Assembly: GCF_024300645.1 (NCBI RefSeq) | Contig: NZ_CP101291.1 | Location: 2,418,001-2,482,000 of the forward strand | Direction of reading: 5' to 3' | Length of the DNA stretch: 64,000 nucleotides | Source: Alteromonas sp. LMIT006 | GTDB lineage: Bacteria; Pseudomonadota; Gammaproteobacteria; Enterobacterales; Alteromonadaceae | In this document: one piece after another, positions 1-64,000 of the stretch | How the letters are laid out: the number at the start of each line of letters is the position of its first letter | Numbering within the stretch: the stretch's first letter is position 1 | The notes under the pieces: model-generated | What the model was told of the DNA's origin: nothing | Databases searched by the model: none | What the model saw: only the letters and a program-made list of their open reading frames with translations | Made by a program: the position numbers and the translations under genes

Positions 1-610
1 CCAGCTGATAAGGACGAGGCTCGGTATTGCGGTCTTTGACGACCACATAGGCAATACGCGTTAAAAATGCGCCCTTTTGACCAGTGAGTTTTTCATAAAT
101 GACATCTGCGATACGGTGCGCAAATTGACGAAATTCAGAACCCGAAACCGTCAATGAGCGAGCGGCAATGACATGAGTTCGACTTTGCACTAACTGACCA
201 TCACGTAATGACTGACCTTCTAAAGCAGCTTGTGAACCGCGTAACGTATCAATCACTTCGTAATCGATGCGATAGCGCTGATTACCCGTTTCAGTCACTG
301 AGCCGACTACAATCGTATTAATGCCTTTATCGACCCAAGTATCGTAATCGACTTCGCTGTCCGTATTGGGAAACTGTGGCATTTGTGCCATGCTGACAGG
401 GTTGAACTTGCCCGAGCGACGCAAATCAGCAATGACTACATCAGTGATTTCACCGGGGAAAAATCCTTCCCCTTCAAACTTAAAAGGGACGACTGCTATT
501 GGTGTCGCATTATCAACACCCTCAGTAATAATAATATTGAGCTGTGCTTGAGAATAGGCAGATAATACTGCGTTTACCAGACAAAAAAGGGATAGCCAAA
601 ATCGTTTCAT
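1..610 (-). CDS. tolB: TolB, periplasmic Tol-Pal protein (N-terminal part, cut by window edge)
   Basis: About 203 residues are present; the C-terminal beta-propeller lies beyond the left edge. The N-terminus is a signal peptide (Met-Lys-Arg, then a hydrophobic stretch ending near Ala-Tyr-Ser-Gln-Ala-Gln). It is followed by the TolB N-terminal domain, with 'IAVVPFKFEG' near residue 38 and 'VVGSVTETGNQRYRIDYEV' further on. TolB binds Pal and TolA in the periplasm and helps outer-membrane constriction at division. The ATG overlaps the tolA stop codon by one base (TAATG), so translation is probably coupled to tolA. Identification rests on this domain and on its place after tolA. Confidence 0.95.
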   Translation of the reverse strand, partial: MKRFWLSLFCLVNAVLSAYSQAQLNIIITEGVDNATPIAVVPFKFEGEGFFPGEITDVVIADLRRSGKFNPVSMAQMPQFPNTDSEVDYDTWVDKGINTIVVGSVTETGNQRYRIDYEVIDTLRGSQAALEGQSLRDGQLVQSRTHVIAARSLTVSGSEFRQFAHRIADVIYEKLTGQKGAFLTRIAYVVVKDRNTEPRPYQL

Positions 611-1410
611 TACTGCTCTACCGTTAAGTTGATATTTTTTAATTCCGCAAATACCGCAGGGTCCCGTGAAACTGGTAAGTTGCTCGGTTTATACACTGCC
701 GTTATTGCCGCTCGACACAGTGCATCATCCCCAGATAATACATCGACTTTTAACACAACACCACCGATGCCTAAACGAATATTTAAGCGACAACTCTTGC
801 CCCGAAATGCATCATTGGTAATAAGATTACGCTGAATAGTCGCTTTTATTAAGGCCGCATAGCGTTGTTTTTCACTTAATACTTTTTGTTGTTCAGCTTT
901 CTTAATTTTAGCCTGCTCGGCAGCCAAAGCCTCTCGTAAAGCCTCATCCGCTTTGGCTTGTTCAGCCTTGCGTTTGGCTTCTGCCTCAGCCTTTGTACGT
1001 GCTTCTTTTTCCTTTTGCAAACGCTCTTGCTCTCTACGCTCTGCTTCCTCACGCTTGCGTTTCGCTGCCTCTGCCGCTTTACGCTCTAACTCACGTTGTT
1101 CCGTTTTGCGCTTTGCTTCCTGTGCCTTTTTGTCCTTCTCAGCTTTGCGACGTGCCTCTTGCGCACGTTGTTTGCGCGCTTGCTCAAGGAGTTGTTGCCT
1201 TTGCTGCTCATCATATCGGGCTTGCGTTACCTCAGGAGAAACAAAGCTAGCGTTGATTACGCTAGGTTGTGCCTCAACGGGTATTTCTAGCGGTTTACTA
1301 TCGATACTAAAACCGACGCTCGCTACGAGTAACACCAGTAACAAAAGATGAAAGAGTACAGAGAATCCCCAATCTGAATATAACCAGGTTTGCCACTTAT
1401 TCGCTTGCAT
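610..1410 (-). CDS. tolA: TolA, Tol-Pal inner-membrane-anchored spanning protein
   Basis: 266 residues, shorter than the roughly 420 of E. coli TolA. One membrane segment lies at about residues 14-35. A long Lys/Arg/Glu/Ala-rich helix or coiled coil follows (about 60-185), then the globular C-terminal domain, which keeps the two cysteines ('GKSCRLNI' and 'DDALCRAA') that pair in the family. TolA carries proton-motive energy from TolQR to TolB/Pal at the outer membrane. The shortening lies in the repetitive helix, which is variable in length between species. It sits between tolR (one-base overlap) and tolB. The long plus-strand open frames across it are shadows of the Ala/Lys repeats. Confidence 0.96.
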   Translation of the reverse strand: MQANKWQTWLYSDWGFSVLFHLLLLVLLVASVGFSIDSKPLEIPVEAQPSVINASFVSPEVTQARYDEQQRQQLLEQARKQRAQEARRKAEKDKKAQEAKRKTEQRELERKAAEAAKRKREEAERREQERLQKEKEARTKAEAEAKRKAEQAKADEALREALAAEQAKIKKAEQQKVLSEKQRYAALIKATIQRNLITNDAFRGKSCRLNIRLGIGGVVLKVDVLSGDDALCRAAITAVYKPSNLPVSRDPAVFAELKNINLTVEQ

Positions 1411-1838
1411 CAGTTGGTTTTAGGCTCCGTCATTAACCCGACAGACGGTACGCCTGCATTTTGCAAAACCACCATGAGTTCAACGATTTTTTCATATTGC
1501 ACTTGACCGTCAGCTTTTATATATACCGGTCTTGCTGGGTTACTCTCCAGCTCAAATTGCACTATGGTTTGCATATCCGGTCGTGTTATTGGGCTTTTGG
1601 GATCGTCACCAACATTGAGATAATATAAACCTTGTGCATCCATGGTCGCGATCAAAGGGTCGACCTCCGCATCTTCCACAATCTTGGCATCCGCATCAGG
1701 TAAATCGACATCAACGCCTTGCGTAACCAAAGGAGCGGTCACCATAAAAATGATTAATAGCACCAACATCACGTCGATATAAGGTACAACGTTCATTTCT
1801 GCAACGGGCTTACGCCGTTTGCGTACGTACATGGTCAT
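1410..1838 (-). CDS. tolR: TolR, Tol-Pal proton-channel subunit (ExbD/TolR family)
   Basis: 142 residues. A basic cytoplasmic N-terminus ('YVRKRRKP') precedes one membrane helix containing the conserved aspartate in '[15 protein letters not shown]', which takes part in proton flow. The periplasmic domain begins near 'GVDVDLPDA' and contains '[23 protein letters not shown]', the usual ExbD/TolR pattern. TolR works with TolQ as the motor that energises TolA. Its start overlaps the end of tolQ by four bases (ATGA), and its stop abuts the tolA start, so tolQRAB is one translationally linked unit. Confidence 0.97.
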
Positions 1839-2506
1839 TTATTGATCGCCTGACGTTGCAAAATCGATGCAAACTCTTCCATGAAGTTGATATAACTATT
1901 TTCGAGTTTTTCGACCTGATTACTGAATCGGTTAAAGGCAATCACGGCTGGAATCGCTGCAAACAAGCCTATAGCAGTTGCAATCAAAGCTTCTGCAATA
2001 CCGGGAGCGACCATTGCCAGTGTAGCTTGTTTGACCTGACCCAGTGCAATAAACGAATTCATAATGCCCCACACTGTGCCAAACAAACCAATATATGGAC
2101 TGGTTGAGCCGACGGTTGCCAAAAAAGACAAGCGCGCTTCTAAATGATTGACCTCACGCGATAAAGCTATACGCATGGCACGACTTGCGCCATCTAGAAC
2201 GAGCTCCGCATCGTCGGTGGATTTGCGCAAACGAACAAATTCTCTGAACCCAGCAACAAATATGGAATTTGGTCCGGCGACAGAATCTTGTTCGGACAGC
2301 TCGCGATATAAACCGTTGAGATCGGTACCTGACCAAAATTTGTCTTCAAAATATTCAAGCTCTAGCTGCGCACGAGACAAAATACGCGAACGCTGAAAAA
2401 TATATGCCCATGATGTAATCGAAATCACAATTAATAAAATCATCACTAACTTAACGACAAGACTTGCTTGCATAAATAAGCCAATGAACGACATGTCATG
2501 TACCAC
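1835..2506 (-). CDS. tolQ: TolQ, Tol-Pal proton-channel subunit (MotA/TolQ/ExbB family)
   Basis: 223 residues with three membrane helices: near residues 8-33; about 130-160 ('[20 protein letters not shown]'); and 165-195 ('[20 protein letters not shown]'). Both central motifs are strongly conserved in TolQ/ExbB. It forms the inner-membrane stator with TolR. The first ATG (Met-Val-His-Asp-Met) aligns with the E. coli N-terminus almost residue for residue, so it was kept although it overlaps the end of ybgC by eleven bases. A second in-frame ATG four codons later would remove the overlap. Confidence 0.96.
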
Positions 2507-2906
2507 TGATAAGTTCCTTACTAAGTTCTGCTGGGATCGCCCGAGGTCTCATGGTGGTTAAGTCTACACAGGCGACTTTAACCAAGGCTGAAACCAGCGT
2601 TGTATTGTTATAGGTTATTGTTTGAGTAAAGACCATAGATGCCCGTTTGAGTTCAGTCAAGCTCGTTTGAACGGTGATTATTTGCTCAAATCGCGCTGGT
2701 GCTAGGTTATCCATCTCAACTCGACGCACCACAAACGCTATGTTTTGATCGAGCAAATCGGACTGAGATACTCCAATGCCACGTACCCATTCACTGCGGC
2801 CTCGCTCAAAAAATTTAAGGTAATTGGCATAGTATACAACACCTCCAGCATCAGTATCTTCATAATAAACACGAACATCGAGCTTATTAACATTCTGTTT
2901 ACTCAT
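2496..2906 (-). CDS. ybgC: YbgC, Tol-Pal-linked acyl-CoA thioesterase (hotdog fold)
   Basis: 136 residues from the chosen ATG. The hotdog-fold active-site segment '[17 protein letters not shown]' near residue 13 includes the catalytic aspartate of the 4-hydroxybenzoyl-CoA thioesterase family. YbgC hydrolyses short-to-medium acyl-CoA or acyl-ACP and is the standard first gene of tol operons, though its role in Tol function is unclear. An in-frame ATG 25 codons upstream would add a tail unlike the family, so the start matching the usual length was used; the ribosome-binding site there is weak. It precedes tolQ. Confidence 0.92.
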
Positions 2907-2941
2907 TAGTTTTTCTAATCCAAATGTAGAATTTATCTCAA

Positions 2942-2969
2942 TTGTGAAAAAGCAATTCTCGACTATAAT
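2942..2969 (+). promoter_or_regulatory. Predicted sigma-70 promoter of a candidate small RNA
   Basis: TTGTGA (2942-2947) and a perfect TATAAT (2964-2969) are spaced by 16 bases and face away from ybgC. A start near 2976 would give a transcript of about 100 nt ending at the terminator at 3052-3076. No plus-strand open frame lies between. Confidence 0.6.
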
Positions 2970-2975
2970 GCTTGC

Positions 2976-3076
2976 CATCAATTGAGAGTTTGTTCACATT
3001 GATAGCTGACTATCGTCAGGTTGTTTTTTCCTTTAACACTTGTTGTTTTTGCCCACCTTTACGGTGGGTTTTTTTT
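2976..3076 (+). ncRNA. Candidate small regulatory RNA between ybgC and ruvB
   Basis: A stand-alone transcription unit of about 100 nt is predicted: a consensus promoter upstream, no open frame, and a textbook intrinsic terminator at the end. The 5' part can form a stem ATCAAT/ATTGAT (2977-2982 with 2997-3002). It can also form two mutually exclusive small hairpins, GATAG/CTATC or CTGAC/GTCAG, near 3001-3019. A single-stranded U-rich stretch (about 3020-3050) precedes the terminator, an arrangement typical of Hfq-binding small RNAs. It does not resemble Spot 42, GcvB or RyhB as I know them. Both flanking genes run on the opposite strand. Expression is inferred, not shown. Confidence 0.5.
3052..3076 (+). 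terminator. Intrinsic terminator, plus strand
   Basis: CCCACC (3052-3057), loop TTTAC, GGTGGG (3063-3068), then eight T. The T-run exists only on the plus strand, so it does not serve ruvB, whose stop codon overlaps the end of the T-run at 3075-3077. Confidence 0.85.
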
Positions 3077-4079
3077 ATCTATCCGGCGTGAACCCCAGAT
3101 GTTGATAGGCTCTATCTGAAGCCACTCGACCGCGCGGTGTGCGTTGCAAGAAGCCTTGTTGAATCAAATACGGTTCAATGACATCTTCAATGGTTTCTTT
3201 TTCTTCACCAATCGCTGCGGCTAAGTTATCTAACCCAACTGGACCACCATTAAATTTATCAATGATCGCTTCTAATAATTTGCGATCCATATAATCAAAG
3301 CCAACCTTATCCACATCCAGCATGTCCAATGCCGCCCCGGCAACTTCTGAGTTCACATCACCCGGAGCTTTGATCTCGGCATAGTCTCGAACCCGGCGTA
3401 AAAGCCGATTGGCGATACGTGGAGTACCACGTGAACGACGCGCAATTTCTAGTGCGCCTTCTTTTAATAAGGGCACGTTCAAAAAGGTCGCCGAACGCAG
3501 AACGATGTCTGTCAGATCTTGTTCGTTATAAAACTCTAGACGCTGCACTATGCCAAAGCGATCGCGCAGTGGAGAAGTCAAAGAACCCGCTCGAGTCGTC
3601 GCGCCAATCAAAGTAAATGGCGGTAGATCAAGTTTAATTGAACGCGCTGCAGGGCCCTCACCGATCATGATATCTAACTGATAGTCTTCCATTGCAGGGT
3701 ATAAAACTTCTTCAACCACGGGGCTTAAGCGATGGATTTCATCGACAAACAGTACGTCATTGGCTTCTAAGTTGGTCAATAGCGCGGCCAAGTCCCCTGC
3801 TTTTTCTAATACTGGTCCAGAGGTCGTTTTGATATTCACGCCCATTTCATTGGCGACAATATTAGCCAACGTCGTTTTACCCAATCCTGGAGGACCAAAA
3901 ATCAATAAATGGTCCAGTGCATCCTCGCGCTTACGAGCGGCTTCAATGAAGATGTCCATTTGTGCTTTGACGTGAGGCTGACCAGTGTAATCTTTAAGCA
4001 GCTTGGGGCGAATAGCACGATCAACGGATTCATCTTCATTACTAGCACTCGCTTGGATGAGACGATCTTCTTCTATCAT
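3075..4079 (-). CDS. ruvB: RuvB, Holliday-junction branch-migration helicase
   Basis: 334 residues, the usual length. AAA+ motifs in order: Walker A 'GPPGLGKTT' near residue 63, Walker B 'FVDEIHR', sensor 'IGATTRAG', arginine-finger region 'LRDRFG', then the winged-helix C-terminal domain ending in 'RTPRGRVAS'. RuvB hexamers load on RuvA-bound four-way junctions and drive branch migration in recombinational repair. It follows ruvA by 12 bases in the order ruvC-ruvA-ruvB. No minus-strand terminator is visible before ybgC, so read-through into the tol genes is possible. Confidence 0.98.
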
Positions 4080-4091
4080 AATGGACTTCCT

Positions 4092-4712
4092 TTATACGCT
4101 GGCTTTGAGCGCTTCGCGGATGAGTTCTTCGCTGCTGCGACCTTCTTGATATACGGCTTTGACCATAGTCGAAGCTTGATTGGGTTTATACCCGAGTGCT
4201 AACAGCGCACTAACAGCTTCTTCTCTAGCATCATCGACGACGACAGTAGGATTACCACCGCCATTGCCAAGTGCAAAATCAGCGACTGAATCAGACACAT
4301 CAAGAGATAACTTAGCCAATCGATCTTTGAGCTCAACCACAAGTCGCTCTGCGGTTTTTTTGCCGACGCCAGGTAATTTGACTAGCGCAGAAATATCTTC
4401 AAAACTGACTGCTTGCATTAATTGCCCAGCCGACATCCCGGACAAAATCGTCAACGCGAGCTTTGGCCCAACACCGTTGGCTTTGATGAGTTCACGAAAA
4501 ATAGTACGTTCTTTCAGCTCGGCGAACCCAAACAGTAATTGCGCGTCTTCTCGCACCACAAAGTGAGTGTAGACAGTAGTGGTTTCGCCGACGGCCGGTA
4601 ACTGATAAAAGCTCGTCATCGGCATGCTAATTTCGTATCCCACGCCTCCGGCATCAATAACAATCTCAGGGGGCTGTTTGGCTAAAATTTTGCCACTAAT
4701 TAATCCGATCAT
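4092..4712 (-). CDS. ruvA: RuvA, Holliday-junction-binding subunit
   Basis: 206 residues from the ATG that gives the family N-terminus '[10 protein letters not shown]'; an upstream in-frame ATG would overlap ruvC and add 30 unrelated residues. The N-terminal OB-fold domain is followed by paired helix-hairpin-helix motifs ('[14 protein letters not shown]' and '[16 protein letters not shown]') and the flexible-linked domain III ('[17 protein letters not shown]') that contacts RuvB. RuvA tetramers hold the four-way junction for RuvB. It lies between ruvC and ruvB with short spacers. Confidence 0.97.
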
Positions 4713-4723
4713 ATTCTTGTTCT

Positions 4724-5242
4724 CTATCGTAAACGGCCCCGCGCCATTCTTGACGCTTGCCCTGACATATTGATTAAACTTTGGTGAGTATGCCCATGAC
4801 ACAAGGCAACTGCAAGTGCATCGGCGGCATCGGCCTGTGGCGTACCGGGTAATTTTAGAATATGGCGCACCATGTGTTGCACTTGCGTTTTATCCGCGTT
4901 GCCTTTGCCTACAACGGATTGTTTGATCTGTCTGGCGGCATATTCAGCGACTGGTAACCCAAACTGGGTCGCTGCAACGATGGCCGCGCCTCGCGCTTGC
5001 CCTAACTTCAGAGCGGAGTCTGGGTTTTTGGCCATAAAAACCGATTCTATAGCAAACTCTTTAGGCTGATATTGCGCAATCAGCTCACTCACGCCTTTAA
5101 AGATAATGTCTAACCGACCCGCTATTTCGTCACCCGTGGTTTTGATACAGCCACTCGAAAGATACTCAAACTTACCGAATTGATAGCGCACGATGCCATA
5201 TCCCGTTAATCGAGAGCCCGGATCAATCCCTAAAATAATCAT
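4724..5242 (-). CDS. ruvC: RuvC, Holliday-junction resolvase
   Basis: 172 residues. RNase H-like fold with the catalytic aspartate at residue 7 ('ILGIDPGS'), the conserved glutamate in '[20 protein letters not shown]' and the C-terminal acidic pair in '[14 protein letters not shown]'. It cuts junctions held by RuvAB. Its ATG overlaps the nudB stop (ATGA), showing translational coupling. The yebC gene, which often precedes ruvC in other gammaproteobacteria, is absent here and nudB takes that place. Confidence 0.98.
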
Positions 5243-5679
5243 TGAGCCACTCCAACAAAATCCAAAATGGCATTGCGATTAGTTTCACTCCAAACAATTT
5301 GCGACGCTTCTTCCACCGACACCCAGCGATACGCTAAATGCTCAGTTAAGGTAATTGAAATATTCTCTGGAATTTGTACCGCAAACACATATTCAGTATT
5401 GCGCAAGGTATTGGGTGGGTAACGATGTCGCCATTGCGGACGAATGATATATTCATTTTGTGCGAGTTGCTCACTCAATGTAAGCCCCAAAGCCTTTATG
5501 TCAATGCCCGTCTCTTCTGCTACCTCTCGATAGGCTGTTTGACGAGGAAGCTCATCCGGCTCTAGTGTACCTGTGACTGACTGCCAAAAGTCTGGGTCGT
5601 CTTCCCGTTGCATGATCAGCACACGCTGGTGCTGATCATATAACACGACAAGAACAGACTCCGGACGTTTGTAGTGCAT
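5239..5679 (-). CDS. nudB: NudB, dihydroneopterin triphosphate diphosphatase (Nudix)
   Basis: 146 residues with a complete Nudix box, G-x5-E-x7-REVAEETGI, starting at 'GTLEPDE' near residue 36. In E. coli NudB removes pyrophosphate from dihydroneopterin triphosphate in folate synthesis. The position just after aspS and before the ruv genes is the same in E. coli and supports nudB over other Nudix enzymes. It starts only two bases after the aspS stop and overlaps ruvC, so it is inside the operon. Confidence 0.93.
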
Positions 5680-5681
5680 TA

Positions 5682-7454
5682 CTATACGCCAGCCTGTTTG
5701 GCCGGTGCAATGGAGGCAATAGATAGCTCTTTAAGCTGTTCAGGATTCGCTTCACCTGGAGCTTGTGTCAATGGACATGCTGCCGTGGTGGTTTTTGGGA
5801 ATGCCATGACATCGCGAATTGAGCTCGCGCCGGTCATCAACATCACCAAACGATCCAAGCCAAAGGCTAAACCTGCGTGTGGTGGCGCACCATAGCGCAA
5901 TGCTTCCAGTAAGAATCCAAACTTTTCTTCGGCTTCTTCTTTGCTAATGCCTAGAATATCAAACACAACACTTTGCATCGCTTGGTCGTGAATACGAACC
6001 GAACCACCGCCGAGTTCAACACCGTTTAGCACCATATCGTAAGCATTGGACAGTGCTGTCGCCGGTTGAGCCGCAAGCTCCTCTGGCGTTAAGCCTCGTG
6101 GAGCGGTAAAGGGATGATGCAGAGCATGGAACTGACCGTCAAATTCTTCAAACATTGGGAAATCAACGACCCATAATGGTTTCCAATCGCCTTCAAGCAA
6201 GTCAAAATCTTCACCGACTTTTAAGCGCAGCGCACCTAATGCTTCCGTCACGACACGGTCACTGTCAGCACCAAATAACAAAATATCGCCAGACTGAGCT
6301 TGACTGCGCTCAAGTAAAGCGTTTGCAGCGGTTTCATCAAGGAACTTGGCAATGGGTGACTGCAATCCTTCTAATCCAGCACTGGCGTCGTTGACTTTAA
6401 CCCAAGCTAGGCCTTTGGCACCGTATACGCCAACAAAATCGGTGTAAGCATCAATTTGCTTACGCGATAGCGCAGCGCCACCAGGCACACATAACATCGC
6501 GACACGGCCATTAGGATCATTGGCTGGAGCGCTAAATACTTTAAAATCGACGTTTTTTACAATATCAGCTACATCAATCAACGTTAAAGGATTGCGTAAA
6601 TCAGGCTTATCCGAGCCGTACAAACGCATGGCATCGGCATAGGTCATTTGTGGAAATTCGCCTAAATCGACATTCAGCATGGACTGGAATAAGTCACGAA
6701 TCATAGTTTCAGTAATATGCATGACACCCGCGGCATCCAAAAACGTGGTTTCGATGTCAATTTGAGTAAATTCAGGCTGGCGATCCGCTCGCAAATCTTC
6801 ATCACGGAAGCATTTAACGATTTGATAATAGCGGTCCATACCAGACATCATCAAGAGCTGCTTAAACAACTGCGGAGATTGTGGTAATGCAAAAAACTGA
6901 CCTTTATGTGTGCGTGACGGGACCAAATAATCACGTGCACCTTCTGGGGTAGCTTTGGTCAAAATGGGTGTTTCAATGTCCAAAAATGCATTGTCTTCTA
7001 AGAAGCGTCGGACAAATCCAGTGACTTTTGAGCGAAATACCAAGCGCTCTGTCATCTCAGGACGACGCAGATCAAGGTAGCGATACTTTAAACGCTGTTC
7101 TTCTGAGTTTTCCTGATTCCAATCTAATGGCAATGCAGGAGATGCATTAAGAATACTGATCTCTTTGCCAAGAATTTCAATTGCGCCAGTACGCATATCA
7201 TTATTGATTTGAGAATCTGGTCGAGCGCGCACAAGACCGGTTAGAGTTAAGCAAAATTCGTTACGAACTTTATTTGCGGTAGCAAAGGTTTCGGCCGTAT
7301 CAGGATCGATGACAACTTGCACAATACCCGCGCGGTCACGCATATCCAAAAAAATCACGCCACCTAAATCTCGACGTTTATTGACCCAGCCTTGTATCGT
7401 CACCGTTTGGCCGATGTAATCAGCTGAAATATTGCCACAGTAATCCGTTCGCAT
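5682..7454 (-). CDS. aspS: Aspartyl-tRNA synthetase
   Basis: 590 residues, typical of bacterial AspRS. An N-terminal OB-fold anticodon-binding domain ('[23 protein letters not shown]') precedes the class II core: motif 2 '[18 protein letters not shown]', the bacterial GAD insertion, and motif 3 '[15 protein letters not shown]'. It charges tRNA-Asp. The start was placed at the ATG with an AAGG ribosome-binding site about seven bases upstream; an earlier in-frame ATG would add 25 unrelated residues. First gene of the aspS-nudB-ruvCAB unit; a TATAAT-like -10 lies at 7491-7496 with no clear -35. Confidence 0.98.
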
Positions 7455-7688
7455 AACACCTTTCTCTGTTGAGGGATTTAATCTATCCGTATTATAAACG
7501 AATGACGCTGAAAACCTAGTAAAGATCAATATTTACACAAGGTCTATTCTCGAAAATCAATTTTCCCTAATTCATGCTTCGAACAACTTATGTGAGTGAA
7601 ATAATTGAGCAACATTGAAATATCACTGGAGCAGTCTTTTAATCTTGGCCGATGTGATGACACAAAATATAACGGCTTATATAACGAA

Positions 7689-8732
7689 TTATTTGGGAAA
7701 ATAAACTGTGTGTTCAATATCGATATCAAAGCAAAATTCACTGCCAACGGCAAAGTCGTTATGTGATGGCGTCAAACACAGTAAGCGCTCTTCCACCCCA
7801 TTCATAGCAAGCTCATACATGATATGCGAGCCGCGGAATTTTTTGCTCTGAATAATACTCGAAAAAGCGCCATCACTAGCGAAAACCAAATCGTCTGGAC
7901 GCAGCAGTAATTCAACTCCTATCGAAGTTGTTTGAGACACCTCATAAGTTTCATTGTGTTTTGCAAATATGCCCAATTCAGTTCGGATATTGTTTCCATC
8001 ATCAGTACCGCTAATGAACCTCCCTTCCCCAATAAAGTTTGCAACAAATCGGGTCTTGGGACAGTGGTATAAAGCAAACGCACTGTCCCATTGATCGATT
8101 GTCCCCTGATTCATTACCGCCACTTTATCAGCAAAAGCAAACGCTTCACTTTGGTCATGCGTGACCATTAAAGAAGTCACTTTGGACGCTTTCAATATCG
8201 CTTTAATCTCAGTCACTAAAGTTTCTCTTAATGCAGGATCCAAAGCCGAAAATGGCTCATCTAATAATAATAATGAAGGCGCTGGAGCCAATGCTCTGGC
8301 AATGGCTACACGCTGCTGTTGTCCACCTGACAGCTCATTGGGATAAGCATCGCCAAACTGGGTAAGTTGAACCAGCTCTAACATTTCGTTGACTCGCAAA
8401 CGCAAAGCGTTGTGCTCATATTGATGCAAGCCAAATGCAATATTTTGAGCAACCGTTAGATGCGGAAACAAAGCGAAATCCTGCATCACATACCCTATAT
8501 TACGCTTCTGTACAGGCACGTGTTGAGCAGTAGAGCTCACTATTTGATCATTGATGCTAATATTGCCATGTGTAATTTGGCAAAACCCCGCTAATGCGCG
8601 AAGTAAGGTCGTTTTACCACAGCCAGATGGACCTAACAAACACCCTAACTCCCCAGCCGATAAATCAAAAGTACAAGAATGAACAATCTTGTCTCGTCCA
8701 AGAAACACTTCAAGATTTTCAACTGCAAGCAT
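7689..8732 (-). CDS. fbpC: Ferric-iron ABC transporter, ATP-binding protein
   Basis: 347 residues. Walker A 'GPSGCGKTTLL' near residue 34, signature 'LSGGQQQRVAIARAL', Walker B 'LLLLDEPFSALD' and the H-loop 'MVTHDQSEA', then a C-terminal regulatory (TOBE-like) domain. This is the FbpC/FutC/AfuC type that powers ferric-iron import. The ATG overlaps the permease stop by one base. The operon context with a FutA-like binding protein and a Fur box fits iron as substrate; without it, other CUT-type substrates would be possible. The roughly 230 bases from its end to the aspS start hold only the aspS promoter region. Confidence 0.93.
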   Translation of the reverse strand: MLAVENLEVFLGRDKIVHSCTFDLSAGELGCLLGPSGCGKTTLLRALAGFCQITHGNISINDQIVSSTAQHVPVQKRNIGYVMQDFALFPHLTVAQNIAFGLHQYEHNALRLRVNEMLELVQLTQFGDAYPNELSGGQQQRVAIARALAPAPSLLLLDEPFSALDPALRETLVTEIKAILKASKVTSLMVTHDQSEAFAFADKVAVMNQGTIDQWDSAFALYHCPKTRFVANFIGEGRFISGTDDGNNIRTELGIFAKHNETYEVSQTTSIGVELLLRPDDLVFASDGAFSSIIQSKKFRGSHIMYELAMNGVEERLLCLTPSHNDFAVGSEFCFDIDIEHTVYFPK

Positions 8733-10327
8733 TACTTATCCTCTGAATAGATGTTTTTTAATATAAAATACAAAGGGATGAGTCCTGCCAACACAATACT
8801 CACAGCAGGCAGTGCGGCGGCCATTAAACGCTCATCAGACGCATATTCAAAGGCTTTTACCGCAAACGTATTAAAATTAAAAGGACGCAAAATCAACGTT
8901 GCTGGAAGTTCTTTAAGTACATCAACAAACACGAGTACAAATGCACTCAACAAGGCTGGGCGCAAAATCGGAAGATGTACTTTCAAAAACAACACCCAAC
9001 GCGACTGTCCGAGTACCATCACCGCATCATCATAACTCGGCGTTGTCGCTATCAGTGCATTGCCTATGTTCTGTTTTGCAATATTCATAAAGCGTACACA
9101 ATACGCTAATACCAATGCAAAAATTGTCCCAGAAAAAATCAAACCTATGTATTCATTGAACCAACTATACCACAGCGCATTAATTTGTATGTCCAGCCAG
9201 CCCAAAGGTATCATCACCCCAACTGCAATTACCACACCGGGAATGGCATAACCAAGTGCTGTAATCTGAGAAACATAGCGAAAGATGCTGCGCGGATAAA
9301 ATCGTTCAGTATACGCAAATAACAATGCCACAATAATAATAACTGCTCCAGAGATAGCCCCTAAACTCAAGGTTTGCCATAGCAAGGTTCGGTATTCGTT
9401 CCAATCGGTTTGCGGAATGAAAGCGCTCGCCCAAATCAGTAGTTGAGCAACGGGAATTAAGAAGCCCAAAGCGATTACGCTTGTCAAATAAAAAGTAACA
9501 CCTGATTTTTGTATCTTTGACACTGAACTCAGTGGTTGTCTTTGCGTTTGCTTGTTTTGATAATATTGTGACTTACGCCGTTGGAACTGTTCGAGCATTA
9601 ATACCAACAATACTAACGTCGCTAAAATAGAGGCGAGTTGACTCGCAAAGCTAGCCTCGCCCATCCCAAACCAAATCCGAAAAATACCTGTAGTCAATGT
9701 GCTGACGCCAAAATACGCTACGGTTCCATAATCAGCTAATGCTTCCATCATTGCCAGTGCAACGCCGGCGAAAATTGCTGGCCGAGATAATGGCAAAGCG
9801 ATCTTTACCATATATTGCCAAGAAGTTAATCCCAAGCTTTGACTGGTTTCTGTATAAGTGCTGGCATGTCGACGAAACGCGTTGTAGGTTAGGATATAAA
9901 CATATGGAAACAGCACTAATGAAAGCATCAATATCGCACCAACTAAGGAGCGAATATCACCAATCTGGCCAATCCAATAAGCAATAGGGTTTGCCTCCGC
10001 AGGGTCGAGCATACCAGTGTATGTATAAGCAATGATATATGCAGGCATGGCTAGAGGTAAAAGCAAGCCAATTTGGATCCAGCGTCTGGCGTAGCAATGA
10101 CTATGTACCATGCACCAAGCGCATGACACACCTAAACAAAAAGTTCCAATGCCAACCCCTAACACCAATATCATAGTGTTGAATAGGTACTCATTCAGGT
10201 TGGTAGCAAACAGATGTTGCCAATGTTCTAAATGAGAATCGGTCCATGACAGATACACAAAAACAATTGGGAAAATAAGTAAAAGGCCAAGTGCGAAACT
10301 TAGCCTTTTTAGAAAATGGGTGAACAC
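8732..10327 (-). CDS. fbpB: Ferric-iron ABC transporter, fused permease
   Basis: 531 residues with about twelve predicted membrane helices in two homologous halves, as in FbpB/SfuB. Each half carries a permease EAA-type loop ('YTETSQSLGLTSWQYMVKIALPLSRPAI' and 'YDDAVMVLGQSRWVLFLKVHLPILRPAL', split here as seen). It forms the inner-membrane channel for Fe3+ delivered by the periplasmic binding protein. The start is GTG with an AGGG eight bases upstream. It lies 17 bases after fbpA and overlaps fbpC by one base. Confidence 0.93.
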   Translation of the reverse strand: MFTHFLKRLSFALGLLLIFPIVFVYLSWTDSHLEHWQHLFATNLNEYLFNTMILVLGVGIGTFCLGVSCAWCMVHSHCYARRWIQIGLLLPLAMPAYIIAYTYTGMLDPAEANPIAYWIGQIGDIRSLVGAILMLSLVLFPYVYILTYNAFRRHASTYTETSQSLGLTSWQYMVKIALPLSRPAIFAGVALAMMEALADYGTVAYFGVSTLTTGIFRIWFGMGEASFASQLASILATLVLLVLMLEQFQRRKSQYYQNKQTQRQPLSSVSKIQKSGVTFYLTSVIALGFLIPVAQLLIWASAFIPQTDWNEYRTLLWQTLSLGAISGAVIIIVALLFAYTERFYPRSIFRYVSQITALGYAIPGVVIAVGVMIPLGWLDIQINALWYSWFNEYIGLIFSGTIFALVLAYCVRFMNIAKQNIGNALIATTPSYDDAVMVLGQSRWVLFLKVHLPILRPALLSAFVLVFVDVLKELPATLILRPFNFNTFAVKAFEYASDERLMAAALPAVSIVLAGLIPLYFILKNIYSEDK

Positions 10328-10344
10328 CGAGTAACCCTAAATAA

Positions 10345-11352
10345 TTATAACCAGCCAGCTTTGTCCATTATTTTAAGGGCTTTGGGGTTCAAATGTCCAA
10401 CTTGCTCTAAATCAACTGATTCAGCCTTGAACTCTCCCATTTCCTTAAGTGTTTTAGACCATTCAATACCAGGGACAACCGGATATTCTTGATTGACTTC
10501 ACTATACCACTTTTGACTTGAAGGGCGCAGCATAAATGCAATCAAACGCTGCGCTTCAGTGATATTTTTAGCGTACTTTGCTATTGCGACACCACTGATA
10601 TTGATATGAGTACCGCGATCATCTTGATTTGGCCAAACCACCTGTACTTTTTGTGCTGCTTTGGCTGAGTCTCCTTCAGAGTTGAGCATCGCTGCAAGAT
10701 AATAAGTATTGATGATGGCAATGTCACAAATACCTGCAGCAACTGCTTGTATTTGATCGCGGTCACCGCCTTTAGGAGTGCGAGCAAAATTTGCGACTAA
10801 TCCTTTGGCCCACTCTAACGTCTTTTCTTCACCTTGCTGTATGAGCATCGCTGCGACTAATGACTGATTGTATACATTATTAGACGAACGAACACAAATT
10901 CGCCCCTTGTACTCTGCTTTCGTGAGATCTTCATAGGTAAGAATAGCGTCTGCAGCAACCTTTTCAGGATTCACAATGATTGGACGAGTACGCTTCGTGA
11001 GTGCAACCCAATGACCATTCGGATCGTGAATGTATAAATTGGATAAATTGGAAAGCTCTATTGGTTGCGTTAAACCAAATGATTTGGCTCTGACTAATCG
11101 TCCTACATCCGTGGTCAATAGTAGGTCAGCAGGAGACAGCATTTTTTCACTGCGCATCCTAGTGATTAAACCGTCGGCTTTCCCTGTGATCAGGTTTACC
11201 TTAATTCCTGTCTCTTGACTAAATTCATTCAAAAGAGGTTTGATTAACGCTTCTTTGCGGGCAGAATAAATGTTGAGTTCAGCAGCCATTAGAGGCATAG
11301 ACAGAGAGCTAACTAATACTGTAATGGTAGTAAAAAGACGAACAAAAGACAT
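10345..11352 (-). CDS. fbpA: Ferric-iron ABC transporter, periplasmic binding protein (FutA/FbpA type)
   Basis: 335 residues. Signal peptide with cleavage near 'PLMAAELN', then the transferrin-like binding fold: 'LNIYSARKEALIKPLLNEFSQETGI' at the mature N-terminus and the conserved tyrosine pair in 'IINTYYLAAML', which co-ordinates Fe3+ in the family. It captures free ferric iron in the periplasm. It is the first gene of fbpABC with AGGA eight bases before the ATG. A Fur-type box sits 46-64 bases upstream, so expression under iron limitation is expected. Confidence 0.94.
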   Translation of the reverse strand: MSFVRLFTTITVLVSSLSMPLMAAELNIYSARKEALIKPLLNEFSQETGIKVNLITGKADGLITRMRSEKMLSPADLLLTTDVGRLVRAKSFGLTQPIELSNLSNLYIHDPNGHWVALTKRTRPIIVNPEKVAADAILTYEDLTKAEYKGRICVRSSNNVYNQSLVAAMLIQQGEEKTLEWAKGLVANFARTPKGGDRDQIQAVAAGICDIAIINTYYLAAMLNSEGDSAKAAQKVQVVWPNQDDRGTHINISGVAIAKYAKNITEAQRLIAFMLRPSSQKWYSEVNQEYPVVPGIEWSKTLKEMGEFKAESVDLEQVGHLNPKALKIMDKAGWL

Positions 11353-11388
11353 TACACAATCCTGATGAAATGAAAGTTGTACGAGTCT

Positions 11389-11418
11389 ATCCTAGTTGCG
11401 AATGATTATCAATAACAA
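11389..11418 (-). promoter_or_regulatory. Promoter of the fbpABC operon with Fur box
   Basis: On the minus strand, TTGTTA (11413-11418) and TAGGAT (11389-11394) are 18 bases apart. The Fur-like 19-mer at 11398-11416 matches the consensus GATAATGATAATCATTATC at 15 of 19 positions and covers most of the spacer, where bound Fur-Fe2+ would block RNA polymerase. Confidence 0.75.
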
Positions 11419-11619
11419 TTTAAGCGACTACATACCTTAGCAGAACTGTCGTGATGGCGCACCTGGAGACAGTCAACCCAAACCGTTACTTTTGTTTCAT
11501 CCAATTGAATATCCATAGCCCAAAACTACACTCTTTGTTTGCCAAACAAATATCGACAGTGATACACAAATTGTGAGGTCTAGTTTACAATAACACGACA
11601 AAAATTAATGGAACACTTT

Positions 11620-11934
11620 ATGAGCGATAACCTTGTATACAGTACTGCAACCGGCAAAATAACGCCCCAAAAAGTTACACCAGAATTTACCGGTGATGGC
11701 ATTATTCGCATTACTAGAGAAACTAAAGGCCGCAAAGGCAAAGGTATGACGGTAGTGACTGGCATTAACCCTCTCACTCATGATTTAAAAACCCACTGTA
11801 AAAAATTAAAACAATTGTGTGGTTGCGGCGGTGCGGTAAAAAAGCAGAACATTGAAATTCAAGGTGATGTCCGCAGCCAAGCCAAACAATACTTTGAAGC
11901 ACTTGGTCTGACTGTGAAACTTGCAGGAGGGTAA
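11620..11934 (+). CDS. yciH: YciH, SUI1/eIF1-family translation factor
   Basis: 104 residues, nearly the same length as E. coli YciH. The SUI1 core is clear: 'ETKGRKGKGMTVVTGI', 'LKQLCGCGGAVKKQNIEIQGD' and the C-terminal 'GLTVKLAGG'. YciH affects start-codon fidelity on the 30S subunit and is related to eukaryotic eIF1. The ATG at 11620 has GGAA eight bases upstream and matches the family N-terminus (Met-Ser-Asp); an ATG four codons earlier lacks a ribosome-binding site. The 188 bases upstream hold a 17-base perfect palindrome at 11534-11550 and nothing coding. Confidence 0.92.
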   Translation: MSDNLVYSTATGKITPQKVTPEFTGDGIIRITRETKGRKGKGMTVVTGINPLTHDLKTHCKKLKQLCGCGGAVKKQNIEIQGDVRSQAKQYFEALGLTVKLAGG

Positions 11935-12046
11935 GTACAAGCTCGCCACTATATCGCTGCAGATATCATATCTCGCATGCTAGTTGCTTTACTGTCCGAA
12001 TAACGCCCCCTGCGCTCAGACTAATTTGTGGTAGACCAAATCCGCA

Positions 12047-12075
12047 TTGACTTTTGGCATTAGGTTTCATACAGT
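12047..12075 (+). promoter_or_regulatory. Predicted pheA promoter
   Basis: TTGACT (12047-12052) and TACAGT (12070-12075) with 17-base spacing. The predicted start leaves only about 30 bases before pheA, so there is no room for a pheL-type leader peptide and attenuator. Confidence 0.6.
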
Positions 12076-12108
12076 GCTGTGCATTGTTGAAAGACCACTT
12101 ATAAGCAC

Positions 12109-13293
12109 ATGTCACAAAACACGCCATTAGCCGATTTACGCGATGCTATCAGTGCATTAGATAACGAACTTCTTGCTCTACTAGCCAAACGCCAGGGTTT
12201 TACTAACCAGGTTGCACAAACTAAAATTGCACATAACATCCCTGTGCGCGACCCTGTGCGCGAGGAGCAGTTGTTGATCAAGTTAATTCAAGCTGGACAA
12301 CAACACGGTCTTGACCCGCACTATATAACTAAACTTTTTCATGTCATTATTGAAGACAGTGTATTGAATCAACAAGCGCTGCTATCTGCCAAAGCCAACC
12401 CTGAACTGTCTGCACCTTTACAGCGTGTAGCATTTTTGGGAGACAAGGGAAGTTACAGCTATCTCGCTACGCAAAAGTACTTTTCTCGTCGAGCGGGTGA
12501 ATTACTCGAAATAGGCTGTGATAGCTTTGCAGAAATCATCCAAAAAGTCGAAACCAATCAAGCTGACTATGCTGTTTTGCCAATTGAGAATACCTCATCG
12601 GGTAGTATCAATGAAGTATATGACCAACTCCAACACACTCGGTTGCATATAGTGGGTGAATTGACTCACCCTATCCGACACTGCCTATTGATCCCTTGCG
12701 CCACCAAACTAAGTGATATCAAAACACTTTATGCTCATCCGCAGGTGTTTGCACAATGTTCACACTTTTTAGCTAATTTGAATGATATTGAGGTGATCCC
12801 GGCAGATTCAACTTCCGCGGCGATGCTCAAAGTTGCTGAATTAAACGATCCGCATATTGCCGCAATAGGCAGTGAAGCTGGCGGTAAACTCTACGGGCTA
12901 AGTACTTTAGAATCAAATTTAGCCAACCAAAAAGAAAACCACTCTCGCTTCATAGTAGTCGCGCAAAACCCAGTTTCTGTGCCTTTGCAAATTCCTGCTA
13001 AAACTACGTTAGTCATGGCAACCACCCAAACGCCTGGCGCTTTGGTTGATGCTTTGATGGTTTTGAAAGAAAACTCCGTCAATATGACTAAATTGGAATC
13101 TCGTCCAATCAATGGTAATCCGTGGGAAGAAATGTTTTATTTAGACATCGAGGGGAATTTAGAAGATGGCAAGATGCAACAAGCGATTGAGCAGTTAAGA
13201 GCCTGCACTCGTTATTGCAAGGTTTTAGGCTGTTACCCTTCAGAAGAAATACGCCCCACAGCAGTGTCCGCTGTAGAGGCGCTCTCGATTTAA
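12109..13293 (+). CDS. pheA: Bifunctional chorismate mutase / prephenate dehydratase (P-protein)
   Basis: 394 residues in three parts: an AroQ chorismate mutase (about 5-95, 'DNELLALLAKRQGFTNQVAQ'), prephenate dehydratase (about 105-285, 'FLGDKGSYSYLATQKYF', 'VLPIENTSSGSINEVYDQL') and an ACT domain (about 298-380) with 'ESRPINGNPWEEMFYLDIEGN', the phenylalanine-sensing 'ESRP' motif. It makes phenylpyruvate from chorismate. It converges with tyrA, as in E. coli. The ribosome-binding site is weak. The 130 bases to tyrA hold an imperfect inverted repeat without a T-run. Confidence 0.97.
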   Translation: MSQNTPLADLRDAISALDNELLALLAKRQGFTNQVAQTKIAHNIPVRDPVREEQLLIKLIQAGQQHGLDPHYITKLFHVIIEDSVLNQQALLSAKANPELSAPLQRVAFLGDKGSYSYLATQKYFSRRAGELLEIGCDSFAEIIQKVETNQADYAVLPIENTSSGSINEVYDQLQHTRLHIVGELTHPIRHCLLIPCATKLSDIKTLYAHPQVFAQCSHFLANLNDIEVIPADSTSAAMLKVAELNDPHIAAIGSEAGGKLYGLSTLESNLANQKENHSRFIVVAQNPVSVPLQIPAKTTLVMATTQTPGALVDALMVLKENSVNMTKLESRPINGNPWEEMFYLDIEGNLEDGKMQQAIEQLRACTRYCKVLGCYPSEEIRPTAVSAVEALSI

Positions 13294-13422
13294 GTTTTGC
13301 TGAATGGCAGGTCGTTTTAAATTCTTAAACGGCCTACCAATGCTGGACCACGATTCGCAATGCGCCCAAGCTCTGACACCGCTGTAACTTGCTCGATCCG
13401 CTTCAATCGCAGCATAGGAAAG

Positions 13423-14559
13423 TTATTTGCGCAACATCCTGTCGTCATCCGCCTTGAGTAGCAATTGTTTACTATCCACTAGGCAGGTCTGGGCATATTC
13501 ACCAAACCATGTACTAATTTCAGAAAATTGCTTGATAAATCCAGCTTTATCATTGGCTTCAAACAACTGAATCGCTGCACCAAATCGCTCATGAAAGCGC
13601 TGCAATAAGGATAAGTTATCAGTTTTATCAAAGATGATATCGGCGTATAAATTTGGATCTTGAGCGAATAATCTTCCGACCATAGCAAGCTCAAGGCGGT
13701 AAATTGGCGAGCTTAATGCGATCAATTCTTGCAAATTTGGATCTTCTGCACGCAGATGAGCACCATAGACAAATGTACTAAAATGACGCATAACTTGAAT
13801 GTAGGCCATGGCTTCATCATGTGAATGACTTGAGGTATAGTGCAGTTGTGCTCCCCAAGTGACCATCTGGTCAATCAACCATTGATATTGCTCAGCAAAT
13901 CGACCTTCACAAACAATCACAACTTGTTTGACCATACCGGGCGCATCTGGACCAAACATGGGATGTAAACCCACTACTGGACCAGAGTGAACATCCAACA
14001 TAGCTTGCAATGGCTGAGCTTTGGTACTTGTGACATCCGCCAAAATACAGTTTTTGGGCAGATAGTTGAGGCTTTGGATCACTTGTTGCGTTTGATTAAT
14101 AGGAACAGAGACCACACACAAAGAGACGTCAGCTAATAAGGATTGTGCTTGTGGCCATTCTTTTTTATCAATGACAATCACTTCATAGTGACTGCGCTCA
14201 AATAAACTCACAAATAACCGTCCCAAAGCTCCTCGCCCACCAAGCACCGCGATTTTAGTGCCTGGAGTGGTTGCACAGCGATACTGAGCGTTTTGGGTAA
14301 GATAAGATTCACGCATCATTCGCCTGAGAAGGTCTTCAACTAGGTCAGGTGATACCCCTTTGTTGTTAGCTTGTTCACGCCGAGAAGCAATTAACTCAGC
14401 CTCACGTTCCGGAACATACGTTGGCATCCCAGTTTTGGCCTTGATTTGTCCAACTTGCGTGGTAACAGCTGCCCGTTTAGCAAGCAATTCAACGAGCTGG
14501 CTATCCAACTCGTCAATTTGATTACGTAAATCCAATAACGCCTGAGCGTGATCCGTCAT
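13423..14559 (-). CDS. tyrA: Bifunctional chorismate mutase / prephenate dehydrogenase (T-protein)
   Basis: 378 residues. An N-terminal AroQ chorismate mutase (about 8-95, '[21 protein letters not shown]') is fused to prephenate dehydrogenase, whose nucleotide-binding loop is '[12 protein letters not shown]' near residue 107; the '[12 protein letters not shown]' segment belongs to the active site. It makes 4-hydroxyphenylpyruvate for tyrosine. It starts six bases after the DAHP synthase stop, forming the aroF-tyrA operon order known from E. coli. Confidence 0.97.
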
Positions 14560-14565
14560 ATTGAT

Positions 14566-15657
14566 TTAGCTCGCTTGTTGACGTTTATTTTGACGTAACG
14601 GCAAGACAGTAATCAATTTTTCTCGTGCTTGTTGGATAAGTTTTGATGTCTCATCCCAATTAATACAACCATCGGTGATCGACACGCCATATTCTAATTC
14701 ATCACGTGATTTGCCATTTGAACTCTGATTTCCAGCATTCAAATGAGATTCGAGCATGATGCCTATGATGGAGTGATTACCTTCTAAAATTTGATTGAAT
14801 ACGTTCTGTGCAACCAGTGGTTGACGTCTATAATCTTTTGCCGAATTTGCGTGAGAACAATCAACCACTAAGCTTGATGAAAGCCCAGCTTTGCTAAGTT
14901 GTTCTTCACAATCTGCGACACAAACTGAATCGTAATTTGGTGTTTTACCACCACGCAAAATCACGTGACCATCAGGATTACCGGCGGTCTTAATAATGCT
15001 TACTTGACCTTTTTTGTTGATCCCCATGAAATTATGGCTAGATGCAGATGATTTCATCGCATTGATGGCAATATCTAATGAGCCGTCTGTGCCATTTTTA
15101 AAACCAACTGGCATCGAAAGGCCTGAGGCCATCTCACGGTGAGTTTGTGATTCAGAGGTACGAGCTCCAATTGCTGCCCATGAAAATAACTCACCCAAAT
15201 ATTGTGGCGAAATTGGATCCAAAGCTTCAGTTGCGACGGGTAATTCTAACTCAGCTAACCAAATCAATAATTCACGAGCTTTGGTCAATCCAGTTTCAAT
15301 ATCAAAACTGTCATCGATATTGGGATCATTAATCAACCCTTTCCAGCCGGTGGTCGTTCTTGGTTTTTCAAAGTAAACTCGCATGACAATATAAAGCGTA
15401 TCTTTACAAGATTCATGGAGCTCTTTCAAACGCAGCGCGTATTCTTTAGCCGCTTCGATATCGTGAATCGAACAAGGTCCGCAGACTACCAATAAGCGGT
15501 GGTCTTCGCCGTGAATAATATCTGAAATAATTTTACGCGAAGCTTTGATTTCAGCAAGAGCCTTATCGCTTACAGGTAACTTTTGAGCTAACTGGTCAGG
15601 TGTGATTAAAACGTGTTCGGACGCGATATGTAAGTTATCGGTAACTTGGTTTGGCAT
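14566..15657 (-). CDS. aroF: 3-deoxy-7-phosphoheptulonate (DAHP) synthase, class I
   Basis: 363 residues. Class I DAHP synthase motifs: 'VCGPCSIHD', 'YFEKPRTTTGWKGLINDP', 'GARTSESQTHREMASGLSMP' and 'VDCSHANSAKDYRRQ', holding the metal- and PEP-binding residues. It condenses PEP with erythrose 4-phosphate, the first step of the shikimate pathway. Isozyme naming rests on context: placement upstream of tyrA matches the tyrosine-sensitive AroF. The roughly 210 bases upstream contain no TyrR site that I could support. Confidence 0.93.
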   Translation of the reverse strand: MPNQVTDNLHIASEHVLITPDQLAQKLPVSDKALAEIKASRKIISDIIHGEDHRLLVVCGPCSIHDIEAAKEYALRLKELHESCKDTLYIVMRVYFEKPRTTTGWKGLINDPNIDDSFDIETGLTKARELLIWLAELELPVATEALDPISPQYLGELFSWAAIGARTSESQTHREMASGLSMPVGFKNGTDGSLDIAINAMKSSASSHNFMGINKKGQVSIIKTAGNPDGHVILRGGKTPNYDSVCVADCEEQLSKAGLSSSLVVDCSHANSAKDYRRQPLVAQNVFNQILEGNHSIIGIMLESHLNAGNQSSNGKSRDELEYGVSITDGCINWDETSKLIQQAREKLITVLPLRQNKRQQAS

Positions 15658-15868
15658 GTGTGTGTTTTCTCTAAACTTGTGTGATTAAAAATACAAAGCC
15701 TGTGCTCTGTAATGACATACGAGGGCTAGTCTTAATTATTATTGTGTTGCTTGACGCTGTAAGGCACCCAACTGCACCAATAAATTTACAGTCTTGAGCT
15801 TGTACACCGCATAACTATTGACTTTTTACCAATTTTTGAATTGACATGCAATACGCAAAGGGTGGAAA

Positions 15869-17209
15869 TTATCGAGAAATATTGTATTTGCGCATCTTTT
15901 CAACCAATGTTGTTCGACGCATGCCCAACTGAACGGCAGCCCGTGCAATAACCCAACCTTGTTGTTCAAGGGCTTGTTTGATCAAATTGATCTCTAATTC
16001 AGATAGGTATTCTTTTAGATTAACGCCTTCAAGAGGCAAGGCTGCTTCTGTGATTTCTGACTGAGTCGTTGGGATTTCACCGCATTGATATTTTACTGGT
16101 AAATCGAATACATCAATAACCTTATTTGGATACAAAATCGTCAAACGTTCAACTAAATTAGAAAGTTCTCTGACATTACCTGGCCATTGATACTCGCATA
16201 AGGACTGCAAGGCGGCTTGAGTAAATTTGACGCTTTCATTCCCACTCTCTCGCAAACGAGAAGTAAACTCTTGTAATAAAAGAGGGATATCTTTTTGTCG
16301 ATGACGCAATGCAGGGCTATCGATAGGGAAAACATTCAAACGATAATACAAATCTTCGCGAAAGCGTTCCTCATCAATCATCTTATCTAAGTTACGGTGA
16401 GTCGCTGTAACGATACGTACATCACACTTGATGGTTTTATTACCGCCAACTCGCTCAAAGCTTCGCTCTTGTAATACACGCAATAACTTGACTTGCATCT
16501 GCAATGGCATATCACCAATTTCATCCAGAAACAATGTACCACCTTCAGCGAGCTCAAAGCGCCCTTTACGAGCCACAATAGCACCTGTGAAAGCGCCTTT
16601 TTCATGACCGAATAACTCACTTTCTAATAATTCATCAGGAATCGCACCACAGTTGACTGGTACAAAAGGCATATCACGACGGGAGGACATATAATGTACA
16701 TTGCGCGCAATGATCTCTTTGCCGGTACCTGACTCTCCTAGAATCAATACATTGGCCTCGGTCGGGGCCACTTGCTCAATCAACTTGCGAACACCTTGAA
16801 TCTGCGGGCTTTCGCCAATAAGGGAACGAAATAAAGTCGTTTTGTTAGTGCGCCGACATTTTTGGGATTTGCTCCGTAAAAAACCTCGGCTTTTTTCAAT
16901 CATCTTAGTCAGCGCTGGATAGGTGACGGGCTCAACGAGCTCCCCAATAATATTGGGGACGACACATTCGTCATTTTGGGCAGCGTTCACCAAAATAAAA
17001 GGGATAAGTGGGAATTTCTTTGAAACGTCAAACGCGAGTGCACTGTCGGTGGCGTCAGTGACAACCCCCTCAATATCACGACTGCTTTGGAGTGCTTCAA
17101 GCGCTTTTCCATAGTCTACGGCTTGGTAGTTTTCACCAGTGAAACCAAAGATAGTGAGTAAATTTTGGCGACGACTGATGTCATCACTGATGATGATGAA
17201 CTCTTTCAT
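15869..17209 (-). CDS. Sigma-54-dependent transcriptional activator, FlrA/FleQ-like
   Basis: 446 residues from an ATG with a good AAGGAA site; an earlier in-frame ATG adds 26 residues. The receiver-like N-terminal domain (1-110) resembles FleQ ('[20 protein letters not shown]'). The AAA+ domain has Walker A 'GESGTGKE' at 158-165, the sigma-54-contacting 'GAFTGA' intact at 205-210 and Walker B '[12 protein letters not shown]'. The C-terminal Fis-type helix-turn-helix reads '[22 protein letters not shown]', as in FleQ/FlrA. FleQ/FlrA relatives control flagella, biofilm or polysaccharide. No flagellar genes or flrBC partners are nearby, so it may be the flagellar master regulator displaced, or a paralogue with another target such as VpsR-like exopolysaccharide control. 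Confidence 0.85.
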
Positions 17210-17381
17210 AGCTTCCTTGCTCTTATGTTCTGTCGGGTCAGCGCGATCAGATATTCTGCTGTTATGTTTGTTCGAATCTAAATACATAATGAAACCGCTG
17301 TTTGTGTGATGCAGATTGCAACGCCAAATTCAACAGCATGACTTTTCCGTGTCTTAGTATTTGGAACGACGTACTAGTGAC

Positions 17382-17409
17382 ACTATAGCAAAATTTTGAC
17401 GCTGCTCAA
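17382..17409 (-). promoter_or_regulatory. Predicted promoter of the FlrA-like regulator gene
   Basis: On the minus strand TTGAGC (17404-17409) and TATAGT (17382-17387) with 16-base spacing, giving a leader of about 165 bases before the chosen start. Confidence 0.4.
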
Positions 17410-17538
17410 TACAATTTACCTAAATATCAAAATTAAACTTATGTAGGAAATTTGCTATATCGTTGAACTCAAATTTGTGTTTTCGATTGTAAATTTGACA
17501 ACCAAATACCCAACTCGTGCGTAAACAATAAGCAAAGC

Positions 17539-17566
17539 TTGAAACTAGCGTTAAGACAGCTAATAT
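17539..17566 (+). promoter_or_regulatory. Predicted smrA promoter
   Basis: TTGAAA (17539-17544) and TAATAT (17561-17566) with 16-base spacing, about 40 bases before smrA. The 395-base divergent gap between the FlrA-like gene and smrA holds this and the opposite promoter; I see nothing else in it. Confidence 0.5.
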
Positions 17567-17604
17567 TAGCGTTTATCGTTGCGCTACAAAAATGAGGAGG
17601 ATAC

Positions 17605-18189
17605 ATGGATAAACAAGATGACTTTAACTTGTTTTTGGCCGAGGTTGGTGATGTTAAACCTCTAAAGCAAGATGATCTCGTTCAAACAAAATCGGATGCT
17701 ACTGACACGCTCGCCAAATCACTTAAACGTGAGGCCCTTCTCAAAGAGACACAAGCCGACAAATACCATCTCTCACTGGAGTGCCATCATTGGCTTGACC
17801 CATATGATCCTGTTAGTTACCGGCAAGATGGGATCCAAGATGGTGTATTCAAAAACTTAAGAATGGGTAAATACGCTATTGAGAACAAATTAAATCTGAC
17901 TCAGTTACGCGTTGAAGAAGCACGAACATATCTCGTTGAACACATTGAAAAGTCTTTTAAACGTGGGATGAGAGTGATTTTACTGCAGCATGGGATGGGG
18001 CTTAAAAGCACACCAAAACCTGGTAAACTAAAAAGTTTCATAAATATGTGGTTACCATGTATGCCACAAGTGATCGCTTTTCATTCTGCACACCAAAGTC
18101 ATGGTGGATTATCAGCTTGTTATGTTTTGCTCAAAAAGAACCCGGAACAAAAACTCATTAACCGTGAAAGGCATCAAAAAAGATATTAA
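17605..18189 (+). CDS. smrA: SmrA, Smr-domain DNA endonuclease-like protein
   Basis: 194 residues. The N-terminal 75 are polar and charged; the Smr domain follows (about 90-180), with the start 'LNLTQLRVEEARTYLVEHIE', the 'LLQHGMG' motif (the family's HGxG) and 'HSAHQSHGGLSACYVLLKK' near the end. Stand-alone Smr proteins of this SmrA/YdaL type have nicking endonuclease activity in vitro; the cellular role is unclear. The ribosome-binding site GAGGAGG at 17594-17600 is near perfect, suggesting strong translation. No operon partner. Confidence 0.88.
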   Translation: MDKQDDFNLFLAEVGDVKPLKQDDLVQTKSDATDTLAKSLKREALLKETQADKYHLSLECHHWLDPYDPVSYRQDGIQDGVFKNLRMGKYAIENKLNLTQLRVEEARTYLVEHIEKSFKRGMRVILLQHGMGLKSTPKPGKLKSFINMWLPCMPQVIAFHSAHQSHGGLSACYVLLKKNPEQKLINRERHQKRY

Positions 18190-18196
18190 TTGGTTG

Positions 18197-18295
18197 CTAA
18201 ACGGCACCACTCGCATTGACTATTGCCGCGACAGACATAATTAATACGACAACAAATAACCCTGTAAAGCTGATTTTTCTTTTTCGATTTAACAT
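18197..18295 (-). CDS. Possible 32-residue single-span membrane peptide
   Basis: Open frame of 32 residues: a basic start (Met-Leu-Asn-Arg-Lys-Arg-Lys) then an 18-residue hydrophobic run ('FTGLFVVVLIMSVAAIV') and a short polar tail, the look of a small inner-membrane protein. A weak GAG lies about nine bases before the ATG. It stands alone between the convergent ends of smrA and purL, with a pair of palindromes 60-90 bases upstream in promoter position. No family recognised. It could be chance, but the positive-inside pattern and hydrophobicity argue for a real product. Confidence 0.4.
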   Translation of the reverse strand: MLNRKRKISFTGLFVVVLIMSVAAIVNASGAV

Positions 18296-18355
18296 ACTAC
18301 ACACTCGTTTATGGTTCTTTTTATGAGAGTACGACCAAACTTAATTATTTAAGTT

Positions 18356-18385
18356 CCACAATTGTAAAATAAATCACAATTGTGG
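18356..18385. repeat. Paired ACAATTGT palindromes forming an inverted repeat
   Basis: CCACAATTGT (18356-18365) and ACAATTGTGG (18376-18385) are perfect reverse complements around a ten-base A/T-rich spacer, and each arm contains the self-palindrome ACAATTGT. The direct copies of CACAATTGT are 18 bases apart. No T-run follows on either strand, so it looks more like a double operator than a terminator. It lies upstream of the small membrane ORF. Confidence 0.6.
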
Positions 18386-18406
18386 AAAAAACTTACCTAA
18401 TCTAGT

Positions 18407-21400
18407 CTAACCAACAAAGCGTCGTGCGTTTCTGAACATACGCATCCATGGGCCATCTTCATTCCAGCTAGCATCTCTCCATGAGTTGGTAACTGCTCTG
18501 AATACTCGCTCTGGATGTGGCATCATGATAGTCACACGACCATCAACCGAGGTTAAGCCAGTGATGCCATTGACTGAGCCATTTGGATTAGCAGGATACG
18601 TTTGCGTAACCTGACCGTGATTGTCTACAAAACGCAAAGCAACTTGTTGTTGTGACTCAACAGCTTGCAAGGCTTCTCTAGAGGCGAATTCAGCATGACC
18701 TTCACCATGTGATACGGCAATTGGCATACGTGAACCAGCCATGCCAGCAAGCAAAATAGATGCACTTTCTTGCACTTCGACCATCGCGACACGAGCTTCA
18801 AAACGCGCAGATAGGTTTTGCACAAAATGAGGCCAATGTTCCGTACCCGGAATAATACTATGCAGGTTAGAAAGCATCTGACATCCGTTACATACCCCTA
18901 AGGTAAAGGTATTTTCTCGCGCAAAAAATTGACTAAATTGCGCCTTTGCCACTTCATTGTACAATGCTGATTTAGCCCAGCCTTCACCAGCACCCAATAC
19001 ATCGCCATATGAGAAACCACCACAAACAGCCATGCCAGCAAAACCGTCTAGCGTTTTGCGTCCAGATAAAATATCTGACATATGAACATCAATTGCAGTG
19101 AAACCTGCACGGTCAAATGCCGCAGCCATTTCATGATGGGAATTGACACCTTGTTCACGTAAAATGGCGACTTTAGGACGAGCCCCTGTAGCAATAAATG
19201 GCGCACTGATATCTTCGTCAATATCATAAGTTAAGACGGCGTTTAGACCAGGATCATCTTGCTGTTGTTTACTGTTATGCTCTTCATCTGCACATACTGG
19301 ATTATCGCGTAAACGCTGCATTTGGTGGGTTGTTTCAGCCCATATCATACGGAGGCGCATTCGCGAATCGACAAATACTGCATTGTTTTCTAAAGTAATA
19401 TTGATCTCGTCGCCAGATATTGCTTGTCCGATTTCGGTCAATGCGTCGCTCAATGCATATTGTTCAAATACCTGCTCAACTAATTTTAACTGCCCTTTTC
19501 TGACCTGAATGACCGCACCTAACTCTTCCGCGAATAAAGCATTTAAGGCATTGCTAGAATCAATTTTAGGCAACTTATCGAGCTGGATATTGATACCACA
19601 ATGACCTGCAAAAGCCATTTCAAGTAAGGTGGTTATCACACCGCCATCGGACACATCGTGATAAGCTTGTAACAAATCTCCAGCATGCAAGGTTTGAATC
19701 GCATCAAAGAAATGTCTTAGATCCTGGGGATCATCTACATCCGGTACCACATCACCGAGCTCACCATAAACTTGTGCTAAACACGAACCGCCAAGACGAT
19801 GTTGACCACGACTTAAATCCACATAAAGCAACACGTTATCGCTATCAGTCGATAGTTCTGGAGTCACTGTTTTGCGTACATCCATGACCGCCCCAAACGC
19901 TGTAATCACCAGTGATAATGGTGCCGTAACCGCCTTATCTTCGCCATCATCTTGCCACTGAGTTTTCATCGACATAGAGTCTTTACCCACTGGGATTGCA
20001 ATTTCTAAGGCCGGGCATAATTCTTCACCCACAGCTTTGACTGCTTCGTACAAGCCGGCATCTTCACCGGGGTGACCCGCTGCGGCCATCCAGTTTGCCG
20101 AAAGTTTGACACGTTTGATATCACCGATATAAGAGGCGCTTAAATTCGTCAGTGCTTCGGCAACCGCAAGTCTCGCTGAGGCACCGTGATTGAGTAACGC
20201 TACAGGTGTACGTTCACCCATTGCCATTGCCTCGCCAAAATACGTATCAAACGCAGCAGCAGTGACCGCAACATCAGCCACTGGTACTTGCCAAGGTCCC
20301 ACCATCTGGTCACGAACAACTGAGCCAGTTACCGAGCGGTCTCCTATGGTAATTAAGAAGGTCTTTTCAGCAACCGTTGGTAACCTTAGCACGCGTTCTA
20401 AGGCTTCCGTCACCACTAATTTTGACGTGTCAAATGTCACACCTGCGACTTTTTCAGATTTCACATCACGGTGCATTTTGGGCGGTTTGCCTAACAAGAC
20501 ATCTAATGGCATGTCGATAGGCTGATTCGCAAATGCCTCATCATTGAGCAACAAATGCTCTTCTAAGGTTGCTTCGCCCACAACTGCAAATGGCGCGCGT
20601 TCACGCTCACAAATCGCGGCAAAACGAGGTAAATCCTCAGGGGAAACCGATAGCACATAACGCTCTTGAGATTCGTTACACCAGATCTCAAGTGGCGCCA
20701 TACTAGGCTCATCATTGGGTACCGCTCTGAGTTCAAAGCGCCCGCCTCGGCCACCATCACTGACTAATTCAGGCAGAGCATTGGATAGACCACCTGCACC
20801 TACATCGTGGATAAATTGAATTGGGTTGTCTTTACCTAATTGCCAGCACGCATCAATGACTTCCTGACAACGACGTTCCATTTCAGGATTCTCTCTTTGT
20901 ACCGAAGCAAAATCTAGATCTTCATTGGATTCGCCAGACGCCATAGAGGATGCAGCGCCCCCTCCTAGACCAATATTCATGGCTGGACCACCTAATACAA
21001 TGAGTTGCGCACCTACCGTGATTTCGCCTTTTTGCGTGTGTTCTTTGCGAATATTACCTAAACCACCAGCTAACATAATGGGCTTGTGATAGCCACGCAC
21101 CTCAGTACCGTTAAAACTTGTGACAAGTTGCTCATAGGTTCTAAAATAACCAAGCAGATTTGGACGCCCAAACTCGTTGTTAAATGCTGCACCACCAAGC
21201 GGCCCCTCTAGCATAATGTCTAATGCTGAGACAATTCTCGAAGGTTTGCCATACGCAATCTCCCAAGGTTGCTCAAAACCAGGTATGCGCAAATTCGATA
21301 CCGAAAAGCCAACCAAGCCGGCCTTGGGTTTCGAGCCTACCCCAGTCGCGCCTTCGTCTCGGATTTCACCGCCTGAGCCAGTCGCTGCACCCGCATATGG

Positions 21401-22309
21401 GGCAATTGCCGTAGGATGGTTATGCGTTTCGACTTTCATCAAAATATCAATCGCTTCACTGTGATATTCATATTGATGATTGATGGGGGATGGGAAAAAA
21501 CGTCCAGCAAAGTTGCCTTCCATTACCGCAGCGTTATCTTTGTAAGCTGAATGTACGAAATCAGGGGTAACTTCGAACGTGTTCTTGATCATTTTGAACA
21601 GTGATTTGGGTTGCTCAACACCGTCAATGGTCCAATCGGCGTTAAATATCTTATGACGACAATGTTCAGAGTTCGCTTGAGCGAACATATAGAGTTCGAT
21701 ATCGTTTGGATTGCGGCCTAGTCGAGTAAAATTATCCACCAAATAATCGATTTCGTCTTCAGCTAAGGCTAAACCGAAGTGCTTATTTGCCTCAGCTAAA
21801 GCATCTCGCCCTCCATTGAGAATATCAACTGAGGTAAATGTGTCAGGCTGTCTTGAAACAAACAGTTGGTGTGCATCAGATGGTTCAGCTAAAACGGTTT
21901 GAGTCATACGGTCGTAGCAAAGTTGAATAATCTTTTCTTGCTGTTGCTCAGATAAAGGAGTGCTAGTGGAAAAATAGAACTGATTCCCACGTTCTATTCG
22001 GCGAATTTGAGACAGTCCACAATTATGCGCGATGTCAGTCGCTTTCGATGCCCAAGGAGAGATCGTTCCAAGGCGAGGTACTACCACAAAACTGTGCGCA
22101 AGCGTGCTTATGGACTGACGTTTCGGACCATACGTTAGGAGTTTGTGTAACACCGCATGTTGCGTATCAGAAATCTCTTGCGATAAATCGACAAAATGGA
22201 CAAACTGCGCTTGTATATCAAGCAAAGGTATGCCTTGCGAGTGACATTGAGCCAGAAGTTTTTGACGAGCAAAATCAGTTAGAGAAGGGCTGCCAGGAAG
22301 GATAAGCAT
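18407..22309 (-). CDS. purL: Phosphoribosylformylglycinamidine synthase (FGAM synthetase)
   Basis: 1300 residues, the single-chain large PurL of gammaproteobacteria. An N-terminal PurS-like and linker region precedes the two ATP-grasp-like AIRS-type halves ('[27 protein letters not shown]'-type segment near residue 295; '[19 protein letters not shown]' near 890). The C-terminal glutaminase (about 1040-1300) has the nucleophile in 'GVCNGCQML' and the His/Glu of 'MMPHPERVF'. It converts FGAR, glutamine and ATP to FGAM in purine synthesis. Divergent from mltF, as in E. coli; a -10-like TATAAT lies at 22351-22356. I see no PurR box. Confidence 0.98.
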
Positions 22310-22464
22310 AAGAGTATTTCCGATGGATTAAGCGTTGATTGCAAGCATCTATTATAAAGCAAATTGAAGTGAATTCTAAATTGTTTGTGAATGTTGTTAT
22401 TTATGCTTAATTTTTATGCAAAAAAACAATTCGGCAACTTTTTGTCATCTGTTATCATAACGAT

Positions 22465-23790
22465 ATGAAACGATATCTAACATTTATATTTTTGTGGTTT
22501 TGTTTGCTAAGCACGCACAGTTTCGCAAGCAATTTATACACGATCTTACAGAGCAACACTTTGCGCGTAGGGACTATGTACGGCACAGAAGGGTTCTTTC
22601 TCCTTAATGAATCTCCCGCTGGCTTTGATTATGAGCTAACCAGCGCCTTTGCAGATTTTTTGGGTGTGCAACTTGATGTACGTCCATTTGCCGATCCCAA
22701 GCGAATGCTCAACAGTCTTAAGCGAGGAGAGATAGATCTTATTGCGTCCCCTTTTCAATTTGCCTCAGAACATTTAACTCATGTTGAATTTGGTCCAGCC
22801 TATCAATACTTTGACCAAGTCATTGTAACAAGCAACAACAACCCCAAGCGCAACGCGCTTGTCGAGCGTTACAGTATGCACGCAGACGCTTTAAAAAATA
22901 AAGCGCTTGAGCAAGGCATACAATGGCAGGCAACCTTAGAATATGACAGCGAAGAACTATTACAAATGGTCTTAGCTGAAGAGATCGGTTATACGGTCAC
23001 AACATCTAGCATTTTGAATCGCGCTCGGTTACTCAATCCCGAACTGCTCCCCTACGAAGTCATTAATCGGAACTTACCGAGACGCTGGTTGTTTTCGAAG
23101 AGCCATAATGACGCATTACTTGGCGTCATGCTGGAATTTTTTGGTCAGTATCGAGTAAGTGGTGCATTAAAAGCGCTGAATGAAGCGTATTTTGGCCATG
23201 TAAAGAAGATTAACTTTGTCGATACCAAAGCATTCATCGATGCAGTCAATGACACCTTACCTAATTATAAAGAATGGTTCAAAAAGTATGCTGATGATTT
23301 GGATTGGCGTTTATTAGCCGCTGTGTCATATCAAGAAAGTCACTGGGATCCCAACGCAGTTTCGGTGACTGGAGTCCGTGGTTTGATGATGCTAACGCGC
23401 CCAACTGCCCGCGAAATGGGAGTCACATCAAGAATCAATCCAGAGCAAAGCATCATGGGCGGCAGCAAATATCTCGCTAAGATGAAACAACGTTTGCCAG
23501 CGAGAATCAAAGAGCCAGACCGCACATTCATGGCATTAGCTGCTTATAATATTGGCCTAGGACATTTAGAAGACGCAAGAGTGTTAACCCAGAGAGCTGG
23601 ATTAAATCCGGATTTATGGGTAGATGTGAAACAATATTTGCCATTGTTGCGTAAAAAACAATACTATACCAAAACCAAGTTCGGGTATGCGCATGGTGAC
23701 GTTGCGGTGCAATACGTCGAAAACATTCGTCGTTATCACGAAAGTTTACGTTTTATTGATGAAAACATTCATCAAGCTGCAACACAATAG
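22465..23790 (+). CDS. mltF: MltF, membrane-bound lytic murein transglycosylase F
   Basis: 441 residues. Signal peptide (about 1-21, ending 'LLSTHSFA'), a regulatory domain like periplasmic amino-acid-binding proteins (about 28-250, 'LRVGTMYGTEGFFLLNESPAGFDYEL' split region) and a C-terminal SLT domain (about 270-425) with the catalytic glutamate in 'YQESHWDPNAVS' and 'MALAAYNIGLGHL'. It cleaves peptidoglycan glycan strands to 1,6-anhydro ends at the outer membrane. Position between purL and tadA matches E. coli. No ribosome-binding site precedes the ATG; a 21-codon open frame ends on it (see findings). Confidence 0.95.
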   Translation: MKRYLTFIFLWFCLLSTHSFASNLYTILQSNTLRVGTMYGTEGFFLLNESPAGFDYELTSAFADFLGVQLDVRPFADPKRMLNSLKRGEIDLIASPFQFASEHLTHVEFGPAYQYFDQVIVTSNNNPKRNALVERYSMHADALKNKALEQGIQWQATLEYDSEELLQMVLAEEIGYTVTTSSILNRARLLNPELLPYEVINRNLPRRWLFSKSHNDALLGVMLEFFGQYRVSGALKALNEAYFGHVKKINFVDTKAFIDAVNDTLPNYKEWFKKYADDLDWRLLAAVSYQESHWDPNAVSVTGVRGLMMLTRPTAREMGVTSRINPEQSIMGGSKYLAKMKQRLPARIKEPDRTFMALAAYNIGLGHLEDARVLTQRAGLNPDLWVDVKQYLPLLRKKQYYTKTKFGYAHGDVAVQYVENIRRYHESLRFIDENIHQAATQ

Positions 23791-23842
23791 TCATCGCACT
23801 GTCATGTAAAAATGGACAATAACAAAAAAAAGGAAATAAGCC

Positions 23843-23995
23843 ATGAAACGAAACCGATTATTTAAAAAGCCCTCAAGAAACTTTGTCACATCTCGCACTC
23901 GTTTACTCAAAAAGCGGATTCATCAGAAGTCAATGCATCGCCGCAAACAGTTTGCCTTACTCAATTTAGATGGCATCGAAGAGGCGTCAGCTTAA
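23843..23995 (+). CDS. Small highly basic protein, function unknown
   Basis: 50 residues, about one third Lys/Arg/His in the first 37 ('MKRNRLFKKPSRNF' through 'MHRRKQFALLN'), ending in an acidic tail 'LDGIEEASA'. AAGGAA lies eight bases before the ATG, a good ribosome-binding site. It begins 52 bases after mltF and its last nine bases overlap the tadA 3' end on the other strand. No signal peptide. The charge suggests binding to RNA, DNA or ribosomes, but no family is recognised. Not a shadow: the opposite strand here is non-coding except for the last nine bases. Confidence 0.6.
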   Translation: MKRNRLFKKPSRNFVTSRTRLLKKRIHQKSMHRRKQFALLNLDGIEEASA

Positions 23996-24493
23996 TTCAT
24001 TTTGAGTCGCTTTGGCTGCGAGTTTTTCTGCTTTATTTTGTTCTCTTCGCTTACGAAAAAAATTTGAAATCTTTTGACTTGCTGGTGCTTGCCTAACACC
24101 TATTGTTAATTCACATTTGTGATTTAAATCTGGATGTTGCAAGAGGTTAAGAATACTTCCGGCACAACCTGTTTTGGGATCAGTGGCCGCTACCACAACT
24201 CGCTTAATGCGCGCATGTACGATTGCTCCAGAACACATTGCACATGGTTCAAGTGTCACATATAAAGTGCAATCCACTAAGCGATAGTTACCTAGGTTTT
24301 TTGCAGCATTTTGGATCGCTTGGATCTCGGCATGACCACACGGGTCATTATTAGTGATTGAACGATTCCATCCCTCCCCTACTATATTTCCATCGTGCAC
24401 AATACATGCGCCAACAGGCACCTCACCGATAGCTTCTGCATGATCCGCCAGGCTGAGAGCGTGTTGCATAAATTGTTCGTCTAATTCGTTCAT
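23987..24493 (-). CDS. tadA: TadA, tRNA-Arg adenosine-34 deaminase
   Basis: 168 residues. Cytidine-deaminase-fold zinc site: 'PCGHAEIQAI' (His and catalytic Glu) and 'LEPCAMCSGAIVHARI' (PCxxC). It makes inosine at the wobble base of tRNA-Arg(ACG) and is essential in E. coli. 'FFRKRREQNK' near the end is the basic C-terminal tail usual in TadA. Its ATG directly abuts the stop of the antiporter gene, so the two are co-transcribed. The 3' end overlaps a small plus-strand gene. Confidence 0.97.
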   Translation of the reverse strand: MNELDEQFMQHALSLADHAEAIGEVPVGACIVHDGNIVGEGWNRSITNNDPCGHAEIQAIQNAAKNLGNYRLVDCTLYVTLEPCAMCSGAIVHARIKRVVVAATDPKTGCAGSILNLLQHPDLNHKCELTIGVRQAPASQKISNFFRKRREQNKAEKLAAKATQNELS

Positions 24494-26464
24494 TTAATTC
24501 CCATATAATAATTTGCGTTCCGCTCGCTCAATGCGTCTTGGTCGACCGGACAACACGACTATATCGTCAGGCTCAATCAGGTGAGTTATTTCTGGCTGTA
24601 TCAGTTCGTTGTCACCACGCCGAATGCTATACACATCCACACTATGACGCTGACAGTCACATTGTTCTATCGTTTTACCAACCGCCCAAGCGTTAGCTCC
24701 TAACGGCACCGCATGTAAAAACTGTAACTTTTCTTCCTTTTCAAAATTAACGATTGTCGTTTCTCCGGGGAATACGCCATGTAAATGATTATAACGATGC
24801 TTGCGCTCAGCTTGAACCCGTTTGAGGATCCGAGAAATGGGCACCCCGCAATAATGATAAATTTGAGAAACCAACATCAGACTGCCTTCTTGCAGCTCCG
24901 GCACAACTTGAGACGCGCCAGCCGCGTAAAGCTTATCTAAGTCATAATCTCGCTTGGTGCGCACAATAACAGGAAGCTTGGGGAAATGCTCCCGAATTTT
25001 GCTGATACTTTGTTGCGCTTTATAGGTTTCATCGAAAGTAAGAACGACCGCAGCGGCTTGTTCAATAAAAGCTGCTTTTAATATGCTCAAATCCCCAACA
25101 TCCCCGTAGATGATGTCTTCAGAGCCTTGTAAAGCTTCTTGTACTCGAATCGGGTCGATATCTATCGCAATATATTTTATCTTTTCCATGGTTAGCATTT
25201 TAGCTGCTGACTGACCGACTCGACCGAATCCCAATAAGATAACATGATGTTGAAAATCTCTATTTTGCACACTCGTCGGCAAATCTTGGACTGCAGGAAA
25301 GTCCTGAGCAGTGAGCTTTTTCGCCCATGCATAACTGTTGTTGACCATATAAGGAGTCAATGCCATGCTCACCACGCCAACACTCACTATAACGCCTGCA
25401 AAATCAGCAGAAAATACGTTATAGGTTACCGCAAGTGCAGCCAAAATAAAGCTAAACTCGCCCATTTGCGATAATTTAAACGCTGCTGACCAAGCATCGG
25501 TTGCCGGGGTTTTAAAAATGAGCGTCGACAACCTAAAGAGTAATATTTTTATTGCGAGTAGACCAATAACACCGACGACAATCCAATGTGTATTTGGCCA
25601 AATCACTGCCCATTCTAAGCGCATCCCAACGGTAATAAAAAACAATCCCATCAGAATATCGCGAAACGGTCGAATATCGGCCTCAATTTGAAATCGATAC
25701 CGACTTTCACTGAGCATCATACCTGCCAAAAAAGCCCCTAATGCCAGTGAGAGCCCCATCCCATAAGTTAGCCCTGCAGCCCCTAATGCAACAATAATGG
25801 TCGTTAAGACAAAGAGTTCATCCGTTCGTGTACTGGCTACTTCACGAAAAATAATTGGTAATACTAAACGCCCAAACCACAATAACCCTGCAATAACCAG
25901 AACCCCTTTGCCAAGTGACAAAAGAATGCTAGTAAAGATCGACACATCACCATTTGCACCTAGCAAGGGGATAATGATCAAAAAAGGGACTACCGCAAGA
26001 TCTTGAAATAACAACACAGCCACCGCTATTTGCGACCTAGGCGTGTTGAGAATTTTCATCTCACTGGTTTGCTTAATGACAATTGCTGTTGACGATAAGC
26101 CAACAATACCGCCCAACACAATCGATGCTGTAACGGATAACCCGAACCAATGTGCAATAACCGCAACGACTGCAGTCGTGATACTCATTTGTGTTAAACC
26201 AACGCCAAATACAAGATTGCGCATCGCAATGAGCTTAGGTAACGAAAACTCTAAACCGAGAGAAAATAACAGAAAAACGATGCCTACTTCGGCGAAGATG
26301 TGCATTTGTTCACTGTGCGGAAACAAGTTTAATAACGAAGGTCCCGCAATGAACCCAGCGACTAGATAAGCTAAAATTGGCGGGAGTTGAATGCGTTTGA
26401 AACCCCACACGCACAGTGCGGCTAACATCATGATGATTAACACAAAAATCAACTCACTTGGCAT
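24494..26464 (-). CDS. Kef-type monovalent cation:proton antiporter (CPA2) with RCK domain
   Basis: 656 residues. About twelve membrane helices (1-385) of the KefB/YbaL sodium-proton exchanger family, an RCK/TrkA-N nucleotide-binding domain (about 405-530, 'HVILLGFGRVGQSAAK') and a TrkA-C domain (about 570-650, ending 'IEPDDIVVLSGRPRRIERAE'). It probably exports K+ (or Na+) in exchange for H+ under control of a nucleotide or glutathione ligand. KefB, KefC and YbaL cannot be separated from sequence alone. It lies between tilS (eight-base gap) and tadA (adjacent), joining two normally separate core clusters. Confidence 0.9.
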   Translation of the reverse strand: MPSELIFVLIIMMLAALCVWGFKRIQLPPILAYLVAGFIAGPSLLNLFPHSEQMHIFAEVGIVFLLFSLGLEFSLPKLIAMRNLVFGVGLTQMSITTAVVAVIAHWFGLSVTASIVLGGIVGLSSTAIVIKQTSEMKILNTPRSQIAVAVLLFQDLAVVPFLIIIPLLGANGDVSIFTSILLSLGKGVLVIAGLLWFGRLVLPIIFREVASTRTDELFVLTTIIVALGAAGLTYGMGLSLALGAFLAGMMLSESRYRFQIEADIRPFRDILMGLFFITVGMRLEWAVIWPNTHWIVVGVIGLLAIKILLFRLSTLIFKTPATDAWSAAFKLSQMGEFSFILAALAVTYNVFSADFAGVIVSVGVVSMALTPYMVNNSYAWAKKLTAQDFPAVQDLPTSVQNRDFQHHVILLGFGRVGQSAAKMLTMEKIKYIAIDIDPIRVQEALQGSEDIIYGDVGDLSILKAAFIEQAAAVVLTFDETYKAQQSISKIREHFPKLPVIVRTKRDYDLDKLYAAGASQVVPELQEGSLMLVSQIYHYCGVPISRILKRVQAERKHRYNHLHGVFPGETTIVNFEKEEKLQFLHAVPLGANAWAVGKTIEQCDCQRHSVDVYSIRRGDNELIQPEITHLIEPDDIVVLSGRPRRIERAERKLLYGN

Positions 26465-26472
26465 AGGCTTCC

Positions 26473-27813
26473 TTATTTAGCGAAAGTGACTCTCATACTA
26501 TGCTTGTTTTGTTCAGATAAAACAAGAGCTAGGCCCGGACACACATAGGCAAGCTGAGTATTTTTGTACTCAATTTTATAACATGGTTGACGCTGCCAAG
26601 GTGGAATATGTTGAGCTTGTAGCCACTGCTTTAAGGGTTTTGAATGTCTTGCCTGGTAGGGTTTGATCCGCTCTGAAAGTGCCACAGCTTCGCATGTAAC
26701 TTGAGCAAATTGTTGCTCATCAATATTTTCTGGTAGTGGAATTACCACCGAATTATCAGAGCAATAAAGTGTATCGTCATTTATCTGACATGGCGTTGTG
26801 AGCCATTCTATATGAATATTTAACTCAGCTGAATTTTGCTGTGAAGCATTAGACAAACCATTGATTGGCAATACATACAACACACCTTGATAACGACGCA
26901 ATACAAAATCGCCTAATACCATTTTGCCTTGTGCATCTTCACGAGAATGACAGAGTTTCATCAACTCATGAAGGTGTGCTTGACTTAAATTCAGCTGATA
27001 ATAACTCAAACAGTAATGTCTAATGATCTGCGCTTGCCATTCTTCAGAGAAAGCACTGAGTTTTTTAAGGTTTAGGCAAGAATCTGATTCAAGGCACTGG
27101 GCTACTCTCTCTTCACATACTTGCATCAATAGCGAATTTTCGTGGAGTAAGGTACCAACAGTACGTGCAATACGTGATTCAATATCGGACCAATACTGTT
27201 GTAATGGCTTTATGATTTGATGCCGAATGATATTTCGCTCATGTGCCAACGTTGCATTACTGGGATCTTCAACCCACCCCAATCCATGAGTTTGCGCGTA
27301 AGCGAATATCTCATTTTTTGATACATCCAAAATAGGTCTAAACGCCGTCCATGACTTATTCTCAAACCGCATCGTTCTTTTGCGACGTAAACTCGTCAAA
27401 CCGTTAGAACCACTACCTCGCTTAACTTGCAATAAAAAGGTTTCGGCGACATCGCTTTGGTGATGGGCGAAACACACTACTGCATCTGCTTTGACCGCAT
27501 CATTTATGGCCTCATACCTTGCTTTTCGAGCTTTAGCTTCAAGGTTGTTTTGTCCATGAATGCATACAGAACGCGCGACGATTTTGGTCCCTAAACTATG
27601 ACAAAACTGTTCACAAAACGCCTGCCATTGCTCAGCGTTTGCGTGTAATTGATGGTTAATATGAATCGCTGTGAAGGGTATATTGGCTCGATGAAGCAAA
27701 TGAGCTAAGACTACCGAATCTATGCCGCCGCTTAATGCGACATATACTGTGCGTGATGATAACCACGCACAGTCTGAAGATTTGAGCTGAATAACTGAAT
27801 TAACAGTAGCCAA
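26473..27813 (-). CDS. tilS: TilS, tRNA(Ile)-lysidine synthetase
   Basis: 446 residues from a proposed TTG start. The PP-loop '[16 protein letters not shown]' binds ATP; '[12 protein letters not shown]', '[23 protein letters not shown]' and '[16 protein letters not shown]' are TilS-specific, and the C-terminal domain ('[20 protein letters not shown]') recognises tRNA. It attaches lysine to C34 of tRNA-Ile(CAU), changing decoding from AUG to AUA. The first in-frame ATG (27954) would overlap accA by 155 bases, so TTG at 27811-27813 (14-base overlap) is preferred; the start remains uncertain. It follows accA. Confidence 0.9.
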
Positions 27814-28756
27814 ACGAAAGTAAACGCTCGTAGCGCTGGTCTTTGAGTTCTTCAAGCGAAAGAGCTTGTAACTCTGCGAGTTGAGCTTTAATTGTTGCTT
27901 TAAAATTAGCCGCCATTTGTTGATGATTGCGGTGCGCTCCGCCAAGTGGCTCACTAATTATGTTGTCAATCAAACCGAGTTCTTTGATCTGAGGTGCGCT
28001 AACGCCCATCGCTTCAGCGGCAAGTGGCGCTTTATCTGCGCTCTTCCACAGAATTGACGCACAACCTTCTGGGGAAATCACTGAATATGTTGAGTATTGC
28101 AACATGTTAACTCGATCGCCTACACCAATTGCCAATGCACCACCAGAGCCACCTTCACCAATAACAGTACAAATGACAGGGACATCTAACTCTGCCATTT
28201 CTTTGAGATTACGAGCGATGGCTTCAGATTGGCCTCGTTCTTCGGCGCCAACGCCAGGATAGGCTCCTGGTGTATCAATCATGGTAATAATCGGTAGATT
28301 AAAACGCTCAGCCATATGCATCAAGCGCAGTGCTTTGCGATATCCCTCTGGCTTGGGCATACCAAAGTTGCGTTTGATTTTTTCGTGGGTGTCACGGCCT
28401 TTTTGATGACCTATGACCATCACTGGTTGCTCATCAAGCATCGCCAAGCCACCAACAATCGCTTTGTCATCTGCGTATGCACGGTCACCGGCAAGTTCGT
28501 CAAATTCGGCAAACACATGCTTGATGTAATCTTCGGTATATGGACGCAGAGGATGGCGTGCAAGTTGAGAGACCTGCCATGCGCCAAGGTTTGAGAAGAT
28601 TTTTTGCGTTAAACTTTCGCTTTTTTCTTTTAGTTTGACGATCTCATCTTCGATACCAACGTCCAACTGACCGGTTTGATTCACTAAACGTAATTCTTCA
28701 ATTTTGGCTTCTAATTCAGCAATGGGTTGCTCAAAATCCAAAAAATGTAAACTCAT
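27800..28756 (-). CDS. accA: Acetyl-CoA carboxylase, carboxyltransferase alpha subunit
   Basis: 318 residues, standard length. Family segments: '[20 protein letters not shown]' at the N-terminus, '[26 protein letters not shown]' (read in parts) and '[23 protein letters not shown]' with '[15 protein letters not shown]', which form the crotonase-fold active site with AccD. It transfers the carboxyl group to acetyl-CoA, the committed step of fatty-acid synthesis. It follows dnaE by 27 bases, the usual dnaE-accA order. Confidence 0.98.
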
Positions 28757-28783
28757 GTTATAAAACCTTTTGTAGTGAGTTTT

Positions 28784-31700
28784 TTAAAACTGTAAGCGTA
28801 CCGCTTGGGCACCTAATAATACTTTCAAATCGTGAATCAACTGATCGCTTGGCGTTACGTACCACTGACTGTCGGTTCGTAGCTCGACATTGAAACCAGC
28901 GTGCTCAACATGCATTTCAACAGGGCAAGTCCCGCCAACAGCCTGATTCAAAGTGTGTTTGATCTTATCTACCATAGCAGTATGCAGAGGGCATTCTAGC
29001 ACTAACTGTAACGCTTTAACGTAATGCTCTCGTGCATCCACTATATCTAATATGCTTCGGATGGTCATTGTATTACCACCACTGTAATCATCAAAGCTGA
29101 CCTGTCCTTGGACAAATAAGACACGGTCAGTTTGAAGCATCTCTTCATATTGCTCAAAGGTATCTGGGAAAAGTCTAGCTTCTACTCGTCCAGAGCGATC
29201 ATCAAGGGTCACGATGCCCCAACGACGCCCTTTTTTGTTCGTCATTACGCGCACGCCGATGACCAGACCCGCGATGCTTGCACTGCCTTCTTTACCCGTA
29301 GGCGTTAAATCTGAGATTTTGCATGAAGTATATGAAGGTATTTCTGCGAGATATTGGTTAATTGGGTGACCGGTCAAATACAGACCGAGCGTGTCCTTCT
29401 CGCCAGCTAACCAGACTTTTTCTGACCATTGAGGAACTTGTGCAAAGCTTTGATGCGAATCTTCTTCACCCTCGTTTAGCAGGCCAAACATATCAGTCTG
29501 ACCAAAACTCTCCGCTCGCGCGTGTTGATTGGCCGCTTCTAAAGCATCCCCAAGACTTGCCATAATAGCGGCTCGATGTGGTCCAAGATTATCAAAAGCA
29601 CCAGCCAAAACCAGTTTTTCTAGAACGCGTTTATTGAGCTTTTTGGTATCGACTTTGCTGCAAAAATCAAACAGGTCTTTAAACTTACCTTGGTTTTCAC
29701 GCGCTTCAATAATTGCTTCAATGGGACCTTCACCGACCCCTTTAATCGCGCCAATACCGTAAACAATCTGATTATCTTGATTCACGGTGAACTTATATTG
29801 TCCGGTGTTCAAATCCGGAGGCAGAATAGTGATCCCCATATTCTGACATTCGTCGACAAGAGTCACAATTTTGTCCGTATTGTCCATATCCGCAGACATG
29901 ACAGCCGCCATAAAATACGCGGGATAATGCGTTTTTAGCCATAGGGTTTGATAAGAAACCAAAGCATACGCCGCTGAATGCGATTTGTTAAAGCCATAGC
30001 CAGCGAACTTTTCTACTAGGTCAAAAATTTTCATCGCCAAGTCAGGGTCGATATTGTTGTCTTTTGCACCGGCTGCAAATACTGAGCGTTGCTTTTCCAT
30101 TTCTTCGGGTTTTTTCTTACCCATTGCACGACGCAACAAATCAGCACCACCCAATGAATAACCGGCCATCTCCTGGGCAATCTGCATGACCTGCTCTTGA
30201 TAGAGAATGATGCCGTAAGTGGGTTCAAGGATCTCCTTGAGGCACTCATGCTGATATTCAGCATCCGGATAAGAAATGTCCTCTCGGCCATGTTTGCGGT
30301 CAATGAAGTTATCAACCATGCCCGATTGCAATGGCCCCGGACGAAACAGAGCCACCAAAGCAATGATGTCTTCAAAACAGTCTGGTTGAAGACGATTAAT
30401 GAGATCCTTCATGCCGCGAGATTCGAGTTGGAACACCGCTGTGGTTTGCGCAGCCTGAAGCAAATCAAAACTGGCCTTGTCTTCGAGTGGGATTTGAGTA
30501 ATATCTACTTCTTCACCCGTGCCAAGTTTGATCATGTCAATTGCCCACTGAATGATCGTCAGTGTCCGCAAACCCAAAAAGTCGAACTTAACCAGACCTG
30601 CCGTTTCGACATCGTTTTTATCAAATTGAGTGACTGGGTTGCGACCTTCATCGTCACAATACAACGCCGCAAAATCGGTTATTTGCGTCGGCGCAATCAC
30701 CACGCCACCAGCGTGCTTGCCGGCGTTGCGAGTGACCCCTTCGAGGATTCTTGCCATGTGAATCAGTTCTTTGACGTCGGCATCACTGCGTTCGAGCTCC
30801 CCTAATCGCGGCTCAACATCAAATGCTTTGGCCAAGGTCATACCAGGATCGCCAGGAATTAATTTTGAAATGCGGTCAACAAAGCCGTACGGATGACCAA
30901 GTACCCGACCTACATCCCGCACCACCGCTTTCGCAGCCATAGTACCAAAGGTAATAATTTGTGAAACAGCGTCACGACCATATAGTTCGGCAACGTGATC
31001 GATCACCTCATCACGTCTATCCATACAAAAATCGATATCGAAATCTGGCATGGATACCCGTTCAGGATTCAAAAACCGCTCGAAAAGCAAGTCAAACTCT
31101 AACGGGTCAAGGTCAGTGATATCGAGCGCATAGGCCACCAAAGAGCCCGCACCAGAACCTCGCCCAGGTCCTACCGGGATCCCATTGTCTTTTGACCATT
31201 GGATAAACTCCATTACGATCAAGAAGTAGCCAGGGAAACCCATTTGGTTGATGACTTCTAGTTCAACATGCAAACGCTCATCGTACTCTGACCGCCGGGC
31301 TTTTCGTGTCGCTTCATCGGGAAATATTTTGAGCAAGCGACGCTCTAAACCTTCTTGTGACACCTTGACTAGGTAATCTTCGATGGTCAAATCTCCCGTC
31401 GGAAAATTTGGTAAGAAGTACGTACCAAGTTGCACAGTGACATTACAACGTTTAGCAATTTCTAAGGTATTGGCGATGGCTTCGGGAATATCGCTAAATA
31501 ATTCGACCATCTCGCCAGCACTACGAAAGTACTGCTTTGGAGAATACTTTTTGGGGCGCCGATTATCTTCCAAAGTATAACCATCATGAATACATACCCG
31601 AATTTCATGAGCATCAAAATCTTTTTCTTCCAAAAAGACCACTTCATTGGTTGCCACCACGGGTAAGTCTTGCTCGCTTGCCCAATCGACCGCGGCTTGA

Positions 31701-32242
31701 ATGTATTGCGCTTCGTTAGCACGTTCTGTGCGTTGTAATTCAATATAGAAGCGGTCAGCAAAATGCACTTTATAAAATTCAGTAATGTGAGCGGCTTTGT
31801 CTAATTTATTTTTTAATAATGCTCGACCTAGCTCGCCTTCCATTGCGCCAGATAGAATCAACACGCCCGCTTCAAACTCAACTAACCATTCACTGTTGAT
31901 CACTGGACGGCCTTGGATATGACCTTGTTGATAAGCCTTTGACACCAAAATGGTAATATTCTTATAACCTTCGTTATTCATCGCATATAAGGTTAAACGA
32001 CAAATATCTTCTGGCCACAGATAGCTTTGTACCCAGACATCGACACCGATGATGGGCTTAATCCCCATATCGTGGGCACCAGAATAAAACTTAACTAAAC
32101 CACAAAAGTTCATTTGGTCTGTTACAGCGATGGCTGGCATCTTTTGTTGTAAGCATGCAGCAAGAATGGGTTTGACTTTAGCCAATCCATCCATCATCGA
32201 AAAATCACTGTGAACACGCAGGTGAACGAAACTTGGTTCCAT
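28784..32242 (-). CDS. dnaE: DNA polymerase III alpha subunit
   Basis: 1152 residues from the ATG that gives the family N-terminus '[19 protein letters not shown]'; an upstream in-frame ATG adds 19 residues. It carries a PHP domain (1-~275), the palm with the catalytic aspartates in '[16 protein letters not shown]', the fingers, the internal clamp-binding motif 'QTDMF' (QADMF in E. coli), an OB fold ('[17 protein letters not shown]') and the tau-binding C-terminus. Replicative polymerase of the chromosome. It lies between rnhB and accA as in E. coli. A 202-residue plus-strand frame inside it is a shadow. Confidence 0.98.
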
Positions 32243-32299
32243 TAGTTTTCTGAGATTAAAATTAGATGGGTTAAGTGTATCAAATTTTGCGACAGACAC

Positions 32300-32875
32300 T
32301 TAAACATTTGTTCGATTAGCCAAAATTTGAGCAACCGGTTTAAAGGACAATCGATACTCAGTGAGTATCGGTAATTTTTGTAAAGCGCTGATATGCGCTT
32401 GGGTCGGATAACCTTTGTGCTGAGCAAAGCCATATTCAGGATGACGCTCATCCAATAACGCCATGTCTTGGTCACGAGTCACTTTGGCAATAATTGATGC
32501 GGCGCCAATACAAGCGACTTTGCTGTCGCCTTTCACCACCGCCTCTGCACGATATTGCCAAGGTGGTATGCGATTACCGTCAACTTGTACAAAATCGGGC
32601 TTAATCGAAAGCGCCTCAACCGCTCGGGTCATCGCGAGCATGGTGGCATGCAAAATATTGAATTCATCAATTTCTTCGGGGCTAGCTCGACCTATCGACC
32701 AAGCTAAGGCTTTGGCTTGAATCTCAGAAAATAATACGAGACGTTTTTTCTCACTAATCGCTTTGGAGTCCCCTAGGCCTTCGATGGGGTTATTGGGATC
32801 TAATATCACAGCTGCTGTGACCACATCACCGACTAATGGTCCACGGCCAACCTCATCCACACCTGCTATGAACAT
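32300..32875 (-). CDS. rnhB: Ribonuclease HII
   Basis: 191 residues. RNase HII core: '[20 protein letters not shown]' with the first catalytic Asp-Glu pair, 'VDGNRIP', '[21 protein letters not shown]' and '[14 protein letters not shown]'. It removes single ribonucleotides and RNA primers from DNA. Its start overlaps the lpxB end by ten bases and dnaE follows after 57 bases, the conserved lpxB-rnhB-dnaE order. Confidence 0.97.
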
Positions 32876-34083
32876 GTCTGATCCAACATTTGCAGTGCCA
32901 CTTTAGCCGCTTGTTGGCTGGCGTTTTGTTGTAAATCACGATGCAATGTAAGGAACATCTCAGCTTGATGCTTTAGTGCCGCTGCAGAAACTTCTGTCAT
33001 TGTGGAACCCTCAACTTGAATAGTGTGATCAATTGGTGCATCTTCCTTAGTTAATACAGCACTGATATAACTCGCCATGCGTTGTGGCTCCACATCTTCT
33101 TGTAACAGTTCTGGAAATAACGCTTGCTCAGCCAATATATTGGGTAACGAAAAATACTTAGGCTTGTAGAGTTTGCGCATCATCCAATAGGTCAAACCTG
33201 ACATTTTATATGCAGACAACATGGGACGTTTGCACAGCATTGCCTCAAGCGTCGCGGTACCAGAAGTCAATAATACAAAATCAGATGCAATCATCACTGT
33301 TCGGGCATCGTCGCGAGTGACATTGATATCGTCCTGAGCGGGGTAACTCGCAACCATCTGTTGAATTTGCGCAAAACAGACATCATTCACCGCAGGTATC
33401 AAGGCTTTAAGCTCTGGATGTTGTTTTTTTAACAGTTCAAATGTTGCCAAAAAGCTTGGCAACATACTCTTGATTTCACCTGCTCTTGAACCGGGTAATA
33501 GTGCTAAGACTGGATGGTTGTTGATAATTCCTAAAGACGCTCGTGCTTGTTGTTGATTTGGTTCAAGAGGTATCTCATCCGCCATAGGATGACCAACAAA
33601 GGTATAAGGATGATGGTATTTTTGATAAACGGGGGTTTCAAATGGAAATAATCCGAGCACATGATGAGTGCTGGCGATGATTTTATGAATACGCTTTTCA
33701 CGCCATGCCCAAATGGTCGGAGAAACGTAGTGTAGGGTTTGGATGTCATGTGATTTGGCAAATTTTGCCACGGGAAGGTTAAAATCTGGCGCATCCACTC
33801 CGATATACAAATCCGGAGCAAAATCCAAAATTTTCTGTTTCAACTCTTTGCGAATACCCAACAACCTGGGTAAATGTTTAATGACCTCGACCAGGCCCAT
33901 GACCGATAGTTCATCCATATTAAACCAAGACTCAAGACCTTGTGCTTGACAAAGAGGACCACCGATTCCACACACTTCTAGATTAGTATCTGCCTCTCGA
34001 ATCTGCTTGAGCAAGCGAGAGGCAAGCATGTCGCCGGATGGTTCGGCGCAGACCAGGACAATTTTGCGCGAATGGCTAGACAT
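32866..34083 (-). CDS. lpxB: Lipid-A-disaccharide synthase
   Basis: 405 residues, glycosyltransferase family 19. Features: '[15 protein letters not shown]' at the N-terminus, '[18 protein letters not shown]', '[16 protein letters not shown]' and '[15 protein letters not shown]'. It joins UDP-2,3-diacylglucosamine with lipid X to form the lipid A disaccharide at the inner membrane. It starts 13 bases after lpxA and overlaps rnhB, so it belongs to the fabZ-lpxA-lpxB-rnhB-dnaE run. Confidence 0.97.
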
Positions 34084-34096
34084 TGTCAGATAAGGG

Positions 34097-34867
34097 CTAG
34101 CGGATAATGCCGCGATTAGGTTGGCTCAAAAACTCCACCATAATCTCTAATTCTGGAGTGGTTCGTGCCATCTCACGAATGGCTTCAAGCGCTTCAGCAA
34201 CGGTTTTGTTTTGGCGATAAATGGCTTTGTAAGCGCGTTTGATATTCAAAATCGCGTCACTAGAAAATCCGCGGCGTTTTAAACCTTCTGCATTGATACT
34301 TTGCGGGATATGTTTTAAACCATTAATCATGACGTAGGGTGGAACATCTCTTAAGATAACTGAACCACCACCAGTAAATGCATGAGAACCAATATGACAG
34401 AACTGATGAACCGCTGTCATACCACCAAGTATCACAAAGTCACCAATGTGAACGTGTCCCGCTACAGTGGCATTGTTAGCGAAAATATTATTGTCACCCA
34501 CCATGCAATCATGCGCGAGGTGTGTGTTCACCATCAAAAGGTTATTCGAACCAATTTGCGTCAATCCATTATCTTGCACCGTGCCCCGATGCACCGTACA
34601 AGACTCACGAAACACATTGTTGTCACCAATAATAAGACGCGTCTTTTCTTCTGCGTATTTTTTGTCTTGGCAGTCTTCGCCAATCGAACAAAACTGAAAG
34701 AAGGTGTTGTGATTACCAATAACTGTATCGCGCTTAATTACGACATGTGATGTTAATACACAATTATCGCCAATAACAACATTTTCACCTACATAACAAA
34801 ATGGTCCAATTGAAACATTGGAACCAATCTGTGCACTTTTTTCAATAATCGCAGTAGAATGGATCAC
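34097..34867 (-). CDS. lpxA: UDP-N-acetylglucosamine acyltransferase
   Basis: 256 residues. The N-terminal two thirds are left-handed beta-helix hexapeptide repeats ('IGSNVSIGPFCYVGENVVIG', 'IFANNATVAGHVHIGD'). The catalytic histidine region is 'GGMTAVHQFCHIGSHAF', and the helical C-terminal part has 'EGLKRRGFSSDAILNIKRAY'. It starts lipid A synthesis with a 3-hydroxyacyl-ACP. It lies five bases after fabZ. lpxD, its usual near neighbour, is not in the window. Confidence 0.97.
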   Translation of the reverse strand: MIHSTAIIEKSAQIGSNVSIGPFCYVGENVVIGDNCVLTSHVVIKRDTVIGNHNTFFQFCSIGEDCQDKKYAEEKTRLIIGDNNVFRESCTVHRGTVQDNGLTQIGSNNLLMVNTHLAHDCMVGDNNIFANNATVAGHVHIGDFVILGGMTAVHQFCHIGSHAFTGGGSVILRDVPPYVMINGLKHIPQSINAEGLKRRGFSSDAILNIKRAYKAIYRQNKTVAEALEAIREMARTTPELEIMVEFLSQPNRGIIR

Positions 34868-34871
34868 TTTT

Positions 34872-35318
34872 TTATAATTCTCTCATTGCACACATAAAGT
34901 CTGAACTGCACACTAATTCACCATCGACAGTGGCAGAACCCATGAACTTCCATATCCCTCGACGCTCTTTTATCAATTCGACTGATAATTCTAACTTATC
35001 TCCAGGCACAACAGGGCGTTTGAAACGCGCATTGTCTATGCCTGCGAACAAGTATAGCTTACTCGTATCCGCCTCGCTTTTAAATCCTAGGATACCGGCA
35101 GCTTGTGCAAGTGCTTCCAAAATTAACACCCCTGGAAAAATAGGCTGACCAGGAAAGTGCCCAGTAAAACAAGGCTCATTAAAAGTGATGTTTTTGTAGG
35201 CTTTAATCGATTGGCCAAGGGTATAGTCAGTTACCCTATCAACTAATAAAAATGGGTATCTGTGTGGTAACAAATCCATAATTTCACGAATTTCAATCGT
35301 GTTTAACTCATTTGACAA
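34872..35318 (-). CDS. fabZ: 3-hydroxyacyl-ACP dehydratase FabZ
   Basis: 148 residues. Hotdog dehydratase with '[15 protein letters not shown]' (catalytic His) and '[20 protein letters not shown]' (catalytic Glu region). It dehydrates 3-hydroxyacyl-ACP in fatty-acid elongation and competes with LpxA for the same substrate. The proposed start is TTG (35316-35318) with GGAG at 35326-35329, seven bases upstream, and the protein then aligns with E. coli FabZ; an in-frame ATG nine codons earlier lacks a site. Upstream, where lpxD is expected, there is only a hairpin. Confidence 0.93.
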
Positions 35319-35376
35319 AGTGGTACTCCATAGAGATAGGTGCAAATGTGGGCAAAGATACCTGTAAACGCGCCTA

Positions 35377-35426
35377 AAACAAATCAGACCAAGCAGTTTA
35401 TTTCCTTTTCAGGGCTGCTTGGTCTG
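35377..35426 (-). terminator. Strong hairpin, probable terminator after skp
   Basis: On the minus strand CAGACCAAGCAG (35415-35426) and CTGCTTGGTCTG (35385-35396) pair perfectly over 12 bases with an 18-base loop, followed by ATTTGTTTT. It sits between skp and fabZ and would separate bamA-skp from fabZ-lpxA-lpxB transcription. Confidence 0.65.
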
Positions 35427-35445
35427 CCAATATTACAGTAATTGA

Positions 35446-35958
35446 TTAGTTTGCTTTACTTACGCGATCAATCACTTTTTGTGAAATATCAAATTCAGGC
35501 TTGGCATACACAGCAGAACCAGCTTGTAATACCATATCATAACCTTCGGCAGCTGCAATCGCGTCAATTGCCTGTTTGACCAAACCCAAAAGCTTAGTTT
35601 GCTCTTGTTGCTGACGAGCTTGAATCTGTTGCTGTAAAGGGTTAGCACGTTGTTGTAATTCAGTTTGGATAGCCATGATCTTTTCTTGTGATTCGGTCTT
35701 TTGTGCATCAGACATAGTAGGACCGTCACGACGTAACTTTTCTGCTTCGAATTGACCGTCGCTGCGCAACTTATCTAACTCAGCTAATTTAGGCTGAAAC
35801 TCTTCATTAATACTTTGAACAACGGCTTGAGTCTGTGGTAACGCTTGTAAAACACCTTGCACGTCAACCACAGCAATTTTTTGGGCTAATGCACTGGTGC
35901 TGATTAAAGCCGTTGCAACTAATGCAACTTTGATAAATGACTGAGTTAATAGTTTCAA
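35446..35958 (-). CDS. skp: OmpH/Skp family periplasmic chaperone
   Basis: 170 residues. Signal peptide ending near 'STSALAQ' (about residue 25), then the Skp pattern 'KIAVVDVQGVLQALPQTQAVVQSIN', long charged helices forming the tentacle-like coiled coils, and a C-terminal 'YDMVLQAGSAVYAKPEFDIS'. It binds unfolded outer-membrane proteins in transit to BamA. The start is TTG with AGGAG six to seven bases upstream; the next ATG would destroy the signal peptide. It follows bamA by 33 bases. Confidence 0.94.
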   Translation of the reverse strand: MKLLTQSFIKVALVATALISTSALAQKIAVVDVQGVLQALPQTQAVVQSINEEFQPKLAELDKLRSDGQFEAEKLRRDGPTMSDAQKTESQEKIMAIQTELQQRANPLQQQIQARQQQEQTKLLGLVKQAIDAIAAAEGYDMVLQAGSAVYAKPEFDISQKVIDRVSKAN

Positions 35959-35991
35959 AAGAGACTCCTAGTATTTTGACTATATTTATAA

Positions 35992-38472
35992 TTAGAATGT
36001 TTGACCAATATTAAAGGTAAAAAACTTCGCATCATCACCCGGGCGTTCTTTCAAAGCTCTAGAAAAGCTGAACACCAAAGGTCCCATTGGTGAAATCCAT
36101 TGTACAGATAAACCCGCTGAGCTTCTATACTCTTTCCAATCACTGTAATCAGCAATCGGATCACTGTTTGCAGCAATGCTCAAGCCTTCGTACTGACTGT
36201 AGTCGAACTCAGTATCCCAGACATTACCCACATCAAAGAATAAGCTGGTTCTAACTGAACGATCAAATTCAGTGTCAACAAATGGAGTGGGTACAATCAG
36301 TTCTAATCCTGCAAGTGCCATCGCGTTACCACCTAAGCTGCGACGAGAGATAAAGAGTATATCATTCGCTGGATCCGTTGGTATACTGTTTCCTTCCGGT
36401 GTTGTGATAAAGGCATTCGACACTCGCTGAATGCCTCGAGGACCAACTGTGTTGTTCTCAAAACCGCGCAGCGTATCCGAACCACCCGCAGTGAAGTTTT
36501 CAGTGAACGGTAAGATCTGCTCCACTCCATTGACATCACCGTAACCATTACCATAGCCTAAGCGGGCGCGGGCAAGGACTGTCCAACGCTGATTACGAGT
36601 AAGTGGGAAATAAAACTTGGTATCCAAAATCGTTTTAAAATATTTCACATCGGAGTTAGGGGTTGTGACGCTAAACGATGCACGTTGTGAAGAACCATCC
36701 GATGGGAATACACCACGATTCAACGTATTGCGGATCCAAGATACTGATGCTTGTAAGCTATCATATTTAATGGGCGCATCTGGGTCGTTTATGTCTTCGA
36801 ATTGGGAATAGAAACGATCCGTTTGTTCATAACTAGAGCGATTGAATAACTCGACATTGGCATACGTTAAACCAAAGTTAATGCGATTCACTGCATTGAT
36901 TGGATAACCTAGGTTTGCCCCAATCGCAAATTGTTTTGAGTTATAACTGACTACATTGAAGTCAGAACCATCGAATTCTGAATAACTTATGCTGCCACCT
37001 AATGATATCCCATCAATTGTAAAATATGGGTCTGTGTAATTCAGCGCAATGGATTGCTGATACGATACTGTGTTGATATTAATGCCAACACGTTTACCCG
37101 TACCTAAGAAATTATCTTGTTGAATACCCGCTTGTAAACTCAACTTCGTTCTATCCCCGTAACCAATACCTGCATTGAATGAGCCTGCAGGTTGTTCTTT
37201 AACAGAGAAATTCACATCTACTTGATCATCTTGGCCAGGTAAACGCACAGTATCAAATTCAACTTCTTCCATATAAGTTAAACGAGAAAGTTGATTTTTA
37301 GATACTTCTAACGATTGATTAGATAACCACGCCCCTTCCATCTGCGTAACGTTTTGGCGCAGTACTTCGTCTGCCGTAACGAGATTGCCCTCAAAATTGA
37401 TTCGACGAACATAAATACGTTTACCCGGGTCAACGGATACCGTGAGTTTCACTGTATTATCTTCGTCATTAATCTCTGGGATGGTCGTCACATTTGGATA
37501 AGCATATCCGAATCGACCCAAAAACTTACTGACAAATTCTTCTGCAAACGTCACTTGAGCTTGGTTATATAAGATGTCTTGGCGCAGTGGTAAAAACGCT
37601 TTTAAATATTCCTCTTGTCCAATCAAGTCACCAATAATATCCACCTCAGATACCGTGTACTTTTCACCTTCACTGACATTGAGTGTGATATAAATACCGT
37701 CTTTCTCTGGCGTCATTGCAACTTGGGTTGAATCGATCGAAAAGCGTAAATAACCACGGTCCATGTAGTAGCTGGTGATGGTTTCCATATCCGAGGACAG
37801 CGTTTGCTTTTGATAACGCGTTTCTGCCATAAAATTCCACCATGGCGCACCAAATTTTAATTCCATCTGGTCAAAGAGTTCTTGATCAGAAAAAATCTCA
37901 TTACCTACAATATTAATTTGTTTGATTTTGGCCGCATCGCCCTCTTCAAACAATATTTTTAGGTCAACTCGATTACGAGGCAGTGGAGTAATGATAGCAC
38001 TGACGTCAGCAGTGTACTTACCAATGCTATAATAAAAGTCTTTAAGGCCATTTTCGATGGAAGTCAGGACCGTTTTGTCAAGTGGTTCCCCGACGATGAT
38101 GTTAGAGCCTTGCAAGCTCTCTTGCAATTGCTCATCTTTGATATCGTCGTTCCCTTCAAAGATGATGTTAGAAATTGTGGGGCGTTCTTTAACAACGATC
38201 AGCAGAGTATCACCATCGCGCAGTACTTCAATATTCTCAAAGTGAGTGGATGAATACAAAGAACGGATTAATTGCGTCACTCGAAACGGAGTAATTCGGT
38301 CGCCAACTTGCACAGGTACATAGGTTAACGCAGCCCCCAACGCAACACGCTGTAAACCTTGTATACGAATATCATCAATGATGAACTCATTAGCACTATT
38401 GCTCGACTGAGCCATGGCAATCTGACTGAAAAAAACTAATGCGATTGCACTGAAAAAATGTCTACACTTCAT
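35992..38472 (-). CDS. bamA: BamA, outer-membrane protein assembly factor
   Basis: 826 residues. Signal peptide ending 'SQIAMAQ', five POTRA domains (about 25-425; for example 'FIIDDIRIQGLQRVALGAALTY' at the first) and the 16-strand barrel (about 430-826), including the Omp85 'RGFENNTVGPRG' loop motif. It ends in 'FNIGQTF' with the C-terminal phenylalanine expected of outer-membrane barrels. It inserts barrel proteins in the outer membrane. It lies after rseP and before skp, as in most gammaproteobacteria, with its own predicted promoter in the gap. Confidence 0.98.
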   Translation of the reverse strand: MKCRHFFSAIALVFFSQIAMAQSSNSANEFIIDDIRIQGLQRVALGAALTYVPVQVGDRITPFRVTQLIRSLYSSTHFENIEVLRDGDTLLIVVKERPTISNIIFEGNDDIKDEQLQESLQGSNIIVGEPLDKTVLTSIENGLKDFYYSIGKYTADVSAIITPLPRNRVDLKILFEEGDAAKIKQINIVGNEIFSDQELFDQMELKFGAPWWNFMAETRYQKQTLSSDMETITSYYMDRGYLRFSIDSTQVAMTPEKDGIYITLNVSEGEKYTVSEVDIIGDLIGQEEYLKAFLPLRQDILYNQAQVTFAEEFVSKFLGRFGYAYPNVTTIPEINDEDNTVKLTVSVDPGKRIYVRRINFEGNLVTADEVLRQNVTQMEGAWLSNQSLEVSKNQLSRLTYMEEVEFDTVRLPGQDDQVDVNFSVKEQPAGSFNAGIGYGDRTKLSLQAGIQQDNFLGTGKRVGININTVSYQQSIALNYTDPYFTIDGISLGGSISYSEFDGSDFNVVSYNSKQFAIGANLGYPINAVNRINFGLTYANVELFNRSSYEQTDRFYSQFEDINDPDAPIKYDSLQASVSWIRNTLNRGVFPSDGSSQRASFSVTTPNSDVKYFKTILDTKFYFPLTRNQRWTVLARARLGYGNGYGDVNGVEQILPFTENFTAGGSDTLRGFENNTVGPRGIQRVSNAFITTPEGNSIPTDPANDILFISRRSLGGNAMALAGLELIVPTPFVDTEFDRSVRTSLFFDVGNVWDTEFDYSQYEGLSIAANSDPIADYSDWKEYRSSAGLSVQWISPMGPLVFSFSRALKERPGDDAKFFTFNIGQTF

Positions 38473-38504
38473 TAACTGTTATTCTTCCTAGACGAATTAT
38501 TGTT

Positions 38505-38533
38505 ATTGTATGGAATTGCGTGTCTAAGCGCAA
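38505..38533 (-). promoter_or_regulatory. Predicted bamA promoter
   Basis: Minus strand: TTGCGC (38528-38533) and TACAAT (38505-38510), 17 bases apart, 33 bases before bamA. It looks sigma-70-like; I do not see the GAACTT/TCTGA pair of the sigma-E promoter that serves bamA in E. coli. Confidence 0.45.
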
Positions 38534-38535
38534 AA

Positions 38536-39885
38536 TTATGTCAGTCTCATGATGTCGTTAAATATCGCGATTGACATAAATGTAAATAATATCGCTGCGC
38601 CAACGCGCAGGCATTTTTCTTGAGTGTCTTCGGATAACGGCTTACCACGTAGCCATTCAATGATGAAGAACATCAAATGCCCCCCATCTAACATGGGCAA
38701 CGGAAGCAAGTTTAAAATTCCTAAATTCACACTTATCAATGCCAAAAAGCTCAAAAAGTACACAAAACCGATGCTAGCACTGGCTCCAGCACCTTGTGCA
38801 ATACCGACTGGACCACTCAATGACTCTACAGCCACATCACCGGTAAATAATTTACCCAACATTGATACACTTAAGCTCATTAGACGACCAGTGCGCTCAA
38901 TCCCAGCGACCACGGCATCGACAAAGCCATATTGCTTAGTCAATACATAGTCACTGCGTTCACCATCCAGTGTTGGGGTCACTCCGAGTAAACCAATCGC
39001 ACCTTGCGGCATTTCCCGGCGGTCGAGAATTGCATCGAGCTCGTACAATACCGAATTTCTTGCAATGGTTATGGTTACGCCTTCACCTGGACGTGCTTTA
39101 ATCATCGCAACTGTTTGTTCCCAATTGTCTAAAAGAGTTCCATCTATTTTCAGGATTTTATCCCCAGGCTTGAGTCCAGCCCTTGCCGCAGCAGAGTTAG
39201 GGGCAATTGCTCCGATAACATTTAGCACTTTGGGTTGAGCAGGATTTATACCAAATTGGGTAAGCGGCATCGTTTCAGTATCGTCTAAACGCCATTGATT
39301 TAGCCCTATTCGGTACGTGTGTTCACCTCCATCATGCGCAATCACCATAGATAAATGACTGTGACCTAAGGTAGCCAACAACTCATAATTGACCGCTTGC
39401 CAATCGAGAGTTTTATGGTTATTGATGGAAACGATTTCGCCATCGTTTGGTAGATTTGCTTGCGCTGCAATGGAGTTAGGAATGATCTCGCCTATCTTGG
39501 GCTTTAACACCGACACACCAAGCATAAACATGAATGCCAAGACGATCACCGCAAAGATAAAATTCACCACTGGCCCTGCCGACACAATAGCAAACCGCTG
39601 CCAAACGGTTTTTTGATTGAATGCTTCATGTCGTTGTTCTGGTGACACCGGATCTACCCGCTCATCCAACATTTTGACATAACCACCTAACGGAATTGCA
39701 GCGATTGCAAACTCAGTGCCGTGCTTATCGTAGCGTGACCAAATGATTTTGCCAAAGCCAATGGAAAAGCGCAGTACTTTTACCCCACACCAACGCGCGA
39801 CAATGAAATGTCCCCACTCATGCACCGCAACCAAAATGCCCAAAGCAACGATAAACGAGGCAATATTCCAAATAATATCTAACAT
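38536..39885 (-). CDS. rseP: RseP, site-2 intramembrane zinc protease
   Basis: 449 residues. Zinc motif HExxH in 'AVHEWGHFIVARW' inside the first membrane helix (residues about 21-25), two PDZ domains (about 110-290; 'AAARAGLKPGDKILKIDG') and the third zinc ligand in 'LPMLDGGHLMFF'. In E. coli it cuts anti-sigma factor RseA to release sigma-E after envelope damage, and clears signal-peptide remnants. It overlaps the dxr 3' end by seven bases, in the order dxr-rseP-bamA. Confidence 0.97.
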   Translation of the reverse strand: MLDIIWNIASFIVALGILVAVHEWGHFIVARWCGVKVLRFSIGFGKIIWSRYDKHGTEFAIAAIPLGGYVKMLDERVDPVSPEQRHEAFNQKTVWQRFAIVSAGPVVNFIFAVIVLAFMFMLGVSVLKPKIGEIIPNSIAAQANLPNDGEIVSINNHKTLDWQAVNYELLATLGHSHLSMVIAHDGGEHTYRIGLNQWRLDDTETMPLTQFGINPAQPKVLNVIGAIAPNSAAARAGLKPGDKILKIDGTLLDNWEQTVAMIKARPGEGVTITIARNSVLYELDAILDRREMPQGAIGLLGVTPTLDGERSDYVLTKQYGFVDAVVAGIERTGRLMSLSVSMLGKLFTGDVAVESLSGPVGIAQGAGASASIGFVYFLSFLALISVNLGILNLLPLPMLDGGHLMFFIIEWLRGKPLSEDTQEKCLRVGAAILFTFMSIAIFNDIMRLT

Positions 39886-41066
39886 TTGGTAAGCCTTTGT
39901 ACCGCCTCAGTAGCCAGTGAGCGCGCTTGTTCATCGAGTGCGATAACTTCATCCAATGAATGCGCAGACGAATGTGGGGCTTTGGCCAATACTTGTTCAT
40001 TGATGCGTGTTATATCGGTAAAGCCAATCACGTGATGTAAAAATGCCGCAACAGCCACTTCATTACTTGCATTGATGAATGTACAGGCTGTTTGCCCCTG
40101 TTCTGCCGCAGCAAGGGTTAAATACAAATTCGGATAGCGTTCTTGGCAAGGCGTTGCGAACGTAAAATCATTCAGTTGCGAAAAGTCTAATGGCGCAACG
40201 CCTGAGTCAATTCTTTCGGGATAAGCTAACGCATGTGCAATGGGGGTACGCATATCAGGATTACCCATTTGCGCAATGACAGAGCCATCACAATATTGCA
40301 CCATAGAATGAATGACTGACTGGGGGTGAAGCACAATTTGAATATGTTCATTACTCAGACCAAATAACCACTTTGCTTCAATGAATTCTAAGCCTTTATT
40401 CATCATGGTCGCCGAGTCTACTGATATTTTTTGCCCCATATCCCAATTTGGATGGGCACAGGCTTGTTCAGGGGTAATCGTATGGAAACTATCTAAAGAA
40501 CGAGTGAGAAACGGTCCACCTGAGCCTGTAAGTAATACTTTGTGGATACCGCTTTGTATCAGGTCACCATAGGCAAATTCTTTTGGTAAGCACTGAAAAA
40601 TGGCGTTGTGTTCGCTATCAATTGGTAGAATCGTCGCCCCTGATTGCGCTGCAGCATCCATCAATAAAGCACCGGACATTACCAAAGACTCTTTGTTCGC
40701 TAACAAGAGAGTTTTTCCAGCTTGAACCGCAGCCATGCTCGTTTTAAGCCCAGCACCACCAACTATGGCTGCCATGACTTTGGTAACGGATGGATGCTGT
40801 ACGGCGGCTATCGCTGCTGATTCGCCAAATGCGATCTCACCTGTGAAGCCAATATGCTTAGCGTATGCACAAGCTGACTCATAAACACTCTCATCGTGTA
40901 ATACGGCTATTGAGGCATGACACGCAAGTGCATCATCAAGTAATTGAGAGTATTGAGCGTTCGCTGTCAGTGCAAAAACTTGATAGCGTTTTGGATGTCG
41001 CTTTACAACATCTATGGTGCTTTGCCCAATAGAACCTGTCGCCCCAAGGATAACAAGGGTATCCAT
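39879..41066 (-). CDS. dxr: 1-deoxy-D-xylulose 5-phosphate reductoisomerase
   Basis: 395 residues. NADPH site 'LGATGSIGQSTIDVVKRHP' at the N-terminus, metal site 'PIDSEHNAIFQCL' and 'KISVDSATMMNKGLEFIEAKWLFG' (read in parts), the usual IspC fold. It commits DXP to the non-mevalonate isoprenoid pathway, feeding the adjacent uppS product. The ATG chosen overlaps the cdsA stop (ATGA), so translation is coupled; two in-frame ATGs slightly upstream lie inside cdsA. Confidence 0.97.
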   Translation of the reverse strand: MDTLVILGATGSIGQSTIDVVKRHPKRYQVFALTANAQYSQLLDDALACHASIAVLHDESVYESACAYAKHIGFTGEIAFGESAAIAAVQHPSVTKVMAAIVGGAGLKTSMAAVQAGKTLLLANKESLVMSGALLMDAAAQSGATILPIDSEHNAIFQCLPKEFAYGDLIQSGIHKVLLTGSGGPFLTRSLDSFHTITPEQACAHPNWDMGQKISVDSATMMNKGLEFIEAKWLFGLSNEHIQIVLHPQSVIHSMVQYCDGSVIAQMGNPDMRTPIAHALAYPERIDSGVAPLDFSQLNDFTFATPCQERYPNLYLTLAAAEQGQTACTFINASNEVAVAAFLHHVIGFTDITRINEQVLAKAPHSSAHSLDEVIALDEQARSLATEAVQRLTKC

Positions 41067-41929
41067 CACGCCATCCATACCACGTAACAAAAAGCAAACA
41101 CTGGGAACGCGGCAGTCAGGCTATCAATTCGATCTAAGACTCCACCATGTCCAGGCAATAGCCGACCACTGTCTTTGATGCCAGCACAGCGTTTGAACAT
41201 AGACTCGTTCAAATCTCCCATGGCGGATATACCCACCGTCACAACACCGATAATAATATGTAAGCTGATGCGAGCTGGCTCAACTTGATAATGCATGGCG
41301 GCAAAGGCAATAATTGCAAGTGAAGCCACAACCCCGCCGGCTAAACCTTCATAGGTTTTACCCGGGGATACATTAGGACGAAGTTTAGTGCGACCAAATT
41401 TTACCCCAACAAAAAATGCACCAATGTCCGCAGCCCACACAATCCCTAAGACATAAAAAATCAATGAGGCACCATAAAACGGGTCAATTTCAAATAAGCT
41501 GGTACGCAAAGCAACTATCGCTACCCAAGTTGGGACCAAAGTAAACACCCCAAAGATATTGCGGATTAAATTAGAGCGTTGCCAGAAATGACTGTATTTA
41601 GGATACAAAATAATCATAACAACTGAGTACAGCCACCACAACATAGCCACACCCAAAGTGCCAAAATACAATGGGTGTAGGTCGTTTTGCTGCCATATAG
41701 CTTCTGACGGCACCACAATACTAAGAATCAAACAAATGGTTGTTATGAGAAGGGTAAAAAAGAGTTTCATACGCCGCTGGATCAGCCCGGACATATTACC
41801 CCATTCGTATGCGCCCAATCCCATAACAAAGACTACTGCATACTGAAAATATTCAATCGGTAAAAATAAAATCGCTCCTAACGCACATGGCGCAAGGACC
41901 AAAGCCGTCATAATCCGCTGTTTTAGCAT
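41066..41929 (-). CDS. cdsA: Phosphatidate cytidylyltransferase
   Basis: 287 residues with about eight membrane helices. The CDP-diglyceride synthase signature is present near the C-terminus ('GDLNESMFKRCAGIKDSG' then 'LLPGHGGVLDRIDSL'), preceded by 'SPGKTYEGLAGGV'. It makes CDP-diacylglycerol, the branch point of phospholipid synthesis, in the inner membrane. It overlaps uppS upstream by seven bases and dxr downstream by four coding bases or fewer. Confidence 0.97.
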   Translation of the reverse strand: MLKQRIMTALVLAPCALGAILFLPIEYFQYAVVFVMGLGAYEWGNMSGLIQRRMKLFFTLLITTICLILSIVVPSEAIWQQNDLHPLYFGTLGVAMLWWLYSVVMIILYPKYSHFWQRSNLIRNIFGVFTLVPTWVAIVALRTSLFEIDPFYGASLIFYVLGIVWAADIGAFFVGVKFGRTKLRPNVSPGKTYEGLAGGVVASLAIIAFAAMHYQVEPARISLHIIIGVVTVGISAMGDLNESMFKRCAGIKDSGRLLPGHGGVLDRIDSLTAAFPVFAFCYVVWMA

Positions 41930-42684
41930 TGTACCTGTTCCGCGATTTTGCCGAACCGGCGCTGTCGCTGTTGATAGTTCTGTACGGCATTAGAGAAAGT
42001 TTGCTCATTAAAATCAGGCCATAGCGTCTCGGTAAAATAGAGCTCAGCATAGGCGCATTGCCACAGAAGAAAATTTGAAATGCGTTGCTCACCACCCGTG
42101 CGAATTAATAAGTCAAGTTCCGGCACATGAGCAAAAGCGGTTTGTTGGTTAAAGGTGGCCTCATTGATATCAGATGGTTGTAAAGTGCCATCATTGATTT
42201 GAGTTTGTATGCGTTTTGTGGTCTCTACTATGTCCCAACGGCCGCCGTAATTAGCTGCGATGTTTAAGCATAATGCCGTATTGTCTGCAGTCATTGCTTC
42301 TGCTTTGCGGATACGATCAACCAATCCATCATCAAACGCTGACAAGTCACCAATGACTTTTAGACGAACGTTGTTCTTGTGGAGTTTTTTGACTTCGCTG
42401 TTTAGCACTAACTTAAATAGCTCCATCAACACAGAGACTTCCTCTTCGGGGCGTTTCCAGTTTTCAGAACTGAATGCAAATAACGTCAAAGCAGGTATAT
42501 TGTGCCTGCGCGCAAAACTCACTGCTGCACGAACGGCATCGACTCCCGCTTTATGCCCAAAAGTGCGCAGCTTCCCTTGTTGCTGAGCCCAGCGTCCGTT
42601 GCCATCCATAATAATGGCAACGTGTCTAGGCATCTTAGCTGTATCCATATTTATTATAGGTTCTTCCTTGGCAAACAACTTCAT
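41923..42684 (-). CDS. uppS: Undecaprenyl diphosphate synthase
   Basis: 253 residues. The cis-prenyltransferase motif 'HVAIIMDGNGRWAQQQG' with the catalytic Asp lies near residue 27; 'LTLFAFSSENWKRPEEEV' and 'DLLIRTGGEQRISNFLLWQCAYAELYF' (read in parts) complete the site. It makes the C55 carrier lipid for peptidoglycan and O-antigen. The first ATG is kept although no clear ribosome-binding site precedes it; an ATG twelve codons later is an alternative. It lies between frr and cdsA. Confidence 0.96.
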   Translation of the reverse strand: MKLFAKEEPIINMDTAKMPRHVAIIMDGNGRWAQQQGKLRTFGHKAGVDAVRAAVSFARRHNIPALTLFAFSSENWKRPEEEVSVLMELFKLVLNSEVKKLHKNNVRLKVIGDLSAFDDGLVDRIRKAEAMTADNTALCLNIAANYGGRWDIVETTKRIQTQINDGTLQPSDINEATFNQQTAFAHVPELDLLIRTGGEQRISNFLLWQCAYAELYFTETLWPDFNEQTFSNAVQNYQQRQRRFGKIAEQVQC

Positions 42685-42690
42685 GTGGGG

Positions 42691-43248
42691 TTAGATTTCC
42701 ATTAGTTCTTTTTCTTTTTCAGCCAGCATCTCATCCACTTTTTTGACAAAATCATTCGTCAACGATTGGATATTTTCTTCCGTTGCTCTGGCTTCGTCTT
42801 CACTGATTTCTTTTTCTTTCAAGAGATCTTTGACATCCGAGTTAGCATCACGACGAATATTACGAATCGCAACGCGTCCGCCTTCCGCTTCGTTTCGAGC
42901 GACTTTGATCAGGTCTTTACGACGTTCTTCCGTAAGTGGAGGTAGTGGAATGCGGATCGCACCACCCGCGCTGTTCGGATTAAGACCCAAATCAGACATC
43001 ATAATCGCCTTTTCGACCGCCTGAATTGCAGATTTATCAAAAACGGAAACGGCCAGAGTGCGACTGTCTTCAGCAATGATATTCGCAAGTTGCTTGAGCG
43101 GCGTGTCCGCACCATAGTAATTAACATAAATGCTGTCTAGCAAGCTTGGGTGAGCACGTCCGGTACGGATTTTGGCTAGTTGTGATTTTAAAGCGACAAG
43201 GCTTTTTTCCATGCGGTCTTGTGCATCTAATTCAATTTCATCTAACAT
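42691..43248 (-). CDS. frr: Ribosome recycling factor
   Basis: 185 residues, the exact family length. Features: '[27 protein letters not shown]' start (read in parts), the domain II segment '[14 protein letters not shown]', and '[34 protein letters not shown]' (parts) leading to the three-helix bundle. With EF-G it splits post-termination ribosomes. It starts three bases after pyrH, in the rpsB-tsf-pyrH-frr order. Confidence 0.98.
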
Positions 43249-43251
43249 GAG

Positions 43252-43995
43252 TTAACCTTCTATGTTTTCTGCATGAGTAATGAGCGTTCCTTCATCTTCA
43301 CCAAGCACAACGCGTTTTAAACAACCCGGCTTATTCATGTTGAATACACGAATAGGCAAGGAATGATCGCGAGCAAGAGTGAACGCGGATAAATCCATTA
43401 CTTTTAATTCTTTATCTAATACTTCGTTATAAGTTAGCGTCTTATATAACGTTGCCTCTGGGTCTTTGGCAGGATCTGAGGTGTATACTCCATCCACTTT
43501 GGTGGCTTTTAAAACCGCATCCGCTTCAATTTCAATGCCCCGCAAACACGCAGCCGAATCCGTAGTAAAAAACGGATTACCTGTACCCGCAGAAAATATC
43601 ACCACGCGATTGGATTTGAGTAAACTAATTGCTTCAGCCCAATTATACCCGTCACAGACACCGTTTAGGGGAATTGCGGACATCAAGCGAGCATTCACAA
43701 AAGCACGGTGTAACGCGTCTCGCATCGCCAAACCGTTCATGACCGTAGCCAGCATCCCCATGTGATCGCCAACTACACGATTCATGCCAGCCTGTGCTAG
43801 GCCTTCGCCACGAAATAAATTTCCACCGCCAATAACCAAACCGACTTGGATACCCATTTCGACTAATTCTTTTATTTCTTGTGCCATTCGGTCGAGTACT
43901 TTTGCATCAATACCGAATTCAGCGTCACCCATCAACGCCTCGCCGCTTAACTTCAATAAAATGCGACGATAAGCTGTTTTAGGAGCTATACTCAT
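43252..43995 (-). CDS. pyrH: Uridylate kinase
   Basis: 247 residues, amino-acid-kinase fold. '[14 protein letters not shown]' at the N-terminus, '[38 protein letters not shown]' (read in parts) and '[24 protein letters not shown]' form the UMP and ATP sites. It phosphorylates UMP to UDP. It is separated from tsf by a 120-base gap holding a terminator-like hairpin, so it may also have its own promoter. Confidence 0.98.
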
Positions 43996-44044
43996 ATTTC
44001 AATATCCTATGGTTAGAATCGCCTTACCTGATGGCAATGGGCAT

Positions 44045-44071
44045 AAAAAAGCACCTCCGGGGGAAGTGCTT
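44045..44071 (-). terminator. Intrinsic terminator after tsf
   Basis: Minus strand: AGCACTTCC, loop CCC, GGAGGTGCT (one G-T wobble), then six T (44045-44050). It would end or attenuate rpsB-tsf transcription before pyrH. Confidence 0.8.
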
Positions 44072-44115
44072 CTAGTGTATCTGATGTTACCCAGAGTAAA
44101 AAGCTTTTCGCTAAA

Positions 44116-44988
44116 TTATTTCTTAGCCGCTTCCATCTGAGCAGCCACTTCCGCTGCAAAATCTTCTGATTTTTTCTCGATGCCTTCACCCACTTCAAAG
44201 CGGATGAAATTAACCACGTCAGCACCATTTGCTTTAAGAAGCTGGCCAACAGTTTGGCTAGGATCTTTAACAAAAGGCTGACCAGTTAAGCTGATTTCAC
44301 CAGTGAATTTCTTCATGCGGCCAGAGACCATTTTCTCTGCGATATCTGCTGGTTTACCAGATTGCATAGCGATGTCGATTTGAATCTCTTTTTCCTTTTC
44401 AACCACATCAGCCGGTACATCTTCAGGCTTAACGAATTGTGGGCTGGCTGCAGCAACGTGCATGGCAACGTCTTTTGCTAGATCCGCATCGCCACCAGTT
44501 AACACAGCGATAACACCAATACGACCACCGTGGACGTAAGCGCCTAGGTTGTCACCATCAACGTTAACAACGCGACGAGGAGAGATGTTTTCACCAATCT
44601 TTGCAACTAATGTATCGCGGGTTTCTTGTACTGTTACACCGTCTAACTCTGCTGCATTTAACGCATCCATATCATTGATATTTTGGCTCGCTGCCAACTC
44701 AACCACTTTCTTACCAAATGCTAAGAAACCTTCGTCACGTGCAACGAAGTCAGTTTCACAGTTGATTTCCATCATAGTGGCGCGACCGCCATCTACTTTG
44801 GTCAAAATAACGCCTTCTGCAGCAATACGACCCGCTTTTTTAGCGGCTTTTGCTTGACCAGACTTGCGCATATTTTCAATCGCTAGCTCGATGTCGCCAT
44901 CGGTTTCAACTAACGCTTTTTTACAATCTAACATACCAGCGCCAGTGCGCTCGCGAAGTTCTTTTACCAGTGCTGCTGTCACTGCCAT
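44116..44988 (-). CDS. tsf: Elongation factor Ts
   Basis: 290 residues. The N-terminal UBA-like domain has '[23 protein letters not shown]'; the core has '[23 protein letters not shown]' (parts), including the 'TDFV' motif that contacts EF-Tu, and '[21 protein letters not shown]' (parts) follows. It exchanges nucleotide on EF-Tu. It follows rpsB after 69 bases containing a perfect hairpin, and is probably under the same S2-mediated control. Confidence 0.98.
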
Positions 44989-45017
44989 TGTTCAATCCTC
45001 AAATATTCAAAATGAAA

Positions 45018-45038
45018 ACGCCGAATCAGATTCGGCGT
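45018..45038 (-). terminator. Hairpin between rpsB and tsf (possible attenuator)
   Basis: A perfect 21-base palindrome, ACGCCGAATC on one arm, central A, and its complement. On the minus strand it is followed by TTTTCATTTT, so it can act as a partial terminator lowering tsf relative to rpsB, or protect the rpsB 3' end. Confidence 0.6.
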
Positions 45039-45057
45039 GTTTACAAGTATAAAAAGC

Positions 45058-45786
45058 TTATTCAGCTGCCTCAACGAACTCGTCTTCAGCTTGTACTGCG
45101 ATGTTCGAATCACGACCTTCATTAACTGCGTCTGCAGCAGCGTTCAAGTAAAGCTGGATGGCACGAATAGCATCGTCGTTACCTGGAATGATGTAGTCAA
45201 CACCATCTGGGTTAGAGTTGGTATCTACAACACCAACAACCGGAATACCAAGGTTGCGAGCTTCTGTTACAGCAATATGCTCATGATCCGCATCGATAAC
45301 GAAAATCACGTCAGGCAAACCGCCCATGTCTTTGATACCGCCTAAGCTGTTTTCTAACTTAGCCATTTCACGTTGTAACATAAGAACTTCTTTCTTAGTT
45401 AACTTATCAAAGGTTCCGTCTTGTGCTTGAGTCTCAAGGTCTTTTAAGCGCTTGATTGACTGACGAACGGTTTTCCAGTTAGTCAACATACCACCTAACC
45501 AACGCTTGTTCACGTAGTATTGACCGCACTTTAATGCTGCTTCTTTAACTGCTTCGCCAGCTGCGCGTTTGGTACCAACGAACAAAACTTTACCTTTCTT
45601 CTGCGAGACAGAGCTGATGAAAGACAGTGCGTCATTAAATAACGGAACCGTTTTTTCAAGGTTGATGATATGAACTTTGTTACGTGCGCCAAAGATGAAA
45701 GGCTTCATTTTTGGGTTCCAGTAACGAGTTTGGTGACCGAAGTGTACGCCAGCTTGTAGCATGTCGCGCATTGATACGTTTGCCAT
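45058..45786 (-). CDS. rpsB: Ribosomal protein S2
   Basis: 242 residues, typical length. '[27 protein letters not shown]' (read in parts) is the S2 start; '[14 protein letters not shown]', '[15 protein letters not shown]' and '[37 protein letters not shown]' (parts) are diagnostic. S2 joins the 30S subunit late with S1 contact. It begins the long minus-strand gene run and is divergent from map, as in E. coli. GAGGA lies about eight bases before the ATG. Confidence 0.99.
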
Positions 45787-45910
45787 GTTTAAAATCCTCT
45801 ATTGGGGTTAGGCCTCCATACATCCCTTCACCCGATTCTTGTTTGCTTCTAGTTTCTGGGAAACTTAACAAACAAAAACACCCCGGAGTCAGTGTCGATG
45901 TATGTGTGTT
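45787..45910 (-). promoter_or_regulatory. rpsB leader, probable S2 autoregulatory 5' untranslated region
   Basis: In E. coli, S2 represses rpsB-tsf through a conserved structured leader. Here the 124-base leader predicted from a -10-like TATATT (45917-45922) contains a hairpin near the start codon: GGGT pairs with AACCCC across 45804-45833, enclosing 'ATGTATGGAGG'. The structure match is by eye; the -35 is not clear. Confidence 0.45.
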
Positions 45911-45920
45911 TTTTTAAATA

Positions 45921-45935
45921 TAAAGCAATGCTTTA
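45921..45935. repeat. Palindrome in the rpsB promoter region
   Basis: TAAAGCA, central A, TGCTTTA: a perfect 7+1+7 palindrome overlapping the predicted rpsB -10. It is a candidate operator. Confidence 0.5.
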
Positions 45936-45945
45936 CAACGAATAT

Positions 45946-45966
45946 CCGCAAAACCAAATTTTGCGG
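45946..45966. repeat. Palindrome upstream of the rpsB promoter region
   Basis: CCGCAAAA, five-base centre CCAAA, TTTTGCGG: a perfect eight-base inverted repeat, ten bases from the palindrome at 45921-45935. No T-run follows; it may be an operator or a hairpin. The 333-base gap between rpsB and map holds these, the rpsB leader and a -10-like TATAAT for map at 46095-46100. Confidence 0.5.
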
Positions 45967-46119
45967 TGGCGTATTAGACCACTTTTTGTCATTTGAAGCA
46001 ATGATAAAACGACAGTGAAGTATAATATTTTACAAATTGCACTCTCCCTTTGCAGATATGTCAAGGTGTTGTAAAATACAACCACAAATAAATCTATAAT
46101 TAACTCATAAGGAACCGCA

Positions 46120-46911
46120 GTGGCTGCGACGATTAAGACACAAGAAGAAATCGAAAAAATGCGCATCGCAGGCAAGTTGGCTGCAGACGTGCTCAATATG
46201 ATTGGTGAGCATGTGGTCAAAGGGGTAACGACAGACGAACTCAACACCCTTTGTCATAATTATATTGTAGACGTACAAGGCGGAATTCCAGCACCATTGA
46301 ATTACGGCCAACCGCCATTCCCTAAGTCAATTTGCACATCCGTTAATCATGTGATTTGTCATGGCATACCGAGTGACAAAAAGCTCAAAGACGGTGATAT
46401 TGTCAATATCGACGTAACAGTGATTAAAGATGGTTATCACGGTGATTCTTCTAAAATGTTCGTCGTTGGCAAACCTTCCATATTAGCTGAACGTCTCATT
46501 CGCGTTACGCAAGAATGCCTGTATAAAGGAATTGAAATAGTTAAACCTGGTACAACATTGGGCGACATAGGCCATGTTATCCAACAACATGCTGAAAGCC
46601 ATCATTATTCCATTGTACGAGAGTTTTGTGGACATGGCATCGGTGCGACTTTCCATGAAGACCCTCAGGTAGTACATTACGGCAGACCAGGGACTGGGGA
46701 AGTACTCCAAGAAGGTATGTGTTTTACGATTGAGCCAATGGTCAATGCGGGCAAACGCTACTGCAAGATATTGCCAGATAATTGGACCGTGGTAACCAAA
46801 GACCGTAGTTTGAGTGCTCAGTGGGAACACACTTTGTTAGTTACCAGCACCGGCGTAGAAATTCTAACTCACCGCGAGGATGAATCCATTCCAAAGATTA
46901 TCTCGCATTAA
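46120..46911 (+). CDS. map: Methionine aminopeptidase, type I
   Basis: 263 residues. Metal-site ligands are all present: 'NIDVTVIKDGYHGDSSKMF' (two Asp), 'EFCGHGIGATFHEDP' (His), 'FTIEPMV' (Glu) and 'AQWEHTLLVT' (Glu). It removes the initiator methionine from nascent proteins. The start is GTG at 46120 with AGGA seven bases upstream. It is first of map-glnD-dapD, divergent from rpsB, the conserved order. Confidence 0.98.
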   Translation: MAATIKTQEEIEKMRIAGKLAADVLNMIGEHVVKGVTTDELNTLCHNYIVDVQGGIPAPLNYGQPPFPKSICTSVNHVICHGIPSDKKLKDGDIVNIDVTVIKDGYHGDSSKMFVVGKPSILAERLIRVTQECLYKGIEIVKPGTTLGDIGHVIQQHAESHHYSIVREFCGHGIGATFHEDPQVVHYGRPGTGEVLQEGMCFTIEPMVNAGKRYCKILPDNWTVVTKDRSLSAQWEHTLLVTSTGVEILTHREDESIPKIISH

Positions 46912-46926
46912 ATCAATGGAATCACC

Positions 46927-49545
46927 ATGCAATTAGTTGAACTAATTCGGCGCATCAATGACGTAAGAACACTGCAAGACGTCTCGATTTTCCGTCAATG
47001 CGTAACAGATTCTTATAAGTGGATTGATAATGAATTTTCGCACTGTGAAATTGATGAAATCATCTTAGGCAGAGCCTACTTCGTCGATGCTTTAGTGCGT
47101 CAAGCTTGGACTCTGCACGGCTTATCTGACATCCCTAACTTATCCCTCGCTGCAGTTGGAGGCTATGGCCGTGGTCAACTTCAACCACATTCTGATATCG
47201 ATTTATTAATTTTGAGCCGACGTTCACTTAAACCTGAAATTGGTGAAAAAATATCTGCATTCATCACCTTACTCTGGGATTGTAAGTTAGACATAGGCCA
47301 ATCTGTCCGCACTATAAAAGATTGTGTCGAACAGGCCAAAAATGACATCACGGTAGCAACCAACCTTGTTGAGGCGCGTTGTTTAATCGGCTGTCAAACG
47401 ACCTTTGATGACATGCTCACTAAGGTCAACAATGACAAAGTATGGAACAGCAAAGCATTTTTTCTGGCTAAGTACGAAGAACAAAAACAACGACATTTCA
47501 AGTTCCACGGTACGGCCTACAATCTCGAACCAAATGTAAAAGAAAACCCTGGCTGTTTAAGAGACATTCAATCTATTGGCTGGGTCGCAAAAAAACATTT
47601 CCAAGAATTTGATGGTTATCAACTGGTTGGCCATGGTTATTTTACCGAGATGGAACATCAAGAGCTGATCGACTGCCGCAGGCAACTATGGCGGATCCGT
47701 TGCGCCCTACATCTAGTGGCGGGGCGTTCCGAAAATCGGTTATTGTTTGATTATCAAAATGATGTGGCACATAAACTAGGCTATCAACAAGAAGATAGTA
47801 AAGCCGTTGAACACATGATGAAAAGCTTTTTTCGCGTGACTCGTCGTGTCAGCGAGCTCAACACTATGCTATTACAGCGCTTCAAAATCGATATTTTGGG
47901 CGCAGACGTTGAGCCAGGTTTAACGATAAATAATAATTTTTATCATAACAATGGACTAATCGTTCCTCAGCATACTGACGTTTTTCAAAGCCCATTAGAT
48001 ATCTTGCGCTTTTTGGAAGTCATTGCCCACACCCCAGAAATTACTGGCCTAGACGGTGAGTGTATTAGACAGCTGCGCAACGCTAGACGTAAATTTGCGA
48101 CGCAATACTGGGAAGAATACCCAGAATGTCGTGAGCAATTTTTAAAACTCATGCGTACGCCTAACTTTTTTGGCTTAGCATGGGATGTCATGTTTCAATA
48201 TGGTATTATGCAATCCTATTTGCCACAGTGGGACGCTATTGTTGGTATGATGCAATTCGACCTGTTTCACGCCTACACTGTAGACGAGCATACGCACCGT
48301 TTGGTCAAGAATCTCTATTTATATACCACTGAAGACAATACTGAATTTCCGCGCTGCAAAAGTATCGTCACTGACTTAGAAAAACCTGAATTATTATATC
48401 TCGCTGGTATTTTTCACGATATTGCAAAAGGAAGAGGTGGTGACCATTCTAAACTCGGCGCACAAGATGTCATCGCATTTGGTGAAAAACACAAACTGAC
48501 GCAAGAAGATATCGAGATGATTAGTTGGCTGGTAGACTCACATTTGTTGATGTCTGTAGTGGCTCAACGTCGAGATATTTACGATCCTGAAGTCATTCAC
48601 GACTTTGCTACCGCCGTGAAAACACCTGAACATTTGAATTTATTATATGCACTTACTTTAGCTGATATTCGTGCGACCAATGATAATTTGTGGAACGATT
48701 GGAAATCGTCTTTACTAAAAGAACTATATGTTTTGACCCACAACGCTCTCGCCAATGGTTTACAGTGCAAAGTTTCGCTAAGAGAACGCGCTCAATCTAA
48801 CCGCGAGGCTGCTTTACTACTGTTGTTAAATCAGTTTGATAAGACCACAATTGACACCCTCTGGGCTCGCTTTGATGACACGTATTTTACTCGTTATAAG
48901 CCCATTCAAATTGCTTGGCATACCGAACAAGTTTTACACCATGGTTCAGCAGAACAATGGCATATAAGTATGGCAAACCACACGACCAAAGCCGGTACCG
49001 AATTACTCGTCTACGGTCAAGATCGCCCGGCTGTATTTGCGCAAATCGCATCGGTTCTCGACGCTGCAAACTTATCTATTCTTGACGCTAATATTGCGAT
49101 TACTGATGACGGTTATGTATTTGACAGTATCATCGTCGTTGACGAACAGAACCACAAAATCAGTTCTGAAAAACGCCGCGCAAACTTATGCATGGCAATC
49201 GAGACTCAACTTGAAAAGTCCGAAAACACTCATCGCAATCAGCGCAAACTCTCACGCCAACTCAAACAACTGAATGTACCAACAAAAGTACGGTTTTTTG
49301 CGGCCAAAGACAACGCAACATTAATCGAATTAGAAGCCTTAGATAGCCCTGGATTATTGGCAAAAGTCGGTCATTTATTTGTAGACTTTAATCTGACCTT
49401 AAGACTTGCTAAAATATCTACCATTGGCGAACGCGCGGAAGACGTGTTTATTGTCAGTGATGCCCATGGAAGAGCCCTCAGTACAGAAATTCAACTTGCT
49501 TTGAAGAAGCAAATTATCAAAACCTTAGATCAAGCGGAACACTAA
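46927..49545 (+). CDS. glnD: GlnD, PII uridylyltransferase / uridylyl-removing enzyme
   Basis: 872 residues. Nucleotidyltransferase domain with 'GGYGRGQLQPHSDIDLLIL' near residue 77, HD domain with 'GIFHDIAKGRGGDHSKLG' near 495 (uridylyl removal), and two C-terminal ACT domains (about 695-775, 'ELLVYGQDRPAVFAQIASVL'; 800-872, 'EALDSPGLLAKVGHLF') that sense glutamine. It modifies PII (GlnB/GlnK) to set glutamine synthetase and NtrC activity. It follows map by 15 bases. Confidence 0.98.
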   Translation: MQLVELIRRINDVRTLQDVSIFRQCVTDSYKWIDNEFSHCEIDEIILGRAYFVDALVRQAWTLHGLSDIPNLSLAAVGGYGRGQLQPHSDIDLLILSRRSLKPEIGEKISAFITLLWDCKLDIGQSVRTIKDCVEQAKNDITVATNLVEARCLIGCQTTFDDMLTKVNNDKVWNSKAFFLAKYEEQKQRHFKFHGTAYNLEPNVKENPGCLRDIQSIGWVAKKHFQEFDGYQLVGHGYFTEMEHQELIDCRRQLWRIRCALHLVAGRSENRLLFDYQNDVAHKLGYQQEDSKAVEHMMKSFFRVTRRVSELNTMLLQRFKIDILGADVEPGLTINNNFYHNNGLIVPQHTDVFQSPLDILRFLEVIAHTPEITGLDGECIRQLRNARRKFATQYWEEYPECREQFLKLMRTPNFFGLAWDVMFQYGIMQSYLPQWDAIVGMMQFDLFHAYTVDEHTHRLVKNLYLYTTEDNTEFPRCKSIVTDLEKPELLYLAGIFHDIAKGRGGDHSKLGAQDVIAFGEKHKLTQEDIEMISWLVDSHLLMSVVAQRRDIYDPEVIHDFATAVKTPEHLNLLYALTLADIRATNDNLWNDWKSSLLKELYVLTHNALANGLQCKVSLRERAQSNREAALLLLLNQFDKTTIDTLWARFDDTYFTRYKPIQIAWHTEQVLHHGSAEQWHISMANHTTKAGTELLVYGQDRPAVFAQIASVLDAANLSILDANIAITDDGYVFDSIIVVDEQNHKISSEKRRANLCMAIETQLEKSENTHRNQRKLSRQLKQLNVPTKVRFFAAKDNATLIELEALDSPGLLAKVGHLFVDFNLTLRLAKISTIGERAEDVFIVSDAHGRALSTEIQLALKKQIIKTLDQAEH

Positions 49546-49551
49546 TCACTT

Positions 49552-50376
49552 ATGTCACAATTACAAACCACGATTGAAGCGGCTTTCGAGGCGCGAGATA
49601 GTATTACTCCAAGTACCGTTAGCCAAGAAATCAAAGATGCTGTGAATGAAGCAATTGCCCTTTTGAATTCTGGTGAAGGCCGAGTTGCAGAAAAAGTCGA
49701 CGGCGAATGGGTCGTTCATCAATGGCTCAAAAAAGCCGTACTGCTTTATTTTCGTTGTTACAACAATGATGTGATTGACGGCGCTGAAACCAAGTATTTT
49801 GACAAAGTACCTCTTAAATACAGCAACTATACCGCGGAAGATTTTGCACGTGACGGCGCACGAGTTGTTCCTCCAGCTGCGGTGCGTACTGGAACATTTG
49901 TCGGTAAAAATGCCGTACTAATGCCTTCTTACGTCAACATCGGTGCATATGTCGGTGAAGGTACAATGGTGGATACTTGGGCAACGGTTGGCTCGTGTGC
50001 ACAGATTGGCAAAAACGTTCACTTGTCTGGCGGTGTAGGCATCGGTGGCGTACTTGAGCCACTTCAAGCAAACCCAACGATCATTGAAGACAACTGTTTC
50101 ATCGGCGCTCGCTCTGAAATCGTAGAAGGTGTCATTGTTGAAGAAGGTGCCGTGATTTCCATGGGGGTATACATTGGTCAGAGCACACGTATTTATGACC
50201 GTGAAACAGGTGAGATTCACTATGGTAGAGTACCTGCTGGCTCGGTCGTGGTATCTGGCTCTTTACCAAGTAAATGTGGTACCTACTCACTGTATGCAGC
50301 GATCATCGTCAAAAAAGTCGATGCCAAAACTCGTGCCAAAGTGGGAATTAACGAGTTGCTTCGCGCTGCGGAATAA
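49552..50376 (+). CDS. dapD: Tetrahydrodipicolinate N-succinyltransferase
   Basis: 274 residues. An N-terminal helical domain is followed by hexapeptide repeats forming a left-handed helix ('[29 protein letters not shown]', in parts; '[21 protein letters not shown]', in parts) and the C-terminal '[21 protein letters not shown]'. It succinylates tetrahydrodipicolinate for lysine and diaminopimelate synthesis. It follows glnD by six bases, and a strong terminator ends the unit. Confidence 0.98.
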
Positions 50377-50398
50377 ACACAGCAACCGAGAAACAGAA

Positions 50399-50433
50399 AA
50401 ACCGATGCTACTTATTTGTACATCGGTTTTTTT
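50399..50433 (+). terminator. Intrinsic terminator of map-glnD-dapD
   Basis: AAACCGATG and CATCGGTTT (with an inner CTAC/GTA extension) followed by a run of T on the plus strand; it lies in the 72-base gap before the convergent yqcA. Confidence 0.88.
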
Positions 50434-50448
50434 GTAGTCTAAAACAGC

Positions 50449-50898
50449 TTATGCAGAGAATTGAGTGTTGTGTTGCTTAAGCCAAGCAACAACATCTTCT
50501 TCTGGGGTAAACGTTTCCATTGAATCTAACTCTAACATTGGCGTAATTTCTTCGCCTTGCAGTTGGGCAAATAGCTCAGCAAATTGTTTGCCGGCACCAC
50601 AGTAAGATTCACAATAAGAGCTATCACCTAAGGCAGCGATTGCGTATTTTTTGCCTTGTAATGAAGGTAAATCGGCTTGAACATCTGCAAAGAATAACTC
50701 TAAATTCGGTGGTACATCTCCCATACCTGTGGTTGAGGTGATGACCAAAAAGGCTGCATCTTCCTTGAATAAATCAATATCTGGATCGGTATGAACATTA
50801 ACCTGATGCCCTGCCGAGATTAAGAATTGTTCTGCGTGTTCTGCAACATTTTGAGCATTCCCGTATACTGAACCTACAATAATTTCAATTTGTGCCAT
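50449..50898 (-). CDS. yqcA: YqcA-type flavodoxin
   Basis: 149 residues of flavodoxin fold. The FMN phosphate loop is 'GSVYGNAQNVAEHAE' near residue 9, 'TSTTGMGDVPPNLELFF' is the second FMN loop and 'ALGDSSYCESYCGAGKQFAEL' the third. It is an electron-transfer protein of unknown partner. It overlaps truC upstream by 14 bases, the same yqcA/truC pairing seen in E. coli, which favours yqcA over mioC. Confidence 0.88.
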   Translation of the reverse strand: MAQIEIIVGSVYGNAQNVAEHAEQFLISAGHQVNVHTDPDIDLFKEDAAFLVITSTTGMGDVPPNLELFFADVQADLPSLQGKKYAIAALGDSSYCESYCGAGKQFAELFAQLQGEEITPMLELDSMETFTPEEDVVAWLKQHNTQFSA

Positions 50899-51628
50899 GA
50901 TGAATCATTTCTCCAACTTCATATATAGTCAATTTGTCCACAACCGCTTTTAAGTCCAATGGCTTTGGCGCAGTAATCGTCAAAGGCGAATCAGTAATTG
51001 GGTGAACAAATTGTAATTCGTGATGATGCAATGCCAAACGATGTAGCCCAAAATGGGCTCGCATAAAGGCATTTTGTTTACCGTCGCCGATCGTCGTGTC
51101 ACCGACAATAGGATGATTTATATGAGCGCAATGACGACGTATTTGATGTTTACGTCCTGTCTTGGGAAAACAACGAATCAGACTAAAACGCGCCTGCTGA
51201 TACCTTCCAACTGGTTGTGGCACAAGATAATGTTGTAAGCACTCCACTCGTGTAAGAGCCTCTTGCGCTGGTTTGTCGGTATGAGCCTGTCTATCTGATA
51301 TCTTATCGAGTTTTTCTTTTAACGCATAGTCGATTTCACAATCACTCGCCCATCCACGGACTATTGCTGTATACGCTTTTTGCCAACTGTGTTGTTCAAT
51401 TTGCGCACTCAGTAACCGCGCCATGTTAGAACTCAGAGCAAATACCAAGATCCCAGATGTTGGCTTATCGAGTCGATGCACTGGAAACACGTGTTGTCCG
51501 ATTTGATCTCTTACCATCTGCATCGCAAACTCCGTCTCGTGTTTATCAATCGTACTTCGATGAACGAGTAAACCACTGGGTTTGTTTATGGCGACCAAAG
51601 CCTCATCTTGAAAAAGTATATCGAGCAT
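50885..51628 (-). CDS. truC: TruC, tRNA pseudouridine-65 synthase
   Basis: 247 residues from the ATG giving 'MLDILFQDEALVAINKPSGLLVHRS' (in parts), with GGA six bases upstream; an earlier in-frame ATG adds 45 unrelated residues. RluA-family motif with catalytic Asp: 'VHRLDKPTSGILVFALS', then 'RCFPKTGRKHQIRRHCAHINHPIVGD' (parts). It makes pseudouridine at position 65 of tRNA-Ile and tRNA-Asp. It pairs with yqcA and diverges from the DUF3549 gene. Confidence 0.92.
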   Translation of the reverse strand: MLDILFQDEALVAINKPSGLLVHRSTIDKHETEFAMQMVRDQIGQHVFPVHRLDKPTSGILVFALSSNMARLLSAQIEQHSWQKAYTAIVRGWASDCEIDYALKEKLDKISDRQAHTDKPAQEALTRVECLQHYLVPQPVGRYQQARFSLIRCFPKTGRKHQIRRHCAHINHPIVGDTTIGDGKQNAFMRAHFGLHRLALHHHELQFVHPITDSPLTITAPKPLDLKAVVDKLTIYEVGEMIHHGTN

Positions 51629-51689
51629 GAAATTCCAACGGATCTGTTTATAATGTCCACCATCAAAACAAACAGTGTACGTTAAGGCT

Positions 51690-52721
51690 ATGCAAGATAC
51701 ACCAGAATCGACTATTAATTCAATCAGTGAGTTTTTACACGCTGCTGGCACACAGTTTCGCATCGTTGATATGGGACGTGGATACCGCGAACTATCCGCT
51801 CAAACATTTGTTGATATCGAGTATCAAAAGCAGCCTGTCCCCTTTCCTAGACAACAGCATATGTGGTTTGGCTGTATTTTTTGGCAGTCTGGCCAGCATT
51901 TCATTTGGTTCATTAAGCTTCCATTAGATGAGCGAGGTTTGCTAAATCAAGCCGCTCGCAATTCGTTTTTAGAAAAAGTCATCCAAGCGCTTGGCGCACA
52001 GTTACAAAACACGGTCCAACAAAACGGGCAACTTGGTGACAATCCCTTTACCTTTACTCCTAATCAGAAGCAGCTCGCAGATTTTCATGCTTTCGCAAAA
52101 AAAATCTTAATTCAACCCGCCAGTCCTTATTTGGCTCCTTGTATAGATTACATACAATCTCCAAGCACTCAAGATTGGCAGACTCTCCCTGTACAAGGTT
52201 TGGCTGAAATCGCCAGTCGTTGTAATGAAGGCAATATTCAAGTTCATTTACTCAATAATTGGTCAGTGATGCCAAGAGCTGTCACCATATCTTTGCTCGA
52301 AAGTTTTGAACATTATGCGATAAACAAACCATTGGCAGTGCACATCAAAAAAGAAATCGAAGTACTGGTCAAATCGAATCAGATTGATTTTGGTCTTCTT
52401 GCTAGTTATTTACGTGCGTTGAGTCAAGCTGACATTGGCATTCAAACTGAGACTGTACGTTTCATCTGTAATCAAGCCGATGTGCCATCTGAATTATTAC
52501 TCGTAATTGCGGCTCGGAACTTTGCAGCACTGCAAGATACGGCTGTATTACATCGTTTTATACCCCATTTGCTGTCGTATGATGATGACTTTGTGATGGG
52601 GTTGTACCAAGATCTAGTGCAGTTACCTCAGACCCGCATGCATTTGTTGTCATTGATTCACGATACCCGGGACACAACCGGTTTATCACAGCGTATCAAA
52701 CAGATTACCACCGCGTCATGA
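51690..52721 (+). CDS. DUF3549 family protein
   Basis: 343 residues from ATG 51690; a GTG five codons earlier (51675) is possible but has no ribosome-binding site. The family is known from Vibrio, Shewanella and Alteromonas; its function is unknown. Visible: 'MWFGCIFWQSGQHFIWFIKLPLDERGLL' (in parts), a helical middle and C-terminal half resembling HEAT-like repeats, and no signal peptide or membrane helix, so it is cytoplasmic. Its stop overlaps the next gene (ATGA), so the two work together or share translation. Confidence 0.75.
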   Translation: MQDTPESTINSISEFLHAAGTQFRIVDMGRGYRELSAQTFVDIEYQKQPVPFPRQQHMWFGCIFWQSGQHFIWFIKLPLDERGLLNQAARNSFLEKVIQALGAQLQNTVQQNGQLGDNPFTFTPNQKQLADFHAFAKKILIQPASPYLAPCIDYIQSPSTQDWQTLPVQGLAEIASRCNEGNIQVHLLNNWSVMPRAVTISLLESFEHYAINKPLAVHIKKEIEVLVKSNQIDFGLLASYLRALSQADIGIQTETVRFICNQADVPSELLLVIAARNFAALQDTAVLHRFIPHLLSYDDDFVMGLYQDLVQLPQTRMHLLSLIHDTRDTTGLSQRIKQITTAS

Positions 52722-53017
52722 CACTTTTAGACATATTGGTTTCGGTATCACTCATGTGCCTTGCGATTGGCTTTTGGCGGATCCGAGCTAATGCAGAGAT
52801 AGCAAGAACTGTGGCTCAGCAATATTGCAAAAAACACGAACTGATATTTGTCAGTATTCATCGCCATAACATTCATCTGCTAGGTCAGCGCAGCGGTGAA
52901 ATTGATTACCTGATGAGTTTTACTACGGCACCGGATGTGGCTTATGAAGGGGTCATAACCATAAAAAAGCAACGCTTGATACGTATAGATTTACCGGTTT
53001 TTAGAGAGCCAGATTAA
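52718..53017 (+). CDS. DUF3301 family small membrane protein
   Basis: 99 residues. One N-terminal membrane segment ('LLDILVSVSLMCLAIGFWRI'), then a soluble part with 'AQQYCKKHELIFVSIHRHNIHLL' (in parts) and 'FTTAPDVAYEGVITIKKQRLIRIDLP' (parts). The DUF3301 family has no assigned function; it is a usual neighbour of DUF3549, truC and yqcA in this group. The four-base overlap indicates coupled translation. A terminator on the minus strand of csrB follows directly. Confidence 0.75.
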   Translation: MTLLDILVSVSLMCLAIGFWRIRANAEIARTVAQQYCKKHELIFVSIHRHNIHLLGQRSGEIDYLMSFTTAPDVAYEGVITIKKQRLIRIDLPVFREPD

Positions 53018-53020
53018 TTT

Positions 53021-53058
53021 AATACAAAAGAAAAGGCGATAGCCTATTGACTATCGCC
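53021..53058 (-). terminator. Terminator of the CsrB-like RNA (bidirectional stem)
   Basis: GGCGATAG (53035-53042) pairs with CTATCGCC (53051-53058); on the minus strand TTTTCTTTTGTATT follows. On the plus strand only TCATTGTTT follows, so it may also weakly end the DUF3549-DUF3301 transcript. Confidence 0.85.
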
Positions 53059-53384
53059 TCATTGTTTCGAGCTTCCTTCTCAGCGTTCCATTGCTACAAT
53101 AATCATCCCGATTAACATCCGTATACGCCCCTTTCCTTCTAATCCAACTCATCCTAAGCTGGCCGCGAATCCATCCACGGGTCCCTTTCCATGTCTCCAG
53201 TACGAAGTTGCACATCCATACTGCAACCTGCTTCCTTCCTGAAGTTATTCCTGTTTGGTTGTTGCCAACCAATGTCCCTTTCCTTTATTCCTGATATCGC
53301 TTGATATCCTATCAAGCTTTGGCAAATGCCATGTCCCTTAACTCAACAATGTCTTCCTGACTGGGTCATTGTTTCCGTGTGACA
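53024..53384 (-). ncRNA. csrB: CsrB-type regulatory RNA that sequesters CsrA
   Basis: A minus-strand transcript of about 360 nt is predicted, close to the 369 nt of E. coli CsrB. I count 23 GGA motifs, many as AGGA or AAGGGACA, several in hairpin loops: CTTGATA-GGA-TATCAAG (53300-53316) and GTTGCA/TGCAAC with GGA in the loop (53207-53227). Repeated GGA hairpins are the mark of CsrB/RsmB RNAs, which titrate CsrA from mRNAs for carbon storage, motility and biofilm. It has a promoter, a strong terminator and a GacA/UvrY-type site near -181. In E. coli csrB lies between yqcC and syd, next to yqcA-truC; here yqcA-truC and syd flank it too. A 73-codon frame inside is not protein-like. Confidence 0.9.
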
Positions 53385-53390
53385 AGGTAA

Positions 53391-53418
53391 ATATTACGCA
53401 ACTAAACCATGATTTCAG
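53391..53418 (-). promoter_or_regulatory. Predicted csrB promoter
   Basis: Minus strand: CTGAAA (53413-53418) and TAATAT (53391-53396), 16 bases apart; transcription start near 53384. Confidence 0.5.
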
Positions 53419-53545
53419 GAAAATATTTTTTAATTATGCTGTGTATAAACACGATTCTTTTGTTGTTACCTCAACTAAAGTACCGTAATAACAGGGGTTT
53501 GGGATAAACTGTGAGAAGACTGTGGATTAGAATAGCTATCAATGG

Positions 53546-53585
53546 CTTACATTATTGTAAGATATTTCTTACGGACAAAGTAAGC
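53546..53585 (-). promoter_or_regulatory. GacA/UvrY (response regulator) upstream activating site of csrB
   Basis: TGTAAG (53556-53561), six bases, CTTACG (53568-53573) matches the GacA consensus TGTAAG-N6-CTTACA at all but the last base. CTTACA (53546-53551) and GTAAG (53580-53584) add two more half sites. The centre is about 181 bases upstream of the predicted csrB start, like the distant UvrY site known in E. coli csrB. Confidence 0.7.
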
Positions 53586-53601
53586 CATCACCTTGGAAAA
53601 G

Positions 53602-54246
53602 CTAAATCGACTTATACATTATTTGACCCGAAATGTTTTCAGTGGATAATTTTTTGATAAAGGTAAAACCTCCAGAGTTAAAAAACGATAGGCATTTGTC
53701 TAATGTAACAAACACTCCAACTCCATTTGAACCTTCTGTAGAAGATACAATTTCATTGATACCTGCCAACAAAATATGACCAAGACCTTGATCTTGATGT
53801 TGCGGATGCACCCCGATGAACGAAATCATGTGACAGTCCTGAGTGGGTAATTCAGCCCTCACCAGTTTCTCTTTGTGTAGTAACTGTTGCGTGCCAAGAA
53901 AACCCGCTGTCATCAACATGCGTAAGCGCCAATGCCAATAACGACCATGACCAAAGTCAGGATTTGGAGTAAGTAAACACGTGACAGCAACTAAAGAACC
54001 ATCCCGGTATACGCCTAACATTGGTTGTTTAGCTTCCCAAAACGCATTGAGTTCTTCGCGGATAGCGCTGCGCAAGCGCATCTCATAGCCCTCCTCCTCT
54101 ACTTTAAAAATCTTGGAGAACAATGGATCATCAAAGTAAGCATTGTACAGAATAGACGCAGCGACCTTTAGGTCAACTGCGCTTAGGTGTTTAATTTCAA
54201 AATCTATATCGTTTTCTGAATAGTCTACTGCTGCTGAATACTCCAT
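53602..54246 (-). CDS. GNAT-family N-acetyltransferase
   Basis: 214 residues. The acetyl-CoA-binding motif A lies near residues 140-165 ('HMISFIGVHPQHQDQGLGHILL', with Q-x-x-G-x-G reading QDQGLG); the preceding strand, 'MLGVYRDGSLVAVTCLL', is typical, and 'CLSFFNSGGFTFIKKL' is the C-terminal motif B. Substrate unknown. It ends 29 bases from the csrB upstream site, so transcription from this gene runs towards csrB. The family is broad; nothing in the sequence tells protein, antibiotic or small-molecule acetylation apart. Confidence 0.82.
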   Translation of the reverse strand: MEYSAAVDYSENDIDFEIKHLSAVDLKVAASILYNAYFDDPLFSKIFKVEEEGYEMRLRSAIREELNAFWEAKQPMLGVYRDGSLVAVTCLLTPNPDFGHGRYWHWRLRMLMTAGFLGTQQLLHKEKLVRAELPTQDCHMISFIGVHPQHQDQGLGHILLAGINEIVSSTEGSNGVGVFVTLDKCLSFFNSGGFTFIKKLSTENISGQIMYKSI

Positions 54247-54357
54247 AAGCGTTTCTCCATAAGCCGTTACGCGAAGCTGTTTGTAAATATTGTGTAAAGA
54301 TTTATAGAGCTTTAGTGTGGTAAAGGCAAGTAAAGTTCAATTATTAAACAGAAATAA

Positions 54358-54741
54358 TTAAGGCAGCTGCATCGATTTTAGATAGTCCTGCCCCCAGCCA
54401 ATAAGAGAATTTTCTTTGAAAATCAATGGAGTGCATTCGTCTTTTGTCGTAATGCCGTCTGGCTGTTTTCGCTGAGTTCGATAGTATAAAATTTGATATT
54501 GTTCAGAGCCCTTTAATGATAGCTCATTAAAATCTGCAATCCCCATCTTCTCTGTAATGTCTGCGAATGATATCCCTAATTGGAGAGATTGAATGTGCTG
54601 CCGATTATTTTTTTCGCGAGCTTCCCACTGGCTATGTTGGGTATCCCATTCACTACGATTATCTGGATCAATAGCGATTACGCATCCAGAAAGGGTCAAG
54701 AGTAACGGGAAAGTGAGTGCGATTTTTTTGATAGTGTGCAT
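54358..54741 (-). CDS. DUF3192-type lipoprotein
   Basis: 127 residues. Signal peptide with lipobox 'LTLSGC' (cysteine near residue 20), then 'REKNNRQHIQSLQLGISFADITEKMG' (in parts) and 'YQILYYRTQRKQPDGITTKDECTPLIFKENSLIGWG' (parts), which resembles the SmpA/BamE-like fold pattern where a first strand ends in G and a kinked helix follows. It fits DUF3192 of Alteromonadales and Vibrio; function unknown. It is probably outer-membrane anchored: no Asp follows the lipidated Cys (residue +2 is Val). Confidence 0.75.
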   Translation of the reverse strand: MHTIKKIALTFPLLLTLSGCVIAIDPDNRSEWDTQHSQWEAREKNNRQHIQSLQLGISFADITEKMGIADFNELSLKGSEQYQILYYRTQRKQPDGITTKDECTPLIFKENSLIGWGQDYLKSMQLP

Positions 54742-54877
54742 GTTAGCTTCCTTGTATAATCAAATGAATACATGCCAATTCATTCAATTTCAATGCCAAA
54801 GATAAGCAATTGATTAGTATATGTTTTATATATAATCCTTGTTCATATTGACGATAATTTAGGGAAAATACTTAAAA

Positions 54878-55174
54878 ATGAGTGAAATTACCAAAATATG
54901 TCAGTCCCTTACGGATAAAGGGATCACGCCAACCGTTGGTCTAATCAAAGCGAAATTAACGCAAAAAACACCACTACCTGACATCATCTCAGGGTTAAAA
55001 GCCTTCCAAGCTAACCAACCTCATGAACCTGCATCAATAAAAGAGCCAAGTCTAGCTGATAGAGTGATGGAACTAGAAAAGCGTTGTGCAAACCAGCAAG
55101 AGCATATTCAAACATTACAAGAGCAAGTCGAATCCTTGCGTTTTATGGTTAAGCAACTGTCAAATAACCAATAA
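54878..55174 (+). CDS. Small protein with KfrA-like N-terminus and coiled coil
   Basis: 98 residues. The first 45 ('ICQSLTDKGITPTVGLIKAKL' then 'PLPDIISGLKAF') follow the pattern of the KfrA N-terminal DNA-binding region (G-x-x-PT-x-x-x-I, then a second helix). The rest is a heptad-rich coiled coil (about 58-95, 'ADRVMELEKRCANQQEHI'). A small DNA-binding dimer is likely but is inference only. Its 3' end overlaps the syd 3' end by 26 bases on the opposite strand. Ribosome-binding site weak (AGGGAAA about eleven bases before). Confidence 0.6.
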   Translation: MSEITKICQSLTDKGITPTVGLIKAKLTQKTPLPDIISGLKAFQANQPHEPASIKEPSLADRVMELEKRCANQQEHIQTLQEQVESLRFMVKQLSNNQ

Positions 55175-55679
55175 ACTCTTGCAAGCTATTCGCGACGATT
55201 TGATGTGGCGTTCGACCGACGTATTCAAAGACGACTTCACCAGATGACGGTATGATGGAAATCAATTCTTCGTCATCATCTGTTACCCCAATAAAAATGG
55301 TATCGGGTTGTTTGAGTCTTCTTTTCATTAAGACGTGACCAATAATATTCTCTTGTAAGCGCGCAAAGTCTTCTTCATTCCATACTTGCAGTAGAGTCAT
55401 CACTCTACCATCAAAATTCACGGAGAGATGATCGGCATAATAAGCACAGTAAAAGCATTCTATGGTATCGGGAATTTGGATCTCTAAAGCGGTGCCGAGT
55501 TGCTTTAGGTTAGCAGATGCATCGCTCTGACGAGGGACTGGTTGCCACTTAACCCAAAGATCGTTTGTAATATTATCTGGGTCAACTAAACAAGGAGATG
55601 GCCACTGCGCGTCAAACTCCACCATGCATTCGTGCTGAGATTGATACTGTTTGATGAAATCTTGCCAGAAAACATTCAT
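55149..55679 (-). CDS. syd: Syd, SecY-interacting protein
   Basis: 176 residues. Alignment by eye with E. coli Syd is good in 'WPSPCLVD', 'VKWQPVPRQ', 'TLLQVWNEEDFARLQENIIGHVLMKRRLKQPDTIFIG' (in parts) and 'SGEVVFEYVGRTPHQIVANSLQEF' (parts). Syd binds the cytosolic face of SecY and checks the SecYEG complex. In E. coli it lies next to csrB and queF, as here, which supports the call. It is divergent from queF with a 36-base gap. Confidence 0.93.
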   Translation of the reverse strand: MNVFWQDFIKQYQSQHECMVEFDAQWPSPCLVDPDNITNDLWVKWQPVPRQSDASANLKQLGTALEIQIPDTIECFYCAYYADHLSVNFDGRVMTLLQVWNEEDFARLQENIIGHVLMKRRLKQPDTIFIGVTDDDEELISIIPSSGEVVFEYVGRTPHQIVANSLQEFIGYLTVA

Positions 55680-55715
55680 AATAATGTTTAAAATAAAGAA
55701 TTACTTACAAAAACT

Positions 55716-56567
55716 ATGACAGATAAATCACTTTATGCCAATTCACAAAGTATTAAGTCTTTGACTTTGGGCAATGCCGTAACGTATCAATCCCAGTATT
55801 CGCCTGAACTTTTACAGCCTGTGCCACGATTACTCAATCGTCAGCAAATCGGTATAAATGAACAAAATTTGCCCTTTACTGGCGAAGATATCTGGAACGG
55901 GTACGAATTATCATGGCTCAACCCCAAAGGACTACCACAAGTCGCTGTAATGCGTTGTTTTGTGCCGGTGACGAGTCCTAATATTATTGAATCCAAGTCA
56001 TTTAAACTTTACTTAAACAGCCTCAACCAAACCGTATTTAGTGATCATAGTTCGTTGTCTGCAACGTTACAAAAGGACTTAAGCCAATGTGCTGGCGAGT
56101 GCGTAAAAGTAGACATCATTCGTCCTGAGCAATTTTATAATGAGCAATTCATCATAACGGATTGGCAATGTATAGATGAACAAGACATTCAGATTAAAGA
56201 GTACCAACCCAACCCTTCATTATTAAAAAATTCCAGTCATGAAGTTGTCACACGACAGCTCTATTCTAACTTACTGAAGTCGAACTGTTTGGTAACCAAC
56301 CAACCTGATTGGGCGACGGTATTTATCAAATATACTGGTCCCAAAATATGCTCTGAATCCCTGTTGAGGTATATAGTCTCATTTCGTGAACACAGCGAGT
56401 TTCACGAACAATGCGTTGAACGTATCTTTACCGACATTTTGCAGCAAACAGGGGTTTCTCAGTTAACCGTCTATGCAAGATACACCAGACGTGGTGGCTT
56501 GGATATTAATCCGTTTCGCAGTAACTTTGAAACGTGTTACGGAGATTGGAGACTGCTCAGACAGTGA
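55716..56567 (+). CDS. queF: QueF, NADPH-dependent 7-cyano-7-deazaguanine reductase
   Basis: 283 residues, the bimodular E. coli type. The substrate motif 'NIIESKSFKLYLNSLNQT' (ESKSFKL) lies in the N-terminal half; the nucleophilic cysteine is in 'NCLVTNQPDWATVFIKY' of the C-terminal half, and 'EHSEFHEQCVERIFTDI' follows. It reduces preQ0 to preQ1 for queuosine in tRNA. Ribosome-binding site is weak. It sits next to syd, as in E. coli. ppnN follows after 72 bases with its own promoter. Confidence 0.95.
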   Translation: MTDKSLYANSQSIKSLTLGNAVTYQSQYSPELLQPVPRLLNRQQIGINEQNLPFTGEDIWNGYELSWLNPKGLPQVAVMRCFVPVTSPNIIESKSFKLYLNSLNQTVFSDHSSLSATLQKDLSQCAGECVKVDIIRPEQFYNEQFIITDWQCIDEQDIQIKEYQPNPSLLKNSSHEVVTRQLYSNLLKSNCLVTNQPDWATVFIKYTGPKICSESLLRYIVSFREHSEFHEQCVERIFTDILQQTGVSQLTVYARYTRRGGLDINPFRSNFETCYGDWRLLRQ

Positions 56568-56578
56568 GCGTTTGGGTC

Positions 56579-56608
56579 TTGACCTTTTTGAAGATAGACC
56601 GATATATA
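56579..56608 (+). promoter_or_regulatory. Predicted ppnN promoter
   Basis: TTGACC (56579-56584) and TATATA (56603-56608), 18 bases apart, 30 bases before the ppnN start. Confidence 0.5.
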
Positions 56609-56639
56609 AAATATACGAACAACAGCAAGGACAAGCGTT

Positions 56640-58004
56640 TTGACCAAAAATCCAGTACAACTTAGCCCTGTCGGTTGGATGAGCCAATTATCACAAAATG
56701 AAATGGCGCTCATTACCGACCATACCAATACCAAACATTATCAATTGTTCCGTAACTGTGTTTTAGCAGTGCTCAACAGCGGCGCCGAAACCGATGATAT
56801 GACCAGTATGCTCGACAAGCATCAATCATTTGCCATTGATCTCATTCGCCGTGAACGCGGAGTCAAAATTGAATTACTCAACCCTCCGCAAGAAGTGTTT
56901 GTCGACGGTAAATTAATTTCTGGTGTGCATGAACATGTATTTGCCGTGATGCGAGATTTGTTATACGTCGAGAGTATTTACCCGAATCACAGCACGGAAT
57001 CATGTAGCGGTTCGGCTGCAACCGATATGGTTTTTGATATGCTGCGCCATGCGAATGCACTTGAATATAACGATGGCATCAACACGGTAGTGTGTTGGGG
57101 TGGGCATTCAATTGGTCACACCGAGTATCGATATACCAAAGAGGTAGGCTATCAACTTGGTCTCAGAGGATTCGATATCTGCACAGGATGTGGACCCGGC
57201 GCAATGAAAGGGCCAATGAAAGGCGCCGCGATTGGACACGCCAAACAACGGATCAAAAATGGACGTTATGTGGGATTAACTGAGCCGAGTATTATTGCTG
57301 CTGAACCACCTAACGCCATTGTCAACAAACTTGTGATTCTACCAGATATTGAAAAACGCTTAGAAGCCTTTGTGCGTTTTGGTCATGCCATTGTGGTGTT
57401 CCCGGGTGGGGTCGGCACCGCAGAAGAGTTATTGTATTTATTAGGTATCTTGCTGCATTCTAAAAACCAATCGCAACAAGTGCCTTTGATCTTAACTGGG
57501 CCAAAAGAAACTTCAGATTATTTTGAAGCGATTAATGCCTTTGTAGCGGCGACATTAGGTATAGAAGCCACACAAAAATATAGAATTATCGTCGATGATG
57601 CAAAGGCGGTTGCACAACATATCAACAACCAACGTGAAGTCATTCGCAATCAACGTCTTCAGAACGGAGACGCGTTTAGTTTTAATTGGTCACTGCAAAT
57701 TGAGCCTGAATTTCAAATTCCTTTCGTTCCGACACATGAAAACATGGCCAATTTACACCTACATCGAGACCAGTCTTCCGCTGATTTGGCTGCAAATTTA
57801 CGCAAGGTGTTCTCAGGAATTGTCGCAGGTAACATCAAAGCTGATACCATCGCTCAAATTGCCGAAAAAGGAAAGTTCAAATTAACTGGCGACCCAGAAC
57901 TTATCACCATGGTCGAGCGGCTATTAGAACAGTTTATTGCTCAAGGTAGGATGAAGCTGCCCGGCAAGACTTATGAGCCGTGTTATGAAATAGTCAAAAA
58001 TTAA
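56640..58004 (+). CDS. ppnN: PpnN, pyrimidine/purine nucleotide 5'-monophosphate nucleosidase
   Basis: 454 residues, same length as E. coli PpnN (YgdH) and alignable throughout by eye: 'LFRNCVLAVLNSG', 'RRERGVKIELLNPPQEVFVDG' (in parts), 'CTGCGPGAMKGPMKGAAIGHA' (parts) and the LOG-family nucleotide motif 'FPGGVGTAEELLYLLGIL'. It cleaves GMP and other monophosphates to base and ribose 5-phosphate and is activated by (p)ppGpp in E. coli. The start is TTG with AAGGA eight bases upstream; no in-frame ATG fits better. Confidence 0.93.
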   Translation: MTKNPVQLSPVGWMSQLSQNEMALITDHTNTKHYQLFRNCVLAVLNSGAETDDMTSMLDKHQSFAIDLIRRERGVKIELLNPPQEVFVDGKLISGVHEHVFAVMRDLLYVESIYPNHSTESCSGSAATDMVFDMLRHANALEYNDGINTVVCWGGHSIGHTEYRYTKEVGYQLGLRGFDICTGCGPGAMKGPMKGAAIGHAKQRIKNGRYVGLTEPSIIAAEPPNAIVNKLVILPDIEKRLEAFVRFGHAIVVFPGGVGTAEELLYLLGILLHSKNQSQQVPLILTGPKETSDYFEAINAFVAATLGIEATQKYRIIVDDAKAVAQHINNQREVIRNQRLQNGDAFSFNWSLQIEPEFQIPFVPTHENMANLHLHRDQSSADLAANLRKVFSGIVAGNIKADTIAQIAEKGKFKLTGDPELITMVERLLEQFIAQGRMKLPGKTYEPCYEIVKN

Positions 58005-58117
58005 GTAAATTCAATACAACTATAGTCCACATTTATTTATTTTAGTAGAGATTGGCATGTGGCTAAGTTAAAATATTAAAAATTAACGACACATCCATTT
58101 CTATCAAAGGAATTTTC

Positions 58118-59125
58118 ATGACACAACAACGAATTACCGTCATTCGTGGAGACGGTATTGGACCGGATATTATTGATTCAGCCATCCAAATTTTGGACAA
58201 GGTCGGCTGTAATTTTGCCTATGACTACGCCGATGCAGGTCTGATGGCATTAGAGAACCACGGTGAATTACTTCCTCAAGAAACCCTAGATTTGATTGCA
58301 AAGAACAAAGTTGCATTGAAAGGCCCTCTAACGACACCGGTTGGTGAAGGCTTTACTTCAATCAACGTAAGCTTGCGCAAACAGTTCCAATTGTATGCTA
58401 ACGTTCGTCCTGTGTTGTCTTTCAAAGGCACCAAAGCACGTTATGATGATATCGACATCATTACGGTTCGCGAAAATACTCAAGGCATGTATTCAGGCCT
58501 AGGTCAAATCGTATCAGACGACGGCACTGAAGCGGAAGCAAAAAGTAAAATCACTCGTGATGGCGCAGAAAAAATCGTTACCTTCGCTTACGAATTAGCG
58601 CGTCGTGAAGGCCGTAAAAAAGTGACCGCCGTTCACAAAGCAAACATTTTAAAATCGACTTCAGGACTATTTTTAAAAGTCGCACGAGAAGTAGGCGAAC
58701 GTTATCCAGATATCGAATCTGCTGAGATGATTGTCGATAACACTTGTATGCAACTGGTGATGAACCCTGGTCAGTTTGATGTAATTGTTACGACTAACTT
58801 GTTTGGTGATATATTGTCTGACTTATGTGCTGGCCTTGTCGGTGGTTTAGGCATGGCACCTGGTGCAAACATCGGTGAAGAATCAGCTATTTTTGAAGCA
58901 GTTCACGGCTCAGCGCCTGATATCGCTGGCATGAACCTCGCTAACCCAACGTCAGTTATCCTTGCATCAATCCAGATGCTTGAATACTTAGAAATGGGCG
59001 ACAAAGCAGAAAAAATCCGTGCCGCATTAAAAGACGTCATCGAATCTGGTGATCGCACAACTCGCGACCTTGGTGGCGAACACGGCACCACAGACTTTAC
59101 TCAAGCAGTACTTGAACGTCTATAA
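58118..59125 (+). CDS. Isocitrate dehydrogenase, NAD-type (short-chain form)
   Basis: 335 residues, far shorter than the NADP-dependent Icd of E. coli (416), and of the type related to eukaryotic IDH3 and to IPMDH. 'VIRGDGIGPDIIDSAIQIL', 'VRENTQGMYSGLGQIV', 'DNTCMQLVMNPGQFDVIVTTNLFGDILSDLCAGL' (in parts) and 'FEAVHGSAPDIAGMNLANPTSVILAS' (parts) give the substrate and metal sites. Most likely it oxidises isocitrate to 2-oxoglutarate with NAD+. Cofactor preference is inferred, and 3-isopropylmalate dehydrogenase is the main alternative. Good AAGGA site; a terminator follows. Confidence 0.87.
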   Translation: MTQQRITVIRGDGIGPDIIDSAIQILDKVGCNFAYDYADAGLMALENHGELLPQETLDLIAKNKVALKGPLTTPVGEGFTSINVSLRKQFQLYANVRPVLSFKGTKARYDDIDIITVRENTQGMYSGLGQIVSDDGTEAEAKSKITRDGAEKIVTFAYELARREGRKKVTAVHKANILKSTSGLFLKVAREVGERYPDIESAEMIVDNTCMQLVMNPGQFDVIVTTNLFGDILSDLCAGLVGGLGMAPGANIGEESAIFEAVHGSAPDIAGMNLANPTSVILASIQMLEYLEMGDKAEKIRAALKDVIESGDRTTRDLGGEHGTTDFTQAVLERL

Positions 59126-59140
59126 TAGAACCAAAAGCTT

Positions 59141-59175
59141 AAACCGGATTGAGGCGACTTAATCCGGTTTTTTTA
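59141..59175 (+). terminator. Intrinsic terminator of isocitrate dehydrogenase gene
   Basis: AAACCGGATT and AATCCGGTTT pair perfectly around a ten-base loop, followed by a run of T. Confidence 0.92.
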
Positions 59176-59315
59176 TGGCTGTTCAAAAGTATGGATTTTC
59201 ATTCGAAACACTAAAACTGGCCAATCTCTCGCAACGAGTTCGCTACACTTGTCATTACTTAGCAAAACGCTAAGCAACATGAATATTAATTTATTGAAAT
59301 ACAAGGTATCGAATC

Positions 59316-59630
59316 ATGAAAAACATCCTACTTTTTGCTCTTTTACTGTCTCAAATTTGCCTATCAACCAATCTGTTGGCTGAGACGGTTACCGTGCAGG
59401 GAACACAATCTATTAGTCAAGACATCAACGTAGTGCAACACCTCAATATCAATACAGCAAGTGTCACCGAACTCACGGCTTTACCAGGTATAGGGGTTAA
59501 GAAAGCCCAAGCCATTGTGGCGCATCGCACAGATCACGGTGAGTTTTTGAAAAAAGAAGATTTGACTGAAGTAAAAGGTATTAGCCGAAAGCTACTTGCC
59601 AAAATCGAATCGCGTATCCGCGTGCAGTAA
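59316..59630 (+). CDS. ComEA-like exported helix-hairpin-helix protein
   Basis: 104 residues. Signal peptide (about 1-21, ending 'STNLLAE'), a short linker, then the two-motif helix-hairpin-helix unit, 'NINTASVTELTALPGIGVKKAQAIVAHR' (in parts) and 'EDLTEVKGISRKLLAKIESRI' (parts). Single-domain ComEA-like proteins bind double-stranded DNA in the periplasm in transforming Gram-negative bacteria. Whether this one takes part in uptake cannot be told; no other competence genes are nearby. AAGG lies nine bases before the ATG. Confidence 0.85.
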   Translation: MKNILLFALLLSQICLSTNLLAETVTVQGTQSISQDINVVQHLNINTASVTELTALPGIGVKKAQAIVAHRTDHGEFLKKEDLTEVKGISRKLLAKIESRIRVQ

Positions 59631-59662
59631 AAAAGCGCCAGTATCACCTCTGATATGGCGCT
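59629..59662 (-). terminator. Intrinsic terminator of ugd-galU
   Basis: Minus strand: AGCGCCATATCA pairs with TGATACTGGCGCT (one bulged base), followed by six T. It lies between the convergent ends of the ComEA-like gene and galU. Confidence 0.82.
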
Positions 59663-59683
59663 TAAATCGGTTAGGTTAGCGTT

Positions 59684-60577
59684 TTAGCCGTTTTTACTGG
59701 CTAAATATTCTTTGAATGCTGGACCTATTTCTGGATGACGTAAGGCAAAATCCACATTGGCTTTCATATAACCAATCTTAGAACCGCAATCGTGACTCTT
59801 GCCTTTCATGTAATAGGCGTCAACTTGTTCTACATTCATCAAAGACGCAATGGCATCGGTAAGCTGGACTTCACCGCCGGCACCAGGAGGAGTGAACTCC
59901 AGTAACTCCCAGATCTTTTCAGACAAAACGTAACGACCGACAACGGCTAGATTTGAAGGAGCCTCATCCATCGCTGGTTTTTCAACCGTTGCATGGATTT
60001 TCGCTGATTGACCGGCAGTAATTTGTGCGCCGTCTAAATCGACTACACCAAATTTACTCACGTCCTCTTCTGGTACTTCTTCGACCATAACTTGAGACAC
60101 GCGACTAGTATTAAAGCGCGAAACCATTTCGGCAAGGTTATCTTTTTTAAGGTTACTCGCCGCATCATCCATGATCACATCAGGTAGTACCACAGCAAAT
60201 GGGTTGTCGCCAACGACAGGGTGAGCACACATAATGGCATGTCCTAAACCATTTGCAACCCCTTGACGCACGTGCATGATGGTGACGTCTTTAGGCACAA
60301 TGGCTTGTACATCCTCTAATAGCTGACGCTTAACCCGTTTCTCAAGCGTGGCTTCAAGCTCAAATGACGTATCAAAATGATTTTCGATAGAATTTTTAGA
60401 GGCGTGCGTGACTAAGACAATCTCGCGAATACCCGCCGCAACACATTCATTGACCACGTATTGAATAAGTGGCTTGTCCACGACTGGAAGCATTTCTTTA
60501 GGGATTGCCTTGGTGGCAGGTAGCATTCGAGTACCTAAACCGGCAACGGGAATGACGGCTTTTTTAACTTGACTCAT
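59684..60577 (-). CDS. galU: UTP-glucose-1-phosphate uridylyltransferase
   Basis: 297 residues. Nucleotidyltransferase motif '[24 protein letters not shown]' (in parts), '[28 protein letters not shown]' (parts) and '[11 protein letters not shown]'-type segment '[23 protein letters not shown]' (parts). It makes UDP-glucose for polysaccharide, LPS and osmoprotectant synthesis. It follows ugd by four bases, so the two enzymes form a UDP-glucuronate-making pair. Confidence 0.97.
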
Positions 60578-60581
60578 TGAT

Positions 60582-61922
60582 TTAATATCCTTTTACTGAA
60601 AGACCACGTCCAATACCATAGTACGCAAGATCATATTCCGACACAATACTCGGTTCATAGATATTTCGACCATCGAAGATGGCCTTGTCTGTCAGAGTGT
60701 TTGCTAAGAAATCAAAATCAGGCGCTCTGAAGGCTTGCCATTCGGTACAGACAACCAGTGCATCCGCACCGGTCACCGCCGCTTCTTTGGTGCCCATCAG
60801 CCTGAAGTCAGCACGATGTCCATATATTCTCTGGGCTTCATCCATCGCTTCCGGATCATACGCTTGCACGGTTGCACCGGCATCCCATAGTTTTTCCACT
60901 AATACACGTGCGGATGCCTCACGCATATCATCAGTATTAGGTTTAAATGCCAATCCCCAAAGAGCAATGGTTTTACCACTTAAATTCCCATTAAAATGGG
61001 TCATTAAATAATCAAACAATTTGGCTTTTTGATTTTGATTTACTTGCTCAACGGCTTCTAATACTTTGGCTTGATGACCGATGGCATTAGCAGAGCGAAT
61101 AAGAGCTTGTACATCCTTAGGAAAACATGACCCTCCGTAACCGCAACCAGGATAGATGAATTGATACCCGATACGAGGATCTGAACCGATGCCTTTGCGC
61201 ACATTTTCGATGTCAGCTCCGAACTTTTCGGCTAAGTTCGCCATTTCATTCATAAACGAAATCTTAGTGGCTAGCATACAGTTAGCTGCATATTTGGTTA
61301 ACTCTGCACTGCGAATGTCCATTTTGATGACGCGGTCATTATTGCGATTAAAAGGGTAATACAACTCGCGAAGTTTTTTCTCAGCAAAATCAGAGTCGGT
61401 GCCAATAATGATCCGGTCCGGTCGCATACAGTCATTCACGGCAGCGCCTTCTTTGAGAAACTCTGGATTAGACACGACATCATAAGTGAGGTCTTTTTGT
61501 AGGTCGCGTAACGTGGTAGCGACTTGCTCTTTGACTTTATCGGCAGTACCGACCGGCACCGTCGATTTATTGATAATGATGGTGTGTTTATCCATATAAG
61601 TTGCGATGGTTTCAGACACTTTAAGAACATACTGTAGATCAGCTGAGCCATCTTCGTCAGGTGGCGTACCCACTGCAATAAAAATCAGGTTGCCATGCGC
61701 AACACCCGCTGCGGCGTCGGTAGTGAAATCAAGTCGCTCGGCTTCGTAATTAGCGGTAACAAGTGGGGTGAGACCGGGCTCATAAATTGGAATGATGCCT
61801 TCTTTGAGGGCCTCTACTTTGTGTTGGTTGACATCAACACACAAAACATCATGGCCGACATCTGCGAGGACTGCGGCTTGGACTAGTCCCACATAACCAA
61901 TACCAAATACGGTAACTTTCAT
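60582..61922 (-). CDS. ugd: UDP-glucose 6-dehydrogenase
   Basis: 446 residues from the ATG giving '[20 protein letters not shown]', with AAGGA five bases before; two earlier in-frame ATGs lack the site. NAD-binding G-x-G-x-x-G at the start, catalytic cysteine in '[13 protein letters not shown]', and '[23 protein letters not shown]' (in parts) in the C-terminal domain. It oxidises UDP-glucose to UDP-glucuronate for exopolysaccharide or lipid A modification. Operon with galU. Confidence 0.96.
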
Positions 61923-62099
61923 ACTCATCCTTAAATCTAAATCCAATAACTTTTGTTATCGGCACATTTCCATCAATTTAAAGACAGTCTGGTTTCACAA
62001 TTATGAAAGAAAAAAGACAGAACAATTAAACCTACCATCAAATAGCAGTTTCCCCTATTATATGCATTGATTTTTCATGTCATATAAGAAGGTATAAGA

Positions 62100-63623
62100 A
62101 TGACAACAAAAAACCTCGACAAATCTCTCGACACCGGCTTCTTTGGCCATCCTATGGGTTTGCAAACCCTGTTTATGACAGAAATGTGGGAACGTATGTC
62201 CTACTATGGGATGCGCGCATTACTGGTCTTATATATGACGGCTTCTTTGCAAGAAGGCGGCTTAGGTATTACCGTTGCCATGGCAGGTGCTATTTACGGC
62301 CTGTATACAGGTGCTGTATATTTTATGGGATTACCTGGAGGCTGGTTAGCTGACCGCCTCATTGGTGGACAAAAAGCCGTATGGTATGGCGGTATTATTA
62401 TCATGCTCGGCCATATTATTTTGGCCATTCCTGCCGCAAGTTCATTTTACATAGGGTTGACCTTTGTTGTGGTCGGAACCGGTTTACTCAAGCCGAATAT
62501 CGGTGCAATCGTTGGGCAGCTGTATAGCGCCCAAGATCGCCGTCGTGACTCAGGATATACCTTGTATTATATGGGTATTAATATTGGGGCCGTGATTGGT
62601 TACACTGTGTGCGGTTACCTACAAGTCGAATTCAGTTATCATCACGCATTTGGTGCAGCTGCCGTGGGTATGTTTATTGGTTTAGTGCAATATAAGCTTA
62701 CTCTAAAAAATCTTGGCTCTGTCGCTGCAGCTCCTATCCAACCACTTACACCAAGTGCGCAACGCAACACCTATGGGGCAATCATGGCATTCTTAATTAT
62801 CGTCGCGGTTGTCACTGCCATGGCGATGTCTGGTGCAATTGTGATTGACCCAGTTCCGGTGGCCAAATCGGTTGCTGTGATATTTTGTCTGATCTTTTTG
62901 GGCTACTTTGGTGCGATTTATTTTGGTGGAAACCTGACCCCGAATGAGAAAAAAGGCATGAATGCATTGTTCTTAATTTGTATCGCATCGGCCTGTTTCT
63001 GGTCTGGTTTCGAACAAGCGGGTTCATCTTTGAACTTATTTGGTCGGGATTATACTGATCGTATGTTGGGCGATTTTGAAATTCCAACGGCCTGGTTCCA
63101 GTCTGCCAACTCGTTTTTCATCATTATTCTGTCACCTTTCTTTGCGGCATTATGGATAAATCTTGCCAAGCGCATGATCACGCCAAGCTATACCGTCAAA
63201 TGTGCGATTGGTTTAATCATTATGGCCTCTGGTTTTATTGTGATGTTCTTTGCCTCACAATACGCAGCAGCGGGTCTTAAAGTAGCGCCATATTGGTTAG
63301 TGGCAACGTATTTCTTGCACACGGTAGGTGAGCTCTGTTTGAGCCCAGTCGCATTATCCGCTGTATCAAAACTCTCTCCTCAACGTTTCTTGGGACAAAT
63401 GATGGGCGTATTTGTTTTGACTTACTCAATTGGTAATGTGATTGCAGGTCTTTTATCAGGTAATTTTGATCCTAATAATGTCGAGCAAATGCCGAATCTG
63501 TACTTACAAATTTCACTGTTTGGCATCGGCGTCGGCATTATTTTGGTACTCTTAGCATTCAAATCAAAGCTATGGGAACAAGCTGCTGAGGCGGAAGCAG
63601 AAGCCAACGCCCAAAAGGCCTAA
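62100..63623 (+). CDS. POT/PTR2-family proton-coupled peptide transporter
   Basis: 507 residues with about twelve to fourteen membrane helices. POT motifs: 'TEMWERMSYYGMRALLVLYM' (E-x-x-E-R), 'GGWLADRLIGGQKAVWYGG' and 'LYYMGINIGAVIGYTVCGYL'. It imports di- and tripeptides with H+ into the cytoplasm, as DtpA/DtpT do. AGAAGG lies about seven bases before the ATG. Divergent from ugd; the DUF6170-like gene follows by 12 bases and may be co-transcribed. Confidence 0.92.
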   Translation: MTTKNLDKSLDTGFFGHPMGLQTLFMTEMWERMSYYGMRALLVLYMTASLQEGGLGITVAMAGAIYGLYTGAVYFMGLPGGWLADRLIGGQKAVWYGGIIIMLGHIILAIPAASSFYIGLTFVVVGTGLLKPNIGAIVGQLYSAQDRRRDSGYTLYYMGINIGAVIGYTVCGYLQVEFSYHHAFGAAAVGMFIGLVQYKLTLKNLGSVAAAPIQPLTPSAQRNTYGAIMAFLIIVAVVTAMAMSGAIVIDPVPVAKSVAVIFCLIFLGYFGAIYFGGNLTPNEKKGMNALFLICIASACFWSGFEQAGSSLNLFGRDYTDRMLGDFEIPTAWFQSANSFFIIILSPFFAALWINLAKRMITPSYTVKCAIGLIIMASGFIVMFFASQYAAAGLKVAPYWLVATYFLHTVGELCLSPVALSAVSKLSPQRFLGQMMGVFVLTYSIGNVIAGLLSGNFDPNNVEQMPNLYLQISLFGIGVGIILVLLAFKSKLWEQAAEAEAEANAQKA

Positions 63624-63635
63624 GTTAATATTTTT

Positions 63636-63935
63636 ATGATGAAATTTTATTTTTCAACACAATCCATCGACAGTCTGCGTCAGTATCCACTGACGCAGCG
63701 CATGGCTTATCTCGATGAAGCCGCAAAAAAAATGACAATACCCGAGAAAACTTTATTAAATGTACTAAAGTTAATTGTGATAGTCCCCGTTTTCATTTTG
63801 CTGTTACGCGTTGTGAACGATTGGACATCACTTTTATGGGCGGGATTGGTTTTGCTACTTTATCCTCTGCTCGTTCGGCCGATACAACATTCAATGAGTG
63901 TAAAATACCTACCTAAGGTGTTGCCCAAAGAGTAG
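63636..63935 (+). CDS. Small two-helix membrane protein (DUF6170-like)
   Basis: 99 residues (or 98 from the second ATG). A soluble N-terminus ('KFYFSTQSIDSLRQYPLTQRMAYLDEA', in parts) precedes two membrane segments ('LKLIVIVPVFILLLRVV' and 'SLLWAGLVLLLYPLLV'). It resembles DUF6170 proteins of Alteromonadales; assignment is tentative and the function is unknown. It may be co-transcribed with the peptide transporter. A ten-base inverted repeat surrounds its stop codon (63909-63918 and 63956-63965). Confidence 0.6.
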   Translation: MMKFYFSTQSIDSLRQYPLTQRMAYLDEAAKKMTIPEKTLLNVLKLIVIVPVFILLLRVVNDWTSLLWAGLVLLLYPLLVRPIQHSMSVKYLPKVLPKE

Positions 63936-63994
63936 ACAGGGTGGCATAGGATGTTCCTTAGGTAGTCTTTTGACAACCAAACAAGGAAGTACCT

Positions 63995-64000
63995 ATGCAG
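63995..64000 (+). CDS. Start of the next gene (two codons only)
   Basis: AAGGAA about six bases before an ATG at 63995 suggests a gene beginning here and running off the window. The product cannot be told. Confidence 0.4.

Follow-up and report, generated by a model that had tools for sequence, protein, structure and literature searches.

The 64-kb stretch of DNA analyzed here (hereafter the window) very probably carries, at 53025-53383 on the minus strand, the gene of a CsrB-type small RNA; judging from the sequence, we put the probability of this reading at about 0.95. CsrB is a small RNA that sequesters the regulatory protein CsrA and is a master switch between lifestyles. The CsrB class, its mechanism and its occurrence in this order of bacteria are already known, and the Glaciecola gene described here is a new, unannotated member of the class. 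Its position, its switch site, its shape and its relatives leave the CsrB identity in little doubt. The features of the locus are the following.

50449-51628, minus strand: yqcA-truC, flanking genes in common with E. coli csrB.
51675-53017, plus strand: DUF3549 and DUF3301 genes (Pfam PF12069 and PF11743), convergent with csrB.
53025-53383, minus strand: putative csrB-type sRNA gene of ~359 nt with 23 GGA motifs, assigned from GGA counts against shuffles, fold z-score, RF00018 score and synteny.
53025-53060, minus strand: strong predicted intrinsic terminator, a 12-pair stem (53060-53033) followed by the T-run TTTTCTTTTG.
53025-53190, minus strand: 3' domain conserved in sequence across Alteromonadaceae; scores 155 bits with model R1, one copy in the genome.
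53069-53081, minus strand: near-invariant hairpin GAG-AAGGAAG-CUC; 98.7% of cells paired, scant variation.
53100-53114, minus strand: covarying hairpin 3, UAAUC-GGGAU-GAUUA; compensatory changes at 4 of 5 pairs, pairing in 76% of cells.
53144-53162, minus strand: GGA-loop hairpin 2, covarying, CCAGCUU-AGGAU-GAGUUGG; compensatory changes at 5 of 6 pairs, pairing in 93.2% of cells, GGA unpaired probability 1.00.
53164-53179, minus strand: GGA-loop hairpin 1, covarying, in the 3' domain; compensatory changes at all 5 pairs, pairing in 90.7% of cells (n = 52).
53299-53317, minus strand: GGA-loop hairpin of the 5' half, GCTTGATA-GGA-TATCAAGC (listed also as GCUUGAUA-GGA-UAUCAAGC); GGA unpaired probability 0.97.
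53391-53396, minus strand: candidate -10 element TAATAT, 7 nt before the predicted start; the same or a similar hexamer stands at the same place in many relatives.
53413-53418, minus strand: weak -35-like CTGAAA with a 16-nt spacer, called from sequence only.
53543-53551, minus strand: possible extra half-site TGTAAGCCA (TGTAAG), 4 nt downstream of the box; similar words occur in many relatives.
53556-53573, minus strand: UvrY/GacA-type box CGTAAGAAATATCTTACA, 1 mismatch to TGTAAG-N6-CTTACA, centred at -182/-181 from G53383.
53602-54246, minus strand: GNAT-family gene (PF00583), directly upstream on the same strand; the conserved neighbour used to find relatives.
55149-58004, mixed strands: syd (minus; PF07348), queF (plus) and ppnN (plus), the other flank, in E. 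coli order; followed in relatives by tblastn.

The minus strand of 53024-53384 contains 23 GGA motifs. When this stretch was shuffled with dinucleotides preserved, the mean was 12.7 (sd 2.4, maximum 21, n = 2000); mononucleotide shuffles gave a mean of 10.2 (maximum 19). In GGA density it ranks first among all 361-nt stretches of the window, both strands included, the runner-up having 12. The predicted fold of the minus-strand RNA reaches -101.6 kcal/mol compared with a shuffle mean of -84.7 (z -3.49), and none of 100 shuffles was as good. The gene lies in a gap of 584 nt between the stop codons of the DUF3301 (53017) and GNAT (53602) genes. Inside this gap there is no credible protein gene, and the sole listed ORF, a 73-aa frame opening with TTG at 53051-53272 on the minus strand, is not conserved. 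We place the 3' end of the sRNA in the terminator T-run and its 5' end at G53383, a start predicted from the spacing of the -10 element and from a conserved GTCAC..GGAA motif common to relatives.

The host genome consists of one contig of 2.53 Mb. Among named relatives the nearest are Glaciecola MAGs (GNAT identity 98% and 93%), with Opacimonas viscosa and Glaciecola sp. HTCC2999 further off. We picked 12 relatives by DNA similarity and examined them with their flanks. Each of the 12 has, in the gap adjoining GNAT, a same-strand GGA-dense stretch (18-30 motifs per 361 nt, with at most 9 on the opposite strand); DUF3301 borders this gap too in 11 of them. An alignment of GNAT then gave 80 named Alteromonadaceae loci, most of them with a GGA-dense gap, and a profile of the 160-nt 3' domain picks up almost all of these named loci. 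At four loci (L073, L076, L088 and L094) the GGA-dense stretch lies further downstream, behind inserted genes. At five others, from Alteromonas and related genera (L087, L090, L095, L096 and L112), no GGA density was found near GNAT within the flanks analyzed, which may reflect either an insertion reaching past these flanks or loss of the RNA. Family-wide, an R1-type RNA is present in 37 of 119 genomes and 17 of 52 genera; the remaining genomes presumably carry CsrB types too diverged for model R1, and Pf1 of Pseudoalteromonas is, by the literature, one such. In the host genome R1 finds a single strong copy at 155 bits, the next match scoring 15.7. Two weak R1 matches (15.7 and 13.1 bits) were considered as a second CsrB/CsrC copy and rejected, neither being GGA-dense.

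Thermodynamic folding of the window RNA alone leaves the GGAs at 53309, 53291, 53251, 53172, 53154 and 53076 more than 90% unpaired. The 3' domains of 52 loci were aligned and five hairpins measured for covariation, with shuffles and with partners slid by 1-3 columns as controls. Standard pairs were found in 90.3% of the cells of the 52 sequences compared with 32-46% when partners were slid, and cells with compensatory changes on both sides numbered 137 compared with 48.5 +/- 8.4 in shuffles and 20-29 with slid partners. For hairpins 1-3 the observed values were reached by 0 of 500 shuffles, and in 16 of the 21 pairs a double change occurs once or more. Strong covariation marks three of the five hairpins and two are almost invariant, and each has a GGA in its loop. 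The structure under test came from the same 52 sequences, which is a bias in its favour; the margin over the controls is wide. The RNAalifold consensus agrees with hairpins 1 and 2, and the terminator stem and T-run are retained in relatives despite altered stem sequence. Several of these elements had been pointed out in an earlier note on this DNA. Its 23 minus-strand GGA motifs were recounted as 23, its protein-free gap of about 580 bases was recovered, and its terminator at 53021-53058 corresponds to the 12-pair stem and T-run. The GGA-loop hairpin that it placed at 53300-53316 is real but spans 53299-53317.

The -10 and -35 hexamers match the consensus at 8 of 12 positions, which is under the scan threshold, and the promoter described earlier is thus present as a pair of candidate elements but weaker than was implied. 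Hexamers this weak are commonplace where a promoter depends on an activator. The earlier note did not mention the UvrY/GacA box at 53556-53573. If up to 2 mismatches are allowed, the window contains two matches to the box consensus, of which this is the better, and chance alone would give 2.6. The match by itself is therefore not significant, and the weight of the box comes from its position and conservation. Of the 80 named loci, 72 have an upstream box with 2 mismatches or fewer (12 perfect, 51 with one mismatch). In the 63 of these 72 loci with a recognised start motif GTC..GGA, the distance from box centre to motif has a median of 178.5 nt (5-95% range 174.6-180.5), the motif having been sought 160-215 nt downstream of the box only; a wider search, 150-700 nt, gave the same distance in most loci. 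By the same count the box centre of E. coli MG1655 csrB lies at about -182, and published binding mapping centres the UvrY inverted repeat of E. coli csrB at -183/-182 (PMC4682653). A partly conserved TGTAGGAGA, to which the half-site found here is similar, follows 5 bp downstream of the inverted repeat in E. coli and Salmonella csrB (PMC4682653).

Across Alteromonadaceae the RNA measures from ~250 to 690 nt and holds 13-50 GGAs, the GGA count tracking the length (r 0.83). Two values were left out of this range, 1019 at L084 (mis-assigned box) and 199 at L098 (contig end). Relatives appear to lengthen the RNA by tandem GGA-hairpin repeats, which are plain in some genomes; such a mode of growth would be more unusual than the presence of the gene itself. 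Opacimonas csrB contains 3.3 tandem copies of a 75-nt unit, Paraglaciecola arctica csrB 3.7 copies of a 92-nt unit, and the L026 csrB sequence repeats a 26-nt unit. Among L036:6956-7200, L082:6924-7263, L042:6860-6951 and L026, the units that carry GGA hairpins are of 75, 92, 38 and 26 nt.

At Rfam gathering thresholds the 64-kb window gave no CsrB match and one hit only, a t44 RNA. This t44 RNA (RF00127; 45807-45925, minus strand, 66.6 bits) lies just upstream of a methionine aminopeptidase gene on the opposite strand. With permissive thresholds applied to the gap alone, RF00018 (CsrB) ranks first among 4227 families (53264-53025, minus strand, 22.1 bits, E 4e-4), and its alignment covers positions 1-356 of the model end to end, on the correct strand and with the terminators aligned. 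The gathering score of RF00018 is 71 bits, so that by Rfam's own rule the RNA is not a member of RF00018, though the tested features of the functional class were found. The other Rfam matches in the gap, SQ2397 (E 0.27) and ctRNA_p42d (E 0.89), are at chance level. A gathering-level RF00018 hit was also obtained for 0 of 11 related named loci holding the same gene; since all 11 relatives fail too, the shortfall lies with the model in this lineage rather than with the sequence. The Rfam search suggested in the earlier note thus returns CsrB as the best-matching family, and "no CsrB model hit" is true only at the strict cut-off. The same scores bear out its statement that the RNA is too diverged for simple similarity and easily missed. 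Its wording "unannotated-type" is fair as regards Rfam but not as regards the literature, where Aln1a-c (PMC5864184) and Pf1 (PMC9927453) are known. Its central assignment, an RNA of the CsrB/RsmB class, is backed by the best match to RF00018, synteny in 12 of 12 relatives, covariation, the UvrY/GacA box and the presence of csrA and uvrY in the genome.

Because the Rfam threshold is passed by none of 12 Alteromonadaceae csrB loci, annotations likely overlook csrB in a major group of marine copiotrophs. Surveys of sRNA reads based on Rfam likely overlook Alteromonadaceae CsrB as well, as in a study where sRNA reads were found by Rfam comparison and almost every CsrB read was attributed to Vibrio (PMC3840354). 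The 52-sequence alignment and its model would mend the gap for part of the family (37 of the 119 genomes sampled). What is filled is a useful annotation gap and not a new kind of system, and a specialist would find it unsurprising.

The gene order around csrB in E. coli MG1655 is yqcA-truC-yqcC-csrB-syd-queF-ppnN, and the flanks of the present gene agree with it, as the earlier note had seen for yqcA-truC and syd-queF. Like CsrB of E. coli and Salmonella, the RNA is encoded between truC and syd-queF-ppnN, has a UvrY inverted repeat at about -182 and ends in a terminator; E. coli CsrB has 369 nt and 22 GGA motifs compared with ~359 nt and 23 here. In contrast to the enterobacterial RNAs its primary sequence is mostly unrelated (RF00018 22.1 bits vs 71). 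Unlike in E. coli, extra genes separate csrB from its neighbours, namely DUF3549 and DUF3301 on the truC side and GNAT, DUF3192 and a 98-aa gene on the syd side, and a second, CsrC-like copy was not found with the family model. A profile of the family 5' end gave no significant match to E. coli csrB (best E 0.73), so the case for descent from the same gene is made by locus, box and architecture and not by primary sequence. Judged by the locus and the layout of the promoter, the gene is very likely an orthologue of E. coli csrB. The 98-aa gene (54878-55174, plus strand) lies between DUF3192 and syd, where yqcC might be expected; it has only a weak Pfam match, KfrA_N, below the cut-off, and is conserved near the locus in most relatives.

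RNAs of this kind have been described in marine bacteria. Aln1a-c of Alteromonas macleodii Te101, which belongs to the same family as the present host, are GGA-rich RNAs of the CsrA-sponge type that come from one intergenic region, begin at mapped primary TSSs and are the most abundant primary transcripts of the cell (PMC5864184). Their expression speaks indirectly for a stable transcript from the present gene. The Aln1 region is probably the same locus as the csrB described here, given that csrA and csrB are 123-170 kb apart in three genomes of a genus that is apparently Alteromonas (one of these distances assumes a circular contig) and that the Te101 locus tags, 04650 for Aln1 and 05290 for csrA (PMC5864184), imply ~128 genes between them. 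Spurious ORFs within long csrB genes could explain why the 'intergenic' region of Aln1 is 404 bp. Aln1a-c differ in being three RNAs from three starts, whereas the Glaciecola gene is shorter and has one upstream box and one terminator. Pf1 of Pseudoalteromonas fuliginea has 21 GGA motifs and a GacA box CGTGAGACATCTCTTACA and acts on CsrA in E. coli (PMC9927453). It resembles the present RNA in being GGA-rich, in its GacA box and in its little similarity to E. coli CsrB; its authors' sequence matches were confined to Pseudoalteromonas (PMC9927453), and the likeness to the present family is one of description. In Shewanella oneidensis, CsrB1 and CsrB2 are GGA-rich, have an upstream TGTAAG-N6-CTTACA box and are under BarA/UvrY (PMC3171408); there are two copies there vs one here, and this likeness too is one of description.

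Other explanations of the stretch were weighed against the CsrB reading. The GGA-rich stretch does contain an open frame of 73 codons and might be taken to encode a small protein, but one- and two-base indels throughout the stretch in relatives break this frame and refute the idea; the frame also begins with TTG, the stretch ranges from ~250 to 690 nt across relatives and its stems covary as RNA, all of which leaves a coding function with next to no credence. The RNA might instead be the 3' UTR of the GNAT gene, a CsrA-binding RNA released by processing and lacking a promoter of its own, since in every relative examined GNAT is the gene immediately upstream on the same strand and no minus-strand terminator was found between GNAT and the RNA gene. 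We hold such an origin to be very improbable: the UvrY box and -10 element are both intergenic and keep a fixed spacing, the distance of the box from GNAT is widely variable whereas that from the start is not, and the Aln1 RNAs, which probably come from this locus, have mapped primary TSSs. Some read-through from GNAT is possible as a partial second source of the RNA.

A further alternative accepts a CsrB-like sponge for CsrA but gives it an independent origin, or sees it as a replacement at the locus, which would make it an analogue and not an orthologue of E. coli csrB. The 5' module without a significant match to E. coli csrB and the low RF00018 score fit this view, and the authors of the Pf1 study raised de novo origin for Pseudoalteromonas (PMC9927453). 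However, the gene neighbourhood is the same as in E. coli, the UvrY box is the same and stands at the same distance, and the RF00018 alignment, weak as it is, runs end to end with the terminator aligned. It is unlikely that neighbourhood, box and alignment would all result from independent origin, and we give an analogue a small chance compared with a true csrB orthologue.

From the motif density, the hairpin covariation, the terminator, the box and its spacing, the synteny and the presence of csrA and uvrY, we infer the following mechanism for csrB in this bacterium. Phosphorylated UvrY would bind, most likely, the inverted repeat ~180 bp upstream and activate the weak sigma-70 promoter. An untranslated RNA of ~359 nt would then be made, ending at the intrinsic terminator. 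Its GGA motifs, several of them in the loops of covarying hairpins, would bind CsrA dimers and draw CsrA off its mRNA targets. The minus strand of 53025-53383 would in this way be the only csrB gene that this Glaciecola-type bacterium has, probably in direct descent from the gene known in E. coli.

The genome has one csrA (a single PF02599 hit, 88.8 bits), with a core that is by eye near-identical to E. coli CsrA and a leader that carries GGA words. UvrY, at C1:1838085, is 55% identical to E. coli UvrY and keeps the region of the phospho-acceptor Asp (LMD), and uvrY is directly upstream of uvrC, as in E. coli. A CsrD orthologue was sought and not assigned because the matches are weak (20-23% identity) and cover E. 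coli CsrD only in part. No full-length BarA was matched in the host genome, the best hybrid kinases lacking either the HPt part or a matching N-terminus. With the BarA model NF008318, a kinase-receiver-HPt protein was found in the genus-mates G001-G005 (505-547 bits) and not in the host genome (G000) or its closest relatives. In G002, G004 and G005 a BarA-like hybrid kinase of ~926-953 aa lies between parC and a gene of 237-271 aa, and the parC locus of the host genome (C1:337503-338336; L151:2926-3861) has only a 311-aa receiver-HPt protein, as if the sensor and kinase parts had been deleted. The parC-side kinase is BarA-like and a candidate BarA only, and its reduction is a lead and not a result.

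The boxes of the three closest genomes have 1, 2 and 4 mismatches. Among 41 distinct boxes of the family, those of G000 and G007 score next to lowest, and in G009 (L019/L035) only a half-site, TGTAAGACATTTGCCATA, is left of the UvrY box, its position ~179 nt ahead of the RNA start being unchanged. The three genomes belong to one clade, and so possibly reflect one event. It is conceivable, though we think it rather unlikely, that in this Glaciecola subclade the Csr switch has been uncoupled from its sensor, the BarA-like kinase at parC being reduced to receiver and phosphotransfer domains and the box scores lying at the bottom of the family while csrB, csrA and uvrY are kept, and that family-wide the capacity to bind CsrA is adjusted as tandem GGA-hairpin units are gained or lost, from 13 to ~50 GGAs. 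The surroundings of 12 other box-like sites with 1 mismatch in the genome hold no GGA-dense stretch (at most 10 motifs per 300 nt), and hence no further UvrY-driven sponge was found there. Box-like sites with 1 mismatch, none of them adjoined by a GGA-rich RNA, occur at C1:2023997-2024014, C1:2024319-2024336 and C1:1575279-1575296; two of these are 322 bp apart and one is ~3 kb from csrA.
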